DNA from: an uncultured Nitrospiraceae bacterium
GTDB lineage: Bacteria; Nitrospirota; Thermodesulfovibrionia; Thermodesulfovibrionales; Dissulfurispiraceae
Assembly: GCA_903822005.1 (NCBI GenBank)
Contig: CAIJNL010000002.1
Coordinates: 186,001-250,000 of the forward strand
Length of the DNA: 64,000 bases
Direction of reading: 5' to 3'
Shown in pieces: positions 1 through 64,000 of the stretch. The stretch's first letter is position 1, and each line of letters begins with the position of its first letter. Below the pieces are notes generated by a model. The model had not been told where the DNA came from, made no database searches, and worked only from the letters and a program-made list of their open reading frames with translations. A program made the position numbers and the translations under genes.

Positions 1-1
1 A

Positions 2-40
2 CGGTCTGCTGAAAAAGAAAAGAAAAAAACTAAAAAATAA
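2..40 (+). CDS. C-terminal tail of an upstream gene (partial)
   Basis: One frame is open from the left edge of the window and ends at a TAA 26 bases before glmS. It would encode a lysine-rich tail of 12 residues (RSAEKEKKKTKK). Such a basic tail in front of glmS could be the end of glmU, which often precedes it, but too little is visible to identify the gene. The frame could also be chance. Confidence 0.35.
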   Translation, partial: RSAEKEKKKTKK

Positions 41-66
41 TCTTTTGTTGCTGACAGGAGGCAAGA

Positions 67-1893
67 ATGTGCGGCATTATCGGCTATATCGGTAACAGAA
101 ATGCGATACCCATTGTCATGGAGGGCCTGAAGAGGCTCGAATACAGAGGCTACGACTCTGCCGGCATAGCCTTTTTCAATGGCAGCGAGCTCGAGGTGAA
201 ACGCTGCAAGGGAAAGATCCAACAGCTGGAGTCTATTATCGACAATCAGAAAATGACCAGCACCTCTGCCATTGGCCATACAAGGTGGGCAACCCACGGA
301 AAACCTTCGGATGAAAATGCACACCCTCACAGATCTGATGGAATAGTGCTCGTCCACAACGGCATTATCGAGAACTACGTTGAGTTGAAGCATAAGCTCG
401 CAGCGGAAGGTTTCTTGTTCACGTCCGATACCGACACGGAAGTGCTTTGCCATCTGATAAACAAGTACGCGGACGGCATCCCCCTGGAGGATGCGGTGCG
501 AAGGGCTGTCCGGGACGTCAGGGGCGCCTATGCCTTCGCCGTTATGAGCAACAAAGAGCCCGGCAAGATAGTGGCCGTCAGAAAAGAGAGTCCGCTTGTG
601 CTCGGACTGGGCAATAATGAATACTTCCTCGCGTCGGATGTTCCTGCTTTCCTCAGCCATACAAGAGAGGTCATATTCCTTGAAAATAACGAAATGGCCG
701 TCATGCACGCGGACGGAGTGATAATAACCGATTTTGACGGTACGCCTGTAACCCAGAATGTCGTTACAATATCCTGGAATCCCTCGATGGCCGAAAAAGG
801 CGGTTACCGCCATTTCATGCTTAAAGAGATATATGAACAGCCCCGTTCAGTGGCCGATACTATCAGAGGCCGGGTATTCCCCGAAAAGGGAGAGGTAGCC
901 ATTGAAGAGTTCGGCCTCAGTTCGGATGCTATCACCAGTATCGAAAAAATATTCATCGTCGCCTGCGGCACTTCATATCACTCCGCCATAATAGGCAAAT
1001 ACATGATAGAAGAGCTGTCCCGGATACCAGTAGAGGTGGATATCGCCTCTGAATTCCGCTACAGAAAGCCGATACTCGGCAACAAGACTCTTTTCATTTC
1101 GATCACGCAGTCGGGAGAGACGGCAGATACGCTTGCAGCAATGCGCGAAGCTAAAAGACTGGGCGCCTCTATTCTCACAATATGCAATGTCATCGGCAGC
1201 ACCGCGGCGCGCGAATCAGATTATGTTTTTTATACTCATTCCGGCCCCGAGATAGGGGTTGCCTCTACAAAAGCATTTACGGCCCAGGTAGTCGCCCTCT
1301 ACCTGCTTGCCATAGCCCTCGGTAAAAACAGGGCATGCATTGATGAAGCCGGGGGGGCGAAGCTGATAGACGACGTACTCCGGCTGCCCGGACTTATAGA
1401 GGCCGCTCTCGAAATGGATGGAGAAATATTCCGCATTGCAAAAGAACTTTTCAAGGCAAAAGATTTCCTCTACCTGGGCAGGGGCATCCAGTATCCGGTT
1501 GCGCTTGAGGGCGCGCTGAAACTGAAAGAGATATCTTATATCCATGCCGAAGGGTATCCTGCGGGAGAGATGAAGCATGGCCCAATAGCCCTTATTGATG
1601 AAGACCTGCCGGTGGTCATTCTGGCCCCCTCAGGTCCGCTCTTCGAGAAAGTACTCGCAAACATGGAAGAGGTAAACAGCCGCGGCGGCATTCTCGTAAC
1701 TATTGCAACCAAAAACGTGGAGGCTGTCAAGAGACTGTCAAGCCATTTCATAAATATTATTGAAAGCAATGACTACCTCGATACGGTGCTCTGTACGATC
1801 CCCTTGCAGCTGCTCGCATACCATATTGCCGTACTCAGGGGCTGCGACGTCGACCAGCCGAGGAACCTTGCCAAAAGCGTTACCGTAGAGTGA
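67..1893 (+). CDS. glmS: Glutamine--fructose-6-phosphate aminotransferase (isomerizing)
   Basis: This cytoplasmic enzyme makes glucosamine-6-phosphate from fructose-6-phosphate and glutamine, the first step towards UDP-GlcNAc for peptidoglycan and LPS. The 608 residues match the family length. The protein starts MCGIIGYIG, so Cys2 becomes the N-terminal nucleophile of the class II glutaminase domain (about residues 1-220), which also shows the GHTRWATHG motif. Two SIS sugar-isomerase domains follow, with CGTSYHS and SITQSGETADT, and the chain ends in the typical DQPRNLAKSVTVE. A clear AGGAGG ribosome site precedes the ATG. Only 66 bases upstream are visible, so a glmS ribozyme or promoter cannot be judged. 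Confidence 0.98.
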   Translation: MCGIIGYIGNRNAIPIVMEGLKRLEYRGYDSAGIAFFNGSELEVKRCKGKIQQLESIIDNQKMTSTSAIGHTRWATHGKPSDENAHPHRSDGIVLVHNGIIENYVELKHKLAAEGFLFTSDTDTEVLCHLINKYADGIPLEDAVRRAVRDVRGAYAFAVMSNKEPGKIVAVRKESPLVLGLGNNEYFLASDVPAFLSHTREVIFLENNEMAVMHADGVIITDFDGTPVTQNVVTISWNPSMAEKGGYRHFMLKEIYEQPRSVADTIRGRVFPEKGEVAIEEFGLSSDAITSIEKIFIVACGTSYHSAIIGKYMIEELSRIPVEVDIASEFRYRKPILGNKTLFISITQSGETADTLAAMREAKRLGASILTICNVIGSTAARESDYVFYTHSGPEIGVASTKAFTAQVVALYLLAIALGKNRACIDEAGGAKLIDDVLRLPGLIEAALEMDGEIFRIAKELFKAKDFLYLGRGIQYPVALEGALKLKEISYIHAEGYPAGEMKHGPIALIDEDLPVVILAPSGPLFEKVLANMEEVNSRGGILVTIATKNVEAVKRLSSHFINIIESNDYLDTVLCTIPLQLLAYHIAVLRGCDVDQPRNLAKSVTVE

Positions 1894-1960
1894 TGACAAC
1901 TTCGGGACAGAAACAATGTCTTTTTGTAGTGCTGTATGTGGTATAATTAATAGGAACAAA

Positions 1961-4066
1961 ATGGCAAAAGAAGTCTCATTAGAAGATCTTAACTCCCTGC
2001 AAAGAGAAGCAGTCCTGCATGCTAGCGGTCCGGTATTAGTACTGTCCGGCGCCGGTAGCGGAAAGACTAGGGTTGTAACCTGCCGTTTCTGCCACCTTGT
2101 AAAGAAGAAGAAACTTGCGCCTTCGTCCATTTTCACGGTCACCTTTTCCAACAGGGCTGCTGATGAAATGAAAGAGCATATCTCATGCTCCATAAACTGC
2201 GACCACAAACAAAACTGGATAGGCACTTTTCACTCCCATTGCAACCGCATATTGAGAAAAGACATAAAGGCCCTTGGCTTCAAACCTAATTTCATTATCT
2301 ACGACGAGGACGACCAGAGTTCACTAATAAGAAATATCCTGAAAGAGTTCAACATATACGAAGCCCTGTACAAGGGTGTGGCTTCACGTATAGGCATGCT
2401 AAAGGCGACTCTCATAAGCCCCGAGGATTTTCTGTCCCAGGGTGACGGCTTCAGTTTCGACGAGAAACTGGGCAGGGTCTACCTCCGGTACCAGGATGAA
2501 CTCAGGCGCTGTAATTCGCTCGACTATGACGACCTCATTTTGATGACAGTGAAGCTTTTTGAGGAAAACCCCGAGGTACTGCACAAATACCAGGAGCAGT
2601 TCCAGGCGCTTCTCGTTGATGAGTTCCAGGAGACCAGCCGCGCCCAGTACCGGCTCCTTCAGCTGCTCGCAGGCAAGAGAAAGAATATATGTGCTGTAGG
2701 CGATGATGATCAGAGTATTTACAGGTTCAGGGGCGCTGACCTCAGTAATATTCTTAATTTCGAGAAGGATTTTCCGGGCGCCAAAACTATAAAGATAGAC
2801 CAGAATTTCCGCTCCAGCAACAATATCCTTAAGGTTTCAGGCTCTGTTATCGCGGGCAACGGACATCGCAAGCCAAAGACCCTCAAGAGCAACTGCGAAT
2901 CCGGAGAAAAGGTATTCTACAGATGTCTCAATACGGAAGACGAAGAGGCGAAATCAGTCGCGCGCGCCATCAAGGACCTCTACCTGAAGAGTAACTATGA
3001 GTATGACAGCTTCGCGGTCCTTTATCGCGTGAACCTTCAGACCAAGGCCCTTGAGGACGCATTAAGGGAGGAAGACATACCTTACCATGTGATTGGCGGT
3101 ACGAGTTTCTACCACAGGAAAGAGATAAAAGACATCATATCCTATATGCGCCTGGCTTTGAACAACAGTGATAATGTAAGCCTGAGAAGGATAATAAACA
3201 GCCCTGCGCGCGGAATCGGCGCGACAACGATCAACAAGATCGAACAGGAGGCCAGAAAAAATTCCGCGAGCCTGTTCAAGACCATTAAGGTCATGCTTCA
3301 GAACAACGGCATAGCAGCGTCGTTTAAGGACAAACTCAGCGTCTTCATCAAGACGATAGACCGCTTTTCTTCACACAACTACAAAAACGCATCCGAAATG
3401 ATAAAAGACATGGTCGAAAAAACCGGCTATCTCGACGAGCTGGAAGAAGAAAGAATCCAGAATGTCCTTGAATTCTCGTCGTCTGCCGAAAATATTTCTG
3501 CGTTTGATTTTCTTGACCGCATTTCACTGCCCTTTGCAAACGACGAACCCATGCCTTCAAAGACCGTATCGCTGTTGCCTTTGCATGGCGCCAAAGGACT
3601 CGAATTCCCGGTCGTCTTTATTATTGGGCTTGAGGAAGGCATACTGCCCTACTTTAAGGCTTTTGACAACGCGGCCGAGATGCAGGAAGAGCGCCGTCTC
3701 TTCTATGTGGGCATGACCAGGGCCAGCCAGATACTTTCACTAAGCAGCGCAAAGAAAAGAAGATTATATTCGAAAATACAGGAGCATGAGCCGTCAAGGT
3801 TCCTTGCCGACATTCCAAAAGATTGCTGCACATGGGTGGAGCGTGCCGTTCAGAAGGAGAAAAAGATGTCTGATAAGGTCCTCATTGCCCCTCACAAAAA
3901 GCTGCCCTCATTTATCATCGGGGCCAGGGTTAAACACCCCTCTTGGGGAGAAGGCATCGTAAGGGACTGCAGCGGTGACGGTGAAGAGGCCAAGGTTACG
4001 GTCAATTTTCCCGGCATAGGTCTTAAACGCCTGGCAGCCAAACTCGCAAATCTCGAGAGGATCTGA
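1961..4066 (+). CDS. pcrA: UvrD/PcrA-type superfamily 1 DNA helicase
   Basis: An ATP-dependent 3'-5' helicase for DNA repair and removal of protein-DNA conflicts. From the chosen start it has 701 residues. Walker A is SGAGSGKT (Lys35), motif II is DEFQ (followed by ETS rather than the usual DTN), and GDDDQSIYRFRGA, the LHGAKGLEFP region and FYVGMTRA follow. The C-terminal 50 residues (GARVKHPSWGEGIV onward) resemble the Tudor-like tail by which PcrA/UvrD contacts RNA polymerase, which favours this subfamily over Rep. The frame is open to an ATG at 1916, but the ATG at 1961 has AGGA six bases upstream and begins the conserved region (LNSLQREAV), so it is preferred. The stop is two bases before gatC, suggesting co-transcription. 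Confidence 0.95.
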   Translation: MAKEVSLEDLNSLQREAVLHASGPVLVLSGAGSGKTRVVTCRFCHLVKKKKLAPSSIFTVTFSNRAADEMKEHISCSINCDHKQNWIGTFHSHCNRILRKDIKALGFKPNFIIYDEDDQSSLIRNILKEFNIYEALYKGVASRIGMLKATLISPEDFLSQGDGFSFDEKLGRVYLRYQDELRRCNSLDYDDLILMTVKLFEENPEVLHKYQEQFQALLVDEFQETSRAQYRLLQLLAGKRKNICAVGDDDQSIYRFRGADLSNILNFEKDFPGAKTIKIDQNFRSSNNILKVSGSVIAGNGHRKPKTLKSNCESGEKVFYRCLNTEDEEAKSVARAIKDLYLKSNYEYDSFAVLYRVNLQTKALEDALREEDIPYHVIGGTSFYHRKEIKDIISYMRLALNNSDNVSLRRIINSPARGIGATTINKIEQEARKNSASLFKTIKVMLQNNGIAASFKDKLSVFIKTIDRFSSHNYKNASEMIKDMVEKTGYLDELEEERIQNVLEFSSSAENISAFDFLDRISLPFANDEPMPSKTVSLLPLHGAKGLEFPVVFIIGLEEGILPYFKAFDNAAEMQEERRLFYVGMTRASQILSLSSAKKRRLYSKIQEHEPSRFLADIPKDCCTWVERAVQKEKKMSDKVLIAPHKKLPSFIIGARVKHPSWGEGIVRDCSGDGEEAKVTVNFPGIGLKRLAAKLANLERI

Positions 4067-4068
4067 CC

Positions 4069-4356
4069 GTGAAACTGTCGAATGACGAAGTCATTCATAT
4101 TTCCAGGCTCTCGCGTCTTGCACTTTCAGGCGATGACACCGGCTTGTACGCCACCCAGCTAAGCAGCATAATCGAATACGTCGAACTGCTTAACAATCTC
4201 GACACAACATCCATAGAGCCCACCTCTCACATAATACCGCTCGACAACGTGATGGTTGAGGACATTCCCGGCAAATCACTTCCCCGCGAAGATGCCTTGC
4301 GCAATGCCCCGGATTCCAACGGCAGGTTTTACAGGGTCCCGAAGATCATCGAATAA
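4069..4356 (+). CDS. gatC: Asp-tRNA(Asn)/Glu-tRNA(Gln) amidotransferase subunit C
   Basis: GatC is the small subunit that stabilises the GatA-GatB complex, which converts misacylated Glu-tRNA(Gln) or Asp-tRNA(Asn) to the correct amidated form. The 95 residues cover the whole family, with the typical start (NDEVIHISRLSRLALS), the middle helix (YVELLNNLDT) and a C-terminal belt ending in FYRVPKIIE. It starts at GTG directly after the helicase stop, so translation is probably coupled. gatA and gatB are not downstream, so the complex must be encoded elsewhere. Confidence 0.93.
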   Translation: MKLSNDEVIHISRLSRLALSGDDTGLYATQLSSIIEYVELLNNLDTTSIEPTSHIIPLDNVMVEDIPGKSLPREDALRNAPDSNGRFYRVPKIIE

Positions 4357-4407
4357 GTATTCCGGTATGCTGGTTATCATTTAATCACCCATAAGGAGAT
4401 CAAAAAT

Positions 4408-4761
4408 ATGCTGCGTTGTTTTTTAAGGTCAAAGATCCATCTCGCTACCGTAACTGAATCGAATCTTGCTTATGAAGGCAGTATAACTATAGACAGCGAT
4501 TTTATGGATATAGTCGGGCTTCTTCCCTATGAGCAGGTAATGATCAGCAACATGAACAACGGAGAGCGTTTCGAGACGTATGTAATCCCCGGTGAGCGGG
4601 GTTCCAAGACGTTTTGCCTTAACGGCCCGACGGCCAGAAAAGGCGCGGTCGGCGACAAGATTATCATCTTCGGATATTGCCATTTGAATGAAGATGAGAT
4701 AAAAAAAGAATTTCATCCGGTCATAATTAAGTTGGACAATAATAACAACCTGGTAAAGTAA
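4408..4761 (+). CDS. panD: Aspartate 1-decarboxylase precursor
   Basis: PanD makes beta-alanine from aspartate for pantothenate and coenzyme A. The pro-enzyme cleaves itself between Gly and Ser to create a pyruvoyl group. Here the site is YEGSITID near residue 25. LNGPTARKGAVGDKIII and the IFGY segment are also characteristic, and the 117-residue length is normal. An AAGGAG ribosome site lies nine bases before the ATG. No other pan genes are nearby. It may be the last gene of the glmS-pcrA-gatC strand run, with a 51-base gap after gatC. Confidence 0.96.
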   Translation: MLRCFLRSKIHLATVTESNLAYEGSITIDSDFMDIVGLLPYEQVMISNMNNGERFETYVIPGERGSKTFCLNGPTARKGAVGDKIIIFGYCHLNEDEIKKEFHPVIIKLDNNNNLVK

Positions 4762-4946
4762 CGCCGGATTCCGCATTCAATTAGCACCTCAAAAACTACC
4801 ACTTTGTGCGGCGAGACTTTTCACAGAAACAATCGTTTTAATAGGTTCAATAAAAGATAACGATTATATTTGTAAATCATCACAAGCATAGATCACGTCG
4901 CCCTGCTGAAGCAGGTTATTCCGCTCAATTTTATTTGCTCACTCTA

Positions 4947-5411
4947 CTATTGAACCTTTTCTTTTGTTACAAACCATGCGATGGCAATGACTACCAATAG
5001 AACAAGCCACTCGACAAGCAGCATCCTGATGTTAACTGTAGCGTATATTGTTTGATCGATGTCTACATTCGGAATTGTAATGTATTCGTATGGTGGCTTA
5101 AACAAAAAACCCCAGTTCAAATTTAACGTTATTTGAGGTAAAACTATTTCATATGGTGGAAATAATAGCGTTATTACCATTAAAGTTCCAGCAACTATCA
5201 ATATTTTTTTTTGGGTAGTGTTCGTAATACCTTTTAATTTGGCTTTAAACGCCTTATAATAATCGTCCTTTTCAAGCTCCATTTTATCAATATCTGTCGT
5301 TTTACCTATACGTTCTCTATCCTGCGAATCTGTCAACCATTCACGGCAATGCTTGCACTTGATAGCACCATCGAGTATATCTTCTGCACAATGCGGGCAT
5401 TTTATCATCAT
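4947..5411 (-). CDS. Zinc-ribbon membrane protein, function unknown
   Basis: 154 residues. The N-terminus holds a short zinc ribbon: CPHC, ten residues, CKHC, then EWL. An acidic, lysine-rich stretch follows, then a first membrane segment (about residues 68-92, KKILIVAGTLMVITLLFPP), a loop with PPYEYITIPNVD, and a C-terminal membrane segment (MLLVEWLVLLVVIAIAWFV). The ribbon nearly matches the one at the start of the 5922-6758 gene, so the two are probably related modules. Two adjacent ATG codons follow TAGGAGA, and either could be the start. The surrounding DNA is AT-rich compared with both flanks. I do not recognise a function. Confidence 0.7.
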   Translation of the reverse strand: MMIKCPHCAEDILDGAIKCKHCREWLTDSQDRERIGKTTDIDKMELEKDDYYKAFKAKLKGITNTTQKKILIVAGTLMVITLLFPPYEIVLPQITLNLNWGFLFKPPYEYITIPNVDIDQTIYATVNIRMLLVEWLVLLVVIAIAWFVTKEKVQ

Positions 5412-5498
5412 CTTCTCCTATACATGTTGCATTACAACCCATCACAGTTAATAATATAACTTATACCTACCCAATAAAAAATTACAGCATATAAGAGT

Positions 5499-5921
5499 TT
5501 AGGGGGTAATAGTCCATTTTTCCTCAGTATCTGTTTTTACTGAAAAAAGTACATATATTAATTTGCGAACTTCATTATTCAGTGGCTCTGTTTCTCTCTG
5601 TATAGTCAAATAATCTTTATAATAATTTTCCTTACCAGTTATAAAATATTGTTTCAATAATTCCAGAGCTCGCAGCACCTTCTCATTATATTTATCAGAA
5701 ACCAATACGATTTGGTCTATTATCTCTTCATAAGATTGCTTAGCCGTTATGTTTCTTTTACCATTTAGTTTTACCTTGAAGTCATTCATCATGGATTTCC
5801 AGATCTCTCGCTTCGATTTGCTATATTCCATATAAGCATCAATTGCCTTAATGTTCTGATTTACGTCATTTGTAGTTTTTGGTTCGGCAATAAAGTTCCT
5901 TTTGAATTTGGCTTGTTCTTC
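5499..5921 (-). pseudogene. 3' part of a zinc-ribbon membrane gene, cut off by an in-frame stop
   Basis: This stretch continues the frame of the 5922-6758 gene directly after its TAA (5922-5924). It reads EEQAKFKRNFIAEPKTTND and onward, with no ATG, GTG or TTG until a Met codon at 5831, which lacks a ribosome site. The downstream 110 residues are a charged, helical soluble segment (YEEIIDQIVLVSDKYNEKV, LNNEVRKLIYVLFSV). The simplest reading is one ancestral gene of about 420 codons carrying a nonsense mutation. A sequencing error, stop readthrough, or a short independent gene starting at 5831 are alternatives. Confidence 0.6.
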
Positions 5922-6758
5922 TTATGAGGAATTCATTTGGTTCGAGTATTTATCTCGAAGTTCAACTATTATTGAGTTGGCCGAGGCAGAAGATTTCAAA
6001 TCGACATATGTTATATGTGCAAATGTTATAGCCGCAAATACATAAATATAAAGGCCTGCGATAATAGCGGGTTTCCATCTGTGGTTGTCCCACTTAGCTA
6101 TATATATTCTGCGAAGCCAAAAATATGTTTTTAAAAAAACGATACTAGTAAGGAGCCAAAAAAATAACCAACCCCATTCATTGAAATGACTATCAATGGT
6201 TCTTGCCGCTTTAAAAAAGGATACAAATAAAAATAGCCACCCCCATCCATATTTGCCCGGCTTATTGATTATTAAACTGTCATAGGTCAAGACCTTCCGA
6301 TACTTTGAAGTGTTTTCATCATCTGCAACTATTGTGTTTTCGACGGTTACAGGTTTTGAGATGGATTCATCATCTCTTAATATCAATATGTCATCTTTTT
6401 TTTTCATTTCATGATTGCGGAGATACATCTTACTACTCGATTCCAATTCATCATTCTTCGGTAACAGTATGCTTTTCCCAATCATAAACCCGATACCAGC
6501 ACCTATGAAAAGGAAGAATATTAATGCATAGAAGGAAAACAAAGCGCCACCAACAACTCCCAAAATGCCACCTATGAATAATCCTTCAGTCCTTCTATCG
6601 GACTTTTGAGAGACGGTATTAATAGTGCTGTTATCGGATTCTTGAGAGGCGGTATTAGTTTTAATGCTTTTTGGTGCTTCGTTTAACCACTCTCCGCAAT
6701 GTTTACATTTTATTGCTTCTTCTTGAATTTCTTCGGCACAAAAAGGACATTTTTCCAT
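5922..6758 (-). CDS. Zinc-ribbon multi-pass membrane protein, function unknown
   Basis: 278 residues from the chosen start. The N-terminus is a zinc ribbon (CPFC, ten residues, CKHC, GEWL). A Ser/Thr/Asn-rich linker with a near repeat (TASQESDNSTINTVSQKSD) follows. Membrane segments come next: a glycine-rich hairpin (LFIGGILGVVGGALFSFYALIFFLFIGAGIGF), then WGWLFLFVSFFKAA, WGWLFFWLLTSIVFL and AGLYIYVFAAITFA. The frame opens at a TTG at 6770, but the ATG at 6758 has GGAGG seven bases upstream and begins at the ribbon, so it is preferred. The gene ends at a TAA followed by coding-like sequence in the same frame (see 5499-5921), so it is probably truncated. Confidence 0.65.
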   Translation of the reverse strand: MEKCPFCAEEIQEEAIKCKHCGEWLNEAPKSIKTNTASQESDNSTINTVSQKSDRRTEGLFIGGILGVVGGALFSFYALIFFLFIGAGIGFMIGKSILLPKNDELESSSKMYLRNHEMKKKDDILILRDDESISKPVTVENTIVADDENTSKYRKVLTYDSLIINKPGKYGWGWLFLFVSFFKAARTIDSHFNEWGWLFFWLLTSIVFLKTYFWLRRIYIAKWDNHRWKPAIIAGLYIYVFAAITFAHITYVDLKSSASANSIIVELRDKYSNQMNSS

Positions 6759-6886
6759 TTGAGCCTCCAAGACTGATGTTAAAGCTATTTTGCAATTCCA
6801 ACTACTCGGTCTCAGCTACTTCAATCAAAACCAGCTCTTTCCCCTTACAAGTAATATTTTCCTAATCAGGCTCTTCATTTCGAGCG

Positions 6887-7393
6887 TTAATGCGCTGAGC
6901 TATCTTCGATAGCTCCCATATAATGACAAACTTGATAGGTACGCTGTTGTCCTCCAGAATCGACAAGGATGACTGTATGGCCTTGGTGTAAGAGATCTGC
7001 AATGGTTTCGGAAGCGGCACTCAGCTTGTCATCGGATATCTTCTGGAAATCGTCAGTGGGATGCTCTAGTAATTGAATCGGAGAAGCGCTATGATGCAGG
7101 TCTAACCATTCGCGAAAGGACTTGCGACCAAGCTGCTCATCCGGCTTGTCATAACCACCATAGAAACTATAAAAGGAGTATTCACTCATACCATTTGGCT
7201 TACGCCCAAGAAGAGATACAATCGCGGTCATTGGCCCCGGGAGTCCAGACAACCAGTTGTTAACCACAATATCTGGCACTTTCGCCTTTTTGCTTTCCTC
7301 TTTGCCTGTTCTGCCTGGTCTAGCGCAAGTAAAAAAGTAATAACTTGATTCACCATCATTCCAACGCCATCTTCGAAGCTTATAAGGCTTCAT
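6887..7393 (-). CDS. Dual-specificity-phosphatase-like protein lacking the catalytic Cys
   Basis: 168 residues, preceded by a good GGAGGA ribosome site. The C-terminal half reads like a tyrosine/dual-specificity phosphatase: EHPTDDF fits the general-acid loop, a helix follows (LSAASETIADLLHQGHTV), and then ILVDSGGQQRT sits where VHCxxGxxRT would be. Asp replaces the nucleophilic Cys while the Gly and Arg-Thr of the P-loop remain. The N-terminal part (WLSGLPGPMTAIVSLLG) would be the early strand region. If the match is right, this is a pseudophosphatase or phosphate-binding protein. The assignment rests on motif reading by eye. It lies in the same AT-rich patch as the zinc-ribbon genes. Confidence 0.5.
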   Translation of the reverse strand: MKPYKLRRWRWNDGESSYYFFTCARPGRTGKEESKKAKVPDIVVNNWLSGLPGPMTAIVSLLGRKPNGMSEYSFYSFYGGYDKPDEQLGRKSFREWLDLHHSASPIQLLEHPTDDFQKISDDKLSAASETIADLLHQGHTVILVDSGGQQRTYQVCHYMGAIEDSSAH

Positions 7394-7751
7394 ACTTCCT
7401 CCGCCATAATCCCAACCTATAGCAAAGTTTGTTATTCAAAGCTTCGTCCTAGTTGAAGGCAGCGTCGGATTCCAAATTATTATATCCAATTTTTCTTGCT
7501 ACCTTGACTTGGAATACTATCTCTTTTTTATTGCCACTAAGTCAATATATAATTAAAGTGTGTAGATATAATTATTTCTTTCTATAATCTGTATTTATCT
7601 GATGCGACACTTTTAGCAATTTTCAGTACGAATAGAGTTAGTGCACGTATGCAATAGGAATAGTGTCCAGCTTAATCTGCAACTGTGAAGGCAACCGTTG
7701 CTGGCTTTATGCCAGTTCGCTATTCAGAGCCTCTGGAGGCAAGCGATGATT
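7394..7751. other. AT-rich intergenic region without a recognisable gene
   Basis: 358 bases between two leftward genes. The left half is very AT-rich. On the minus strand there is a possible promoter for the 6887-7393 gene: TTGACT (7545-7540), an 18-base spacer and GATAGT (7521-7516), leaving a leader of about 115 bases. Just downstream of bioD there are two small hairpins, GCCTC/GAGGC (about 7720-7731) and CTGGC/GCCAG, without a T-tract. They could be a weak end signal for bioD. No reading frame looks coding. Confidence 0.5.
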
Positions 7752-8465
7752 TTACCTCTTAAGCGCCCCAATGTCAATACAGCCTGCAGTCTTTTCAGCT
7801 ATATTCTCTGTCGAGATATTTTCGAGCCAGGGCAGCACACCTATTACAGGCACAGGGCATAATTCCTTCAGCGCTTCAATGTTCGTCTCTTCGGCCACAC
7901 TGCCCTGAGGCGGTGCGCTGTTGCTTACTATCACACCCTTGACCTCTATCCCTTCATCATGAAGCCTGGAAATGGTCAACAGCGTATGATTAATTGTACC
8001 CAACAGCAGTCTGGTTACAACCACAGCTGGAATCCTCAGATCTTTTATCAGATCAGTCACGAAGTAGATATCACCCGAGGCCGTTCTGGTCAGAGGCACA
8101 AACACGCCCCCTACTCCTTCCACAACCATAAAATCATATCTTCCTGAAAGCTGTTTATATGCCTTGAAAACAGACTCCAGCTTAAATGAACCGCCTTCCT
8201 TTATCGCAGCGTTATAAGGCGCAAGCGGCAATTTATACCGTATCGGGGTCACAAGATCGATACTGTCAGACATCCCTGCAGCGGCCCGCAGGAAGCTGCC
8301 GTCAGCCGGGACCATAATACCGTTTTCGACTGCACACCCGGTCTCCATTGGTTTCATGGCTCCGGCCATTACCCCGGAGCGCTTCAAGGCGCATATTATC
8401 GCGGCAGATACTATCGTCTTGCCGACACCTGTGTCCGTAGCAGTGACAAAAATACCTTTAGGCAC
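7752..8465 (-). CDS. bioD: ATP-dependent dethiobiotin synthetase
   Basis: BioD closes the ureido ring of dethiobiotin from 7,8-diaminononanoate, CO2 and ATP, the penultimate step of biotin synthesis. The protein starts with the characteristic P-loop FVTATDTGVGKT (residues 6-17). It also has MKPMETGC, VVEGVGGVFVPL and VTRLLLGTINHTLL, all typical of the family, and the 237-residue length is normal. No other bio genes are in the window. It is divergent from the 8551 gene, with an 85-base gap. Confidence 0.95.
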   Translation of the reverse strand: MPKGIFVTATDTGVGKTIVSAAIICALKRSGVMAGAMKPMETGCAVENGIMVPADGSFLRAAAGMSDSIDLVTPIRYKLPLAPYNAAIKEGGSFKLESVFKAYKQLSGRYDFMVVEGVGGVFVPLTRTASGDIYFVTDLIKDLRIPAVVVTRLLLGTINHTLLTISRLHDEGIEVKGVIVSNSAPPQGSVAEETNIEALKELCPVPVIGVLPWLENISTENIAEKTAGCIDIGALKR

Positions 8466-8514
8466 TTAATCGTACTCCATTTTCCATGCAGGGCCTCTCC
8501 AATACATCATATGT

Positions 8515-8520
8515 TATAAT
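8515..8520 (+). promoter_or_regulatory. -10 element for the 8551 gene
   Basis: A perfect TATAAT lies 30 bases before the ATG at 8551. The 17-base-upstream position (GGCCTC) does not match a -35 element. A start of transcription near 8527 would give a leader of about 24 bases carrying the GGAGG at 8542-8546. Confidence 0.5.
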
Positions 8521-8550
8521 TCATAATATTTTGACGCAGATGGAGGCTTA

Positions 8551-9129
8551 ATGACAAGGTTTGAAGAAGTACAGATGAAGGTCGCAGAATCTTCGAAGAA
8601 CTATCTCGAGGTATTTAATATACAGGTCTTTATCGAACAGTTCTCGCTTTCACGGGAAAGCCGGTTTTCCCTTACCCTGCCTGACATGGAAGAGCCTTAT
8701 CCGGTATCGGCCTCCGTTTCTTTCATTTATGACGTGTTCCAGACCGGCATGTCGATGTGTGACGAACTAAAACAGGAAGAAGAAAACGCGTTAACTGACA
8801 ATACGCTAGAGCTCGATATCCTGGTCAGACTGCCGATGATGGAAGGTTATCCTGACATAGAAGGTCTGTTGCGCGAAATAGAAACTCTTTATCCCGAAAC
8901 AGAACCGGTGCTTATCGTCAAGGAATTATTCGGCGCGGGCGAGCCCTCAAAAGAGTATGAAATATCATATGGCTATGATGTCGAAGTAGGCAGCCCGCTT
9001 CAGACCGACCTGCTTGACGGCATCTTTGAAGAACTGCGCAGCATCCTGGACCTCGTCTATGAAAAAACCAGGTATCATATAGACCAGTCCTGGTACAAAG
9101 GCGAGGATGATACCTCTAAAGGATATTAA
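8551..9129 (+). CDS. Conserved-looking protein of unknown function
   Basis: 192 residues, acidic and soluble, with no signal peptide, membrane segment or motif I recognise. It alternates strands and helices (FSLTLPDMEEPYPVSASVSF, LELDILVRLPM, TEPVLIVKELFG) and ends in a helical, aromatic tail. GGAGG lies five bases before the ATG, and codon use resembles the neighbouring housekeeping genes. Its last 23 bases overlap the HAD phosphatase gene in another frame, so the two are probably translated together. Its function cannot be stated. Confidence 0.8.
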   Translation: MTRFEEVQMKVAESSKNYLEVFNIQVFIEQFSLSRESRFSLTLPDMEEPYPVSASVSFIYDVFQTGMSMCDELKQEEENALTDNTLELDILVRLPMMEGYPDIEGLLREIETLYPETEPVLIVKELFGAGEPSKEYEISYGYDVEVGSPLQTDLLDGIFEELRSILDLVYEKTRYHIDQSWYKGEDDTSKGY

Positions 9130-9763
9130 ATATGTCCTGCTAGACATGGACGGCACCCTGCTCGACCAATACTTCGACGATTATTTCTGGGAACACCTGG
9201 TGCCCGAAAATTATGCCGAGAAACATAATATCTCGTTCGGCAGGGCCAAAGAGGAACTTCTGTCGAAATACCGCTCCCATGAGGGCACTCTGAACTGGAC
9301 CGATATTGATTTCTGGTCAACAGAGCTTAATCTGGACATCCCTGTTCTTAAAGAACAGATAAGACACCTCATAGATGTTCATCCGCATGTCGATGATTTC
9401 CTCAGCGCCCTAAAAAAACATCATAAAAAGGTATACATGGTCACCAATGCCCATTACAAAGTGCTTGACATGAAATTAAAAAAAACCGGGATCGGCAAGT
9501 ATTTCGACAGATGCATAACCTCCGGAGAGATCGGATATCCCAAGGAGCGGATCGAGTTCTGGAACAGACTCGAAAAGACCATACATTTCGACAAAGAGAG
9601 TACCCTCTTCATAGATGACCTTGCACACATATTGAAGATTGCGGGGGAATTCGGCATAAAATACCTTTTGCACAAAACAAGGGCAAGCTCGCAAAAAGAA
9701 GATACCTTTCCAAGCGGTTTTCCCGTTATCAGAGACTTCGGAGAATTGCTCGGATCATTTTAA
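9107..9763 (+). CDS. HAD-superfamily hydrolase, GMP/IMP-nucleotidase-like
   Basis: A 218-residue cytoplasmic phosphatase of the haloacid dehalogenase superfamily. Motif I is LLDMDGTLLD (nucleophile Asp and the second Asp two residues later), motif II is VTNAH, the conserved Lys sits near GEIGYPKERIEFW, and motif IV is LFIDDLAHIL. An alpha-helical cap lies between motifs I and II (residues about 20-95). The overall layout (YWEHLVP-like cap, VTNAHYKVLDMKL) resembles the YrfG type, which dephosphorylates GMP and IMP. The substrate is inference. It overlaps the preceding unknown gene by 23 bases. Confidence 0.85.
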   Translation: MIPLKDIKYVLLDMDGTLLDQYFDDYFWEHLVPENYAEKHNISFGRAKEELLSKYRSHEGTLNWTDIDFWSTELNLDIPVLKEQIRHLIDVHPHVDDFLSALKKHHKKVYMVTNAHYKVLDMKLKKTGIGKYFDRCITSGEIGYPKERIEFWNRLEKTIHFDKESTLFIDDLAHILKIAGEFGIKYLLHKTRASSQKEDTFPSGFPVIRDFGELLGSF

Positions 9764-9940
9764 AATATACAGTCCTTATAAAACTTATCAGTCAACTGCA
9801 TAGGCAGCTGAGTACATTTTCTATCTTGCCAATCCATGACAACCGAAAAAAGATTGAAGGGACAGCCCTGATTGACAGAATATGTCAAAAGTTGTAGATT
9901 TGAACTGTTACTGCTGATTATATGCGGCCGCTCTTTAACC

Positions 9941-9968
9941 TTTAATAAACGCTGGTGCGTTTATTAAA
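9941..9968. promoter_or_regulatory. Perfect 12-bp inverted repeat, probable GntR operator
   Basis: TTTAATAAACGC (9941-9952), a TGGT loop, then GCGTTTATTAAA (9957-9968) form a perfect palindrome. It ends seven bases before a TATAAT, so it covers where the -35 element of the downstream GntR gene would lie. That is the usual place for an autorepressor site. An RNA hairpin role is less likely because the repeat lies upstream of the predicted transcription start. Confidence 0.6.
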
Positions 9969-9975
9969 TGGCACT

Positions 9976-9981
9976 TATAAT
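9976..9981 (+). promoter_or_regulatory. -10 element of the GntR-family gene
   Basis: A perfect TATAAT, directly downstream of the palindrome at 9941-9968. No good -35 is seen (TGGTGC at 17 bases). The predicted leader is about 50 bases. Confidence 0.5.
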
Positions 9982-10037
9982 CGGGACTTCGCACAGACAA
10001 CAGAAATAATCCATGAAAGCAGGAAAAGAGCGTTAAT

Positions 10038-10757
10038 ATGCTGAAATCAATTAAAGCAGTTGAAAAAAGACGTGCATATGAGGATGTCGTGGTGCAGATA
10101 CGCGCACTTATTGATAGCGGCCGCCTAAAACAGGGCGACCAGCTTCCGACCGAGCGTGAATTAAGTGAGATGTTTAAAGTATCGCGTGCCACTATACGGG
10201 AGGCCATCCGCACCCTTGAATCATTGAAGCTGGTACAGAGTCGCCAGGGTGAAGGCACCTATGTGCTGGCTTCTGACGCGGAAGTATTGGTGCATTCGCT
10301 GGCGGAAGCCATTTCCAATGAGACGGACAATATGTACGACATTTTCTATGTACGCAAGGTCACCGCGCCCTATGTTGCTGAGCTTGCAGCAGAAAATGCG
10401 ACACCTGAAGAAATATGTGAACTGGCGGCCCTGCTAGTTGCGCAAAGAAAAGCCGCTGAAGAAGGGGCCAGCGTAGCGAAATACGATATTGAGTTTCATG
10501 CCCTCATGGCCAAGGTTTCAAAAAATACGGTGCTTGAACGTCTTTTGGCCGCTATTTCCGATGTCATGGACCAGACCCGCGACGAGCACCTTCAGGATGA
10601 AGAACGTTCAAGAAAATCCATCGAGGGCCATGAAGAGGTCTTGACCGCCATAAGGAACGGTGATAGCACAGCCGCAAGACGGGCAATGCGCCGGCACCTG
10701 GAAGATATGGAAGCAATTGTACTTGGGAACAGGAGAAAATCGAGTAACAAGTGCTGA
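10038..10757 (+). CDS. GntR-family transcriptional regulator, FadR subfamily
   Basis: 239 residues. The N-terminal winged helix-turn-helix (about residues 10-80) has the family signature GDQLPTERELSEMFKVSRAT followed by IREAIRTLESLKLV and RQGEGTYV. The C-terminal FCD ligand domain (about 95-235) shows the pattern for metal-linked ligand binding: Asp and His in YDIEFHALM, then His in EGHEEVL and MRRHLEDM. Such regulators usually sense carboxylic acids. A perfect palindrome covers the promoter, so autorepression is likely. The next genes encode small envelope proteins, so the regulated target is not evident from context. Confidence 0.93.
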   Translation: MLKSIKAVEKRRAYEDVVVQIRALIDSGRLKQGDQLPTERELSEMFKVSRATIREAIRTLESLKLVQSRQGEGTYVLASDAEVLVHSLAEAISNETDNMYDIFYVRKVTAPYVAELAAENATPEEICELAALLVAQRKAAEEGASVAKYDIEFHALMAKVSKNTVLERLLAAISDVMDQTRDEHLQDEERSRKSIEGHEEVLTAIRNGDSTAARRAMRRHLEDMEAIVLGNRRKSSNKC

Positions 10758-10769
10758 TGCTGTTGTTGT

Positions 10770-10788
10770 ATCGGAATTAATTTCCGAT
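10770..10788 (+). terminator. Stem-loop after the GntR gene
   Basis: ATCGGAA (10770-10776) and TTCCGAT (10782-10788) pair perfectly around a five-base loop, 13 bases after the GntR stop. Only three T residues follow, and a second small stem (CAGG/CCTG) comes next. It is a weak terminator at best. A DNA-binding site for the following ankyrin gene is an alternative. Confidence 0.4.
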
Positions 10789-10840
10789 TTCAGGAAAAAC
10801 CTGTTGAAATGAACCCAAAAAACAACAAAGGAGATAATCA

Positions 10841-11392
10841 ATGAAAAAGAAGTTAATCATCGCCCTGTTTTTTGTCTTGTCGGCGCTCATATCCCTGCCC
10901 CTAATAGCTCAGGCCGATGACCTGCACGATGCGGTGAAGGCAGGCGATCTCGACACAGTCCGGCTGATGCTCGATCAGGGTGCGGAGGTCAATGTCAGGG
11001 ACAATGATAAGTCCACCCCTCTGCATACTGCTGCTGCATGGGGGAATACAGAAATCGCAGCCCTGCTTATAGCCAAAGGTGCCAATGTCAATGCCTGGAA
11101 CAATAACCAGCGTACACCTCTGCACAATGCGGCCCTTTATAGCCAGAATGAAATGGTAGAACTATTGGTATCAAAAGGGGCTAACATTAATGCGATAAGC
11201 TACTCCCTTTCCACTGCGCTTCATTATGCCGCACTCTTTGGACAGACTGAGATGGCAGCGTTCCTTATAAGCAAAGGTTCGGACCTTAATGCCCTGGACA
11301 AGGACCAGCTAACGCCTGCCATGCTGGCCGAGAAGCGCGGATACGCCAAGCTTGGAGAGATGATACGCAAGGCTGCTGCTGCCAAAAAATAG
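10841..11392 (+). CDS. Exported ankyrin-repeat protein
   Basis: 183 residues. A classical signal peptide (MKKKLIIALFFVLSALISLPLIAQA) leads to the periplasm. Four ankyrin repeats follow (about residues 30-165), with DLHDAVKAGDLDTVRLMLDQGA, TPLHTAAAWGNTEIAALL, TPLHNAALYSQNEMVELL and TALHYAALFGQTEMAAFL as the helical parts, each ending in a KGANVN-type turn. Ankyrin stacks bind other proteins; in the periplasm they sometimes accompany redox enzymes, but nothing nearby supports that here. AAAGGAG lies nine bases before the ATG. Confidence 0.9.
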   Translation: MKKKLIIALFFVLSALISLPLIAQADDLHDAVKAGDLDTVRLMLDQGAEVNVRDNDKSTPLHTAAAWGNTEIAALLIAKGANVNAWNNNQRTPLHNAALYSQNEMVELLVSKGANINAISYSLSTALHYAALFGQTEMAAFLISKGSDLNALDKDQLTPAMLAEKRGYAKLGEMIRKAAAAKK

Positions 11393-11466
11393 ATACCTGC
11401 ATTGAAACAGAAAACAGACTTCCACCAGGGACCTCTGTGTTGCTATAACCAGGAAAGGAGGACCGA

Positions 11467-11682
11467 ATGTTCGGATTAGGTATTCTTGAAATTATGGTCA
11501 TCGTTTTTTTGATTGTCTTCATATTCTTAACGATTGTCTGGCTGCGGGCCCTGATAGACATACTGAAGAGCGAATTCAGAAATAACAACAAACTGATCTG
11601 GCTGCTTACCGTTATATTAGTTCCATTTATAGGCGCCCTAATCTATTTTGCAATCGGCAAAAGGCAGAAGATCGCGTCATAG
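11467..11682 (+). CDS. Small membrane protein with PLDc_N-like domain
   Basis: 71 residues with two membrane helices. The first (about 5-27) runs into LRALIDILKSEF, and the second is NNKLIWLLTVILVPFIGALIY with the C-terminal YFAIGKRQK. This W-(x)-L-(x)-ILVPFIGALIYF pattern is that of the PLDc_N family, first defined at the N-terminus of cardiolipin synthases but often a stand-alone small protein of unknown role. An AGGAAAGGAGGA ribosome site is strong. Confidence 0.8.
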   Translation: MFGLGILEIMVIVFLIVFIFLTIVWLRALIDILKSEFRNNNKLIWLLTVILVPFIGALIYFAIGKRQKIAS

Positions 11683-11699
11683 GAGAGTGCAAAACAGTT

Positions 11700-12530
11700 A
11701 TGGCCCTTAAGAAATATCAACCGGAACGCACCGATTTTCTGATTAACACCGACTGGGGCCACCCTCGTGACAGTTATACAACTGAGCAGGCCCGGGGCAT
11801 GAATCTGCTGCTTTTTCATGACCGCTGGGTGACCCTTGAGCAGATAAAGCAGCTTCGGCGTGAATATCTGGCCTATCGCTCCATAAGGGTCCTGGGCGCG
11901 ATAATGATGGTCCTTTCCCCCTTGATCTTTATAAATATTGGGGAAATTACAAAGGGGGGCACCCTTGCCGCCTTTTTAGCCATATTTTACGGCCTGATCA
12001 TGTTTGTCTGCGGGGTTGGCCTGTTCAGATACGCCCGTTTCGCACAAAAACTGGCTGTGCTCTTCTTTCTCTCACTTTTCGTTTTGCCCTTTTTGCCGCC
12101 CCTGACCGATGACAAAGGCGCGCCATTTCTTATTGTCTACGGAGTGATTGGCCTTTATTATGTGCTTAAAAAATCGGCCCGGAAAATATTCTCACCCCTC
12201 ACGGTGGAAAACACTGCCGCTATAAAAACCGCTTATTTCTCTTTCCGCAATGTTATCTATGCGCTTTTATTAATGGCCGTTTCTCTCGCAATTTATGTCT
12301 TTTATGATATGAGCCAGGCAAAACAGATGGTTGTGGAGGCCTGCAAAAAAGCTGAAAAGGGAATGACCCTTGATGCTTTCATTAAAGACTTTCCGGAAAG
12401 TGATTACAAAATCATCAGGAGGTCCGAACTGGTCATGCTGGTGCCAAAAAGAGGCATGGGCCGCAATCACTGCACTGTTTTACATGATGGAATGACAATA
12501 ACCGGCTCAGGAACAGATTTCACTGATTGA
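11700..12530 (+). CDS. Multi-pass membrane protein, function unknown
   Basis: 276 residues. A polar N-terminal section of about 60 residues with a FHDRWVTLEQIKQLRREYL helix is followed by membrane segments near residues 61-80 (VLGAIMMVLSPLIFI), 88-108, 112-131 (LAVLFFLSLFVLPFLPP), 137-155 and 178-200. The last 70 residues are soluble (AKQMVVEACKKAEKGMTLDAFIKDFP). The chosen ATG is 17 bases after the preceding gene; AGGAGAG is rather far upstream, and an internal ATG (residue 37) is possible. No family recognised. Confidence 0.7.
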   Translation: MALKKYQPERTDFLINTDWGHPRDSYTTEQARGMNLLLFHDRWVTLEQIKQLRREYLAYRSIRVLGAIMMVLSPLIFINIGEITKGGTLAAFLAIFYGLIMFVCGVGLFRYARFAQKLAVLFFLSLFVLPFLPPLTDDKGAPFLIVYGVIGLYYVLKKSARKIFSPLTVENTAAIKTAYFSFRNVIYALLLMAVSLAIYVFYDMSQAKQMVVEACKKAEKGMTLDAFIKDFPESDYKIIRRSELVMLVPKRGMGRNHCTVLHDGMTITGSGTDFTD

Positions 12531-12606
12531 GCGGAAACGGAACTTTTCATTGAAAACTGCTGTCTAACAGTTATCGGGCAACACAGACTGAATGAATTGG
12601 GGCAAG

Positions 12607-13113
12607 ATGAAACAGGGATTTTATGCTCACGCGCTCATTTTTTTATCACTCTTCATGTTTTGCTCTTCCTTTACTGCGGATGCTTCAGCGGAGCGGTCCC
12701 GAAATGGCAAGGCCGTGTCCGCTAAAAATAATGCCGGCATGGAGTGGACAGGTCATATATCCGGACAGAAGGAAAGGCTGGTGAAAGTGATTACCGACAG
12801 GGAGGAATGGGACGCCCTCTGGAAACGGGCCTTCGATCTCAAGTCTCCTGATATCGATTTTGAAAATTATGTGGCAGCCTGCGTCTTTTTGGGTCATGAG
12901 GCTGACTGGCTTTACAGCATAGGATATGGCAAGCCATATGTCAAGGGGAATAGCAAGGTCATTCCATACAGTCTTCATGAAATAGTGCTTGAATTAATGG
13001 GCCCCTTTAAGGCAAGCGGCCAATATCATATTAAAGTCTACAAAAAGGAGGGCGGACTTGAATTCCTGCTCGAAGAGTCTCCGGCTTCCGTGAGGAGGAC
13101 GCGGGGCATATGA
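12607..13113 (+). CDS. Exported PrcB-like protein
   Basis: 168 residues. From this ATG the protein starts with a normal signal peptide (MKQGFYAHALIFLSLFMFCSS onward, cleavage near ADASA), and GGGGCAAG sits just upstream. An earlier in-frame ATG at 12592 lacks a ribosome site. The mature part has VKVITDREEWDALWKRAF and DFENYVAACVFLGHEADWLYSIGYG, which resemble the C-terminal domain of PrcB-type proteins (an insulin-fold-like domain of unclear function). The match is by eye. It overlaps the next gene by four bases (ATGA). Confidence 0.65.
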   Translation: MKQGFYAHALIFLSLFMFCSSFTADASAERSRNGKAVSAKNNAGMEWTGHISGQKERLVKVITDREEWDALWKRAFDLKSPDIDFENYVAACVFLGHEADWLYSIGYGKPYVKGNSKVIPYSLHEIVLELMGPFKASGQYHIKVYKKEGGLEFLLEESPASVRRTRGI

Positions 13114-13616
13114 CTGATATAGCGTCCACACCATTGGGGCGAAATTCTCTTTTTATCGCTCTTATCGCACATACCGCAGCTCTGATTGTTGCTATGATGC
13201 CTCTAGGAGGTGCTGATTTTTTCTTCGGCATCACCTATCCGTTATATTTCCTGACATTTGTACTTGGCCTCTTCGCCGAACTAATAGACTCAGGATATCG
13301 CACTTTCGGAAACTGGCGCTTTTATCTGGCTTCTATTGCAGCCATTTTCCCCATCATCGGCCCGCTAATGGCATTATCGATGCTTTACAATCTCAAGTGC
13401 GGCAAGAGCACCGAGCGAAGCCGCTTTGGGGGGGCATTCATGGCTATTATGAGACTGAGGGCAAACGCCGGAGTTATTGCCCTCTCCATATTAATGCTGT
13501 TCATTTTATTCGCACTGTCGATTCGGCAGAATGACTCATATTTCAGGAAAGCGAATGTGAAAAGTGTTTTACTTGAAGAGGAACGGGCAATGCTGAATTA
13601 TTGCAGCCATGTTTAA
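13110..13616 (+). CDS. Multi-pass membrane protein, function unknown
   Basis: 168 residues with about four membrane helices: SLFIALIAHTAALIVAMMPL, FFFGITYPLYFLTFVLGLFA, YLASIAAIFPIIGPLMALSM and NAGVIALSILMLFILFALS, followed by a soluble tail. The start codon overlaps the stop of the PrcB-like gene (ATGA), so the two are translationally coupled and probably work at the same membrane site. No family recognised. Confidence 0.7.
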   Translation: MTDIASTPLGRNSLFIALIAHTAALIVAMMPLGGADFFFGITYPLYFLTFVLGLFAELIDSGYRTFGNWRFYLASIAAIFPIIGPLMALSMLYNLKCGKSTERSRFGGAFMAIMRLRANAGVIALSILMLFILFALSIRQNDSYFRKANVKSVLLEEERAMLNYCSHV

Positions 13617-13702
13617 GCCCTTGCCTCGCTTTATAATTTTATTATGCCTCGATACAAGTCTCTCTGATCTCAAATAAATCCGAGTATAGAAAGGTCTAAA
13701 TT

Positions 13703-14101
13703 ATGGAAAAGATGAATATAAGGCCGAGCAAAACTGTGTCGGCAGGCTCACTGGTAGGCATGATTTTTATGCTGCTTTTTGGAATAGGTTTTTTCATTCT
13801 GGTCGGTACAGTTCTGTACGATAACGACGCGCCAGTCCTAATGAAAATCGTATTTACGCTCTTTATGATTGCGTGGATAGCGACAGCCCTGTTTATACTG
13901 GTATACCATGTGCTCAATATAACTCGGGCAAAAGGAGTGCCTCTAATTGACATTGAGACTGAATCGGGCCCAAATGCCAATAATTCCGAAGGTGATCCGA
14001 TGCAGCGGCTGCGCGGCCTTGAGGGGCTCAAAAATGACGGCCTTATCAGCGAAGATGAGTACCGGCAAAAGCGTCAGGAGATAATAAAAGAGAAGTGGTA
14101 G
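13703..14101 (+). CDS. Two-helix membrane protein with C-terminal SHOCT domain
   Basis: 132 residues. Two membrane helices (about residues 16-39 and 48-72) are followed by a polar linker and a C-terminal LRGLEGLKNDGLISEDEYRQ motif, which is the SHOCT signature, a short oligomerisation-type helix pair found at the end of many small membrane proteins. The role is unknown. It is the last of the run of small envelope genes that began at 10841. Confidence 0.8.
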   Translation: MEKMNIRPSKTVSAGSLVGMIFMLLFGIGFFILVGTVLYDNDAPVLMKIVFTLFMIAWIATALFILVYHVLNITRAKGVPLIDIETESGPNANNSEGDPMQRLRGLEGLKNDGLISEDEYRQKRQEIIKEKW

Positions 14102-14153
14102 TGAGTTAACCGCCTCCCTGAAATCCTGCTTTTCATGTCTTACCCTCAAATTG

Positions 14154-14183
14154 TGGTCAATAATCCGGTCATTTGAGTATAAT
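14154..14183 (+). promoter_or_regulatory. Promoter of cysS
   Basis: TGGTCA (14154-14159, four of six to the -35 consensus), an 18-base spacer and a perfect TATAAT (14178-14183). The predicted leader of cysS is about 105 bases; I see no T-box features in it. Confidence 0.55.
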
Positions 14184-14294
14184 ATTCAGTATGATTCGTG
14201 AGTGGCCGGAAAGATGAACTTGTGGCCAGCCGGCAACCAGTAATGCTTTGAAATAACGGCATATCCCGTAAACCATCAGGCAGGAGTGACAGTT

Positions 14295-15764
14295 ATGAGA
14301 ATTTATAATTCGATGACAGGCAGCAAAGAAGAGCTGGTACCGCTCCAGCCGGGAAAGATTACCATGTATGCCTGTGGCGTTACCGTATACGATCGTTGTC
14401 ATATCGGCCACGCAAGAAGCGCGATAGTGTTCGACGTGATAAGCAGGTACCTGAGATACAAGGGCTTTGAGACCACCTTTGCCAGGAACTTCACAGATGT
14501 GGACGACAAGATCATAAAAAGGGCCAATGAAGAGAACATGGCCTGGGATGCCGTTGCCCAAAAATACATTGACGAATATTACCTTGACATGGACATGCTC
14601 GGCGTGGCGCGCGCTGATATCGAGCCCCGCGCTACAGAGCACATAGAAGAGATGATCGATGTCATATCCGGCCTGATAGAGAAAGGATTTGCATATGCTG
14701 TTGCAGAGGGCGATAACAGCAGCGTATATTTTGCAGTAGAAAAATTCGCGGATTATGGAAAGCTCTCAAAAAAAGATCTGGATGACCTGCTCTCCGGCGC
14801 CCGAGTGAGCGTGGATGAGAGGAAAAAGAGTCCGGCTGACTTTGCCCTCTGGAAGGCCTCAAAAGAGGGTGAGCCGTTTTGGGAGAGTCCCTGGGGAAAA
14901 GGCAGGCCCGGATGGCATATCGAGTGCACTGCCATGGCCATCAAGCACCTTGGGGAATCAATAGATATCCATGGCGGCGGAGCGGACCTGACCTTCCCGC
15001 ATCACGAAAATGAGATAGCACAGTCCGAGGCCTATACCGGAAAACCCTTTGCGCGCTATTGGGTGCATAACGGCTTTATAACCATCGACAAGGAGAAGAT
15101 GTCCAAATCCCTCGGCAACTTCTTTACCATACGCGAAGTACTCGCGAAATATGATCCTGAAGTGATCAGGCTCTTTGTTATTTCAAGCCATTACCGCAGC
15201 CCGATTGAATTCTCGAATGAGCAGCTGCGTGATGCGGAGGCCACGCTTGACCGCTTTTATACCACCATATCCAGGATGGATGATTTTGCGGCCAAGTCCG
15301 GGGATGCTGCAGGCAAGTCGGGCGTCAACCCAACGGCCCTCGATGCCATGCTCTCCGGATTCAGGAACTCCTTTGAAAGTGCCATGGATGATGATTTCAA
15401 TTCAGCCCTCGCCATCGGCCATTTGTTTGAACTCGTCAGGGAAATCAACAGATATCTGGACATGAAACCCTCGGGCAGAGACGCAGCAGCTCTTATAACC
15501 CGGGCTAAAGAAACGCTGACCGAAACAGGAGCGGTCCTCAACCTGTTCGGCAGGACCCCGCACCAGTGGAATGTTTCTCTGCTTAAAGTCAGGAATATAC
15601 CCCTTTCCGAAGCCGCTATTGAAGAAAAGATCAGCGAGCGCAAGGCGGCCCGTGACAGCAAGGACTGGGCAAAGGCCGATTCTGTCAGGAAGGCGCTTGA
15701 CGAAGGCGGCATAATCCTTGAAGACAAAAAAGACGGCACCACATGGAAGGTCAAGATAGCCTGA
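14295..15764 (+). CDS. cysS: Cysteinyl-tRNA synthetase
   Basis: A class I synthetase charging tRNA(Cys). The zinc-ligand Cys and HIGH motif are in YACGVTVYDRCHIGHAR near the N-terminus, followed by NFTDVDDKII. GWHIECTAMA and GGGADLTFPHHENEIAQSEA carry further zinc ligands, and KMSKSLGNF is the KMSKS loop. The C-terminal helical domain is complete, giving 489 residues, a normal length. The frame also opens at a GTG (14286), but that codon is part of the AGGAG ribosome site, so the ATG at 14295 is taken. rlmB follows after three bases. Confidence 0.97.
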   Translation: MRIYNSMTGSKEELVPLQPGKITMYACGVTVYDRCHIGHARSAIVFDVISRYLRYKGFETTFARNFTDVDDKIIKRANEENMAWDAVAQKYIDEYYLDMDMLGVARADIEPRATEHIEEMIDVISGLIEKGFAYAVAEGDNSSVYFAVEKFADYGKLSKKDLDDLLSGARVSVDERKKSPADFALWKASKEGEPFWESPWGKGRPGWHIECTAMAIKHLGESIDIHGGGADLTFPHHENEIAQSEAYTGKPFARYWVHNGFITIDKEKMSKSLGNFFTIREVLAKYDPEVIRLFVISSHYRSPIEFSNEQLRDAEATLDRFYTTISRMDDFAAKSGDAAGKSGVNPTALDAMLSGFRNSFESAMDDDFNSALAIGHLFELVREINRYLDMKPSGRDAAALITRAKETLTETGAVLNLFGRTPHQWNVSLLKVRNIPLSEAAIEEKISERKAARDSKDWAKADSVRKALDEGGIILEDKKDGTTWKVKIA

Positions 15765-15767
15765 CCC

Positions 15768-16520
15768 ATGAAAACATCCCAAAACAGCAGCGAGCACTTC
15801 ATATACGGCATAAACCCGGTTTTCGAGATAATAAAGTCCGACCGGAAAGTGCACAACGTTTATATCCAGCGGCAGACGGAAAAGCACCTTCAAAAGATAA
15901 TTGATCTGGCCCGGCAAAAGCAGGTACCTGTCAAGGCTGTTGACAAGGAATTCTTTGAAGACCGCTTTGACAAGGGACATCAGGGAGTCGCTGCTTCGGT
16001 TGCGCCAAAAAAAACGATTGATATTGACACCCTGCTCGACCTCGCGTTCAATAAAACCAATTCGCCTTTTTTTCTGGTGCTGGACTGTATCGAAGACCCG
16101 CGCAACTTCGGCGCAATACTGCGTGTAGCCGACGCTGCGGGAGTAAATGGGGTCGTGTTCCAGTCCCGCAGGGCTGCCGGTATTTCTCCCCTTGTCTACA
16201 AGGCATCGGCCGGCGCCATAGAACATGTGAATCTGTCAGAAATAGTCAACATAAAACATGCCATAGGAAAGATGAAAGAACGGGACGTCGTTATAATCGG
16301 CGCTGAAGCCGACTCAAAGACAGGCCTGTGGGACGTGGATATGACAGCGCCTCTGGCGCTTATAGTCGGTTCTGAAGGCGAGGGTCTGCGTCAGACGGTA
16401 AGAAGCATGTGCGACATCATTGTGAATCTTCCTATGCTCGGGATGGTAAACTCCCTTAATGTCTCTGTGGCAACAGGCGTCATAGCATATGAAGTGCTGA
16501 GGCAGCGAAGAAAGCCGTAG
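15768..16520 (+). CDS. rlmB: 23S rRNA 2'-O-ribose methyltransferase (RlmB/TrmH family)
   Basis: A SpoU-type SAM-dependent methyltransferase, probably acting on a guanosine of 23S rRNA. The N-terminal substrate domain (IYGINPVFEIIKS to about residue 75) is the RlmB type. The catalytic knot domain has motif 1 LDCIEDPRNFGAILRVADA, motif 2 LIVGSEGEGL and motif 3 LPMLGMVNSLNVSVAT. Length 250 is normal. It lies three bases after cysS, a common pairing, with no separate ribosome site apparent, so translation is probably coupled. Confidence 0.94.
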   Translation: MKTSQNSSEHFIYGINPVFEIIKSDRKVHNVYIQRQTEKHLQKIIDLARQKQVPVKAVDKEFFEDRFDKGHQGVAASVAPKKTIDIDTLLDLAFNKTNSPFFLVLDCIEDPRNFGAILRVADAAGVNGVVFQSRRAAGISPLVYKASAGAIEHVNLSEIVNIKHAIGKMKERDVVIIGAEADSKTGLWDVDMTAPLALIVGSEGEGLRQTVRSMCDIIVNLPMLGMVNSLNVSVATGVIAYEVLRQRRKP

Positions 16521-16549
16521 ACGCAGCACGATGCCCGGATCGATTTTTA

Positions 16550-18010
16550 TCAATGCATTTTCTTAAAGCTCTGTACCTTGGCCTCAATCGACTTCGTCTG
16601 AAACATTATCCTCAGGTCATTAGGGTTATAAGATGCGGTTAAAGCGTCATCTTTAGTCAGTATCCCCTCTTCAGCCAGGGCAAAGAGGTGCTGGTTGCTG
16701 GTCTGCATCTTGTATAGCTTTGCCGAATCGCCAATGACCTTGTCAATATTGTCGAGTTTTTCGTCCAGTATAAGTTTCCTTATGGTCGGCGTGTTGATCA
16801 TGATCTCCATTACGGCCACGCGGCCCGTGCCATCCGACCTCTTGACCAGCTTCTGTGCTATAGTGGCCACCATTGACATCGCCGTCCTTATGCGAATGTG
16901 ATTCTGCTGCGACGGCTCAAATGCGTCTATGATTCTGCTTATAGACTGCTTGGCGTAAGTCGTATGGAGTGTGCTCACGACAAGATGTCCTGTTTCCGAA
17001 GCAGTCAAAGCAGTGTGTATGGTTTCGGAGTCACGCATTTCACCAACCATGATTATATCGGGGTCCTGTCTGAGGGCATGCTTGAGAGCGGCCGAAAAAG
17101 AGTATGTATCAGCCCCCACCTCGCGCTGATTGATAACGCACTTATTGTCAAAATGCACAAACTCCATGGGGTCTTCAATGGTGACTATATGCTTGTTGGA
17201 CCTCTCGTTGATATAGTTTATCATCGCCGCAAGGGTGGTCGATTTACCGCTGCCGGTAGGCCCTGTTACAAGAATAAGCCCCTGCTCCCTCGATGCAATC
17301 TCCCTGACAACTTCGGGGAGACCAAGCTCTTCTAGTGTCACGATCTTCATGGGTATGCCCCTGAAGACCCCGCCCAGTTTGTCCATCTGGTAGAAATAGT
17401 TTCCCCTGAACCTGGCAAGGTCATCTATCACATAAGAAAAATCGAGCTCCCTTTCCCTGTTGAGCCTGTCGCGCTGAACGCCGTTAAGGATCGGATAAAG
17501 CAGGTCTTCAACATCCTTCTGGCTCAAAATCGGGAACTCGGACGGAAGCAGGTCTCCCCTGATCCGGAATAACGGCGGTCTGCCGACCTTCAGATGCAGG
17601 TCAGAGCCCCCTCTTTTGACCATCTCCCTAAGATAAAAATTCAGATTAGGTTCGGACGAAACCGATACTGGCCCTTTGCCAAGAGAGGCCTTGCCGCTGC
17701 CTGTACTGTCCTTTGTAACCTTCATCACTGCCGCGAGCATGCCTTCCTGATAAAAAATAGTACTCCGGAACTGGTCCATATCACTGTATTCATAAGTGAA
17801 ATCGACGGCCTGCCGGTTTTGGAGTATCTGCTTCTGGTTATCGGTAAGGATAGGCAGGACAAGGGCTTCAATGTCCTTTTGGCTCAACGGAGGGGCCTCG
17901 ATCTGCATCGGATTGCCCTCAACCCTGATTACAGGGGGGCGGCCCACTTTAAGGTGCAGATCGTTTCCTTTTCTCTCAAGTAAAAGCTTGATCAGATCGT
18001 CGATAGTCAC
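16550..18010 (-). CDS. PilT/PilU-family ATPase with a duplicated N-terminal domain
   Basis: 486 residues against about 350 for a normal PilT. The C-terminal ATPase is complete: Walker A GPTGSGKST, Asp box TIEDPMEF, Walker B PDIIMVGEMRD and His box SETGHLVVSTLHTT. The PilT AIRNLIRE-type motif is altered to TIRKLILDEK. The N-terminal PAS-like domain occurs twice: NDLHLKVGRPPVIRV (from about residue 15) and SDLHLKVGRPPLFRIRG (from about 137), each followed by LSQKDIEALVLPIL or LSQKDVEDLLYPIL and a Q..R..R.LDFSY-type segment. It is probably a type IV pilus retraction accessory ATPase. It follows the regular pilT after 12 bases and shares its transcript. Confidence 0.9.
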   Translation of the reverse strand: MTIDDLIKLLLERKGNDLHLKVGRPPVIRVEGNPMQIEAPPLSQKDIEALVLPILTDNQKQILQNRQAVDFTYEYSDMDQFRSTIFYQEGMLAAVMKVTKDSTGSGKASLGKGPVSVSSEPNLNFYLREMVKRGGSDLHLKVGRPPLFRIRGDLLPSEFPILSQKDVEDLLYPILNGVQRDRLNRERELDFSYVIDDLARFRGNYFYQMDKLGGVFRGIPMKIVTLEELGLPEVVREIASREQGLILVTGPTGSGKSTTLAAMINYINERSNKHIVTIEDPMEFVHFDNKCVINQREVGADTYSFSAALKHALRQDPDIIMVGEMRDSETIHTALTASETGHLVVSTLHTTYAKQSISRIIDAFEPSQQNHIRIRTAMSMVATIAQKLVKRSDGTGRVAVMEIMINTPTIRKLILDEKLDNIDKVIGDSAKLYKMQTSNQHLFALAEEGILTKDDALTASYNPNDLRIMFQTKSIEAKVQSFKKMH

Positions 18011-18022
18011 AATCAGGCCTCC

Positions 18023-19102
18023 TTACTGCTGCACCTTGATGCCGGATGCGGCAAGCTTAAGCCTCAGGGTTTCAGGATTATTGGCCTTACTGAAGGCCTC
18101 GTCGAGCGTAATCAGTTTTTCCTTGACAAGTTCGGCCAGGGATGATTCGAGGGTTGACATACCCTGTTTGGCACCGGTCTCGATGGCCGAATAAAGCTGG
18201 TGTGTCTTGCCCTCACGGATCAGGTTCGAAATGGCATGGGTTATGATCATCGTCTCCCTGGCCGCCACACGGCCGTTACCGTCGGCCCTGGGCAGCAGCT
18301 GCTGACATATTACGGCCTTCAGCGTGGCAGCGAGCTGCACCCTCATTTGCTGCTGCTGGTGGGGTGGGAATACATCGATGACCCTGTCCACTGTCTGCGG
18401 GGCGTCCTGGGTATGGAGGGTCGCAAAAACAAGATGTCCTGTTTCCGCAGCCGTTACAGCAAGGGATATGGTCTGCAGGTCCCTCATTTCTCCCACAAGT
18501 ATTACATCAGGGTCCTGCCTCAGGCAGTGCTTAAGGGCATCGGCAAAAGAATGTGTGTTGACACCAACTTCACGCTGCCGGACAATACAATTTTTGTGAC
18601 CGAAGACAAATTCTATAGGGTCTTCTATGGTTATGATATGCTCGCGTCTTTCAGTATTGATGATATCGACCATACTTGCAAGTGTAGTAGATTTTCCCGA
18701 ACCAGTAGGCCCTGTGACAAGGACCAGCCCCCTCGGCAGCCTGGTAAGGGCCACAGCCGCGTCATTAAGCCTTATTTCCCTGGGAGTGGGTATCTTGGCA
18801 GGGATAAGCCTCATGACCGCCTCAATCCCGTCCTTCTGCGACAGGACATTCACCCTGAACCGGCTCAGGCCGAGCACATTGTATGAAAAATCAAGTTCGA
18901 GGTTTTCTTCAAAACGGCTGATCTGGTCCTGGTAAAGCATGCTGTATATTGTGCCCTTGGCCATCTCTTCTGTCATGACAGGGAACTTATTCAGAGGCTG
19001 CATCGTGCCGTTGATTCTTACTATGGGCGGTTTACCTACTACAAGGTGTATGTCAGAAGCCTTTAAAGATGTGGCGGCAACGAGAATGTCTATCAACTCC
19101 AT
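18023..19102 (-). CDS. pilT: Type IV pilus retraction ATPase PilT
   Basis: A hexameric cytoplasmic ATPase that powers pilus retraction, twitching and DNA uptake. 359 residues, the usual length. The N-terminal domain has SDIHLVVGKPPIVRING. The ATPase core has TGPTGSGKSTT, ITIEDPIEFVFGH, QREVGVNTHSF, DPDVILVGEMRDLQT and TGHLVFATLHTQDA. The PilT-specific motif is HAISNLIREGK, close to the AIRNLIRE consensus. It is the first gene of a leftward pair and is divergent from secA. A minus-strand TATAAT lies 56 bases upstream. Confidence 0.96.
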   Translation of the reverse strand: MELIDILVAATSLKASDIHLVVGKPPIVRINGTMQPLNKFPVMTEEMAKGTIYSMLYQDQISRFEENLELDFSYNVLGLSRFRVNVLSQKDGIEAVMRLIPAKIPTPREIRLNDAAVALTRLPRGLVLVTGPTGSGKSTTLASMVDIINTERREHIITIEDPIEFVFGHKNCIVRQREVGVNTHSFADALKHCLRQDPDVILVGEMRDLQTISLAVTAAETGHLVFATLHTQDAPQTVDRVIDVFPPHQQQQMRVQLAATLKAVICQQLLPRADGNGRVAARETMIITHAISNLIREGKTHQLYSAIETGAKQGMSTLESSLAELVKEKLITLDEAFSKANNPETLRLKLAASGIKVQQ

Positions 19103-19157
19103 TGAGACGCCTCCTGTAACAGGCCCCTGGGCCGGAATCTTGCTGCGTATCTCTTAA

Positions 19158-19163
19158 ATTATA
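19158..19163 (-). promoter_or_regulatory. -10 element of the pilT pair
   Basis: On the minus strand this reads TATAAT. No convincing -35 is seen. The predicted leader of about 50 bases contains an AGGAGG ribosome site before the pilT start. Confidence 0.45.
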
Positions 19164-19232
19164 ACATAATGTCTGTTTTATGCAGGCCAAATGCTTGCAT
19201 TAACAACACTATTTTTTTTACTATGAACAACT

Positions 19233-21902
19233 ATGATCAATATGATGAAAAAAATGTTTGGAACTAAAAATGACCGCGAATTGAAGCGGCTCTTCAGGCT
19301 TGTTGACGAAATCAACGCTCTTGAACCCACGATAGCGCCCCTTGATGACAGACAGCTCGCAGCAAAAAGCGCTGAATTCAAAAAACGACTTGCGACAGGT
19401 CATTCGCTCGAAGATATCAAGTTCGAGGCTTTTGCCGTGGTGCGCGAGGTCTCGCGGCGTCTGCTGAACATGCGGCATTTCGATGTGCAGCTTATAGGCG
19501 GTCTGGCGCTGCATGAAGGCAAGATATCCGAAATGAAAACCGGGGAAGGAAAAACCCTCGCCGCAACTTTGCCGGTCTACCTTAACGCCATTGAAGGCAA
19601 AGGCGTTCATGTTGTAACCGTCAACGATTACCTCGCTAAAAGAGATGCCCAATGGATGGGCCCCGTATACCATTTTCTCGGGCTGTCGGTCGGCATTATC
19701 CAGCATGACAGCTCATTTCTGTTCGATCCCGAATACCGCTCCTCCGAAAAGAGGCTCGATTTCCTCAGGCCCTGCGAAAGGCGCGAGGGCTATTTCGCTG
19801 ACATAACCTACGGCACGAACAACGAGTTCGGTTTCGACTATCTGCGCGACAACATGAAATACGACCTTGCAGACTTCAGTCAGAGGGAGCTGAACTACGC
19901 TATCGTTGATGAAGTTGACAGCATACTGATAGATGAAGCCCGGACCCCGCTTATAATTTCGGGGCCTTCTGAAGATTCTACGGACAAATATTACAAGATC
20001 AACAAGATAATACCCAGCATGAAGCCGGCAGAAGACTTCAAGATAGACGAAAAACTAAAATCTGTCACCCTGAGTGAAAGCGGCAGCAGCAAGGTAGAGC
20101 GCCTGCTGGCACTCCCAAATCTGTACGATGCCGCAAACATAGAGCTTGTGCATCACGTTCTTCAGGCCCTCAGGGCGCACCACCTTTTTAAACTGGATGT
20201 CGATTATGTCGTCAAAGACGGAGAGGTAATAATAGTCGACGAGTTCACGGGCAGGCTCATGCCGGGCCGCCGCTGGAGCGACGGACTGCATCAGGCCATT
20301 GAAGCCAAGGAAGGGGTAAAGATCGCCAGCGAAAACCAGACCCTCGCGACAATAACCTTCCAGAACCTCTTTCGCATGTACAAAAAACTCTCCGGTATGA
20401 CAGGGACTGCGGACACAGAAGCTTCGGAATTCGCGGAAATATATAATCTTGAAGTGCTTGTGCTCCCGACGAACAAACAGATGCGAAGAACAGATAAATC
20501 GGACATTGTCTATAAAAACCAGAACGGAAAGTTCAGGGCAGTGATTGTGGATATAGAAGAGTGCCATGGGAAAGGACAGCCGGTCCTGGTTGGTACAACG
20601 TCAATAGAAAAATCCGAAATACTGGGCAGCCTGCTGGTCAGGAAAAAAATCAAACATTTTGTGCTTAACGCAAAATTCCATGAAAAAGAGGCCGAAATAG
20701 TGGCCCAGGCCGGCAGATACGGCGCAGTCACCATAGCTACAAACATGGCCGGAAGAGGCACAGACATAGTTCTCGGCGGAAATCCTGAGGGGCGCACAGC
20801 CGAATTTCTGAAAAACATTGATTCCTATACTGACGAAGAATACGCCTCTGCACTCGAACAGGCGCGAGAGGTTTGCGCAAAGGAACGCGAACAGGTAGTG
20901 GCAGCAGGCGGACTGCACATAATAGGCACCGAAAGGCACGAGGCACGCCGTATTGATAACCAGCTTCGCGGCAGATCGGGCAGGCAGGGCGATCCCGGTT
21001 CTTCCAGGTTCTATCTCTCTCTCGAAGATGATCTGATGCGCATATTCGGGTCTGACAAGATCAACAGCCTTATGAACCTGCTGAAGATGGAAGAAGACCT
21101 GCCCATCGAAAACAAGATGGTCACTAAGGCCATCGAAAATGCGCAGAAAAAGGTCGAGGCCCACAATTTCGATATCAGAAAACATCTCCTCCAGTACGAC
21201 GATGTCATGAACAAGCAGAGGACCGAAATATACGCTTTCCGCCGCGAAGTACTGCTCGGAGAATCCCTGAAACCGAAGATACTCGATTTTTCCGAAGATG
21301 TGGTAGACGACCTGCTTTTCGTGCATTGCCCCGAAGACCGCTATGATGAATGGGACATGGAGACCCTCGGGACGGCGATTGAAGGCGCTTTTGCAATAAA
21401 GACTGCACTGGATGCATACAAGACGCACGAAGACCTGAGGGACACTCTTGTTTCCTCTGTCCTGGCCGCTTACGAGAAAAAGGAAACTGAGAGCGGTCCG
21501 GAGTTAATGCGCTACCTGGAAAAGATGGTCATGCTGCAGGTCATAGATACCCAATGGAAAGACCACCTGCTGAATATTGATCATATGAAGGAAGGGATAG
21601 GCCTGCGGGGATATGCCCAGAAAGACCCTGTTGTTGAATACAAGAAAGAGGCATTCGAGCTTTTTGCCGAAATGTCAGACAGGATAAAAACCGAGGTCCT
21701 CATGAGACTCTTCAGGATGCAGGTGGTGCAGGACGAGGCCGAGGTCAGCATCAGGAAAGAACAAAAAAATCTGGTGTATAATAAAAGAGAAGGGGAAGAT
21801 GGTCCTAGACATCCGGCCCACAGGGACCAGAAGGTCGGAAGAAATGATCCTTGCCCCTGCGGAAGCGGGAAAAAATACAAGAAATGCTGCGGTAATAAAT
21901 GA
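19233..21902 (+). CDS. secA: Preprotein translocase ATPase SecA
   Basis: The motor that drives unfolded preproteins through SecYEG. 889 residues. The first nucleotide-binding domain has Walker [38 protein letters not shown] and [11 protein letters not shown]. The preprotein cross-linking insert, the second NBD ([30 protein letters not shown]) and the helical scaffold follow. The C-terminus is a zinc-binding tail, [17 protein letters not shown], for SecB or lipid contact. In-frame ATGs at 19233, 19242 and 19245 are all possible, and no ribosome site stands out upstream. PilZ and cheV genes follow on the same strand. Confidence 0.97.
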
Positions 21903-21935
21903 AGACGGAAAATTACAGGAGACACTGCGAAAATC

Positions 21936-22337
21936 ATGCCCGGGGAAAACAAAAGAAGGTTTGAAAGGGTCAGGGCGCAAGCGAAGGTAAAGCTGCCGGG
22001 TGAAACCGAGTGGTCGGAATGTAATAATTCAAATATAAGCGGCTCAGGTCTTTTCTTCGACACCGCAAAAGAATTGAAGCCCGGCGATTTCGTTACCATG
22101 CAGTTTATGCTCCATACAGAATCAAACGCTATCGCAAATGTACATTTTTTCGCCTCGGCAAAGGTTGTCAGGGTAATACCCATAGGTAATTCTTTTCAGA
22201 CGGCTGTAGAATTTATAATAGATGACGTGGTCAGGAAAGAGATATTGAAGGTCATTGAGATTATCAAAAGTCAAAACCTGAAGGTAGACCGCCCTACGAC
22301 TACTGAAGCGGTCCTGCAAAAAAACAAGCCTCAATAA
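21936..22337 (+). CDS. PilZ-domain protein, probable c-di-GMP receptor
   Basis: 133 residues, almost entirely one PilZ domain. The c-di-GMP binding signature is present: KRRFERVR (RxxxR) near the N-terminus and, after one strand, NSNISGSGLFF, matching (D/N)xSxxG. Strands such as GDFVTMQFML and ANVHFFASAKVVRV follow, then a C-terminal helix. It lies 33 bases after secA and precedes cheV, and pilT genes are nearby, so a role in motility or surface behaviour is plausible but inferred. Confidence 0.85.
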   Translation: MPGENKRRFERVRAQAKVKLPGETEWSECNNSNISGSGLFFDTAKELKPGDFVTMQFMLHTESNAIANVHFFASAKVVRVIPIGNSFQTAVEFIIDDVVRKEILKVIEIIKSQNLKVDRPTTTEAVLQKNKPQ

Positions 22338-22401
22338 AAAAACCTGATTCGTCCGCCTGTAACGCTAATCGAACGGTCATTTTTTTTCGGCGGTCCGATG
22401 T

Positions 22402-22407
22402 TATAAT
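22402..22407 (+). promoter_or_regulatory. -10 element of cheV
   Basis: A perfect TATAAT, 50 bases before the cheV ATG, with no good -35. The predicted transcript would start near 22414, just ahead of the leader hairpin. Confidence 0.5.
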
Positions 22408-22423
22408 AAGCGTATGTAGCAAT

Positions 22424-22441
22424 ATTTGCGTACCCGCAAAT
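22424..22441 (+). promoter_or_regulatory. Leader hairpin before the cheV ribosome site
   Basis: ATTTGCG (22424-22430), loop TACC, CGCAAAT (22435-22441) pair perfectly. The stem ends six bases before the GGAGGG ribosome site of cheV, so it could protect the 5' end of the mRNA or tune translation. It might also be a DNA operator. Confidence 0.4.
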
Positions 22442-22457
22442 CAGACTGGAGGGTAAA

Positions 22458-23426
22458 ATGGCACAAAAACCGGGCAGCATGCCTGAGGTCCTCAAAGTAG
22501 GCGCAAACGAACTGGAGCTGATCATAATCAAAATGTTCAACAAGCTGCCTGACGGCAGCATAGAAACATACTCCTACGGTGTAAATGTTGCAAAAGTCAG
22601 AGAGATATTGCCATTGCCTGTACTTACAAAGGTGCCCGACATGCCTGATTACGCAGAGGCGCTGGCTGAAGTCAGGGGCCAGGTGGTTCCGGTAATAAAC
22701 CTGGGCAAATGGCTGAAGTTCAACCATGACCCGGATACTCAGGTCAAACCCAAAATAGTCATCCTGGAGATGCTCGGCACATGCGTTGGTATGATCGTGC
22801 ACGACGTTGAGCGTATAAGGCGGATCAAGTGGGACCAGATAAAGGCGCCGCCCGCGCTAATGCAGGTAAAACATAGCGGCAGGATAACAGGGGTCACAAA
22901 ACTTGACGATGGCGAAGAATCTCTTCTACTAATACTTGACCTGGAAAATGTGATAGCCGAAATGGGGGCGTTCTCTTCCGCAAAGGCACTGGCCCTCGAA
23001 GATATGGGCAAGGCGTCCAGGGCAAAACTTAACGGGACTGTCCTGATCATAGATGATTCTGCGGTGGCCCGAAGGATACTGAGAGAACCACTTGAGAAAC
23101 TCGGTCTGCAAGTGATCGAAAGCGTTAATGGTAAAGAGGCTTTTAGCGTGCTGGACGATTTTCTTTCCAGAATTGGCGACAAGCCGGTAACGGACCTGAT
23201 ACAGGTAGTCATTACAGACGTTGAAATGCCGGAGATGGATGGTCTCGTCTTTACAAGAAAATTAAAGGCCCACCCGAAACTGAAGTCTCTTCCGGTCGTC
23301 ATTAATACCTCTTTGAGCGCGCCCGAGAACAGGGAAAAGGCAAAACTTGCCGGAGCGGACGGTTATCTGGTCAAGAATGAGCCTTCTCATCTTTTTGAAG
23401 AATTGGCGCCTTTTCTGAAGGGCTAA
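22458..23426 (+). CDS. cheV: Chemotaxis coupling/adaptation protein CheV
   Basis: 322 residues joining a CheW-like scaffold (about 20-175) to a CheY-like receiver (about 190-322). The CheW part shows YSYGVNVAKVREIL, the PDYAEALAEVRGQVVPVINLG strand pair and ITGVTKLDDGEESLLLILDLENV. The receiver has VLIIDDSAVARR (acidic pocket), VVITDVEMPEMDG (phospho-acceptor Asp), NTS and a Lys in YLVKNEPS. CheV couples receptors to CheA and adapts by phosphorylation. No cheA is in the window; two chemoreceptors are 25 kb away. Confidence 0.95.
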   Translation: MAQKPGSMPEVLKVGANELELIIIKMFNKLPDGSIETYSYGVNVAKVREILPLPVLTKVPDMPDYAEALAEVRGQVVPVINLGKWLKFNHDPDTQVKPKIVILEMLGTCVGMIVHDVERIRRIKWDQIKAPPALMQVKHSGRITGVTKLDDGEESLLLILDLENVIAEMGAFSSAKALALEDMGKASRAKLNGTVLIIDDSAVARRILREPLEKLGLQVIESVNGKEAFSVLDDFLSRIGDKPVTDLIQVVITDVEMPEMDGLVFTRKLKAHPKLKSLPVVINTSLSAPENREKAKLAGADGYLVKNEPSHLFEELAPFLKG

Positions 23427-23432
23427 AACAGA

Positions 23433-25640
23433 TCAGACAGGCTTTAAGACGAGGCATGAAAGGGGCGGAAGGGTGAGGCTTACCGAGTAGTCCCTGCCGT
23501 GAGACCTGGTCCTGCTTGTATGCACGCCGCCAGAGTTCCCCATATTGCTTCCCCAGTAATGGCCAGAATCGCTGTTGAGGATTTCACGGTAAAAACCATC
23601 CTTCGGTACCCCGATGCGGTATGCATGCCTCGGCAATGGCGTGAGATTGATTATAAAGATGAGAAAATCATCCGTATCCCGCGCCCTTCTGACAAAAGAA
23701 TAAACGCTGTTGTCGGCATCCTGGGAATCGAGCCATTCAAAGCCCTTCCATCCGTAATCCACAGCGTAACATGCTTCCTCTGCCTTGTACATGGCGTGAA
23801 GGTCTGATATATATTGTTTAAGTTTCAGGTGCGGCTCACTTTCCAGGAGATGCCAGTCAAGGCTTTTATCGAAATTCCATTCGTTCCACTGACCGAATTC
23901 GCTGCCCATAAAAATGAGCTTCTTGCCCGGATGGCCAAACATGTACCCAAAAAGCGCCCTGAGATTTGCGAATTTCTGCCACATATCGCCAGGCATTTTA
24001 TTGATCATCGACCTTTTTCCGTAGACCACCTCGTCGTGGGAGAAGGGAAGCACGAAATTCTCGCTAAAGGCGTAAAGCATACTGAAAGTCAGCACGTTAT
24101 GATGGTATTTCCTATGGATTGTCTCTTTCGAAAAATATTGCAGGGTGTCATGCATCCATCCCATGTTCCATTTCATGCTGAATCCAAGACCGCCGAGATA
24201 GGTCGGTTTGGACACCCCCGACCATGCAGTTGACTCCTCTGCAATGGTAAGCACGCCGGGATGATACTGATGAACGACCTCGTTGAACTTTTTTATAAAC
24301 TCGATCGCGTCAAGGTTCTCGTTGCCGCCGTATTTATTCGGGATCCATTGTCCCGGCTCACGCGAGTAATCAAGATATATCATCGATGCAACGGCATCTA
24401 CCCTGAGTCCGTCGATGTGATACTTGTCGAGCCAGAAAAGGGCATTCGAGATGAGATAATTCCTGACTTCATTTCTTCCGAAATTAAAGATCAGGGTTCC
24501 CCAGTCCCTGTGCTCCCCCTGCCTTGGATCTGCATGTTCATAAAGACAGGTACCGTCAAAAAAACCAAGGCCGTGTCCGTCCTTCGGAAAATGGGCCGGT
24601 ACCCAGTCCATGATTACGCCGATGCCGTTCTGGTGGCAGACATCTATGAAATGCATGAAATCTTCGGGCTTCCCGAACCTGCTCGTAGGGGCATAATAGC
24701 CAAGAGTCTGGTACCCCCAGGAAGCATCGAAAGGATGCTCGGTCATCGGCATGAGTTCGATATGCGTAAAGCCGAGTTCTTTTACATACGGGATGAGTTT
24801 TTCAGCAAGTTCTTTATAAGTCAGAAACCTGTCGCCCTCTTCCGGGCCGCGCATCCACGACCCAAGATGGACTTCGTAAGTCGATATGGGGGACCTGAAC
24901 CAGTTTTTCTGCGCGCGCAAGCCTAACCACTCCGAATCTCCCCACTCATATTTATTTTCTATATCATAGACAATAGCTGCGTTCTTTGGCCTCATTTCAA
25001 AGAAAAAACTAAGAGGATCTGCCTTGAGCACACGATAATTCCTGTACCTGGACTTGATTTCATACTTGTAACAGGCCCCTTCATCAAGGCCCGGGATGAA
25101 TATCTCCCATATCCCGGAAGAGCCCAGCATACGCATGGGATGACGCCGGCCGTCCCAGTTATTGAAGTCTCCGACAACACCGACATTCTTGGCATTCGGA
25201 GCCCATACGGCAAAATGCACCCCGCGCACCCCATCAATGGTCCTTACGTGGGAACCGAGCTTTTCATAATTCTTGTAGTGGGTCCCCTCTCCGAAAAGAT
25301 GAAGATCGTAGTCGGTGAGCACCGGGGGAAAAGAATAGGGATCATAAAATTCCCTTTCTTCACTACTATGTGTTTGAATCCTGATTTTATAACGGAAAGG
25401 TTTCGCACGCTCTATTACTGCTTCAAAAAAACCTTCCTTGTGAAGTTTCTGCATCACATATATTTTTTCACCGCCCGCATCCCGCATTTTGCTCTCGGTC
25501 TTTACTATCCATGCCTCCCTGGCATCAGGGATAAACGCCCGGATAAATACACGCGAATCACCGGCATGGAGCCCAAGAAATTCGAATGGTCTTCCGTGGT
25601 CCGCCTTTAGTATCTGTTTAATTTCTTTCGCTGTATCCAT
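23433..25640 (-). CDS. glgB: 1,4-alpha-glucan (glycogen) branching enzyme
   Basis: A GH13 enzyme that forms alpha-1,6 branches in glycogen. 735 residues. An N-terminal domain ([19 protein letters not shown]) precedes a CBM48 module ([20 protein letters not shown]). The catalytic barrel has [18 protein letters not shown], the nucleophile Asp in [17 protein letters not shown], the acid Glu in TIAEESTAW, and [13 protein letters not shown]-terminal beta domain completes the enzyme. No other glycogen genes are adjacent. It is convergent with cheV (6-base gap) and divergent from aroC. Confidence 0.97.
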
Positions 25641-25719
25641 AAGATAAGATTACACATATTTTATCATATATAACAATTATCTTATTGACGCAGTCAGCGA
25701 TAACGTTTTATTCTTAAGG

Positions 25720-26892
25720 ATGTTCTCCAAAATCAGATTTCTCACTTCAGGCGAATCACATGGCAGGGGTTTGATGGCCTTCATAGAAGGTATACCCGCC
25801 GGCCTATCATTGTCTGTCAACGAGATAGATGCCGATCTTAAAAGACGTCAGCAGGGCCATGGACGCGGCGGCAGGATGAAGATAGAGCAGGACAGCGTTA
25901 TCCTGATCTCCGGTTTAAGATGGGGCAAGACCCTTGGCTCGCCCATATCGCTGCTGATCGAAAACAGGGATTGGGTCAACTGGCAGCAGGGCATGTCGCC
26001 GAACGGCGCTCAGGAGGGCTCTATTCCTCCGTTCACGCGCCCCAGGCCGGGCCATGCGGACCTTTCCGGCGCGCTCAAGTATGGCCACAATGACATAAGG
26101 AATGTCCTTGAACGCTCAAGTGCCAGGGAAACGGCCGCGCGAGTCGCAGCAGGCGCAGTCGCGAAGAAATTTCTTTCGGAATTCGGCATCACAGTGGGAA
26201 GCTATGTTTTGAGCATCGGCAGCGCTGCCATGAAAAACAGTCTTCCGGCTGCTGACGCGAATTTATTCGCGCTGGCAGACAGTTCGCCGGTCCGCTGTCC
26301 GGATGCTGATTCTTCAGCGAAAATGGTAGAACTCATTGACATGGCGTCCGAAAAAGGCGATACCCTTGGCGGCACATTCAGTATCATAGTATCAGGCGTG
26401 CCTGTGGGACTTGGAAGCCATACGCAGTGGGACAAGAAACTCAATGCGCGCCTGATGATGGCCGTATCCAGCATACAGGCGATAAAAGGCGTGGAGATCG
26501 GCCTGGGGTTTGAATCCGCCAGGAAATTCGGCTCCGAAGTAATGGACGAGATATTCCATTCCAGGCAGACTGGCTTTTACAGAATGAGTAATAACTCGGG
26601 CGGCATTGAGGGCGGCATGTCAAACGGTATGCCTCTGGTGATAACCGCTGCGATGAAACCCATTCCGACCCTGAAAAAGAGCATGCGCTCCGTGGATATT
26701 GTTTCGGGCGAGGCAGTCGAGGCCGCATACGAGAGGTCGGATACCTGCGCAGTGCCTGCGGCATCAATCGTGGGAGAAGCAATGACAGCCCTTTGCGTGG
26801 CGGACGCCTTTCTGGAAAAGTTTGGCGGAGACAGTATAAATGAAGTGAAAAGGAATTTCAGTGCCCGTATTGACGATATTGCGAAACTATAG
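25720..26892 (+). CDS. aroC: Chorismate synthase
   Basis: The last step of the shikimate pathway: EPSP to chorismate, using reduced FMN. 390 residues. Signatures include SGESHGRGL at the start, RPGHADLSGALKYGHNDIRN followed by VLERSSARETAARVAAGAVAK, and NNSGGIEGGMSNG. The start is fixed by homology to family N-termini, yet the only AAGG lies directly against the ATG, so there is no normally spaced ribosome site. A TTGACG at 25685-25690 would place a transcription start close to the ATG, hinting at a very short leader. The last 32 bases overlap the lytic transglycosylase gene. Confidence 0.97.
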   Translation: MFSKIRFLTSGESHGRGLMAFIEGIPAGLSLSVNEIDADLKRRQQGHGRGGRMKIEQDSVILISGLRWGKTLGSPISLLIENRDWVNWQQGMSPNGAQEGSIPPFTRPRPGHADLSGALKYGHNDIRNVLERSSARETAARVAAGAVAKKFLSEFGITVGSYVLSIGSAAMKNSLPAADANLFALADSSPVRCPDADSSAKMVELIDMASEKGDTLGGTFSIIVSGVPVGLGSHTQWDKKLNARLMMAVSSIQAIKGVEIGLGFESARKFGSEVMDEIFHSRQTGFYRMSNNSGGIEGGMSNGMPLVITAAMKPIPTLKKSMRSVDIVSGEAVEAAYERSDTCAVPAASIVGEAMTALCVADAFLEKFGGDSINEVKRNFSARIDDIAKL

Positions 26893-28855
26893 ATACCCGG
26901 CAGCGCTTGCCTGCTGCTGTATTATCATTCTTCTTTCAGCCATCATTTTCCCGGCATATATCGGATCTGCCGGGGAAGCGGATACTGGCGCGCAGGTTCC
27001 TGCCTTCTGCCCCCAATCATGCATCCTGACCGGCAAGGCAAGCCTCGATATGGGAGATTTCGACAAGGCACTCGTCTACCTTACTGCAGCCTATGATGAG
27101 ATGCCTTTTCTCGGAGACTATATACTCTTCTGGAGGGCCGGAGCTTTCGCGGGCAATTCCGAGACTGCAAAGGCACTTGATGATCTCTCCTCGATAAGGA
27201 AAAAATTCCCCGGCTCAACCCTGATCAGAAATGTCAGGATGAAGGAGATAGAGATACTCCAGAAGGACAATGCAAAAAACATAGAGGAGCTTTTCCAGAA
27301 GTTCCTTGCAGACTATCCCACAGATCAGACGGCCCGCTTCACATACGCTGTTTATCTTAAGAACACCAACAGGAAAGAACGGGCACAGACGCTCTTCCGG
27401 GATATATTCTCGTCAGTCTCACCTTATGCAAAAAGCGCCGGCGAAGAACTATCCGAATCGGACATACGCGCCGCTGACCTGCTCAAAAAAGGCAAGAGTC
27501 TGAACAGCGCCTGGCTTTTCAAAGAGTCGGAAAAGATATTCAGAAAGGCCCTGCTTAAAAAAGATTCAGGGCCGCTGAAGAAATTTATCAACGAAGGGCT
27601 GGCCCTGTCTCTCTTCAGACAGAAGAAATACAAAGAGGCCGCCGCACTCTATGCCGAATGCAATGATATTGCAGGCAGGGCAAAGTCTCTTTTCAGGGCC
27701 GGCGACTGGGAAGGTTTCGATAAAGACATAAACAAGATGGTCAGTCAGAATGATTCACGTGCCGCTTCGATGATGCTAGCCTATGGCTCAAGGAAACGGA
27801 GGAGCGGCAATATTGAGGCGGCCATGGACGTATTTAACGAGGTACTCGCAAAGTTTCCATCCGCCAAAGAAGAAGCCCTGTGGCAAAAGGGCTGGACACT
27901 GTACCGCAGCGGTGACCATCAGAAGGCCCTGGAGATATTTGATTCACTGTATAAAACCTATGGACAGGCCCGTTACCTTTACTGGAAAAACCGCTGCCTT
28001 GAGTCATCCGGCGTAACTGATGACTTGCAGCAGATATCTCATATTCCCAATAATCGCAACAATAATTTTTATTTTCTTATGTCAGCGCTTCGCGGCAAGG
28101 GAGTGATACCCGCTTTTGAAAGCAGCAGCGGCGACCGCTGCAGCGACTATACACTGCCCCGGCGAATAGAGGTGCTTGACGCCCTGGGATTCAAAAAAGA
28201 GGCCGCCGCCGAGATTGCCCAGACGGCAAATAAGAGCGCTGCGGAACACGATATCACCTGTTTGAGTTCATACCTGTATAAAAAGCGCGACTTCAAGACA
28301 TCCATTATTCTTGCAGTGCGTGTTCCTTTCAGGGAGGACTTGCACGATCTCTACTATCCGCTCGCCCATCTGGATGTGGTAGAAGAAGCGGCGCGGGCCA
28401 ACGAGCTGGATCCCCTGCTCATCCTTTCGATCATACGGGAAGAATCGCGGTTCGCAACCGACGCAAGATCGGTTGCGGGAGCGCTAGGACTCATGCAGCT
28501 GATGCCCCAGACGGCGGCCAGGATCAGCAAGCGGGCAAAAGTCAATTTCGGCCAATCCTCGGAACTGTACGATGCAAGGACCAATGTGTTTATCGGTTCT
28601 TACTATCTCTCCATGCTGATCAAGCATTTCGGATCAGCTCCTCCTGCAATTGCCTCATACAATGCCGGTGAGGAGATTGTGAAAGAATGGCTCTCTTCGG
28701 GCAAATACCAGTCCATGGATGAATTCGTGGAGGACATCCCCTACGATGAAACCAGGAACTATGTCAAGAAGGTCATGACAAGCTATCTTGAATATATCAG
28801 GCAACAGGGCAAGAGAGACATGCCGGCATTGCTTATTAAATCATGGAATCTTTAA
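26861..28855 (+). CDS. Soluble lytic murein transglycosylase (Slt70-like)
   Basis: 664 residues, starting at GTG inside the end of aroC. An N-terminal hydrophobic segment (about residues 15-36, AALACCCIIILLSAIIFPAYI) acts as signal or anchor for the periplasm. A long alpha-superhelix with TPR-like units (MGDFDKALVYLTAAY, KYKEAAALYAEC, SGDHQKALEIFDSLY) fills the middle. The C-terminal catalytic SLT domain has SIIREESRFATDARS (catalytic Glu), GALGLMQLMPQTA and IASYNAGEEIVKEW. It cleaves glycan strands to 1,6-anhydro products during wall turnover. The zapA pair follows. Confidence 0.93.
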   Translation: MPVLTILRNYRYPAALACCCIIILLSAIIFPAYIGSAGEADTGAQVPAFCPQSCILTGKASLDMGDFDKALVYLTAAYDEMPFLGDYILFWRAGAFAGNSETAKALDDLSSIRKKFPGSTLIRNVRMKEIEILQKDNAKNIEELFQKFLADYPTDQTARFTYAVYLKNTNRKERAQTLFRDIFSSVSPYAKSAGEELSESDIRAADLLKKGKSLNSAWLFKESEKIFRKALLKKDSGPLKKFINEGLALSLFRQKKYKEAAALYAECNDIAGRAKSLFRAGDWEGFDKDINKMVSQNDSRAASMMLAYGSRKRRSGNIEAAMDVFNEVLAKFPSAKEEALWQKGWTLYRSGDHQKALEIFDSLYKTYGQARYLYWKNRCLESSGVTDDLQQISHIPNNRNNNFYFLMSALRGKGVIPAFESSSGDRCSDYTLPRRIEVLDALGFKKEAAAEIAQTANKSAAEHDITCLSSYLYKKRDFKTSIILAVRVPFREDLHDLYYPLAHLDVVEEAARANELDPLLILSIIREESRFATDARSVAGALGLMQLMPQTAARISKRAKVNFGQSSELYDARTNVFIGSYYLSMLIKHFGSAPPAIASYNAGEEIVKEWLSSGKYQSMDEFVEDIPYDETRNYVKKVMTSYLEYIRQQGKRDMPALLIKSWNL

Positions 28856-28880
28856 TATACTAATTTAGAGGAGGCTGAAC

Positions 28881-29093
28881 ATGAATACTGTGGAAAACAA
28901 GATTTCTCAGATCATAGAAAAGGTCAGGTCTCTTAAAGAAGAGAAAAATGCCCTCGAAAAAAGGAACGTGGTCCTGCAGGAGGCATTGCGGGTAAAAGAC
29001 CTCGAAATTGAAAGGCTCTCTTCTGAAAAAGCCGCTGTCAAGGAACAGATAGAAGGATTGCTTAAAGAACTCGAAAGCTTTGAACTCAACTGA
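28881..29093 (+). CDS. Small coiled-coil protein, ZapB-like
   Basis: 70 residues, nearly all a heptad-patterned coiled coil (ISQIIEKVRSLKEEKNALEK, then EALRVKDLEIERLSSEKAAV and IEGLLKELESFEL). Its size and its place directly before zapA (six-base gap) fit a ZapB-like division-ring protein, although sequence alone cannot separate this from other short coiled coils. A GAGGAGG ribosome site precedes the ATG. Confidence 0.75.
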   Translation: MNTVENKISQIIEKVRSLKEEKNALEKRNVVLQEALRVKDLEIERLSSEKAAVKEQIEGLLKELESFELN

Positions 29094-29099
29094 TTACTG

Positions 29100-29375
29100 A
29101 TGGAAAGTGTGGAAGTGACTATCCTCGGCCAAAGATACATGATCCGGGGCGATGCGACCAAAGAGCACCTGCAAAAGCTTGCCGACTTTGTGGACTCACG
29201 GATCAGGGAAGTATATCGCCAATCACCCGGGATCACGCCCCTGAAGGCCTCGATTCTCGCCTCACTGATGGTATCTGACGAACTTTACACTATAAGCAGG
29301 GACCACGAATCGGTCAAAAAACGCATCCGGGACATCGAAAACGGAGCCGAGTCGCTTCTCAAGATAATAGATTAA
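29100..29375 (+). CDS. zapA: Cell division protein ZapA
   Basis: ZapA bundles FtsZ filaments at the division site. 91 residues with the family N-terminus (VEVTILGQRYMIRGDATKEH), the LADFVDSRI helix and a C-terminal coiled coil (ILASLMVSDELYTISRDHES). It follows the ZapB-like gene, as in many bacteria. Downstream is a convergent GGDEF gene. Confidence 0.92.
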   Translation: MESVEVTILGQRYMIRGDATKEHLQKLADFVDSRIREVYRQSPGITPLKASILASLMVSDELYTISRDHESVKKRIRDIENGAESLLKIID

Positions 29376-29437
29376 CAGGTCCGAATTTAAAACAGTGATG
29401 AGCTGCCGGACAATCGCTGCAATTGCAGTACCGAATT

Positions 29438-30364
29438 CTACGCCTTTCGCCGGTCCATTTGAATGTTGCTGCCTGCCACTTTTTTGCTGACATGCTTCAT
29501 CTCCGAAGCCACCGTGCTGATTTCGCTATAATGCGCAAATTCCCTATGCTGGTTGTGAGTAATACCTATAGAAATAGTCATTAGGGGGAAGGTCTTTCCG
29601 GTCCCGGCGCGGTCGACAGACTGAATCTTGCGCTGCTCCCTGTCCTCCGCGTCATAGAATGTTCCGACCATCTTGTCGAAATAATCCGCTATCTTGCGTG
29701 AGGTCTCTTCGATCACACCTATGTCCATGATATAAATAAAATCGTCGCCGCCCACGTGGCCCACAAAACTGCCCTGCGGCTGCTGCTCCTTTACCATATT
29801 CAGTATGAGCCTGCCGACCATCTTAAGCACCTCGTCGCCTCTGCCGAATCCGTACCTGTCGTTAAAGGGCTTGAAGAAATCTATATCAGCATACGCTACG
29901 CCGAATTTTTCGCCTTTGTCAAGCCTGTTCTGGATCTGGCGAGTTATGGTTATGTTACCGGGCAGACTCGTAAGCGGATTTATCTGCACAATCCTTTCTG
30001 CCCTGAACAGGCTCAATTCGATCCTCTTCAGCAGCTCGCATTCGATCATCGATCTGCGTATATAGTCATCGGCAAGGAGTTCTCTCCATGCCGGCAGCTC
30101 GCAATCATCCGGGAAAACTGCAAGGACGGACATGTGGCCGAATATGGGGTCGCTCTTCAGATCATTGAGTATGCGCACATTAGCGTCCCGGTCTTCGGCA
30201 ATATCAAGAAGAAGGAAATCGGGGTTGCAGTTATAGATAAAGTCGAGTGAAGATTTCATGTCCCGGAAAAAAAGAGGGCTGCTGATGTTGCGCACCAGCC
30301 TGTCGATATCACTGGTAAGGACGATGTCGCGAGATACTACGACGATCGGCCTGCTAGCTTTCAT
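29438..30364 (-). CDS. Diguanylate cyclase-type response protein (GGDDF)
   Basis: 308 residues from the chosen ATG at 30364. The N-terminal ~125 residues look like a receiver fold (PIVVVSRDIVLTS, PDFLLLDIAEDRDANVRI), but the acidic pocket is not clearly complete. The C-terminal GGDEF domain has DIDFFKPFNDRYGFGRGDEVL and the signature HVGGDDFIYI, where Asp replaces the usual Glu; this variant is often still active. I see no RxxD inhibitory site upstream. The frame is open for another 24 codons, but the ATG at 30364 overlaps the HDOD stop by 11 bases and begins the conserved domain, so it is preferred. Confidence 0.88.
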   Translation of the reverse strand: MKASRPIVVVSRDIVLTSDIDRLVRNISSPLFFRDMKSSLDFIYNCNPDFLLLDIAEDRDANVRILNDLKSDPIFGHMSVLAVFPDDCELPAWRELLADDYIRRSMIECELLKRIELSLFRAERIVQINPLTSLPGNITITRQIQNRLDKGEKFGVAYADIDFFKPFNDRYGFGRGDEVLKMVGRLILNMVKEQQPQGSFVGHVGGDDFIYIMDIGVIEETSRKIADYFDKMVGTFYDAEDREQRKIQSVDRAGTGKTFPLMTISIGITHNQHREFAHYSEISTVASEMKHVSKKVAGSNIQMDRRKA

Positions 30365-31193
30365 CGCCGATAAGGAATGCCTCAGCTTCGCTGAATGCGT
30401 CATCCATTTCGTCGAATATGTCCCTGAGATCGGCATCGGAAAGGTTCAGGAGCTCCCAGGCCGCCGGGTTGACCGCCGGCACATGATTATCTCCGGAAAA
30501 TCCGAATCCCACGGAACGCGTCAGCAGATCGGCCAAATGGACGATAGCGGTCTGCATGGGCAGACTCCTTGACAGGCTGGGTTTATGATGATACTCGATG
30601 ATCTCGACAAGAGATTGAGGAAAATTCCATCTTTTGGCTATCCATGAGCCGCTGTCCGCATGGGTTATATCAAATATCGACTTCTCTGCCTCAATAATCA
30701 GCAGGTCCTTTGTCTCTGCCTCTTTGATGACCTCTTCATATTCTTCCTTGTACCGCAGAATCATCACAACCTTGCCGATATCGTGCAGCAGTCCTGCTAT
30801 TGAGATCTCCTCAGGTTCGGAAATATTTTTTTTCTTCGCTATAATCCTGGCGGCTATTGCGCATCCGAGTGAATGCTCCCACAGCCCGACCATGGATTTC
30901 TGCATCACCTCAAACACGGACACGCCGAGCAGAAGGCCCCTTACAACATTCAGCCCCAGTAATATAAGTGCCTGCTGTACTGCCGATATCCTGCCGGGGA
31001 ATCCATAAATGGGGGAATTGACCATCTTCAGCACCCTGGAAGTCAAGACCGGGTCACTCTGTATAAAGTTGCCGACTTCTGTCAGGGATACTTTCGGGTT
31101 TTCAATAACTGCCAGCAGTTTCTTCAGCACTGAGGGGATTGTAGGAAGGGTATCTATGCGTTCTATCTGGGCTCGCAGCAGTTTGGGGTCCAT
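30354..31193 (-). CDS. HDOD-domain signalling protein with intact HD motif
   Basis: 279 residues. The HDOD region (about 10-210) begins LPTIPSVLKKLLAVIENP and contains SDPVLTSRVLKMVNSPIYG and the AGLLHDIGKVV motif, so the HD metal pair is retained, unlike in many HDOD proteins. ITHADSGSWIAKRWNFPQ and IEYHHKPS add further HD-type histidines. It is the middle gene of a leftward three-gene signalling operon: five bases after the 31199-31495 gene and overlapping the GGDEF gene. Confidence 0.9.
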   Translation of the reverse strand: MDPKLLRAQIERIDTLPTIPSVLKKLLAVIENPKVSLTEVGNFIQSDPVLTSRVLKMVNSPIYGFPGRISAVQQALILLGLNVVRGLLLGVSVFEVMQKSMVGLWEHSLGCAIAARIIAKKKNISEPEEISIAGLLHDIGKVVMILRYKEEYEEVIKEAETKDLLIIEAEKSIFDITHADSGSWIAKRWNFPQSLVEIIEYHHKPSLSRSLPMQTAIVHLADLLTRSVGFGFSGDNHVPAVNPAAWELLNLSDADLRDIFDEMDDAFSEAEAFLIGDES

Positions 31194-31198
31194 AGTAT

Positions 31199-31495
31199 TT
31201 ATTTATAGACCTCCTCGATACGCGCCTTCAAAACCTTTTTTATGGTATCCATATATTTTTCCTGTCCCGTCTTTCTGAAGCGCATTTCGAGATCTGCCAG
31301 CCTCTCATCCCTTGATTTGGCATCTGGCGCATCGCCTTCCACAAATACATGCCCGATCTCCATGCTGCCCAGTCTTCTTATCAGGCTGTCAGTAAGGGCC
31401 GCGCCTTCGCTAAGCATTACCATGCCGGCTTCATTTGTAATAGGCTTCGCCACAACCATCCCGGCCTGCAGATCACCAATAGATACTCTTCTCAA
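31199..31495 (-). CDS. Small protein related to the N-terminal module of HD-GYP proteins
   Basis: 98 residues. The sequence VSIGDLQAGMVVAKPITNEAG and onward to LSEGAALTDSLIRRLGSMEIGHVFV is the DUF3391-like module found in front of HD-GYP phosphodiesterases, here alone. It starts at TTG, supported by AAAGGA eight bases upstream and by the absence of a nearby in-frame ATG. It directly precedes the HDOD gene, so the two may act as separate parts of an HD-GYP-like machine (inference). Confidence 0.75.
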   Translation of the reverse strand: MRRVSIGDLQAGMVVAKPITNEAGMVMLSEGAALTDSLIRRLGSMEIGHVFVEGDAPDAKSRDERLADLEMRFRKTGQEKYMDTIKKVLKARIEEVYK

Positions 31496-31522
31496 TGTCC
31501 GGTCCTTTTTGCTATTTTTTAT

Positions 31523-31528
31523 ATTATA
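31523..31528 (-). promoter_or_regulatory. -10 element of the HDOD/GGDEF operon
   Basis: The minus strand reads TATAAT here, 28 bases before the TTG start. No clear -35. The resulting leader is about 20 bases and contains the AAAGGA ribosome site. Confidence 0.5.
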
Positions 31529-31562
31529 TCACAGCATATCTGCCTGATGCCTTACACGTTCA

Positions 31563-34187
31563 TTAACCGGCCTGAAGCCGTTTCAACTGCTCCCTCAGTC
31601 CATCCGCAAAAAACTGGTACTTGTCTGTCCCTGACGGCATTGCCTGAACATCTGTGGCGGATGCAAAATACGGGGTGCCTATGGTGACCTCAATCCTGGA
31701 CGGCCTGATTAGAGCAGCGCCTCTGGGTAAGGCATCTGCTGAACCTTTGATATGAACCGGGACAACCGGAATCTTTTTTTCGAGGGCTATTATGCCTACT
31801 CCTTTTTTAAAAGGCAGCATCTCCGGCCCAAAGGAACGTCCTCCTTCAGGAAATATACAGAGAGACCTTTCCTGACTAAGAACATATGAAGAAATCTGGA
31901 GCGCCCTGTGCAGGTAAGTCTCCGCATCAATGGGAATAATATGTCCAATGCGCGCAAATTCCTGTTTAACCGCGCCACCGAAGAATGTGCTGATGCCCAG
32001 AAAATAGAGCTTCTCGAAAACAGAAAAAGGCAGGCAGGCCGCGACAATAAACCCGTCCAGATAACTCGCATGATTGGCCGCGAGCATGTAAGGCCCGGTC
32101 CGGGGGAGATTTTCGGTCCCTTTAACAGACATCCTGAAATAGAGCCTGCAGAATATTTTAAGCAGCAGAAAAAGCGGCCTTATAAAAAGCCTCTCGAAAG
32201 GCCCATATATAACCACAGCCTTCTGCTTGTCTTCTTCGGCCGGTTCCTTGTCCAGAATATCGGCCCATTTTACGCTGCCCGCAGACTCATGAGTGCGGCC
32301 TTCTGCAATGTCCATTATCCTTTCAACAACGTCTTTTACAGTCTGTACATCAGCGATAAATGAATCCGGGACGGAAACAGAGAACGCATCCTCAAGCGCT
32401 GAAATAAATTCTATCTTGCCCAGTGAATCAAAACCAAGATCGAGTTCAAGATTGTCTTCGGAATGCACTTCTATTTTTTCATTCAGCACATGCCGGATAC
32501 ATTCCACTATCTTTCGTCCGGCAGGATCAGCCATTAGCACCGCGTCTTCGAGCCGGCCCGTCTTCTTTTCGGTGACTGCACCTGCGAGAATGTCCTTGAG
32601 CAGGAAGCGCCTCATCTTGCCGAGCGGCGTGCGCGGCAGAGGTTCCTGCTGTAGGATAAAGCCGCGTATCCTCATGTATTCGGGCAGCTGGGAGGTAACA
32701 TCATTGATCTGCCATTTTATCGTCTCCTGGATATTGCCTATGCCCTGCTCTTTTGCATAATCGAGGTCCGGAACGATTATCGCCTTTATAAAGTCCACCG
32801 CCCCCCTCACTTCCATGCCCGCAATGGCTATCTCCTTTATGAGTGGGATTCCGTAATAGGCCTTTTCAATGTCCTCCGGATATATGTTCTTGCCTGAACT
32901 CAGCACGATGATCTCTTTTTTCCGGCCAGTAATAAAGACATATCCCTCTTCATCTATGCGGCCAAGGTCGCCTGTATGAAACCAGCCGTCCCTTATGACC
33001 TCATCAGTGGCAGCCTGATTTTTATAGTAGCCTGACATGACCATCGGGCCCCGCACAACGATCTCGCCGTCAATGATCCTGATCTCGGCCCCTGGCAGCG
33101 CCCTGCCTACCGACCCCGGTTTTCTTTTTTTGAGAGGATTAAAGGTGATAACAGGCGAAGTCTCTGTCAGTCCATATCCCTCAACAACCGTAAACCCCAT
33201 GGCCTCAAGACCGAGCATTGTAGCCGGTTCGAGCCGCGCGCCGCCGCTGCAGAAAAATCTTACTGTCCTGAAGTTGGCATGAATTGTCCTGAAAATCAGT
33301 TTTCCAGGGTTGATGCCCGTTGCACGCCTGACCGTGCCGCACATGTCCATCAGCCTGAGTAAGAGCAGCGCGAAAGGTTTCTCGCCTATTCTGGCCAGAA
33401 TGCCGTTCCTGAGCATATCGAAAAGTCTCGGCACACCCAGCAGGATGGTAACGCCCCCGGATTTCACGGCATCGACTATTTCCGCTCCTTTAAGTCCGGG
33501 ACCGAAGGTGACTGTAGCGCCGTAAACGACCGGCATCATAAAGTTGCACATAAACGGATATGTATGATAAAGCGGGAGGATTGAGAGAACATTATCCGTT
33601 GCCAATACAACCCCGGCCCTTATAGCTGCCTCGGCGTCAGAACAGAAATTCCTGTGGGTCAGCATAACGCCCTTTGGATTGCCGGTAGTTCCGGAGGTAT
33701 AAATTATGGACGCAAGGTCCTCAGGCGCAGCATCGACTACGAGTCCGGATTTATCGAATGATGGCCCCGCATTGGGCCCAAAATCAATTGAGTCTATATT
33801 GATGATACTGATGCTATCCCGGCCTGCGGCTTCAACAGCTATGGTTTCCATCCGCAGGCTGCAGAATACTGCTTTGGCATCAGCGTCTCTGAATATATTT
33901 CTTACATCCCCGGTCCCCAGCTGTATATCTACAGGCACTGCAATGCAGCCTTTGAAAAGTATTGCCAGATAGGCCGCACACCAGTCGGGCCTGTTTTCGG
34001 ATATGACGGCAACTCGTTCGCCCCGTTTAACGCCGGTTGCCGAGAGGACACCGGTAAGAGTCATCGCCCGGGAAAAGAATTCTCCGAAGGTCATCCGCTT
34101 CCATTCTCCCTCAAAGTAATGAAAAACCGTACGGTCCTTATTCGCCTCGACTGTCCGGAGAAAAAGCGATGTAATGTTTTCAGCCAT
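31563..34187 (-). CDS. Acyl-AMP ligase / acyl carrier / 1-acylglycerol-phosphate acyltransferase fusion
   Basis: 874 residues in three parts. Residues 1-520 are an AMP-forming acyl ligase (SIIYTSGTTGNPKG near 164, GYGLTETSPV, GWFHTGDLGRIDEEGYVFITGR). An acyl carrier domain follows, with the phosphopantetheine Ser in DLGFDSLGKIEF (about 586). The C-terminus is a PlsC-type acyltransferase with NHASYLDGF (HX4D, about 705) and FPEGGRS. It could activate a free fatty acid, load it on its own carrier and transfer it to a lyso-lipid, like Aas but with a built-in carrier. Its start overlaps the IMPase-family gene by eight bases. Substrate not deducible. Confidence 0.92.
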   Translation of the reverse strand: MAENITSLFLRTVEANKDRTVFHYFEGEWKRMTFGEFFSRAMTLTGVLSATGVKRGERVAVISENRPDWCAAYLAILFKGCIAVPVDIQLGTGDVRNIFRDADAKAVFCSLRMETIAVEAAGRDSISIINIDSIDFGPNAGPSFDKSGLVVDAAPEDLASIIYTSGTTGNPKGVMLTHRNFCSDAEAAIRAGVVLATDNVLSILPLYHTYPFMCNFMMPVVYGATVTFGPGLKGAEIVDAVKSGGVTILLGVPRLFDMLRNGILARIGEKPFALLLLRLMDMCGTVRRATGINPGKLIFRTIHANFRTVRFFCSGGARLEPATMLGLEAMGFTVVEGYGLTETSPVITFNPLKKRKPGSVGRALPGAEIRIIDGEIVVRGPMVMSGYYKNQAATDEVIRDGWFHTGDLGRIDEEGYVFITGRKKEIIVLSSGKNIYPEDIEKAYYGIPLIKEIAIAGMEVRGAVDFIKAIIVPDLDYAKEQGIGNIQETIKWQINDVTSQLPEYMRIRGFILQQEPLPRTPLGKMRRFLLKDILAGAVTEKKTGRLEDAVLMADPAGRKIVECIRHVLNEKIEVHSEDNLELDLGFDSLGKIEFISALEDAFSVSVPDSFIADVQTVKDVVERIMDIAEGRTHESAGSVKWADILDKEPAEEDKQKAVVIYGPFERLFIRPLFLLLKIFCRLYFRMSVKGTENLPRTGPYMLAANHASYLDGFIVAACLPFSVFEKLYFLGISTFFGGAVKQEFARIGHIIPIDAETYLHRALQISSYVLSQERSLCIFPEGGRSFGPEMLPFKKGVGIIALEKKIPVVPVHIKGSADALPRGAALIRPSRIEVTIGTPYFASATDVQAMPSGTDKYQFFADGLREQLKRLQAG

Positions 34188-34980
34188 TGAGATATTTTAG
34201 CGCGGCCTCATGCAGCTTCCTATTGCCTGCGGCAAGCAGCGGAATCCTGTCCTGAAGTCCGGCCGTGCCCCCCTCTATGTCATTTCCATTAATGTCCGTC
34301 ACAATTCCGCCTGCTTCTTTTACCAAAAGATATCCAGCGGCAAAATCGAATATCCTGGAAGGTACAGGACCTGCAAAAACGCTGATAGAGCCATACGCCA
34401 CATAGCAGAGGTCCAGTGCGAGTGAGCCGAAGCACCTTGCCTTACGAGCGGCCGCAATCACCGGCATGATGCGGGGAATGTCCCTGCCGGGTGTCTGGGC
34501 CTCATATGAGACAAAATAAAAGACATCGTCCTTCTGGCAGCTAATTGGCTCTCCGTTAAAAAAGGCGCCCTTTCCCTTCTCCGCCCAGAATTCATCGCCA
34601 GTCAGCAGATTGATGACATACCCCTTGGTTATGGAACCTATGGTGTCGCCGTCTGCTATCCCGATGGATGTGCAATAAAGCGGTATGCCGCTGATGGCAT
34701 TCTTGCTGCCGTCGATCGGATCTATTATCACGCGGCTTCCTCCGCCGTTGAGGTCCAGGGTGCCCAATTCTTCAGAAATAATGCTCAGCGGCTCATTAAG
34801 CGACTTTAATGAATTAATGACGATATCCTCGGCCTCGACATCAACAGGAAAAGACTTATCGCCACCGGCCCCTCTTTTGAGCGGGGCCGTGGAAAAGGGC
34901 CTTATCCTCTGCTTGCCCAGTGCAGAAAAGAGCTTTGCGCCTATCTCTCTAAGGTTATGTATCTCCACTTTGCCTCGCAT
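34180..34980 (-). CDS. Inositol-monophosphatase-family phosphatase
   Basis: 266 residues of the lithium-sensitive Mg-dependent sugar phosphatase superfamily. Metal ligands are visible as SIISEELG (Glu), IIDPIDGSKN (Asp/Asp) and SRIFDFAAGYLLVKEAGG (late Asp). It might act on inositol phosphate, fructose-1,6-bisphosphate or PAP; the sequence does not decide. It is translationally coupled to the lipid-activating fusion gene (eight-base overlap), which would suit a role in phospholipid headgroup or carbon supply, though that is speculation. Confidence 0.88.
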   Translation of the reverse strand: MRGKVEIHNLREIGAKLFSALGKQRIRPFSTAPLKRGAGGDKSFPVDVEAEDIVINSLKSLNEPLSIISEELGTLDLNGGGSRVIIDPIDGSKNAISGIPLYCTSIGIADGDTIGSITKGYVINLLTGDEFWAEKGKGAFFNGEPISCQKDDVFYFVSYEAQTPGRDIPRIMPVIAAARKARCFGSLALDLCYVAYGSISVFAGPVPSRIFDFAAGYLLVKEAGGIVTDINGNDIEGGTAGLQDRIPLLAAGNRKLHEAALKYLNG

Positions 34981-35106
34981 TAATATGGATTATAAGCAAC
35001 ACAATACGGAATTGCATGGGCAAAAACAGGCGCCCCAGCAGCACTTCATGCGCGTTGACGGTCAGCATCAGCTGTTCCGGAACTTATCATTATACTCCAG
35101 AGCGCA

Positions 35107-35135
35107 TTGACAATGAAATATCGTAGATTTATTAT
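35107..35135 (+). promoter_or_regulatory. Strong sigma-70-type promoter abutting hisC
   Basis: TTGACA (35107-35112), a 17-base spacer and TATTAT (35130-35135). Transcription would start near 35142, at the hisC start codon itself, so the mRNA may be leaderless. Confidence 0.65.
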
Positions 35136-35140
35136 AAACA

Positions 35141-36217
35141 ATGATGAAGAAGACCGATATAATTAAACTGATACGACCGAATGTGCGCTCTCTTAAGGCA
35201 TATGAGGCAAAAGAGATAAAATGCAGGATAAAACTGGATGCCAACGAGAGCCCGTTCTCTCCGCTGCCGGCTGATCTGGTTGCGAGGGACAAGAAATTAT
35301 TTGCGGCCCTGAACCGGTATCCTGATCCTGAGGGCAAGGCGCTCAAAAAAGCCCTCGCCGGGGAAAATGGGGTCACATCAAAAAGCATTCTTCTCGGCAA
35401 TGGCTCTGATGAGATCATCTATTATCTCATAACAACCCTTGGTGGGCCTGTGCTTTTTCCGACCCCCACCTTTGTAATGTACGGCATAATTGCCCGGGCG
35501 CTCGGTGAAAAAGCCATATCTGTACCGCTTGACTCCGGGTATGATCTCGATATGGACAAGATGCTTAAGGCAATAAAAAAAGAGAAACCCAGGCTTATAT
35601 TTCTCGCCTCTCCGAATAATCCGACAGGCAACTGCTATTCAGCGGAGCGCATACTGAAAATAATCGAGGCATCAAAGGGAATTGTAGTAGTGGATGAGGC
35701 TTATCAGCCTTTTGCGAGCCGCCAGGGATTCCTCCCCCTGTTAAAGGATTACCCCAATCTGGTAATCCTCAGGACAATGAGCAAGATCGGGTTTGCTTCA
35801 TTGCGGGTCGGTTATATGATAGCTGATGAGTCACTCACAGCCGAGGTCGAAAAAGTGCGGCTGCCATACAACCTTAATACCCTGTCCCAAGCCATGGCTC
35901 TTATGGGTATAAAGCAGATGAAGCTCGTGGATGCGACCGTGCGCAAGATCACATCAGAAAGAGAGCGTCTGATGAAAGCTCTTTCGTCCATTCAAGGAGT
36001 TACGCCCTGCCCGTCTGAGGCCAACTTCATACTTTTCCGCGTGTCTGACCCAGACATGGTATTTGATAAACTTTTGAAGCAGGGCATACTTATTAAAAAT
36101 ATGAACGGAATTATCCGAAATGCAATGCGGATTACTGTCGGAACGCGCGCAGAAAATGATCTCTTCATAAAAGCACTTAACAAGGCTGTCATGGAAATAA
36201 ACCGGGAGGCAAAATGA
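35141..36217 (+). CDS. hisC: Histidinol-phosphate aminotransferase
   Basis: A PLP enzyme making histidinol phosphate from imidazole-acetol phosphate in histidine synthesis. 358 residues. LDANESPFSPLP and LNRYPDPEGKALKKALA are at the N-terminus, NGSDEII follows, SPNNPTGNCY and VVDEAYQPFA are in the PLP pocket, and the Schiff-base Lys is in RTMSKIGFASLRVGY. Two adjacent ATGs (35141, 35144) are possible starts. Neither has a ribosome site, and the promoter lies directly upstream. The stop overlaps hisB by four bases. Confidence 0.94.
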   Translation: MMKKTDIIKLIRPNVRSLKAYEAKEIKCRIKLDANESPFSPLPADLVARDKKLFAALNRYPDPEGKALKKALAGENGVTSKSILLGNGSDEIIYYLITTLGGPVLFPTPTFVMYGIIARALGEKAISVPLDSGYDLDMDKMLKAIKKEKPRLIFLASPNNPTGNCYSAERILKIIEASKGIVVVDEAYQPFASRQGFLPLLKDYPNLVILRTMSKIGFASLRVGYMIADESLTAEVEKVRLPYNLNTLSQAMALMGIKQMKLVDATVRKITSERERLMKALSSIQGVTPCPSEANFILFRVSDPDMVFDKLLKQGILIKNMNGIIRNAMRITVGTRAENDLFIKALNKAVMEINREAK

Positions 36218-36798
36218 GGACCGCAAAGGTTGAGAGAAAAACAAAAGAGACAGATATATCCGTGCAGCTGAACCTGGACGGCAAAGGACAATACGACATT
36301 AACACGACCATACCGTTTCTCGACCACATGCTCACCCTCTTCTCTTTCCATGGCGCCATGGACCTGAAGATCAGGGCCAAGGGCGATATCGAGATAGATT
36401 ACCATCACCTGATGGAAGACCTTGGTATAACCCTCGGCGAGGCGCTGAAGAAAGCGGTTGGCGACAAGAAAGGTATCAAGCGTTACGGGCGCTCTTCCAT
36501 ACCGATGGATGAAAGCCTGGCAACCGTGGTACTCGATCTTAGCGGCAGGCCATACCTTGTCTATAACGTCAAGCCGACAAAGGGAAAGCTTAAGGACTTA
36601 GATATATCACTGTTTGAAGACTTCTTCAGGGCACTCTCAACGCACTCGATGATGACCCTGCATGTCAATCTCGAATACGGGCGCGATTTGCATCACATAA
36701 TAGAGGCCATTTTTAAGGCCTTCGGCAAGGCCCTGAAAGAAGCAGTCACAATAGATAAGAGTTCAAAAGCCCTTCCTTCGACAAAAGGGAAACTGTAA
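36214..36798 (+). CDS. hisB: Imidazoleglycerol-phosphate dehydratase
   Basis: Makes imidazole-acetol phosphate, the substrate of HisC. 194 residues, the monofunctional form. The duplicated fold shows both metal sites: DYHHLMEDLGITLGEAL and LHHIIEAIFKAFGKAL, plus PFLDHMLTLFSFHGAMDL and STHSMMTLHV. The start overlaps the hisC stop (ATGA), so translation is coupled. The two genes catalyse consecutive steps. A strong terminator follows 17 bases later. Confidence 0.96.
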   Translation: MRTAKVERKTKETDISVQLNLDGKGQYDINTTIPFLDHMLTLFSFHGAMDLKIRAKGDIEIDYHHLMEDLGITLGEALKKAVGDKKGIKRYGRSSIPMDESLATVVLDLSGRPYLVYNVKPTKGKLKDLDISLFEDFFRALSTHSMMTLHVNLEYGRDLHHIIEAIFKAFGKALKEAVTIDKSSKALPSTKGKL

Positions 36799-36814
36799 TA
36801 ACCTAAAAATTAAA

Positions 36815-36839
36815 GGGGCCAGCATTGGCCCCTTTTTTT
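36815..36839 (+). terminator. Rho-independent terminator of hisCB
   Basis: GGGGCCA (36815-36821), loop GCAT, TGGCCCC (36826-36832), then seven T residues. Confidence 0.92.
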
Positions 36840-36849
36840 ACTCCTCCTC

Positions 36850-36878
36850 TTGACATTTCAAATGCATTTATATAAAAT
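36850..36878 (+). promoter_or_regulatory. Sigma-70-type promoter of the DUF2339 gene
   Basis: TTGACA (36850-36855), a 17-base spacer and TAAAAT (36873-36878), 11 bases after the hisB terminator. The leader would be about 130 bases before the gene at 37017. It contains a TGACGTCA palindrome of unknown meaning. Confidence 0.6.
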
Positions 36879-37016
36879 TTCTTATGCTCACCCTCAGTTG
36901 TATGCTTTATAGCACCAACGTTTCTTGCTGCTTTCCTTGTTTCTGACGTCATCAGACATCAATTTATTCATTTTGCTGAAAGTTTGCCTAATAAAGAAAT
37001 GTGAAGGAGGGCCTCA

Positions 37017-40000
37017 ATGGGTTTTTTTATTTTCGTACTGTTTATCCTGGTCATCATTCTCTTTTTTAAAAACTCCGGCCTCAGACATCGCATTGATAAA
37101 CTGGAAGAACAGATTCGTGACATTACGGCACGCGAAGCCTATCTGGCCAAAAAACAGCGCGGTCAGGAGAAAGAAACTCCTGTCGTGGAGCCAATTAAGG
37201 CACCATTTGAAATCCCTGCATCAAAAGCTCCCGACAATATTCCTGTTTCCGGTCCTACGCTAGAACCTGCTTATGTATATCCGGACAATTCTGCGCCCAA
37301 GTCTTCTTATGAACCGTTGAAAGCACCGGCTGAATCCACTACGCCAGGGAAACAAGACGGGATTTCTGAAACTATCAAAAAACCGGAAACGGCCTATATA
37401 TACCGGGGAAAAACCGAAATAGTTGCTCCTTACATGGCTAAAGAAGCAGACCAGTCCGTGAAAATTCCTCCACCAAAAAGCGAGTTTTTAGCCAAACTCG
37501 AAAAACAGCTTCTCGAAAACTGGACAGGCATTCTTGGCGCAGTAGTCATGGTCATGGGCGTAGGTTTTCTCGGTATTTACGCAGCGCTGGTAATGGTGCC
37601 CGTGTTCAGGTTCCTTATGATAGCCGGGTTTGGCTCTGTTCTTTTGGGACTGGGCATCTTTGCGGGTAAAAAAGAAAAATGGAGTCAGATGGCGACATGG
37701 CTCAGGAGCAGTGCCGCAGCAATAATACTTTTTTCCTGTCTTGGAGCCGGTGGCATACCTGGGCTCCAATGGATCGATAACCACACAGCGGCGTTAGGCT
37801 TGTTGCTGGCGGGTATTGCAATAAATCTTTATACGGGTTTCTCTGTCGGGCGCCAGTTTGCAGTCTCTTTCCATACAATATTGAGCCTTGTGGCCCTTGG
37901 TATCGCTCCCCAGTCGCCGATGACTCTGGGCCTTGCCGCCGCCGTAACAGTGCTCAGCATAATACTCACTCGCCGTGCACAGTGGGAATATCATCTGCTG
38001 GTAACAATCACCAGCTTCATGATTTACCATGCGGCATGGTATTTTATGCTGGGCCACCCGTCGGCATCTGCAATGTCCATGGATATGCGGGCAACCGGGA
38101 TAGGTGCTGTGCTTATAACGGGCTCAGTAACGGCCTTTATCCACTACAACTCTCTATATAAAGACCAGAGATTCGAGGTGCTTCCGTTCACCGTGCATCT
38201 GGCGAACTGGTTCTATATGGCCCTTGGATTTATCGTATATGCAACCGGAACGAAATGGAACACCATCATCCTTGTTTTCGCGGCCTTATCGGTCTTTATC
38301 ATGTCTCGCTTTGCCAAGAGACTTAGGATAGAATGGCTCCATGTTACGGATGTACTGATCGCCCAATCGATCATGCTGTTTGCTGTCTATACTCTCAACA
38401 GGTGGGACCTCAATATCATAGAAATACTGGCTATTTTCATGGCTGAAACACTGGTATTCCTTTATATGATGGTCCGTGAGGATATGCGCATAGGCAAATA
38501 TATAGGCACATATCTATATCACATTTCATGGATAGGCTTTATCGGCTGGTCTGCTGTGTTGCTGTACAGGGCGGACGGCACGTATCCCAGCAATGATTCG
38601 GCACTGATGCTTGCTGTGCTGACGGTAGGGTTGCTCATTAATTGCATCTTCGAAAAGACAAAACATTATATTGATTCATTCTCCTGGTATGGCGGCGTCT
38701 CTGAAAATGAAATATCAATAGGAGGCATATTTACCGGTACACTGGGCCTTCTTTTGTATCTTTGTTATCACAACAACATCTGGGCAGGATTTGCTTTTGC
38801 GGCGCTGTCCATAACGCTGATGGCAGCAAGACAGGCATTCCAGTCGAAGGGTCTCGGCATTGGGCTTATAATCATGAATGTTTTCAGTTATCTGGCCCTA
38901 TGGGCAAATCTTCTTAACGGAAGTTTTTCAATCGAGGGCTGGAGCAGGGAATCAGCAGTACTGCTGTATAGCATGCCATTTCTGGTTAATGCCTTTGCCC
39001 TGATGCTTTTTTCATATATCCGTGAACAAAATAAACGTTATGTCTGGCCTGTGTTTTACCTGTTATCGATGCATTGTGCCATTGCAGGTTATTGCGCATT
39101 GATCGGGATATCAGCTTTTGCCCCCGGAGTTGCATGGCTGGTTCTATCGGTAATCTTTTTGCAGACATCTCCCTTTATTTCACGGAGAGACGCGGATCAG
39201 ATCAATTCAAATCATCTTCTGATAAATGGCCTTATTTTCATCTGCATATTCCTTATACGATACGTCCTGGTTGATATGCAGTCTCATCTTTATGCAGGGC
39301 CGATACCTGCCAGACTTGCTGTCGCACTCCTCTCAATCGCTGCCTTTCTCTATTGGGGTCTGTTCCGTCTAAATGAAAGAGCATGGAGCGGATTGAAGAC
39401 TGTCCAACAGATAATCTGGGAGCTGATAATAGTGGTTTCCCTGCTGGCGACAACACTGGAATTCAGTGACTTCTGGCCCGGAATAGCCTTAACATCTGCA
39501 GCATTCATACTGCTTTCAGCCGGCGGTTTATTGTCCCAAATATCCGGACTCCGGTCTTCAGCGCTGCCAATAGCCTTAATCGCAGGATACATGATCGCAT
39601 GGTACTATTTTCTGACAAGTCATTACTCGATCGGTGCATGGACAAGGGAATCGGCCGTTCTCCTGCATAGCATTCCATTCTACGCAATAGCCCTGGCCCT
39701 GATTTTTTTCTCGCGTATCCATCGCCTGGACAGAAGCTATATATGGGCAGCGATCTATATACTGTCCGTTCATTCAGCTGTAATCAGCTATTGTGCCTCA
39801 GTCCACATTTCGGACTTCATCCCTGGCGTTTGCTGGCTGCTGTTGTCCCTTGTCTTTCTCCATAGTTCTCTCTTCCTTTCAGGCAGGGCCAAAGATCAGT
39901 CTAGTGCGATGCACCTGATGATAAATGGTCTCCTGTTTATCATCATTTTCCTTGTCAGGCATGTGCTTGTACACATACAGTCACATCTGCATATGGGGCC

Positions 40001-40799
40001 CATTCCGGTGCGTCTCGCCATCTCTTTGTTTGCGGTCGCAGTATTCGTTTATTGGGCACTGGCCAGGCTAAATGAATCCGCATGGATCAGATTAAAAACA
40101 CTTCATCAATTGCTGTGGGAGATCATAATAATATTTTCGCTTGCAAGCGCAATAATCGAATTATCAGATGCCTGGTTCGGCATAATCTTCACTTCTGCCG
40201 CTTTTGTTCTTCTTGCAATCGGAAGCTCTGTCGCGTCTCTCTCTCGCTTCCGGCTCTATTCTTTATTAATGGCCCTGGCCGCCGCCTTTTCGATTGGATT
40301 TATCTCAAGCACATACATGACACCATCTGTGTTGTGGGAAGACCAGGGATGGATTATCGGATGCGGGGCCATACTCATTTATTTCGGGTTCCTCTTCGCA
40401 TTCCGCCGCAATTCGAACCTGTCAGCCATTTCCCCTGGTCCGTTCAGCAGGATGGACAGCCTTGCCGGAAGAATGGACCGCCGTCAAAACGCTATTCTGT
40501 TTTATCCGTTTTTCGTCGCCCTTGCGCTATTCACATTCTGGTCATTTGATAGTTCTCTGCTCACATTACTCTGGGTGGCAGAGGCCTTTGTAATATTCGT
40601 ACTCAGCATAGTATTCAAGGAACAGCATTTCAGGTACATTTCGATGGCTGGTCTCGTCGGATGCCTCGGAAGACTGGTCTTTTATGACCTTTCCAAATCA
40701 ACCACTATTACCAGGGCAATCGTATTTCTCGGCGTAGGTATTATCATGCTTGTCATGAACAGTCTGTACAATAAATACAGGGACAGGTACAACAAATGA
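37017..40799 (+). CDS. Giant polytopic membrane protein, DUF2339 type
   Basis: 1260 residues. An N-terminal membrane helix and a short coiled coil (LRHRIDKLEEQIRDI) are followed by a Pro/Lys-rich linker of about 110 residues. Then comes KLEKQLLENWTGILGAVVMVMG, typical of the DUF2339 family, and well over twenty predicted membrane helices. Residues 638-870 and 871-1103 are a tandem duplication (see the repeat entry). The family has no established biochemical role; some members sit near envelope genes. GAAGGAGGGCC precedes the ATG. The stop overlaps the M48 protease gene by four bases, so the two are translationally coupled. Confidence 0.85.
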   Translation: MGFFIFVLFILVIILFFKNSGLRHRIDKLEEQIRDITAREAYLAKKQRGQEKETPVVEPIKAPFEIPASKAPDNIPVSGPTLEPAYVYPDNSAPKSSYEPLKAPAESTTPGKQDGISETIKKPETAYIYRGKTEIVAPYMAKEADQSVKIPPPKSEFLAKLEKQLLENWTGILGAVVMVMGVGFLGIYAALVMVPVFRFLMIAGFGSVLLGLGIFAGKKEKWSQMATWLRSSAAAIILFSCLGAGGIPGLQWIDNHTAALGLLLAGIAINLYTGFSVGRQFAVSFHTILSLVALGIAPQSPMTLGLAAAVTVLSIILTRRAQWEYHLLVTITSFMIYHAAWYFMLGHPSASAMSMDMRATGIGAVLITGSVTAFIHYNSLYKDQRFEVLPFTVHLANWFYMALGFIVYATGTKWNTIILVFAALSVFIMSRFAKRLRIEWLHVTDVLIAQSIMLFAVYTLNRWDLNIIEILAIFMAETLVFLYMMVREDMRIGKYIGTYLYHISWIGFIGWSAVLLYRADGTYPSNDSALMLAVLTVGLLINCIFEKTKHYIDSFSWYGGVSENEISIGGIFTGTLGLLLYLCYHNNIWAGFAFAALSITLMAARQAFQSKGLGIGLIIMNVFSYLALWANLLNGSFSIEGWSRESAVLLYSMPFLVNAFALMLFSYIREQNKRYVWPVFYLLSMHCAIAGYCALIGISAFAPGVAWLVLSVIFLQTSPFISRRDADQINSNHLLINGLIFICIFLIRYVLVDMQSHLYAGPIPARLAVALLSIAAFLYWGLFRLNERAWSGLKTVQQIIWELIIVVSLLATTLEFSDFWPGIALTSAAFILLSAGGLLSQISGLRSSALPIALIAGYMIAWYYFLTSHYSIGAWTRESAVLLHSIPFYAIALALIFFSRIHRLDRSYIWAAIYILSVHSAVISYCASVHISDFIPGVCWLLLSLVFLHSSLFLSGRAKDQSSAMHLMINGLLFIIIFLVRHVLVHIQSHLHMGPIPVRLAISLFAVAVFVYWALARLNESAWIRLKTLHQLLWEIIIIFSLASAIIELSDAWFGIIFTSAAFVLLAIGSSVASLSRFRLYSLLMALAAAFSIGFISSTYMTPSVLWEDQGWIIGCGAILIYFGFLFAFRRNSNLSAISPGPFSRMDSLAGRMDRRQNAILFYPFFVALALFTFWSFDSSLLTLLWVAEAFVIFVLSIVFKEQHFRYISMAGLVGCLGRLVFYDLSKSTTITRAIVFLGVGIIMLVMNSLYNKYRDRYNK
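38928..40325 (+). repeat. Diverged tandem duplication inside the DUF2339 gene (2 x 699 bp)
   Basis: Unit 1 (38928-39626) starts SIEGWSRESAVLLYSMPF; unit 2 (39627 to about 40325) starts SIGAWTRESAVLLHSIPF. Matching landmarks keep the same 233-residue spacing: HCAIAGYCA and HSAVISYCA, FAPGVAWLVLSVIFLQ and FIPGVCWLLLSLVFLH, LLINGLIFICIFLIRYVLV and LMINGLLFIIIFLVRHVLV, GPIPARLAVALLSI and GPIPVRLAISLFAV. The DNA has diverged while the protein pattern is kept. Confidence 0.88.
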
Positions 40800-41704
40800 T
40801 AAGATCATTATTCTTGATCATAATTGTGGGTATCGGGGCGGCGTTCATAGGATACTTCTATCATTACAATCCCACCACGCCGCTCGAATATACTTTTACC
40901 CCTGCCTATGAATTGCTCGGCCGCTCAACAAAAGCATTTGACCGGGTATTATCTAAAGTCATACCCGTGAATTCCGTTGACGAGCGCCAATATGGAGACG
41001 CGATTGCCAGACGCTTTCAGAGCCGTATCAAAGAGAGCGCAGAACAGGACTACCTTAATGACCTGATGAAAAACATCTCTGCCTTTGCGAAAAAACCTTT
41101 TCAGTATCGCGTTTACATCATAGATTATCAAACGCCAAACGCATTCGCCATGCCCGGAGGGATAATTTTTATCTCAAGAGGACTCCTTCAGGTCGTACAG
41201 TCTGAGGCTGAACTTGTATATATCCTGGCCCATGAAATGGGACATATTGAACTTTCTCATTGCTTCGACTCTGTGCGGTTTGAGCTTCTCGCAAAGAAGG
41301 TGCACGCAGAGATGCTTGGCAAGATAGCCGACTTCACCATGACTTTTTTTCTGCGTCACTCATTCAGCAAAACTATGGAAAATGAGGCGGATGCTTATGC
41401 TTACGCCCTGCTGATCAATACCCGATACGATCCCTCTGCTGCCGGCATGTCATTTGAAAGTCTGCTGAATTATAGAACTGCGTATATGTATAAAGGCGCC
41501 GGAGCGGCAGATCCAATCAAAGAATATTTTCAAACCCATCCTTACACTGAGCTGCGGAAAGAGACATATATCGAAACTGCTCGTCAGTGGTGGGCCTCAC
41601 ACCCGGGTGAAGCGAGATATCGCGGAAAGCTCAATCTGCAGAGGAGAAGCAGTTTTTATAAAAGTCAGATCAGCAGCGAATGGATCAGCGGCATGGACAG
41701 GTAA
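40796..41704 (+). CDS. M48-family metalloprotease, membrane-anchored
   Basis: 302 residues. An N-terminal helix (IRSLFLIIIVGIGAAFIGYFY) anchors or exports it. The zinc site is HEMGHIELSH (two His and the catalytic Glu), and the third ligand lies in MENEADAYA. NAFAMPGGIIFISRGLL is the usual family strand before the active site. This is the periplasmic BepA/YcaL/LoiP-like type, which degrades misassembled envelope proteins. The four-base overlap with the DUF2339 gene suggests that the two act together. Confidence 0.9.
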   Translation: MIRSLFLIIIVGIGAAFIGYFYHYNPTTPLEYTFTPAYELLGRSTKAFDRVLSKVIPVNSVDERQYGDAIARRFQSRIKESAEQDYLNDLMKNISAFAKKPFQYRVYIIDYQTPNAFAMPGGIIFISRGLLQVVQSEAELVYILAHEMGHIELSHCFDSVRFELLAKKVHAEMLGKIADFTMTFFLRHSFSKTMENEADAYAYALLINTRYDPSAAGMSFESLLNYRTAYMYKGAGAADPIKEYFQTHPYTELRKETYIETARQWWASHPGEARYRGKLNLQRRSSFYKSQISSEWISGMDR

Positions 41705-41789
41705 TTCACAAGTCCGTATCCGGCTGTGGCGAGACCTTTATAAATCGGCATTCCTTACCAACAGAGCAATAATTGGATAGCAAGGGAAA

Positions 41790-41805
41790 GGGCCGGCAAC
41801 GGCCC
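41790..41805. terminator. Hairpin between convergent genes
   Basis: GGGCCG (41790-41795), loop GCAA, CGGCCC (41800-41805). It lies between the M48 gene and the sigma-54 activator, whose 3' ends face each other. No real T-tract follows on the plus strand and only a broken pyrimidine run on the minus strand, so it is a weak, possibly bidirectional end signal. Confidence 0.45.
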
Positions 41806-41814
41806 CTTACCTTG

Positions 41815-43725
41815 TTATCCGCAGAGCTTGTTAATCTCAATGTTCATCGCTTTAAGTTTCCTATACAAAGTGCTCCTGTTTATCCCCAGGCGCTTTGCGG
41901 CCTCTTTCTGATTATATTTCGTTTCCGCAAGGATATTTATGATTCTTGCCCTTTCGCCTTTTTTGTCATTTAAGGGCTGTTCATAAACAGCTTTGCTCTG
42001 CGACGGTCCGAGTATTCTCGCTGCATCCTCTGCCGTTAAAAGATTGCCCTTGGCGGTAACCACCAGCCGCTCAATGTAATTCCTGAGTTCACGGACATTT
42101 CCGGGCCATTCATAGCAGCCGATAAAGGCCTTTGCCTGTTCGTTAAGGGCCAAATGCCTGCCAAACATATTGTTGTAAACCGACAAGAAATGCTCAGCAA
42201 TAAAAAGGGCATCTCCCGGGCATTCCTTTAAAGGGGGCAGCTCCAGCGGCAGGACATTTATTCGATAGAAGAGGTCCTCCCTCAGCGTCCCTTCACTGAC
42301 CAACTGTCTCAGGTCCCTGTTCGTAGCAGCTATGATTCTCACGTCAACAGGCAGGTATTTATCCCCGCCCAGGCGCATGACCCGTCTTTCCTGTATTACC
42401 CTTAGCAGACTCGTCTGTCCGAGCTTGTCCATCTCTCCGATCTCATCAAGAAATATCGTCCCGCCATGCGCCAGCTCGAACAAGCCGGGCTTTCCTTTTT
42501 TCTGTGCTCCCGTAAAGGCGCCTTCCACATATCCGAACAGTTCACTCTCAAGCAGGCTCGACGGAATGGCCCCGCAGTTTACAGCTACAAAAGGTCTCTG
42601 GCGCCGTCTGCCGGCATTATGGATGCTCTGGGCATACAACTCCTTGCCTGTGCCCGATGCCCCTGAAATAAGCACTGTTGCATCAATCTGCGCATATTCC
42701 CTGGCTACGCGCTTGACCTCTGAAATCCCCGAAGAATTCCCGAGTATGTCTTCAAAACGGTACTGGGCGGACAGGCCTTTCCGATAACTCTCGCTGCGGA
42801 TAGCCGCCTCCATCTCTACGATCTGCCCCACGTCTTCGATAGTTATCATCGCTCCTTTCACGCTTTCACCTACGTCGATAGGAATGATGTTAGCCATGAG
42901 TCTCCTGTTGCTGGTGGTAATCAGCTCACCGAGGGTCTCTTTGCCGTCGTGCAAACAGTCACTTAAATGCAATGACGGAAGGATTGCATCAATATTCTTG
43001 CCGAGCGCCTGGTCTGCCTTGAGGCCAAGCAGCCTCTCTGCCGCGCTGTTGAATACCGATATTCTTCTGTCATTGCCGATACTGATGATTCCCTGAATGG
43101 AATAGTCTACGAGCACACGGAATTTTTCCATACGTTCTTTTTCGAGTGTTCGCGCGTACATGACCTTCTCTGCCTGGAGGATCGCCGACCGGTAAGAATC
43201 CTCTCCCGACACAAGAAGCACGGTTTTCATTCCTTTCGATGCAGCCAGAGCCGTTGTACTGATACCTGCGATAAGCACGTCCATATTGTCCTGCAGCACT
43301 CGTTCCACTGTCGGCGCTATTTCCTCTTCAGCAGCAATCTGGTAGATCGTCAGGTCAATGTCCACTACTTTGGCAAATACTTCGATACTGTGGATCATAT
43401 TTTTAAACGCAAGTATGGCGATACGCGGATTATTTGACCCTGTTACCTTTTTGGCATTAAGCAGCGCCTCGGATAAATCCTGAATAGTGATCGGTATCTC
43501 TATTATTGGGACCTGTATGCCGGCCTTGGCAATAAGTTCGGCTGTACCGCCCCTCGAAATTATGACGTCAGCACCGGATGCCTCGACCTTTCGCGCTACT
43601 TCGACCCCTTGGTTAAGAAGCCCAAGATGGGAGTCGATCTTTTCAGAAAGACCCAGCTTTTCAATGACCTGCCTGCCGGTTGTTAGGCTGCTATCGTATG
43701 GCGCAATAAAAGCTATCTTCCCCAT
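41815..43725 (-). CDS. Sigma-54-dependent activator with PrpR-type sensor, PAS and Fis HTH
   Basis: 636 residues. Residues 1-190 match the PrpR N-terminal sensor (GKIAFIAPYDSSLTTGR, ADVIISRGGTAELIAKA, VPIIEIPITIQDLSEAL, AGISTTALAASKGM). A PAS domain follows (about 205-310: VDYSIQGIISIGNDRRISVFN). The AAA+ domain has GASGTGKE, the sigma-54 contact loop EGAFTGAQ, HGGTIFLDEIGEM and the arginine-finger region. A Fis-type HTH ends the protein (YNQKEAAKRLGINRSTLYRKL). PrpR itself responds to 2-methylcitrate, but this gene is divergent from glucarate-type genes that carry perfect sigma-54 promoters, so a sugar-acid-related effector is more likely (inference). Confidence 0.95.
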   Translation of the reverse strand: MGKIAFIAPYDSSLTTGRQVIEKLGLSEKIDSHLGLLNQGVEVARKVEASGADVIISRGGTAELIAKAGIQVPIIEIPITIQDLSEALLNAKKVTGSNNPRIAILAFKNMIHSIEVFAKVVDIDLTIYQIAAEEEIAPTVERVLQDNMDVLIAGISTTALAASKGMKTVLLVSGEDSYRSAILQAEKVMYARTLEKERMEKFRVLVDYSIQGIISIGNDRRISVFNSAAERLLGLKADQALGKNIDAILPSLHLSDCLHDGKETLGELITTSNRRLMANIIPIDVGESVKGAMITIEDVGQIVEMEAAIRSESYRKGLSAQYRFEDILGNSSGISEVKRVAREYAQIDATVLISGASGTGKELYAQSIHNAGRRRQRPFVAVNCGAIPSSLLESELFGYVEGAFTGAQKKGKPGLFELAHGGTIFLDEIGEMDKLGQTSLLRVIQERRVMRLGGDKYLPVDVRIIAATNRDLRQLVSEGTLREDLFYRINVLPLELPPLKECPGDALFIAEHFLSVYNNMFGRHLALNEQAKAFIGCYEWPGNVRELRNYIERLVVTAKGNLLTAEDAARILGPSQSKAVYEQPLNDKKGERARIINILAETKYNQKEAAKRLGINRSTLYRKLKAMNIEINKLCG

Positions 43726-43806
43726 CTGGCGGATCCTTATATGCTCACGTTATATATTTCAGTAATCCAAACCAAAGGCCTGGTATTAATAGGGTATCAC
43801 ATCAGG

Positions 43807-43845
43807 TGATGCATTTGCATCAGATATGCGCACCATCTGATGCAT
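43807..43845. promoter_or_regulatory. Upstream activator site array for the sigma-54 regulator
   Basis: Three half-sites make two overlapping palindromes. TGATGCA-TT-TGCATCA spans 43807-43822. TGCATCAGAT (43816-43825) pairs perfectly with ATCTGATGCA (43835-43844) across nine bases. Written as TTGCATCA-N15-TGATGCAT (43815-43845), it matches the site at 47066-47096 in half-site, orientation and gap. It lies 51 bases before the sigma-54 promoter and about 80 bases from the regulator start, as expected for an enhancer shared by divergent genes. Confidence 0.75.
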
Positions 43846-43895
43846 TAGTATGGCGTAATGCTAATTATTTACTTGATAATCATGGTTTTTATGAC

Positions 43896-43911
43896 TGGCA
43901 CAATACTTGCT
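43896..43911 (+). promoter_or_regulatory. Sigma-54 promoter of the transporter-dehydratase operon
   Basis: TGGCAC (43896-43901), five bases, TTGCT (43907-43911): a perfect match to the sigma-54 consensus with correct spacing. It lies about 95 bases before the transporter ATG, and 43862-43910 matches 47100-47148 at 40 of 49 positions. Confidence 0.93.
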
Positions 43912-44004
43912 TTTTATATTCAGCGAGTACGGAATCTGCAACATATTGCAGTCTGTTAATCAATCGTCTTTTGCTTCAAGGCAGTATAAAAAAAGGGGGT
44001 TATT

Positions 44005-45351
44005 ATGACAAGCAGCGGAGTCATCAAAGAAGAAAAAAAGAGTCACGTACGGTGGTATATCTGCGCCATGCTGTTCGCCATGACCGCGATCAACTATGCT
44101 GATCGGGCAACACTCTCTCTCGCAGGTCCGGCCGCATCAAAGGAACTGGGAATGGACGCGATTGCGCTTGGATATATATTCTCCGCTTTCGGCTGGTCCT
44201 ATGTGGCCCTGCAGCTTCCTGGGGGCTGGCTCCTTGACCGCTTCGGCTCTAAAAGGGTCTACTTCTGGAGTATCGTAACTTGGTCTATAGCCACCCTTTT
44301 GCAGGGATACGTCGGTCTTTTAGGAACTGCCGCAGCGGCTATTGTGGCCCTCTTCACTCTCCGTCTGCTCCTCGGTGCATTTGAGGCCCCTTCCTTCCCT
44401 GGAAACAGCAGGATCGTCGCCGCATGGTTCCCGAAACAGGAACGCGGGACTGCCGCTGCCATCTTCAATTCCGCGCAATACTTTGCGACAGTGCTGTTTG
44501 CGCCCCTCATGGGCTATATTGTCTACACATTCGGCTGGCAGCATGTCTTTTCGGTGATGGGCGGCATCGGTATTGTTATGGCCTTCGTCTGGCTGAAAGT
44601 CATCTATAATCCAAAAGACCATCCCGGTATTAACAAGGCAGAACTCGACTATATTGAAAAGGGCGGCGCCCTTGTTGATATGGACCATAAGAAGGACGAT
44701 AAAAGCTGCAATGCCCTTCCTACCTGGTGGTGCATCAAACAGCTGCTCGGAAACCGCATGCTGCTCGGCGTATACCTCGGCCAATATTGTATTACCACCC
44801 TCACATATTTCTTTCTGACCTGGTTCCCGGTATATCTGGTAAAGGAGCGCGGCATGTCGATACTCAAAGCCGGATTTGTCGCAATACTGCCGGCCCTGTT
44901 CGGGTTCATCGGCGGAATTCTTGGCGGTCTCTTCTCAGATTTTCTGCTGAGAAGGGGCTATTCGTTATCAGTGGCAAGGAAGACCCCTATTGTCCTCGGC
45001 ATGCTCCTGTCCACAACCATGATTGCCTGCAACTATACCTCCGTTGAATGGGTGGTCATCGCCTTTATGTCAGCTGCCTTCTTTGGAAAAGGCGTAGGTG
45101 CATTAGGGTGGGCCGTGGTTTCCGACACCTCTCCCAAGGAAATCGGCGGTCTGAGCGGCGGTCTTTTCAATACATTCGGTAACACAGCGGCCATTACCAC
45201 GCCTATTGTTATCGGTTACATCGTACAGGGAACCGGTTCTTTTAACGGCGCCCTGGTATTCGTAGGGGCCAACGCGATCGGGGCCATACTCAGCTATCTA
45301 CTGATCGTCGGCGAGATAAAACGCATGGAACTGAATAATCCGGTTGTTTAA
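44005..45351 (+). CDS. Major facilitator transporter, glucarate/galactarate (GudP) type
   Basis: 448 residues with 12 membrane helices, of the anion:cation symporter family. The start VRWYICAMLFAMTAINYADRATLSLA, with Asn-Tyr-Ala-Asp-Arg in helix 1, and SAFGWSYVALQLPGGWLLDRFGSKRVY are typical of GudP/hexuronate-type carriers. SFPGNSRIVAAWFPKQERGTA and the ISPKEIGGLSGG-like region follow. Proton-coupled uptake of an aldarate or related sugar acid is the likely role. AAGGGGG lies six bases before the ATG. It is transcribed from the sigma-54 promoter and followed by the dehydratase gene. Confidence 0.88.
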   Translation: MTSSGVIKEEKKSHVRWYICAMLFAMTAINYADRATLSLAGPAASKELGMDAIALGYIFSAFGWSYVALQLPGGWLLDRFGSKRVYFWSIVTWSIATLLQGYVGLLGTAAAAIVALFTLRLLLGAFEAPSFPGNSRIVAAWFPKQERGTAAAIFNSAQYFATVLFAPLMGYIVYTFGWQHVFSVMGGIGIVMAFVWLKVIYNPKDHPGINKAELDYIEKGGALVDMDHKKDDKSCNALPTWWCIKQLLGNRMLLGVYLGQYCITTLTYFFLTWFPVYLVKERGMSILKAGFVAILPALFGFIGGILGGLFSDFLLRRGYSLSVARKTPIVLGMLLSTTMIACNYTSVEWVVIAFMSAAFFGKGVGALGWAVVSDTSPKEIGGLSGGLFNTFGNTAAITTPIVIGYIVQGTGSFNGALVFVGANAIGAILSYLLIVGEIKRMELNNPVV

Positions 45352-45462
45352 CCAGAGACGGCGGACTGAATATCGTTATATGTAAGCATTTGAAGTTTAA
45401 AAAAGACTGCCAGATGCTCCGGCTTGCGGCGGCCAACATGAGAAATTGACAGGAGGAGTTAA

Positions 45463-46821
45463 ATGAGCACCAATAAAACCAAAGGCAGTTCTTCAGGCGC
45501 ACCGGTTATTACCGAAATGCAGGTAATCCCGGTCGCGGGTTATGACTGCATGCTGCTAAATCTGAGCGGGGCGCACAGCCCCTATTTCACGCGCAATATC
45601 GTAATACTTAAAGACAACGCGGGCCACACCGGCATCGGAGAGGTTCCGGGTGGTGAAAGCATACGCAAGACGCTGGAGGAGGCCCGTCCCCTGGTTGTAG
45701 GAAAGACTATCGGCAACTACAACAGCATACTCAATGCGATGCGGCATAAATTCGGCGACAGGGATGCGGGCGGAAGAGGCCTCCAGACATTTGACCTTCG
45801 CATCGCTATCCATGCCGTGACCGCTGTTGAAACAGCCATTCTCGACCTTCTTGGTCAGTTCCTCGGCGTTCCGGTTGCAGCCCTGCTCGGCGACGGCCAG
45901 CAGAGAGACAAGGTAGAGTTCCTCGGTTACCTCTTCTACGTTGGAGACCGCAAGAAAACCGATCTGCCTTTCCCGAGCGCTCCGAATGAAAAGGATGACT
46001 GGCTAAGACTTCGAAACGAAGAAGCCCTCGATACCAAAGCCATAGTTCGCCTTGCGGAAGCTGCTTACAAGCGCTATGGTTTCAAAGACTTCAAACTGAA
46101 AGGCGGCGTTCTCAAGGGAGAGCTCGAGATTGAGGCTGTAGTAGCCCTTCACGAGCGCTTTCCAGAGGCCCGCGTCACCATAGATCCAAATGGCGCCTGG
46201 TCGCTTGAGGAAGCGATAAGGATCTGCCACGGCCTTCATGGCGTTGTAGCATATGTGGAAGATCCATGTGGAGCGGAAAAAGGGTTTTCCGGTCGTGAGA
46301 TCATGGCAGAGTTCAGGAGAGCAACCGGACTGCCTACTGCAACAAATATGATTGCAACCGACTGGCGCCAGATGGGCCACTCGATACAGCTGCAGTCAGT
46401 GGATATACCGCTTGCAGATCCTCACTTCTGGGGCATGCAGGGTTCCACCCGCGTAGCAATGCTGTGCCACGAATGGGGCTTGATGTGGGGATGCCATTCA
46501 AACAACCACTTCGACATCTCGCTTGCAATGGCCGCTCATGTAGGAGCTGCAGCGCCCGGAAAGACAAGCGGACTCGACACACACTGGATATGGCAGGAGT
46601 GGACCGAACGTCTTACAAAAGAGCCTTTCAAGATCGTCGACGGAATGATCACAATTCCCGACAAGCCGGGACTAGGCGTCGAAATTGACATGGCGCAGGT
46701 CGAAAAGGCGCACAAACTTTACCTCGAAAAAGGTTTGGGCAGCCGCGATGATGCCATGGTCATGCAGTACCTGATCTCAGGCTGGAAGTTCGATAACAAA
46801 CGTCCCTGCCTGGTGCGCTGA
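45463..46821 (+). CDS. gudD: Glucarate dehydratase (enolase superfamily)
   Basis: Converts D-glucarate (and often L-idarate) to 5-dehydro-4-deoxyglucarate. 452 residues, normal length. Catalytic pattern of the glucarate dehydratase group: KxK base in KDFKLKGG, metal ligands in [16 protein letters not shown] and ATNMIATDW, and the His base in [37 protein letters not shown] is also typical. AGGAGG precedes the ATG. It follows the transporter by 111 bases with no terminator between, so it is probably on the sigma-54 transcript. Enzymes for the next steps are not in the window. Confidence 0.93.
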
Positions 46822-46855
46822 TAACCATGGCGCCAAACAGGCAGTAACTGGACAA

Positions 46856-46894
46856 GGAGATCCTCTTATCCTCCGTGAGAGGGTCTCCCTTTTT
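46856..46894 (+). terminator. Rho-independent terminator after gudD
   Basis: GGAGATCCTCT (46856-46866) pairs with AGAGGGTCTCC (46878-46888) with one G-U pair, followed by CTTTTT. It separates the transporter-dehydratase unit from the chemoreceptor promoter. Confidence 0.85.
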
Positions 46895-47065
46895 CATGCT
46901 CCCACAACCTCTTTGCTGATTGATACACCGTGTTCACATGATGCGTCAATTAATATTTACACCGGCCCGCCAACCCTTCAGCGTTAATTTTGAAACATCA
47001 AAATAATTAATCACCAGATTTTTCTTTATTGACTCATACCCAAACGTTTCATTTGCTTTGATGGT

Positions 47066-47096
47066 TTGCAACAGATGTTTCATGGCGATGTTGCAA
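47066..47096. promoter_or_regulatory. Second activator site, upstream of the chemoreceptor gene
   Basis: TTGCAACA (47066-47073), 15 bases, TGTTGCAA (47089-47096), a perfect inverted repeat. The left arm extended to TTGCAACAGAT matches 10 of 11 bases of TTGCATCAGAT at 43815-43825. Half-site form and 15-base gap equal those of the site upstream of the transporter. It ends 37 bases before a sigma-54 promoter. Confidence 0.7.
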
Positions 47097-47133
47097 TTTT
47101 AATTATTCGATTGAAAATTATGACTTTTATGTC

Positions 47134-47149
47134 TGGCATAATACTTGCC
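47134..47149 (+). promoter_or_regulatory. Sigma-54 promoter of the first chemoreceptor
   Basis: TGGCAT (47134-47139), AATAC, TTGCC (47145-47149). The GG and GC at the -24/-12 positions and their spacing are canonical. It is nearly identical to the promoter at 43896 and lies 41 bases before the receptor ATG. Confidence 0.9.
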
Positions 47150-47189
47150 CTAATCTATTTGCAAGCTCAAAACGCGCAGGGGGGAAGAC

Positions 47190-48779
47190 ATGATTGACAT
47201 GCTAAATAATATGAAACTCGGTTTACGACTTATGTTGGGATTCGGCCTGGTGCTGGTTCTCACTACAGCAATGATATTTATTGCCATCTACAACATGAGC
47301 AGGGTCCAGGGCAACCTAGATGATATGATGTATAACACCACGCTGGTTTTCCTGCTGATATCTACGGCCATCGTGATAGCCCTGTCGTTGTTCATAGCCT
47401 TTTTCCTAACCCGCAGCATTGTACGCCCATTGAACGCCGGAGTTGATGTTGTAGGAGTGCTGGCCGAAGGGAACCTGAACAGAGACCTGGTTGTCAGTGA
47501 CAGGAATGAAATAGGCAAACTTCTTTCAGGCATGCAGTCCATGGTACTCAAGCTGAGAGAGGTCATAACTAACGTCAAAATATCGGCAGACAACGCATCT
47601 ACCGGCAGCAAGCAGCTTTCTGCTACATCAGATGATCTGAACAAAGGCTCTCATGAACTTTCTTCCCAGATTGACCAGATTGTTACAGCCATGACTGAAA
47701 TATCCCAGACCATAACCGATGTGGCCAAAAATGCGGCCCATGCCGCTGAAGCCAGCAGGAAGGCCTCTGAAACAGCCATGAACGGTAAGCGAATGGTCGA
47801 TACCACGGCCGGAGACATGGTACATATTGCCGAGACTATTCAGCAGGCAGCGAACACTATAGAAGAACTGGGCAAGAGTTCAGCTCAGATAGGGGAGATC
47901 GTGGCGGTCATAAACGATATAGCCGACCAGACCAACCTGCTTGCCCTTAATGCGGCAATAGAGGCGGCCAGGGCCGGAGAACAGGGCAGAGGGTTTGCGG
48001 TAGTTGCCGATGAAGTAAGAAAACTTGCGGAACGGACAAGCCAGGCCACCAGGACCATATCCCAGAGGGTCAGCGGCATACAGACTGCCTCGCAGGAATC
48101 TGTGGATGCCATAAAACGCGGCAGCGCCGCAGTTGAAAAAGGTGTAGTGCTTGCCAAGGAGGCCAGTTCGTCGCTGGTTTCCATTGTCGAGGTATCTGCA
48201 GTGGCAATGGATATGGTCAATCTTATCGCAACTGCCACAGAACAGCAGTCGGCCGCTTCGGAAGAAGTTACAAGAAATATGGCTGGTATTTCTGAAATAG
48301 CAAAGCAGTCGGCAGATGCGGCCCAGCAGATCGGGACCGCGGCCGCCGATCTGTCTAATCTTACAGTCGGATTGAAAGACAGTATCGCTTTTTTCAAGGG
48401 TACGCCCGCAGAGTCCGAGAACCTCGTGAAGAAGGCCGTCAGTTATATTCAAAAAAATGGCAGGGAAAAGGCGTTTGCAGAGATCAGCAATACAGAAGGC
48501 CGGTTCAGGAACAGAGACCTCTTTATATTTGTGCATGATCTGAACGGCAGAGTTCTTGCGCATGGGCGTGATCCCAGAAAGGTCGGGGAAAGCGAACTGG
48601 AAACCAGGGATGCCAATGGGATATTGTATGTGAAAGACCGGATTGAGATGGTCAAGAGACATGGCAACGGGCGTCAGCAATATCAGAACATAAATCCGGC
48701 GACAAAGAAGATAGAGCTCAAGGTGGCATACGTAGAAAAATATGAGGATTTCATGGTGGGATCAGGAGCGTTTAAATAA
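47190..48779 (+). CDS. Methyl-accepting chemotaxis protein with C-terminal cytoplasmic Cache domain
   Basis: 529 residues. Two membrane helices near residues 12-33 and 48-70 enclose only about 15 periplasmic residues. A HAMP domain follows ([17 protein letters not shown]), then the signalling coiled coil with the CheA/CheW-contact tip [20 protein letters not shown] and [17 protein letters not shown]. After the coil, residues about 409-529 form a single Cache domain ([57 protein letters not shown]). That type is normally periplasmic and N-terminal; here it must face the cytoplasm. GGGGGAAG precedes the ATG. The sigma-54 promoter and operator tie it to the glucarate genes. Confidence 0.92.
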
Positions 48780-48880
48780 ATGCTATGCAGTATCCAATGA
48801 CAGAATAGAAGCGCCTTCCCTGCGGACAGTGCTTATTAATGGTATCATATTACTATATTTGACAATGGGAGGAACAAGCG

Positions 48881-50560
48881 ATGGCCAGCTCGTACGGCGT
48901 TTCACTATTCATAAAGATGTCCTCTCTTATACTCGCCCTCGTATTTGTACCGGCACTCTCAATGCTGGCCATTCTCTTTTTCGGGTACGCTCTTTATGTT
49001 TCAGCAGCATCCACAATCATCTGCATATGTTTAGGCATTTTGACATTGGTCCTCCTGCGGTCTTCAATATTCACCCCGGTGGAAAATATGTCGGAGGTGC
49101 TGTCGGAATCCGATTTTTCAATAGAGCTCCCTGCAGCCAACAACGAGATCGGAGAGTTGGCTGGTAAGTACAACCAGCTCTCAAAAAATATTCGAGGGAT
49201 GTTATCCGACTCAAAGAAAATGGGGCTTAAGATCGCTATTGAATCCGCCAAGGTATCTTTGCGCGTTAAAGACTCAAATAACAGCGCAAAAAAGCAGGGG
49301 GATTTGGCTGACATCATTTACAACAGCAGCAACAACGTAAATGCAGCGATCAGCGAAGTCTCCCAGAATGCCACCAGCATCTCATTATCAACTGCCGAGA
49401 ACCTCAAGACTGCGGCTGTTACGCTTAATGCGCTGGAGGACGTTAACGGTAAAATTGTTGACATGACCGGAAAGATCACCGGGTTCAGCCTTACCGTGCA
49501 GGAGCTGAGCAAAAACTCGGAAAAAATAAAAGACATAGTTCTGCTGATCCAGGCCATTTCAGACCAGACAAATCTTCTTGCCCTGAATGCTGCCATAGAG
49601 GCTGCACGTGCAGGTGAGCAAGGCCGTGGCTTTGCTGTTGTGGCCGACGAAGTAAGAAAGCTTGCTGAACGGGTGAAAAACGCCACTCAGGAGATCTCAG
49701 TCAACATAAACAGCATGTTGCAGCATGTCCGGGTGACACTTAAAGAATCGGGCGAGATTAGTGAATATATGGATGCGACAAGAGATGTTGTCAGCAGCAC
49801 CTCGGCCCATTTTACTGCCATGGTTCAGGATTTCCGGAACAACAGTTCTCAGCTGGACAGAATAGCTTCTGCCATGGAGGAACTGGCACAGACGAATGAG
49901 GAGATCAACAGGCAGGTAAAAGACATTCATTCTTTAAGCGCGAATGTGACTGACAAGCTTCAGGAATCCACGCGTTATTCCCTGACGCTTAACAAGCTTA
50001 CTGAAAGGATGCTTGAAAACGTGTCACAGTTCAGGATAGGCAAGGACCCTCTGGCGGACGCTCTTGTGATAGTAAAAAATTACAGGGATTTTTTACAGCA
50101 AAAACTCCAGGAGGCTGCTGACAGGGGAATAGATGTTTTTGACCGAAATTACAAACCCGTGCCGAATACAAACCCGCAGAAATATACGACGGCATATAAT
50201 GACTTTTTCGACAGGGAACTTCAGCCGCTCTTTGATAAAGGTCTGGAACAGATAAATGGGGCCATTTTTTGTACCCTGGTTGACACTAACGGCTACCTGA
50301 GCACACACAACAGCAGTATTTCCAGGCCCATGACCGGCAATTATGAAACAGACATTTTATACAGCCGCCACAGAAGGATATTTTTCAGTAATGAAACCGA
50401 AAAGAAACGCGCTACAAATACCCATCCTTACTTATTGCAGACATATGCCAGGGACACCGGTGAAGTTGTAAATGACCTTTCAATGCCGGTACATGTCAGC
50501 GGGAAGCACTGGGGTGCCATAATTGTGGCTATCAGGCCGGAGGCCCTGCTGGAGGATTAG
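48881..50560 (+). CDS. Methyl-accepting chemotaxis protein with a different C-terminal sensor
   Basis: 559 residues. Two membrane helices (about 13-34 and 36-59) follow each other with almost no loop, so there is no periplasmic sensor. A HAMP-like linker and signalling coil follow ([38 protein letters not shown]). The C-terminal part (about 385-559) is a PAS/Cache-like sensor seen at the end of some proteobacterial receptors: [24 protein letters not shown]-like [49 protein letters not shown] and HWGAIIVAI. It may be transcribed with the preceding receptor (101-base gap, no terminator seen). GGAGGA precedes the ATG. Confidence 0.9.
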
Positions 50561-50608
50561 CGCTTCCTTAAAGTTGAGGCAGCGCGGCAGAATCCTTTGC
50601 CGTCCTCC

Positions 50609-51190
50609 CTATTTCTTTTCCATATAATCTATAGTCTGGGCTGCCGAGTTATTGCTGATATCGCAGTCTTCTGTCCTGGAAAAATCGGTGTCGCCGGCCT
50701 GCATAGGATACTTTTTTTCGACCCTGAAAACTATCTGCTTGCTCGCAGGCCTTTCGGTCCCGGTTTCTGCAGTATGTCCCCACTTTGCAACACCCTGAAT
50801 TTTATAAATCTGCGTAGAAACCCTGCATTCACCCTTTTTCAGCTTCTTCGCAATGGATGTATGGCTGATCGACTTTAGATCATTCTCCTGTGCCTGGGTC
50901 TTGGGCGGATGCCAGGTATAGACCAAATAATGGGCGTCAAGAGGCGCCTGTCCCGCATAGTCCGCCTCTCCCTTGTTGCATACGGTGCCCTTCATTGTTA
51001 TGGTAGCGGTGCTTCCTTCAAGAGCTTTGGTCAGCAGCACAGTCGCCGCAGGATCAGCACATGAACCAGGGGCAGCGGGATTCTCGACGGAAACATTCTT
51101 TTTTGTTGAGATCTTCTTTACCGCAAAGGAAAGCTCCCCGCTTAAAAAGAGTGCCAACGAGAGAATACATGTTATTATGACAGCCTTCAT
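50609..51190 (-). CDS. Exported Cys-containing protein, function unknown
   Basis: 193 residues. A signal peptide (MKAVIITCILSLALFLSGELSFA) is followed by a basic stretch and a soluble domain with four Cys residues (GSCAD, TVCNKG, GECRVS, EDCDIS), probably forming two disulfides in the periplasm. The section around ALEGSTATITMKGTVCNKG looks like a beta-sandwich strand pair. AAGGAAA lies upstream of the ATG. It begins 21 bases after thyX on the same strand. I do not recognise a family. Confidence 0.72.
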   Translation of the reverse strand: MKAVIITCILSLALFLSGELSFAVKKISTKKNVSVENPAAPGSCADPAATVLLTKALEGSTATITMKGTVCNKGEADYAGQAPLDAHYLVYTWHPPKTQAQENDLKSISHTSIAKKLKKGECRVSTQIYKIQGVAKWGHTAETGTERPASKQIVFRVEKKYPMQAGDTDFSRTEDCDISNNSAAQTIDYMEKK

Positions 51191-51211
51191 CTTATTTCCT
51201 TGTCTGATTTA

Positions 51212-51937
51212 TTAAAGGGCCTTAAAGAATGCCCTGATTTCCCTCGCCTTGCCGCAATTGTATTCGCCTTCAGGACATTTACCCTTGATACATTCAGGCC
51301 CTGCTTTTTTGAATATTGTGGGGGCCACGGGCTTCACCAACTTGAGCATCTCTGTTGCCAGTGCCCTGATCTCCCACTGGGCCCTGTGGCAGCACCTTTG
51401 CGAGAAGAAATGGATCAGCTCTCTCGCATTCATGGTAATCATGATCTTCGTCTCGCAGGCATTAGGCAGCACGAAACGCGCATCCTGATTGGCCTCTTCT
51501 CCTTTAAGTCCTTTTGAATTGAGCTTTTTTACGATATGATTGTATGTCTTCTGTGCCATTTCCATGGCTTCTTCAAAATAGCCCTTGAGCTCGGGGTCCT
51601 TTTCAATGGATGGTGGCACTACATAATCAAAACCTGCCTCTTCGCTCACATAACGCTGGCTCTGCTGGGAGAAAGACGCGAGCCTGTGGCGGACCAGCTG
51701 GTGCGAGCAGGCCCTTGATATTCCCTCGACAGCAAACACAAAAGAGGCATGCTCAATGGGAGACATATGTCCCATCTCCATCAGTTTTTCCACAAACTTC
51801 TTCTGGTCTCTGGTTGCAATCTTTACCTTGAGCAATTCAATGTCAGAAGGGCTGTAGCATAGCTTTGCGGCCATTGCAACCGTCTCTTCAGGATCAGCGG
51901 TGTGTTTTAATAACAGGACTTTAAGCATCGCTTCCAT
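51212..51937 (-). CDS. thyX: FAD-dependent thymidylate synthase
   Basis: Makes dTMP from dUMP with methylenetetrahydrofolate, NADPH and FAD, replacing ThyA. The ThyX motif is RHRLASFSQQSQRY; HMSPIEHASFVFAVEG and NARELIHFFSQRCCHRAQWEIR are further signatures. The tail has three cysteines (ECIKGKCPEGEYNCGK), as seen in some ThyX subgroups. The frame is open to a GTG at 51949, but the ATG at 51937 has GGAAGG four bases upstream, giving 241 residues; a third in-frame start at 51928 is possible. Confidence 0.95.
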   Translation of the reverse strand: MEAMLKVLLLKHTADPEETVAMAAKLCYSPSDIELLKVKIATRDQKKFVEKLMEMGHMSPIEHASFVFAVEGISRACSHQLVRHRLASFSQQSQRYVSEEAGFDYVVPPSIEKDPELKGYFEEAMEMAQKTYNHIVKKLNSKGLKGEEANQDARFVLPNACETKIMITMNARELIHFFSQRCCHRAQWEIRALATEMLKLVKPVAPTIFKKAGPECIKGKCPEGEYNCGKAREIRAFFKAL

Positions 51938-52116
51938 AATACCTTCCACCCCATTTATGAGATTTAGATGCTCACGGCTGTCCTATTATAAACGACCCGC
52001 CCGCCTCTTGCATATCCCCTGCAATACGCCCCGTGACATGAGATGTCCGGGATGGTCCAATCGCGCCCCAAATCTGATATACTTATCTTAAATGAATTCA
52101 GGAGCGGGGCGTATTA

Positions 52117-53469
52117 ATGCTGTCGGACATCTTCGAACGTATCAAAAAGAAAAAGGCTGATTACGAACACTATAATTTTTCGGAGCTTGAAAATACGGCC
52201 CTGAAGACTTTTTTCGACCTCGCGCAGGAATTCGATTCGCTCGCTGACCTTTATCTGCTCGCGGTTGCCATCCCCAAAAGCTTCTTCGGTCTCGATGCCC
52301 GCCTGTATATGTACAACTCAAATACAAACGGACTGTCCCTGTGCGTCTCAACGATTGAGGCGGACCTGCTGCAACGGACAACGATACCGGACTATATCCG
52401 GCCGTCAGACCATACCTTTATAACCGGTGAACATGTGCTGATACTGACATTGCGCGGCAAGCGCTCCCATATAAACCAGCTCCCGTTCAGGACTGCGGGA
52501 AACGTTATAGGCATACTCGAAATCTTCCCCTTTCAAAACCGGACTGTGAGCGAGCAGTTTTTCTTTGAGAAATATGCCAATCGGCTTGGATACAGGATAC
52601 ACCTCCGTTTCATCGCCCAGAAAAATTCCGAACACCTCAAGTTCATCAAGTCACTCGTGGCGGACATTGAACATAACATCATCGTGCCTAACATAATTTA
52701 CAAGCTTTATCTCAGGAACCTGAAAAATACCATCAGCAAGGGCGCGTTGATCGAACAGCTGTTAAAGGACAGCCTGCAGGCCGGTACGACTGACCGGGAG
52801 GACCTGGCCGGGACCGTAGCCGAATTTTCGGATGTGACCCGCAGCCTGATCAACGAATATGACGATATCGAGAAGCATTATAAAAACATGAGCATGTTTC
52901 TGGAGGCCCTTTTGAGACGCAGCCACTTTGATCAGGGCAGGCTGACGCTGCGGACAACACCGTGCAACATAAATAAACAGATTGTCAGGCCTCAACTTGA
53001 CCGCTTCCTCGAAAGAATGAAAGATGCCGGCATAATGATAGATGACCGTTTCAGCGGCATCCCGGATGAAGATGTTATAAGCGTTGTTGATCTCGGACTG
53101 ATGTCCCAGGTTTATGCCAATCTCTTTTCGAATGCGTTGAAATATGCGGAGCCCGTCCTTACAGATTCCGGACAGCTTCAGAAACACATGGCTTATGGAA
53201 GGCTTCCCGTGCCTGATTATTTTGGAGGAGGACGGGACGGGATCAAATTCAACGTATACACCACAGGCCCCCATATACCGGAGAATGAGCGGGAGCGTAT
53301 TTTCGATGATGAATACAGGGGATCAAATACCGGAGCCAGGCCCGGAACAGGCCATGGACTGGCTTTCATAAAAAATGTTATCGAAATCCATGGAGGGGTT
53401 GCGGGTTACGAGGCTACACATAACGGAAACAACTTCTTCTTTATCCTTCCCAATACACCTTCGCAGTAA
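52117..53469 (+). CDS. GAF-type sensor histidine kinase with degenerate ATP-binding motif
   Basis: 450 residues, soluble. An N-terminal GAF-like sensor (about 30-165) precedes an H-box (VADIEHNIIVP, His186), a helical linker (200-285) and a HATPase domain with the N-box QVYANLFSNALKYAEPV (Asn335/339) and G2 box GTGHGLAFIKNVIEIHGG. The G1 box reads VYTTGPHIPENERERIF, where the adenine-contacting Asp of DxGxGI is replaced by Thr, so ATP binding may be altered. No response regulator is adjacent. It converges on the HDOD-HisKA gene (21-base gap). Confidence 0.82.
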   Translation: MLSDIFERIKKKKADYEHYNFSELENTALKTFFDLAQEFDSLADLYLLAVAIPKSFFGLDARLYMYNSNTNGLSLCVSTIEADLLQRTTIPDYIRPSDHTFITGEHVLILTLRGKRSHINQLPFRTAGNVIGILEIFPFQNRTVSEQFFFEKYANRLGYRIHLRFIAQKNSEHLKFIKSLVADIEHNIIVPNIIYKLYLRNLKNTISKGALIEQLLKDSLQAGTTDREDLAGTVAEFSDVTRSLINEYDDIEKHYKNMSMFLEALLRRSHFDQGRLTLRTTPCNINKQIVRPQLDRFLERMKDAGIMIDDRFSGIPDEDVISVVDLGLMSQVYANLFSNALKYAEPVLTDSGQLQKHMAYGRLPVPDYFGGGRDGIKFNVYTTGPHIPENERERIFDDEYRGSNTGARPGTGHGLAFIKNVIEIHGGVAGYEATHNGNNFFFILPNTPSQ

Positions 53470-53490
53470 AGAGCGGCCTGCACAGCATCA

Positions 53491-54675
53491 CTATTTTTTT
53501 CTATTGCCCGTAAGTTCATCTATCGCCGATTCGAGCCGCGATGCCTCTTGTGCTATGATGCTAACATATTGCCACTCTTCTGTTGACGGGTTAAGCGTCT
53601 TTTCGAGCTTTCTGGCAAACCCGCCTATGGCAGTCAGCGGGTTCCTGATCTCATGCACCACCAGCTGAATGGCATCACCGACTGACATCTTTTCCCTTCT
53701 GCTCTCAGAAGCCACTGGCAGGGTATTCACACTCCCCGCTTCGCTGAGCTGCATCACTCTCTCAGAAAGCGCGCTGAGGGCAGTATTGGCTTTTTCCATA
53801 AGTGCCAGCATGTCCTGTTTCTTGTTCATTTCGACCTTGAAGCTTGAAGCTATCTCCTGCACTTCTTCAAAGGCGGCTATCAGGATGTCCGAAAACATAT
53901 CATACTCCAGACGGTATATACCTTCCGCCCTGCTGAAGGAACTCTGCCATTCAGCAGATTTTTGCCTGATGAGCGCCGAAAATTCTCTCGACATGTCGCA
54001 TACAAACGCGAGTTCAGAAACTTTTTTGGTATTGAGTCCTATATCATGATGCCTCTGGCAATCAATTATGTTGTCGGGGAATCCCCAATATTTGAGAACG
54101 GCCTCGCCAACCTGCCTGTGGTTTATACCGAATTCCTCAGTCTGCCACTGAAGCAGGGGCTTGAGCGGCTGTAAATGGATACGCTGCACCTCTTTTTTCC
54201 CTTTTATAAGCAGATCAAAGAAGATCAGAAGTCCTATTTCCAGGATCAATCCGCCTATAAACGCTTCGTCCGGTTTGCAGGTCCTGAGCCGCTGGGCGAG
54301 CGATTTGGCTATCAGGGCCTGATACAGAGAGGCCTTCCAGAACTCCTCGTAATCGAGCGGGCCGACCCTGCCGAGCGGAAAGGTGTCCCTTAATGAGAGA
54401 GAAAGGGCCATTATTCGCAGGCGTGTCAATCCGGTAACAGTGATTGCCTGGCCGATAGTGGTAACGGGGTCGCCCGCGCGGAAAAAAGCGCTGTTGGCAA
54501 GTCTCAGCAGGCGTACCGTGAGAGAGGGGTCTTTTTCAATGACTGCGGACAGATCGTCAATCGTTATATTTTCTATCGAGGCGAGTCTTACGAGTTTCAT
54601 GGCTACCGGTGAGAGCGCCGGCAGGGAATATCCGGAGGCTATCTTGTCCAGTATTTCCTGTTCCTGGTTCCTCAT
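53491..54675 (-). CDS. HDOD protein ending in a HisKA domain without ATPase
   Basis: 394 residues. An HDOD domain (about 15-225) starts LPALSPVAMKLVRLASIENI and has DPSLTVRLLRLANSAFFR; the HD metal motif is lost (GGLILEIGLL). A helical linker with a coiled coil (270-312) leads to a complete HisKA dimerisation domain, LVVHEIRNPLTAIGGFARKL (His341). The protein stops shortly after the second helix with no HATPase domain, and the DNA beyond is the antisense of the neighbouring kinase, so no remnant remains. It follows lspA by 31 bases on the same strand. Confidence 0.85.
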   Translation of the reverse strand: MRNQEQEILDKIASGYSLPALSPVAMKLVRLASIENITIDDLSAVIEKDPSLTVRLLRLANSAFFRAGDPVTTIGQAITVTGLTRLRIMALSLSLRDTFPLGRVGPLDYEEFWKASLYQALIAKSLAQRLRTCKPDEAFIGGLILEIGLLIFFDLLIKGKKEVQRIHLQPLKPLLQWQTEEFGINHRQVGEAVLKYWGFPDNIIDCQRHHDIGLNTKKVSELAFVCDMSREFSALIRQKSAEWQSSFSRAEGIYRLEYDMFSDILIAAFEEVQEIASSFKVEMNKKQDMLALMEKANTALSALSERVMQLSEAGSVNTLPVASESRREKMSVGDAIQLVVHEIRNPLTAIGGFARKLEKTLNPSTEEWQYVSIIAQEASRLESAIDELTGNRKK

Positions 54676-54706
54676 ACCTGAAAGTTAACAGAAATAGCGC
54701 GGCATG

Positions 54707-55162
54707 TCAATTCCCACGATTGCCCCGGATAGTTTTTACAAAAAGAAAAGCTATCCCGACTGTCAGGGCTGAATCAGCCACATTGAAAGCAGGCCAGTGG
54801 TAACTGCCGATGTAAAAATCGAGAAAATCCACTACATAACCAAATACAGCCCTGTCGAGCAGATTTCCGGCAGCTCCTCCAAGCAGAAGCGAATATGCAA
54901 TACGGTTGCCGCCGTCCCTGACAATCAGGACTGTCAGGAACACTACGGCGGCTATCGAGACAAAAATGAAAAAATAGATGCCGAGGCTTTTGAACATCCC
55001 GAATGCAGAACCCGTATTCTCTGCATAAACAATATTAAAAAATGGCGTCACCCTGATAACATCAAAAAAACCGATATGGGCCTTTATATAATATTTGGTG
55101 GCCTGGTCGAGTATAAAAACTATAACCGATATAAGAAAAGACGTCGCCAGTGCCTTTATCAT
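54707..55162 (-). CDS. lspA: Lipoprotein signal peptidase (signal peptidase II)
   Basis: An inner-membrane aspartyl protease that cleaves signal peptides of lipid-modified prolipoproteins. 151 residues, four membrane helices. The catalytic Asp residues lie in GGAAGNLLDRAVFGYVVDF and FNVADSALTVG; FNIVYAENTGSAFG is also conserved. It overlaps the ileS stop by four bases, a very common ileS-lspA pairing. Confidence 0.96.
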   Translation of the reverse strand: MIKALATSFLISVIVFILDQATKYYIKAHIGFFDVIRVTPFFNIVYAENTGSAFGMFKSLGIYFFIFVSIAAVVFLTVLIVRDGGNRIAYSLLLGGAAGNLLDRAVFGYVVDFLDFYIGSYHWPAFNVADSALTVGIAFLFVKTIRGNRGN

Positions 55163-57948
55163 TTAATTGCGCCGAAACACCTTTCGCATATTCCGGGGTG
55201 TTCGGTGAAGGTACCGACAAATGTACTGCGGTTCCAGCAGCGATCGCACTTTTCGCCGGCTGCCCTGCCTACCTTTATGAAAAGCCCGGTAAGTTCAGGA
55301 CTCGCATAAGCGTCTTCAACCGGTCCGGCCGCCTTCCCGATATTTACCTTTGAGACAATAAACAGCGCGGGCAGGAATTCCCTGTAACTGCTCAGGAGAG
55401 TAAAATCTTCCTCTGACAGGTAGAGTGTGAGTTCGGCTTCGAGGGCGTTTCCAAGAAATTTCTCCTGTCTCTTTATCTCAAGGGCCTTGTTTGCCTCGTC
55501 CCTGATCTTTATCATTCTCTCCCATCTCTTTTCGAGTTCCGGATTTATATATTTTTCATCGGCTTCAGGAAACCCGGCAAGGAATATGCTGCCGGCCCCG
55601 GACTTCTGATTTTCAGGGATGTGTTTCCATATCTCTTCCGCGGTAAAAGAAAGGATGGGTGCAACAAGCCTTGTCATGTCCGTCAGTATGCGGCACAACA
55701 CCCACTGCGCGGCGCGTCTCTCCACAGAGCCGGCCTTGTATGTGTACAAGCGGTCTTTGAGGATATCCAGATAGAATGAACTCATGTCTACCACGCAGAA
55801 GTTATAGACCGCATGGAATATCTCATGGAATTCGAAGCGCTCGTATGCGGAATCAACGCGCCGTATAAGCGCATTCAGCCTCGACATTGCCCAGGTATCT
55901 ATTTCGAGCAGGTCGGAGCTGTAGTCCTTGCCGTCAAAGTCATACGTATTTCCGAGCAGAAAACGTCCGGTGTTCCTGATCTTCCTGTAGGCCTCTGTGA
56001 GCCTGCTGATTATCTCCTTCGAGAGCTTTACGTCATCGCGGTAATCCTCGGCCGATACCCACAATCTTATGATCTCCGCGCCGTTTGCCTTTATAACTTC
56101 CTGCGGGGCTATAACATTGCCCATGGACTTTGACATCTTCTTGCCCTGCCCGTCGACCGTAAAACCATGCGTCAGCACAGCGTCATACGGTGCCTTGTCG
56201 CGAGTGCCGACAGACGCGAGCAAAGAACTCTGAAACCAGCCGCGGTGCTGGTCGCTGCCCTCAAGGTACAGGGCCGCAGGCCATGAAAGCCTCTCGTCCC
56301 TTTCGAGCACGGCCGCATGGCTGACCCCAGAGTCGAACCAGACATCAAGGATGTCCATCTCTTTTTTGAGAGAGGAGCCGCCGCACTTTGAGCAGGTCGT
56401 GCCTTCACCGATAAAGTCTTTGACCCCCATCTCATACCAGATGTCAGCGCCCTTCTGTTCGATGAGAGAAACGATCCTGCTGAACAGGGCGTCGTCCTTA
56501 ATAAATTCGCCGCAATCGCTGCAGGAGATCAGCATTATAGGCACGCCCCACGCCCGCTGGCGCGAGATACACCAATCCGGCCTGCCTGAAACCATGCCCT
56601 GAATTCTTTCCTTACCCCAGGTCGGAATCCACTTTACCCTGTCGATCTCTTTAAGGGCCTGGGCCCTGAGACCGGTCTGGTCCATGGAGATAAACCACTG
56701 CGCGGTTGCCCTGAATATGACAGGCTTTTTGCAGCGCCAGCAGTGCGGGTATGAATGTTTTATCTTATCGGTCCTTAAAAGGGCGCCCTTCTCTGTCAGA
56801 AGCGCGATGATCCCATCATTTGCCTTGAAAACAAACTGCCCTTCAAACTCCGGTACTTGGCGGGTGAATTTGCCATGGTCGTCCACCGGGGCATAAATCT
56901 CAAGCCCATACTGCATCCCGGCATTGTAGTCGTCTTCGCCGTGACCCGGTGCTATATGAACAATACCGCTTCCTTCGCCCACAGTAACGAAATTCCCGAG
57001 TATCACTTTTGACTGTCTGTCTATAAACGGGTGCTTTGCGTCAGACCCTTCGAGTTTGGCCCCGGTTATTTCAGCTGCAACCGCGCCTGTGATTTCAAGC
57101 CTGTCTCTCAGGCCCTCCAGATTTTCTTTAGCCACTACGAGATAGTCGCCGTCTTTTTCAACAGCAACGTACTCAAGCTCGGGATGCACTGCGAGCGCAA
57201 GGTTTGCGGGCAGGGTCCATGGAGTGGTTGTCCAGATAACTATGAACACATTTTTGCCCTTGAGCCCGCCAAAGTGTTTCGCTACATCTTCATCAGACAG
57301 CCTGAACTTCACGAATACCGAGGGAGATTCCTTATCGTTGTACTCAACTTCCGCCTCGGCAAGGGCTGTTACGCAAGAGGGGCACCAATGAACAGGCTTC
57401 TTGCCCTTGTATACCGACCCTCGCTGCACAAACCTGAAAAACTCCCGTACAATGGTCGCCTCATAATCATGAGTCATGGTAAGGTAGGGCTTCATCCAGT
57501 CGCCGAATATGCCGAGTCTCTGAAATTCTTCCCTCTGAATGCCTACATATTTACCCGCATATTCCCGGCAGAGTTCCCTTTTACCCGTTGCACTGATCTC
57601 TTCTTTTTTGGGGCCGAGGTTTTTATCTACCTGAAGCTCTATGGGCAGGCCGTGGCAGTCCCATCCGGGCACATAAGGGGAATAAAATCCCTTCATCGAC
57701 CTGTATTTGACGATCATGTCCTTGAGGATCTTGTTAAGGGCGTGACCGATATGAATATTGCCGTTGGCATAAGGCGGGCCGTCATGGAGAATGTAAGCCT
57801 TATTGCCCCTGTTCTTCTCCTGGATACGGGCGTAAATGTCGTTCTCTTCCCAGAACTTGAGCATCTCAGGCTCCTTCTGCCCGAGGTTGGCCTTCATGGG
57901 AAAGTCTGTCTGTGGTAAATTAAGAGTGTCTTTATAGTCGATAGCCAT
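55159..57948 (-). CDS. ileS: Isoleucyl-tRNA synthetase
   Basis: A class I synthetase that charges tRNA(Ile) and edits Val. 929 residues from the ATG at 57948. It begins MAIDYKDTLNLPQTDFPMKA; the HIGH motif is in PYANGNIHIGHALNKILKD, the editing domain has WTTTPWTLPANLALAVHPE, and KMSKSMGNV is the KMSKS loop. The C-terminus is a zinc finger (CDRCW to CERCFGAIK). The frame runs a further 96 codons upstream into the nfo gene on the other strand, but that part does not resemble IleS, so it is excluded. Confidence 0.97.
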   Translation of the reverse strand: MAIDYKDTLNLPQTDFPMKANLGQKEPEMLKFWEENDIYARIQEKNRGNKAYILHDGPPYANGNIHIGHALNKILKDMIVKYRSMKGFYSPYVPGWDCHGLPIELQVDKNLGPKKEEISATGKRELCREYAGKYVGIQREEFQRLGIFGDWMKPYLTMTHDYEATIVREFFRFVQRGSVYKGKKPVHWCPSCVTALAEAEVEYNDKESPSVFVKFRLSDEDVAKHFGGLKGKNVFIVIWTTTPWTLPANLALAVHPELEYVAVEKDGDYLVVAKENLEGLRDRLEITGAVAAEITGAKLEGSDAKHPFIDRQSKVILGNFVTVGEGSGIVHIAPGHGEDDYNAGMQYGLEIYAPVDDHGKFTRQVPEFEGQFVFKANDGIIALLTEKGALLRTDKIKHSYPHCWRCKKPVIFRATAQWFISMDQTGLRAQALKEIDRVKWIPTWGKERIQGMVSGRPDWCISRQRAWGVPIMLISCSDCGEFIKDDALFSRIVSLIEQKGADIWYEMGVKDFIGEGTTCSKCGGSSLKKEMDILDVWFDSGVSHAAVLERDERLSWPAALYLEGSDQHRGWFQSSLLASVGTRDKAPYDAVLTHGFTVDGQGKKMSKSMGNVIAPQEVIKANGAEIIRLWVSAEDYRDDVKLSKEIISRLTEAYRKIRNTGRFLLGNTYDFDGKDYSSDLLEIDTWAMSRLNALIRRVDSAYERFEFHEIFHAVYNFCVVDMSSFYLDILKDRLYTYKAGSVERRAAQWVLCRILTDMTRLVAPILSFTAEEIWKHIPENQKSGAGSIFLAGFPEADEKYINPELEKRWERMIKIRDEANKALEIKRQEKFLGNALEAELTLYLSEEDFTLLSSYREFLPALFIVSKVNIGKAAGPVEDAYASPELTGLFIKVGRAAGEKCDRCWNRSTFVGTFTEHPGICERCFGAIK

Positions 57949-57999
57949 AGAATGAAAAAATAACACTAAATTGAGCATTGAGTCAAGAAAGAGGAGCAT

Positions 58000-58875
58000 A
58001 TGCCCATTGATAAAAAGAGGAATTTGGCAGTTCAGGCAATAAGATTGGGGGTGCATACCTCCATAGCCGGAGGTTTGCCTCTTTCTCTTGAAAGGGCCAG
58101 AGAACTCGGCTGTAACACCATGCAGATATTCTCTCATAACCCGAGGCAATGGGCTGTGTCGGCCATACCGGCGGATGTTTCCGAATCCTTTAAGAAGATG
58201 CGCGCCGAATTCGATATCGCGCCCGTTTTTGTGCATACCTCTTACCTGATCAACCTTGCGGCTTCAGATACTGTAATACTGAAAAAGTCTGTCGAACTCC
58301 TTAAGCGGGAGCTGGACCTTGCAGATACACTCGGAGCGGAGTATGTTGTGGTGCATACGGGCAGCGATTCACAGGGCGTTGCGACCGAAAGCCGCCTGCG
58401 GGCGGTTGATGCCATAAAGAAAATCGCCGGCAGCTGGAAGTCCCGCCTGCTGCTCGAAAACACGGCGGGTGAAAAAGGAGACATTACTTCGCAGATCGGC
58501 GACCTTGCAGAGATAATCAGGCTCTCAGATTCGGATTTGATAGCAGGCATCACCTTTGATACCTGTCATGCCTTTGCAGCCGGTTATGATCTGAGAAGTG
58601 ACAATGACATATCAGCCCTTGCCGCCGAGATCGAGAAACTGCTAGGGCTCGAAAAAATAAAGCTGATCCATCTGAATGATGCCAAAAAAGGCCTGGCCTC
58701 TCACGTGGACAGGCACTGGCATATTGGTGAAGGAGAGATCGGCCTCGACGGCCTGCGCAAATTTGTAAATCACAAGGCATTCAAAGGCATTCCATTAGTG
58801 CTTGAAACACCGAAAAAGGAAGAAGATGACGATCCTCGCAACCTGGCGATTGTGAGAAATATGCTGGCGAATTGA
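58000..58875 (+). CDS. nfo: Endonuclease IV (AP endonuclease, Nfo)
   Basis: A zinc-dependent enzyme that cuts DNA at abasic sites for base-excision repair. 291 residues. Signatures include LGVHTSIAGGLPLSLERARE, NTMQIFSHNPRQW, VVHTGSD, LLENTAGEKGD, TFDTCHAFAAGYDL, KLIHLNDAKKGLASHVDRH and HIGEGEIGLDGL, together giving the three-zinc site. GAGGAG lies just before the ATG. It is divergent from ileS. Confidence 0.96.
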   Translation: MPIDKKRNLAVQAIRLGVHTSIAGGLPLSLERARELGCNTMQIFSHNPRQWAVSAIPADVSESFKKMRAEFDIAPVFVHTSYLINLAASDTVILKKSVELLKRELDLADTLGAEYVVVHTGSDSQGVATESRLRAVDAIKKIAGSWKSRLLLENTAGEKGDITSQIGDLAEIIRLSDSDLIAGITFDTCHAFAAGYDLRSDNDISALAAEIEKLLGLEKIKLIHLNDAKKGLASHVDRHWHIGEGEIGLDGLRKFVNHKAFKGIPLVLETPKKEEDDDPRNLAIVRNMLAN

Positions 58876-59030
58876 TAGACTGTCCACTGCTGTGTTGTCT
58901 TGCTCTTATGCATTTATATGTAATCGCGCCTTATTTTTTATCATACTGCCCGTCCTGATTTTTGCCTGACAACCTCGTTGTAGAGAAATTCCGCAAATAT
59001 AAGCGATAATATGTAATCAGGAGGTCTGTG

Positions 59031-59231
59031 ATGAAATATAAAGTCAGCATTTGCAAAACAGATGAAGGGTATTCTGTCTCGGTCCCCGGTCTGCCGGGAT
59101 GCTGGTCGCAGGGCCTGACAGAGACAGAAGCAATGGAAAATATAAAGGACGCGATAAAGTCATATTTGGAGACTGTTGAAGAATTAACGAAAGATAAGGA
59201 TTGTCGCTTTGTTGAAGTAGCTAATGCCTAA
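59031..59231 (+). CDS. hicB: HicB-like antitoxin
   Basis: 66 residues from the ATG at 59031, which has CAGGAGG upstream; a GTG three bases earlier is also in frame. The sequence YKVSICKTDEGYSVSVPGLPG followed by GCWSQGLTETEAMENIKDAI is the partial RNase-H-like HicB fold. No DNA-binding tail is visible, so it is a short form. It overlaps the hicA-like gene by eight bases, in antitoxin-first order. Confidence 0.85.
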   Translation: MKYKVSICKTDEGYSVSVPGLPGCWSQGLTETEAMENIKDAIKSYLETVEELTKDKDCRFVEVANA

Positions 59232-59436
59232 GTTGTCAGGCGTAACCCACCAGCGGGCCGTTAACGCTTTTCAGAAAGCGGGCTTCCGGATTGTGCGGGA
59301 AGGAAAGCATATTACAATGACCAATGGCGAGCGCATCATCACCATTCCGAGAGCGAACCCCATTCATGCCTTTACAATGGCTGGAATAGTAAAGGATGCC
59401 GGACTTCTTATTGAAGAGTTCAAAAACCTTTTATAG
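59224..59436 (+). CDS. hicA: HicA-like mRNA interferase toxin (YcfA family)
   Basis: 70 residues with the HicA dsRBD-like pattern: VTHQRAVNAFQKAGFRIVRE, GKHITMTNG with the catalytic His, and PRANPIHAFTMAGIVKDAGL. It overlaps hicB by eight bases. Such toxins cleave mRNA when free of the antitoxin. Many chromosomal copies of this pair are of uncertain activity. Confidence 0.87.
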   Translation: MPKLSGVTHQRAVNAFQKAGFRIVREGKHITMTNGERIITIPRANPIHAFTMAGIVKDAGLLIEEFKNLL

Positions 59437-59560
59437 CCGGAGCACACCTTGGTCTGGCGATTATGCAATTTGATGTGCCAGCGTCTTCATATTTTATTTA
59501 CAGCAATGCTATTCCCTGCTGCACTGCCAAGAAACCAGGTTACAAACACGGAGGCATGAA

Positions 59561-60283
59561 TTGTCTGTAACCGCAACCACCTTCCCTTACTGGCTGACTG
59601 ACTGGATGGACGCGCGCAAGATCACCCTCTGGGGTGTTGCAGATCTTCGTGATTTTTTGACTCCCACAGATGAAACTGGTCATAGTTTTCCTTTTGCGAT
59701 TTCCTGGGTCATTCCAATGGACCCTCAAATAATGTCCGGCATCAAGACCCGCCCTAATCAGGCATACGCTGACGAGTATGCGAGGGTGAACAGACTTATC
59801 AATGAATTATCGGAAGCATTAGCAAAAGAAATTATAAGCAAAGGTCATCGCTCCAAACCGCTGGCTGCCTCTGACCGCACCGACACAATCAATATCAAAG
59901 GCGACTTTCCACAAAAGACCGCGGCCACCCGGGCCGGGCTGGGCTGGATCGGTCGGCACTGCCAGCTTATAACACGCGAGTTCGGCCCCTGGGTGCGCAT
60001 AGGAACAGTCTTTACCAATATGGACCTTCACTGTGCGACACCGATAGCTCAAACGCTTTGTGGAAAATGCGACCGCTGCGTTGAGGCCTGTCCTGCCAAG
60101 GCATTGAAAGGCAACTTATGGTATCCGGGGATACCGCGCGAAGAGCTTCTGGATGTCCATGCCTGCGATAATTGGAAAAAGGAGCACTACTTTCAGTATC
60201 ACAAGGGGCACAACTGCGGGATATGCGCATCAGTCTGCCCACATGGATTAAAGGTCTTGAAAGGCCGGATGGATAAGGCCTGA
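59561..60283 (+). CDS. Short QueG-like protein with two 4Fe-4S clusters
   Basis: 240 residues, starting at TTG, which is supported by GGAGG six bases upstream; the ATG at 59557 is out of frame and runs into a stop. The C-terminal half carries two ferredoxin-type clusters (CGKCDRCVEACPAKAL and CGICASVCPHGL), and KTAATRAGLGWIGRHCQLI matches the region before them in epoxyqueuosine reductase. At 240 residues it is about 100 shorter than QueG and lacks its C-terminal HEAT repeats, so it is more likely one of the reductase-like relatives (COG1600) of unknown substrate. Confidence 0.82.
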   Translation: MSVTATTFPYWLTDWMDARKITLWGVADLRDFLTPTDETGHSFPFAISWVIPMDPQIMSGIKTRPNQAYADEYARVNRLINELSEALAKEIISKGHRSKPLAASDRTDTINIKGDFPQKTAATRAGLGWIGRHCQLITREFGPWVRIGTVFTNMDLHCATPIAQTLCGKCDRCVEACPAKALKGNLWYPGIPREELLDVHACDNWKKEHYFQYHKGHNCGICASVCPHGLKVLKGRMDKA

Positions 60284-60299
60284 CTACGGCAAAGAAACC

Positions 60300-60632
60300 C
60301 TATTCTGCCGGCAGGTTCATCGAAAGCAGCAGCATGTCAGTCATACCCGTATTCTCATACGAATGCATCTCACCTGCAGCCACCTGCACAGTCACGCCGG
60401 GCTTTGCCGCATAAGACTTTCCGCCTACCTGTACAGTCCCTTCGCCGCTGATAAAGTAAAACAGGTGCGCGTACTTGTCGGCATGGACCCTGAATTTACC
60501 GCCCGGCCCAACACGCGTAAGCACCGCCTTTACCTTTTCATCAAGCAGGGTCTTTCCGAAGACCCCCTCGGTCACCTCGGGACGTACAGGCCGCCACTCC
60601 ATCGCTGATATGTCTGCAACATTGCTTGTCAT
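60300..60632 (-). CDS. Single-domain cupin protein
   Basis: 110 residues. A cupin_2-type barrel: GGKFRVHADKYAHLFYFISGEGTV holds motif 1 (His and Glu ligands partly present), PGVTVQVAAGEMHSYENTG holds motif 2 with its His. It may bind a metal and a small carboxylate or sugar. No substrate is indicated. It converges on the QueG-like gene with a 16-base gap. Confidence 0.82.
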   Translation of the reverse strand: MTSNVADISAMEWRPVRPEVTEGVFGKTLLDEKVKAVLTRVGPGGKFRVHADKYAHLFYFISGEGTVQVGGKSYAAKPGVTVQVAAGEMHSYENTGMTDMLLLSMNLPAE

Positions 60633-60725
60633 GTCTAAATGATAATAGCGAAGAAGATACTTGTCAAATCCCCTGAAACCACCTTCACGTTACTGAATGC
60701 CGCGCATTGTTCCTGACCGCCATAA

Positions 60726-60754
60726 TTGACAATAGTCCATCACTTTAGATTAAA
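60726..60754 (+). promoter_or_regulatory. Possible lemA promoter
   Basis: TTGACA (60726-60731) is perfect, but the hexamer 17 bases on (ATTAAA, 60749-60754) is a poor -10. TATACT at 60761-60766 is an alternative -10 without a -35. Either gives a leader of about 100 bases. Confidence 0.35.
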
Positions 60755-60863
60755 TGAAGCTATACTTGTATATGGATGTCCGATGGACGTATGAACGGCA
60801 TCGGTATTACCGCTGCCTTGACGGACAATTCATCAATATAAACTCACATGGAGGTTTCTGATA

Positions 60864-61445
60864 ATGTTATTCCTGATTATTATGCTTGCCATTGCCGTTG
60901 GGCTGGTAGTTTGGCTGATATCTGCATACAACCGCCTTATTTCGCTGAAGAATCAGACTGTCAATGCCTTCAAGCAGATCGACATTCAGCTCAAGAGACG
61001 GCACGACCTTATACCCAATCTCGTAAACGCCGTAAAAGGGGCGATGAATTTCGAGAAGGGCACGCTGGAAGCAGTCACTTCAGCAAGGACTGCTGCTGTC
61101 AGCGCTTCAGCGTCATCTTCACCAGAAACGATTTCAAAGGTCGCGGCGGCTGAAGGTCTGCTGACTACGGCCCTGGGACGCCTTCTCGCAGTGGTAGAGG
61201 CATATCCTGACCTTAAGTCCACCGGCAACGTCAGCCAGCTGCAGGAAGAGCTCGCGTCGACCGAAAACAGGATCTCCCAGGCGCGACTGACCTATAACGA
61301 TACGGCGACAATCTACAACATTTCGCAGAGCCAGTTCCCGACGCTGCTTGTATCAGGCATGGCCGGGGCTGCCAAGGTCGACCTCTGGGAGATCACCGAA
61401 GAGGGCGACAAGAGCGTCCCGAATGTTGATTTGTCACTGAAATAA
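60864..61445 (+). CDS. lemA: LemA family protein
   Basis: 193 residues. An N-terminal membrane helix (MLFLIIMLAIAVGLVVWLISAYN) is followed by the LemA helical bundle: NQTVNAFKQIDIQLKRRHDLIPNLV, a Ser/Ala-rich loop, LSQLQEELASTENRISQARL-like QLQEELASTENRISQARLTY, and the TYNDTATIYNISQSQFPT segment. The biochemical role of LemA is not settled; it is often next to a TPM-domain or M48 gene, neither of which is here. GGAGG lies nine bases before the ATG, and a strong terminator follows. Confidence 0.93.
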   Translation: MLFLIIMLAIAVGLVVWLISAYNRLISLKNQTVNAFKQIDIQLKRRHDLIPNLVNAVKGAMNFEKGTLEAVTSARTAAVSASASSSPETISKVAAAEGLLTTALGRLLAVVEAYPDLKSTGNVSQLQEELASTENRISQARLTYNDTATIYNISQSQFPTLLVSGMAGAAKVDLWEITEEGDKSVPNVDLSLK

Positions 61446-61484
61446 CAATAGTAATTTCAATAATATTTCTCTGAATGTACACAG

Positions 61485-61529
61485 GGCGGCAAGGGCATTC
61501 GATTCGATGTCTCGGTGCCGCCTTTTTTT
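61485..61529 (+). terminator. Rho-independent terminator of lemA
   Basis: GGCGGCA (61485-61491) pairs with TGCCGCC (61516-61522) around a 24-base loop that has minor internal pairing; seven T residues follow. Confidence 0.85.
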
Positions 61530-61639
61530 AGAGATTACTCAGGTAGCAAGATCATGCGTGTTTTTGATAATGCGGTCGCTAAAGGAATAGGAGCTTATTC
61601 AGCGAGACAAGAAGCGAATGCCTTTGCCAGCCCTTTTAT

Positions 61640-63472
61640 TTAAATCAGCTCCTTTACCTTTCGGACAATAGCCTGCGCGGATATCCCTTCGAAATCTAGC
61701 AGTTCCTCCGGCTTCCCGCTCTTGGGCAGCTTTCGCACCGCAAGCGAATATATAGGGGTCGTGGAGCCCGCAAGAGCGCTTCTGACCGCCTCGCCCATGC
61801 CTCCCTCGGCTGAATGGTCCTCAACTACAATAATCGCCTTTGTAGACCGCGCCGCACTTTTAAGGGACACTTCGTCTATCGGTTTTATGCTGTAAAGGTC
61901 GATAATCCTGACCGCGATATTGTCCTTCATCAGCTCATCATAAGCCCTGAGCGACTCCTGGAGAGTGACACCTGCGGCAACAAGAGTAACCCTGTCGGAA
62001 TCACTTTGCCGCAAAACTTTGCTTCCACCGATCACAAATGAATCACTGTTGTCGTAAAGTATCGGGGTTTTCATCCTTGTTGTCCTGATATATACCATGC
62101 CGTGGTGGCGCGCAGCCCCCTCTACCAGCCTCTCGGCAGACACTGCATCCGATGGATAGAGCACCGCGCAGTCCTTGACTGTCCTGAACATGGCGATGTC
62201 CTCAAGCCCCATCTGCGACGGTCCGTCCTCACCGATAGAGACTCCTGCATGAGAACCGCAAAACTTGATATTGGCTTTGGAATATTGGGCCATCCTTATC
62301 TGGTCAAAAGCCCTCGTAAAAAAAGCCGCAAAGGTAGAGACAAAGGGTATCTTTCCTCTACGGGACAGGCCGAGCGCCGTGCCGACCATATTCTGCTCTG
62401 TAATGTACATCTCGAAAAAATGGTCCGGATAAGCGTCCCTGAAAATCTCGGCATAGGTGGAATTGCTCACCTCGCCGTCAAGGACAACCATGTCAGGGAA
62501 TTGCGGGAACAATCTCTTCAGCGCAAAACCGTATGCCTCACGCGTTGCAACTGGCTCGTCCTTGTCGTACGAAATCTCCAGGGCATCCATGGGACTCTTT
62601 TTCTCCGGAACAAGGTTTTCGGGCAGCGGAATTTCTCCTCTTGCGCACATATCTACAGCGCCGAGTTCTCCAATGGCCTTCTGGAATTCGTCGCGGTTGA
62701 GCGCTTTACCATGCCAGCCGTTTTTGTCTTCGATAAAAGAAACGCCTTTTCCCTTGATGGTTTTGGCGATGATCATAACAGGTTTATCTTTGACCTGCAT
62801 GGCCTGCTCATAGGCCTTAAGGACTTCATCGAAACTGTGGCCGTCAATAACAATCGTCTCCCAACCGAATGCGGAAACTTTTTCCTGGTAGGCCACCAGA
62901 TCATGCCCATGCATTGTCTCTCCCCTCTGGCCTAGACGGTTGACGTCAATGATGCCGATGAGATTGTAGAGCTTATAAAAAGCAGCAAGCTCCATAGCTT
63001 CCCATTGAGACCCTTCGGCCATCTCGCTGTCCCCGAGGAGCACATATGTCCTGTACGGAAGCTTGTCCAGATACTTTGCGTTCATGGCCTCGCCCACTCC
63101 TATGGAAAGACCCTGTCCCAGCGAGCCTGTGGCAGACTCGGTATACTGAAAAGACATGCCGGGGTGCCCCTCAAGCACACTGCCGAACTTCCTGTAGGTG
63201 GCAAGGTCCTGTTCGCCAAGCCGCCCGGCAGCGGCCCACAGGGCATAAAATAGGGGCGAAGCATGCCCCTTGGAGAAAATAAGCCGGTCATTGTTCGGAT
63301 GGTTCGGTTTGTCAAGATCGAACCTGAATGCCCCGCCGAATAGCAATCCTGTCATCAACTCAGTGGCCGAAAGACTCGAAGTCGGATGTCCGGAGCCGGC
63401 GCTCGTTGTCGAGAAAAGGATGTAATAACGAATGAGTCTGGCTATCTTCGTCAGTTTTTCAGTATCGCTCAT
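61640..63472 (-). CDS. tkt: Transketolase
   Basis: A thiamine diphosphate enzyme moving two-carbon units between sugar phosphates in the pentose phosphate pathway. 610 residues, with both halves in one chain. The N-terminal TPP half has SAGSGHPTSSLSATELM, KGHASPLFYA, the Mg motif GDSEMAEGSQWEAMELA with VNRLGQ, and KTIKGKGVSF. The pyrimidine half begins with TREAYGFALKRL and has ITEQNMVGTALGLS and HAGVSIGEDGPSQMG. The ATG at 63472 has AAGGAG upstream and is preferred to the open ATG at 63517. The C-terminal domain ends in VEDHSAEGGMGEAV and beyond. Confidence 0.94.
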   Translation of the reverse strand: MSDTEKLTKIARLIRYYILFSTTSAGSGHPTSSLSATELMTGLLFGGAFRFDLDKPNHPNNDRLIFSKGHASPLFYALWAAAGRLGEQDLATYRKFGSVLEGHPGMSFQYTESATGSLGQGLSIGVGEAMNAKYLDKLPYRTYVLLGDSEMAEGSQWEAMELAAFYKLYNLIGIIDVNRLGQRGETMHGHDLVAYQEKVSAFGWETIVIDGHSFDEVLKAYEQAMQVKDKPVMIIAKTIKGKGVSFIEDKNGWHGKALNRDEFQKAIGELGAVDMCARGEIPLPENLVPEKKSPMDALEISYDKDEPVATREAYGFALKRLFPQFPDMVVLDGEVSNSTYAEIFRDAYPDHFFEMYITEQNMVGTALGLSRRGKIPFVSTFAAFFTRAFDQIRMAQYSKANIKFCGSHAGVSIGEDGPSQMGLEDIAMFRTVKDCAVLYPSDAVSAERLVEGAARHHGMVYIRTTRMKTPILYDNSDSFVIGGSKVLRQSDSDRVTLVAAGVTLQESLRAYDELMKDNIAVRIIDLYSIKPIDEVSLKSAARSTKAIIVVEDHSAEGGMGEAVRSALAGSTTPIYSLAVRKLPKSGKPEELLDFEGISAQAIVRKVKELI

Positions 63473-63561
63473 CTGTATCTCCTTTGCATGCAAGACGTTC
63501 TCTCTAATAATATACATAAAAAATAAGATATCGTGGAGAGTTGCCTCTCATGCCGTCAAAT

Positions 63562-63595
63562 AAAAAAAGGCCTGCCGGTATTCAGCAGACCCTTT
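63562..63595 (-). terminator. Terminator of the TPR gene
   Basis: On the minus strand AAAGGGTCTGC and GCAGGCCTTT form an imperfect stem followed by seven T residues (63568-63562). Confidence 0.75.
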
Positions 63596-63618
63596 AAAAC
63601 ATAATACGTTTTCAGCGA

Positions 63619-64000
63619 TTAATTCTTTATACTCTTCTTGCCCTTTGCCCTCTTAAGATCGCTGACAGCAGTAGCATATTCAGGGTCGGCCTTTACGGCA
63701 TTCTCATAACTTCCTATGGCTTCATCCAGATATTCCATCTCGCCCGTACGGTCATACTTCTTTTCGAGCACATCACCAAGAAAACGGTGGGCCTGCCTGT
63801 CATTCGGGTTGATATCTATGGCTTTCCTGTAACATTCGATTCCCTTTTCGATGTTGCCCAGGCCGATATACGCGTCTCCCATGTATACCCATGCCTTGGC
63901 AAATTTGGGATCGAGCTCAACCGCCCTGCTGTAACCCGTGACAGCCTCCTGGTATTTGCCGGTGGAAAAGGACTTCTCAGCCTCACCGAAATATTTCATT
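63619..64000 (-). CDS. TPR-repeat protein (5' end outside the window)
   Basis: The visible 126 residues hold about three and a half tetratricopeptide repeats: FSTGKYQEAVTGYSRAVELDP, AKAWVYMGDAYIGLGNIEKGIECYRKAIDINP-type, and LDEAIGSYENAVKADPEYAT. The frame is open at the right edge and the first Met lies within a repeat, so the gene probably starts beyond the window. TPRs mediate protein contacts; no further role can be read. Confidence 0.85.
   Translation of the reverse strand, partial: MKYFGEAEKSFSTGKYQEAVTGYSRAVELDPKFAKAWVYMGDAYIGLGNIEKGIECYRKAIDINPNDRQAHRFLGDVLEKKYDRTGEMEYLDEAIGSYENAVKADPEYATAVSDLKRAKGKKSIKN

Follow-up and report, generated by a model that had tools for sequence, protein, structure and literature searches.

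A membrane-anchored chemoreceptor with a C-terminal sCache_2 domain, predicted to be cytoplasmic, beside sugar-acid uptake genes in an uncultured Nitrospiraceae bacterium

The window analyzed here, a 64,000-nucleotide (64 kb) stretch of contig CAIJNL010000002.1 from an uncultured Nitrospiraceae bacterium, contains two adjacent chemoreceptor genes, referred to as MCP1 and MCP2, downstream of genes for a sugar-acid transporter and a glucarate dehydratase-like enzyme (Table 1). The PrpR_N-type activator gene at this locus adjoins the transporter gene, not propionate genes, and a CheW-receiver (CheV-like) protein is also encoded in the window (22458-23426). The ATG start codon of MCP1 is preceded by a purine-rich ribosome site, and Pfam matches combined with a Kyte-Doolittle profile give the order of parts in the product as two membrane helices, HAMP, MCP signaling coil and C-terminal sCache_2 domain, with the signaling hairpin falling within the PF00015 family. 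Roughly 15-20 residues of outer loop separate the two helix cores, in agreement with the earlier note on this DNA, which had them enclosing about 15 residues with no room for a periplasmic sensor; a weak third hydrophobicity peak (residues 329-347) lies within the MCP coil. Given the short loop and the position of its Cache domain C-terminal of the MCP domain, MCP1 does not belong with the canonical extracytoplasmic Cache receptors (topology class I). Its layout is TlpD-like, the ligand domain being C-terminal to the signaling hairpin, and the family of that domain is Cache, not CZB.

Table 1. Features of the MCP1 locus (positions are those of the window).
Feature	Position	Strand	Evidence or remark
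Sigma-54 activator, PrpR_N-PAS-AAA-HTH_8, divergent from transporter	41815..43725	-	Pfam
Inverted repeat TGCATCAGAT-9-ATCTGATGCA before transporter	43816..43844	+	
Sigma-54 type promoter TGGCACAATACTTGC before MFS transporter	43896..43910	+	Near-copy of MCP1 promoter
MFS transporter, D-galactonate/hexuronate type	44005..45351	+	TIGR00893, 484 bits (cut-off 395)
Glucarate dehydratase-like enolase-superfamily enzyme	45463..46821	+	TIGR03247, 814.7 bits, just below cut-off 828.7
Terminator-like hairpin separating the glucarate dehydratase gene from MCP1; 14 pairs followed by CTTTTT	46856..46888	+	
Inverted repeat TGAAACATC ... GATGTTTCA, 74 nt apart, possible MCP1 activator sites	46991..47082	+	
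Sigma-54 type promoter TGGCATAATACTTGC before MCP1	47134..47148	+	Exact match, 41 nt upstream of start
MCP1, chemoreceptor gene, 529 aa	47190..48779	+	ORF and Pfam domains
MCP1 membrane helix 1, core residues 15-33	47232..47288	+	Kyte-Doolittle
MCP1 membrane helix 2, core residues 52-70	47343..47399	+	Kyte-Doolittle
MCP1 HAMP, residues 72-124	47403..47561	+	PF00672, 28.2 bits (cut-off 25)
MCP1 MCP signaling domain, residues 187-370	47748..48299	+	PF00015, 155.7 bits (cut-off 34.6)
MCP1 C-terminal tail and single Cache domain, residues 399-529	48384..48776	+	PF17200, AlphaFold, 4K08 match
MCP2, second chemoreceptor, 559 aa	48881..50560	+	MCPsignal, 132 bits

MCP2 starts 101 nt downstream of MCP1 and probably shares its layout, having two membrane helices with about 5 residues between them. 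Its C-terminal domain of about 165 aa has a weak dCache_1 match that lies under the cut-off (E 1e-3) and was modeled with a pLDDT of 63; the best Foldseek matches of this model are Cache sensor domains (E 2e-4), suggesting that the domain is Cache-like and belongs to a different subfamily, one that is poorly described. Of the 295 genomes in the phylum sample, 4 contain the domain, and a paralogue at G000:C2:275244 shares 54% identity with it.

The C-terminal region of MCP1 matches sCache_2 (PF17200) at residues 428-526 with 48.4 bits (cut-off 25), a match that covers only positions 53-139 of the 155 in the profile, and dCache_2 likewise scores over its cut-off. An AlphaFold model of the C-terminal 131 residues (399-529), which represents the isolated domain and not the dimeric receptor, has a Cache fold at a mean pLDDT of 94.5. 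Its best match among solved structures is 4K08 (Adeh_3718; Z 16.8, rmsd 2.1 over 121 residues), followed by 5G4Y (PscD; Z 16.3) and 2QHK (a Vibrio parahaemolyticus domain; Z 16.3); these top matches are sCache_2 sensor domains, so that the assignment to sCache_2 draws on both a score above the gathering cut-off and the fold. The domain extends from approximately residue 404 to the C-terminus, and the span of residues 409-529 given for it previously was thus essentially right. A c-type heme was considered for the domain and dropped, as it has no Cys.

A search of genome contigs with the full-length receptor returned no relative; relatives were obtained with an alignment of the Cache domain as the query. 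Matches to the Cache profile occurred in 13 of 395 genomes of a phylum-wide set, inferred from shared contigs to be Nitrospirota; outside the present genome, most strong matches lie in open frames 158-198 aa long, and the frames that were read carry an N-terminal stretch resembling a signal peptide. Among the Nitrospirota genomes searched, the receptor fusion is present only in this genome, where it occurs twice, the paralogue of MCP1 on contig C12 having the same Cache fusion. In named genomes, 76 of 79 Cache loci are not MCPs and were nearly all read as small exported proteins; the other three are MCP fusions from Formivibrio citricus, bacterium UBA2219 and an Azoarcus MAG (loci L060, L068 and L111). 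Small exported single-Cache proteins form a widespread family (loci L044-L051 and L061-L138), and the lysine of the pocket is invariant in it. A further survey covered 399 genomes from the order of Formivibrio (which we take to be Burkholderiales) and gave matches spanning both the MCP tail and the Cache domain in 18 further genomes; 17 of the 19 spanning proteins examined, from 16 genomes, hold a recognizable MCP motif. A family-wide survey of this layout was proposed in the earlier note; in the searches made here the fusion recurs, uncommonly, in the paralogue, three named genomes and 16 further genomes of the 399. Since the paralogue and homologues from other lineages share the order of parts, the layout of MCP1 is not a chance composite.

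A short outer loop like that of MCP1 is frequent in these fused relatives, and in about half of the receptors from the order-level survey the two membrane helices lie too close together to accommodate an outer sensor. In six or seven others, approximately 270-300 residues separate the membrane helices. Those with such a region and a C-terminal Cache domain (L201, L203, L205-L207, and L209) are possible two-input receptors in which the Cache domain would provide the second input.

The MCP1 Cache domain has its nearest relatives among exported proteins about 155-190 aa long, and exported single-Cache proteins are 44-54% identical to it across the whole mature protein. Homology between receptors and exported proteins begins in both at the motif GT..EAEALVKKAI, which directly follows the signal peptide in the exported proteins and directly follows the MCP tail FFK in the receptors. 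In MCP1 the join lies at FFK-GT (residues 401-405), and the alignment with the mature exported Cache proteins starts at the GT. The alignments point to a clean fusion event for MCP1, in which a mature exported Cache protein, stripped of its signal peptide, was attached to an MCP. A quick tree of 100 Cache domains requires four changes between stand-alone and fused labels, of which the starred branches force only one, and may thus be compatible with a single origin of the fusion.

In characterized MCPs, HAMP and the CheA-binding hairpin are cytoplasmic. Because the sequence C-terminal of the MCP1 HAMP contains no membrane helix (the only hydrophobic peak there is the weak one of the MCP coil) and no signal peptide occurs at the join to the Cache domain, the Cache domain should lie in the cytoplasm, and the predicted topology in this respect agrees with the previous proposal that a Cache domain placed after the signaling coil must face inward. 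This placing is also supported by a homologue, a 463-aa MCP (L149), which has the same C-terminal domain and, on reading its sequence by eye, no hydrophobic N-terminal helix. An inverted arrangement in which the Cache domain reaches the periplasm would suit a module whose relatives are exported, but it is highly improbable in view of the HAMP and hairpin interposed between the membrane helices and the Cache domain, the character of the join, and the homologue in which no membrane helix is visible.

In Adeh_3718 and PscD, the ligand carboxylate is contacted by Tyr94, His107, Tyr147, and Lys160 (Adeh numbering) and sandwiched by Trp96 and Trp149 (PMC3831638, PMC5062169). Comparison of the MCP1 pocket with this site, which was by alignment only, indicates that His458, Tyr498, and Lys511 are kept, whereas Tyr94 is changed to Phe445, Trp96 to Phe447, and Trp149 to Asn500; the back-wall residue Phe133 is replaced by Arg484. 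With one tyrosine and both tryptophans changed, MCP1 lacks the full contact set of a C2/C3 carboxylate sensor of the PscD/Adeh_3718 type and was not assigned to that class. Among the 100 Cache domains compared, the equivalent of Lys160 is invariant, that of Tyr147 is found in 92, including all 24 fused domains, and that of His107 in 69, including 10 of the 24 fused ones. A carboxylate ligand for the MCP1 domain is therefore plausible, and the changes at Tyr94 and the two tryptophans mean that this ligand may differ or that the site may be degenerate.

The same substitutions could be expected if the Cache domain were not a sensor at all, acting as a stabilizing, dimerizing, or localizing tail or persisting as a degenerate passenger, with sensing, for example of the membrane energy state, left to the membrane helices and HAMP. 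Sensing of the latter kind is known in other receptors and so has precedent, and the fused members that keep about 280 residues between their helices indicate that the Cache domain need not be the sole input. This explanation is nevertheless quite unlikely, since an invariant lysine and a tyrosine present in every fused domain speak against a passive tail, as does the recurrence of the fusion in receptors that have almost no outer loop.

The association of MCP1 with sugar acids is one of position and promoter. Exact matches to TGGCAYNNNNNTTGC occur only twice in the 64 kb, at 43896 before the transporter gene and at 47134 before MCP1, compared with 0.44 expected by shuffling and at least two matches in 6 of 100 shuffles. 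The surroundings of these two sites are identical at 25 of 32 bases, the next best place in the window reaching 20, and no exact sigma-54 site was found in the stretches examined around other MCP genes of the genome. A scan for sigma-70 promoters returned 10 sites where chance predicts 10.5. On promoter sequence, sigma-54 control common to MCP1 and the transporter is likely. The inverted repeat TGCATCAGAT-9-ATCTGATGCA was not found before MCP1, however, and the repeats upstream of the two promoters differ. Placement of MCP1 in an operon with the glucarate dehydratase gene was rejected on account of the strong terminator-like hairpin about 35 nt past the stop codon of that gene, which makes MCP1 probably a separate transcription unit. 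The shared regulation proposed in the earlier note consequently stands as far as the near-identical sigma-54 promoters are concerned and does not extend to the glucarate transcription unit or to the inverted repeats.

The earlier note had further suggested that the receptor monitors an imported or metabolized sugar acid. If the Cache domain sensed glucarate or a breakdown product in a metabolism-coupled manner, the adjoining transporter and glucarate dehydratase-like genes and the sole exact pair of sigma-54 promoters in the window would be readily accounted for, and Arg484 together with the loss of both tryptophans could fit a larger or dicarboxylic ligand. MCP1 is, however, outside the transcription unit, with inverted repeats unlike those of the transporter. 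A reading of neighboring ORFs revealed no aldarate genes beside the paralogue on C12 or the homologues L060, L068, and L111, and no KdgD scored above the cut-off in this genome. The arginine, being present in 36 of the 100 family members, mostly exported ones, is not specific to the MCP1 locus. A sugar-acid ligand is thus unlikely, and the suggestion was not borne out, part of the C2/C3-carboxylate site having been kept in a domain whose homologues are without aldarate neighbors and whose genome yielded no KdgD.

The reading that we favor, with a probability of about 0.62, is that MCP1 is a membrane-anchored receptor whose cytoplasmic C-terminal Cache domain reads an internal small carboxylate. 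The two short-looped membrane helices would serve as an anchor, and the sole recognizable ligand module would be the single Cache domain facing the cytoplasm from the C-terminal end of the signaling hairpin. This domain is proposed to bind a small cytoplasmic carboxylate (a C2-C3 or keto/dicarboxylic acid) via Lys511, Tyr498, and His458, and binding, by analogy with TlpD, might alter CheA activity by displacing the C-terminal helix of the coiled coil at its end. The cell would in this way track its own internal carboxylate level, and the sigma-54 promoter in common with the glucarate transporter suggests that the general conditions under which MCP1 is produced are those of glucarate uptake. 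Energy or metabolism taxis by MCP1 would be reasonable on such a reading of the sequence; it is probably an intracellular quantity that MCP1 uses to direct swimming. A wider proposal, put forward tentatively and with the odds somewhat against it, is that the adjacent MCP1 and MCP2, with Cache domains of different subfamilies, couple swimming to the internal carboxylate pool, that they belong to a dispersed class derived by fusion of exported Cache proteins to MCPs, and that they share a sigma-54 promoter with sugar-acid uptake.

If correct, these fusions would represent an outside-sensing module that now reads the cytoplasm. Recurrent receptors with a cytoplasmic sCache_2 domain would imply that the Cache module can be moved inside the cell, and would bear on the view that location between membrane helices shaped the Cache fold. 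Receptors of the MCP1 type also make it possible to test how a ligand domain at the C-terminus controls a chemoreceptor, and they would be scored as sensorless by pipelines that take only the inter-helix region as the sensor.

Cache is considered the dominant superfamily of extracellular sensors, with 78% of its domains confidently predicted to be extracellular, and the principally intracellular Cache families number only two, both small, with sCache_2 not among them (PMC4822843). A literature search that covered few subscription papers yielded no description of a chemoreceptor whose Cache domain is C-terminal or cytoplasmic, a negative that carries little weight. Among known systems, the small-carboxylate receptors Adeh_3718, PscD, and McpP share with MCP1 the sCache_2 family model and the fold (Z 16-17), as well as the His, Tyr, and Lys of the carboxylate site, with both tryptophans and one tyrosine changed in MCP1; their Cache domain is periplasmic and N-terminal, between two membrane helices, whereas that of MCP1 is C-terminal and predicted to be cytoplasmic. 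The small exported single-Cache proteins have a domain homologous to that of MCP1, but are exported, stand alone and have no signaling part. In TlpD, ligand binding at the C-terminal CZB domain acts on the MCP (PMC12871147), and TlpD and other CZB receptors resemble MCP1 in having a cytoplasmic ligand domain at the C-terminal end of the hairpin (PMC12871147), although CZB, a helical zinc domain, is unrelated to Cache and TlpD is a soluble protein, whereas MCP1 is anchored in the membrane, includes HAMP and carries a Cache domain. The class III chemoreceptors (IIIm/IIIc of Wuichet and Lacal) are, like MCP1, membrane-bound with a cytoplasmic sensor or no outer one (PMC8396549), but the sensor in that scheme lies N-terminal to HAMP and the signaling domain, whereas in MCP1 it comes after both.
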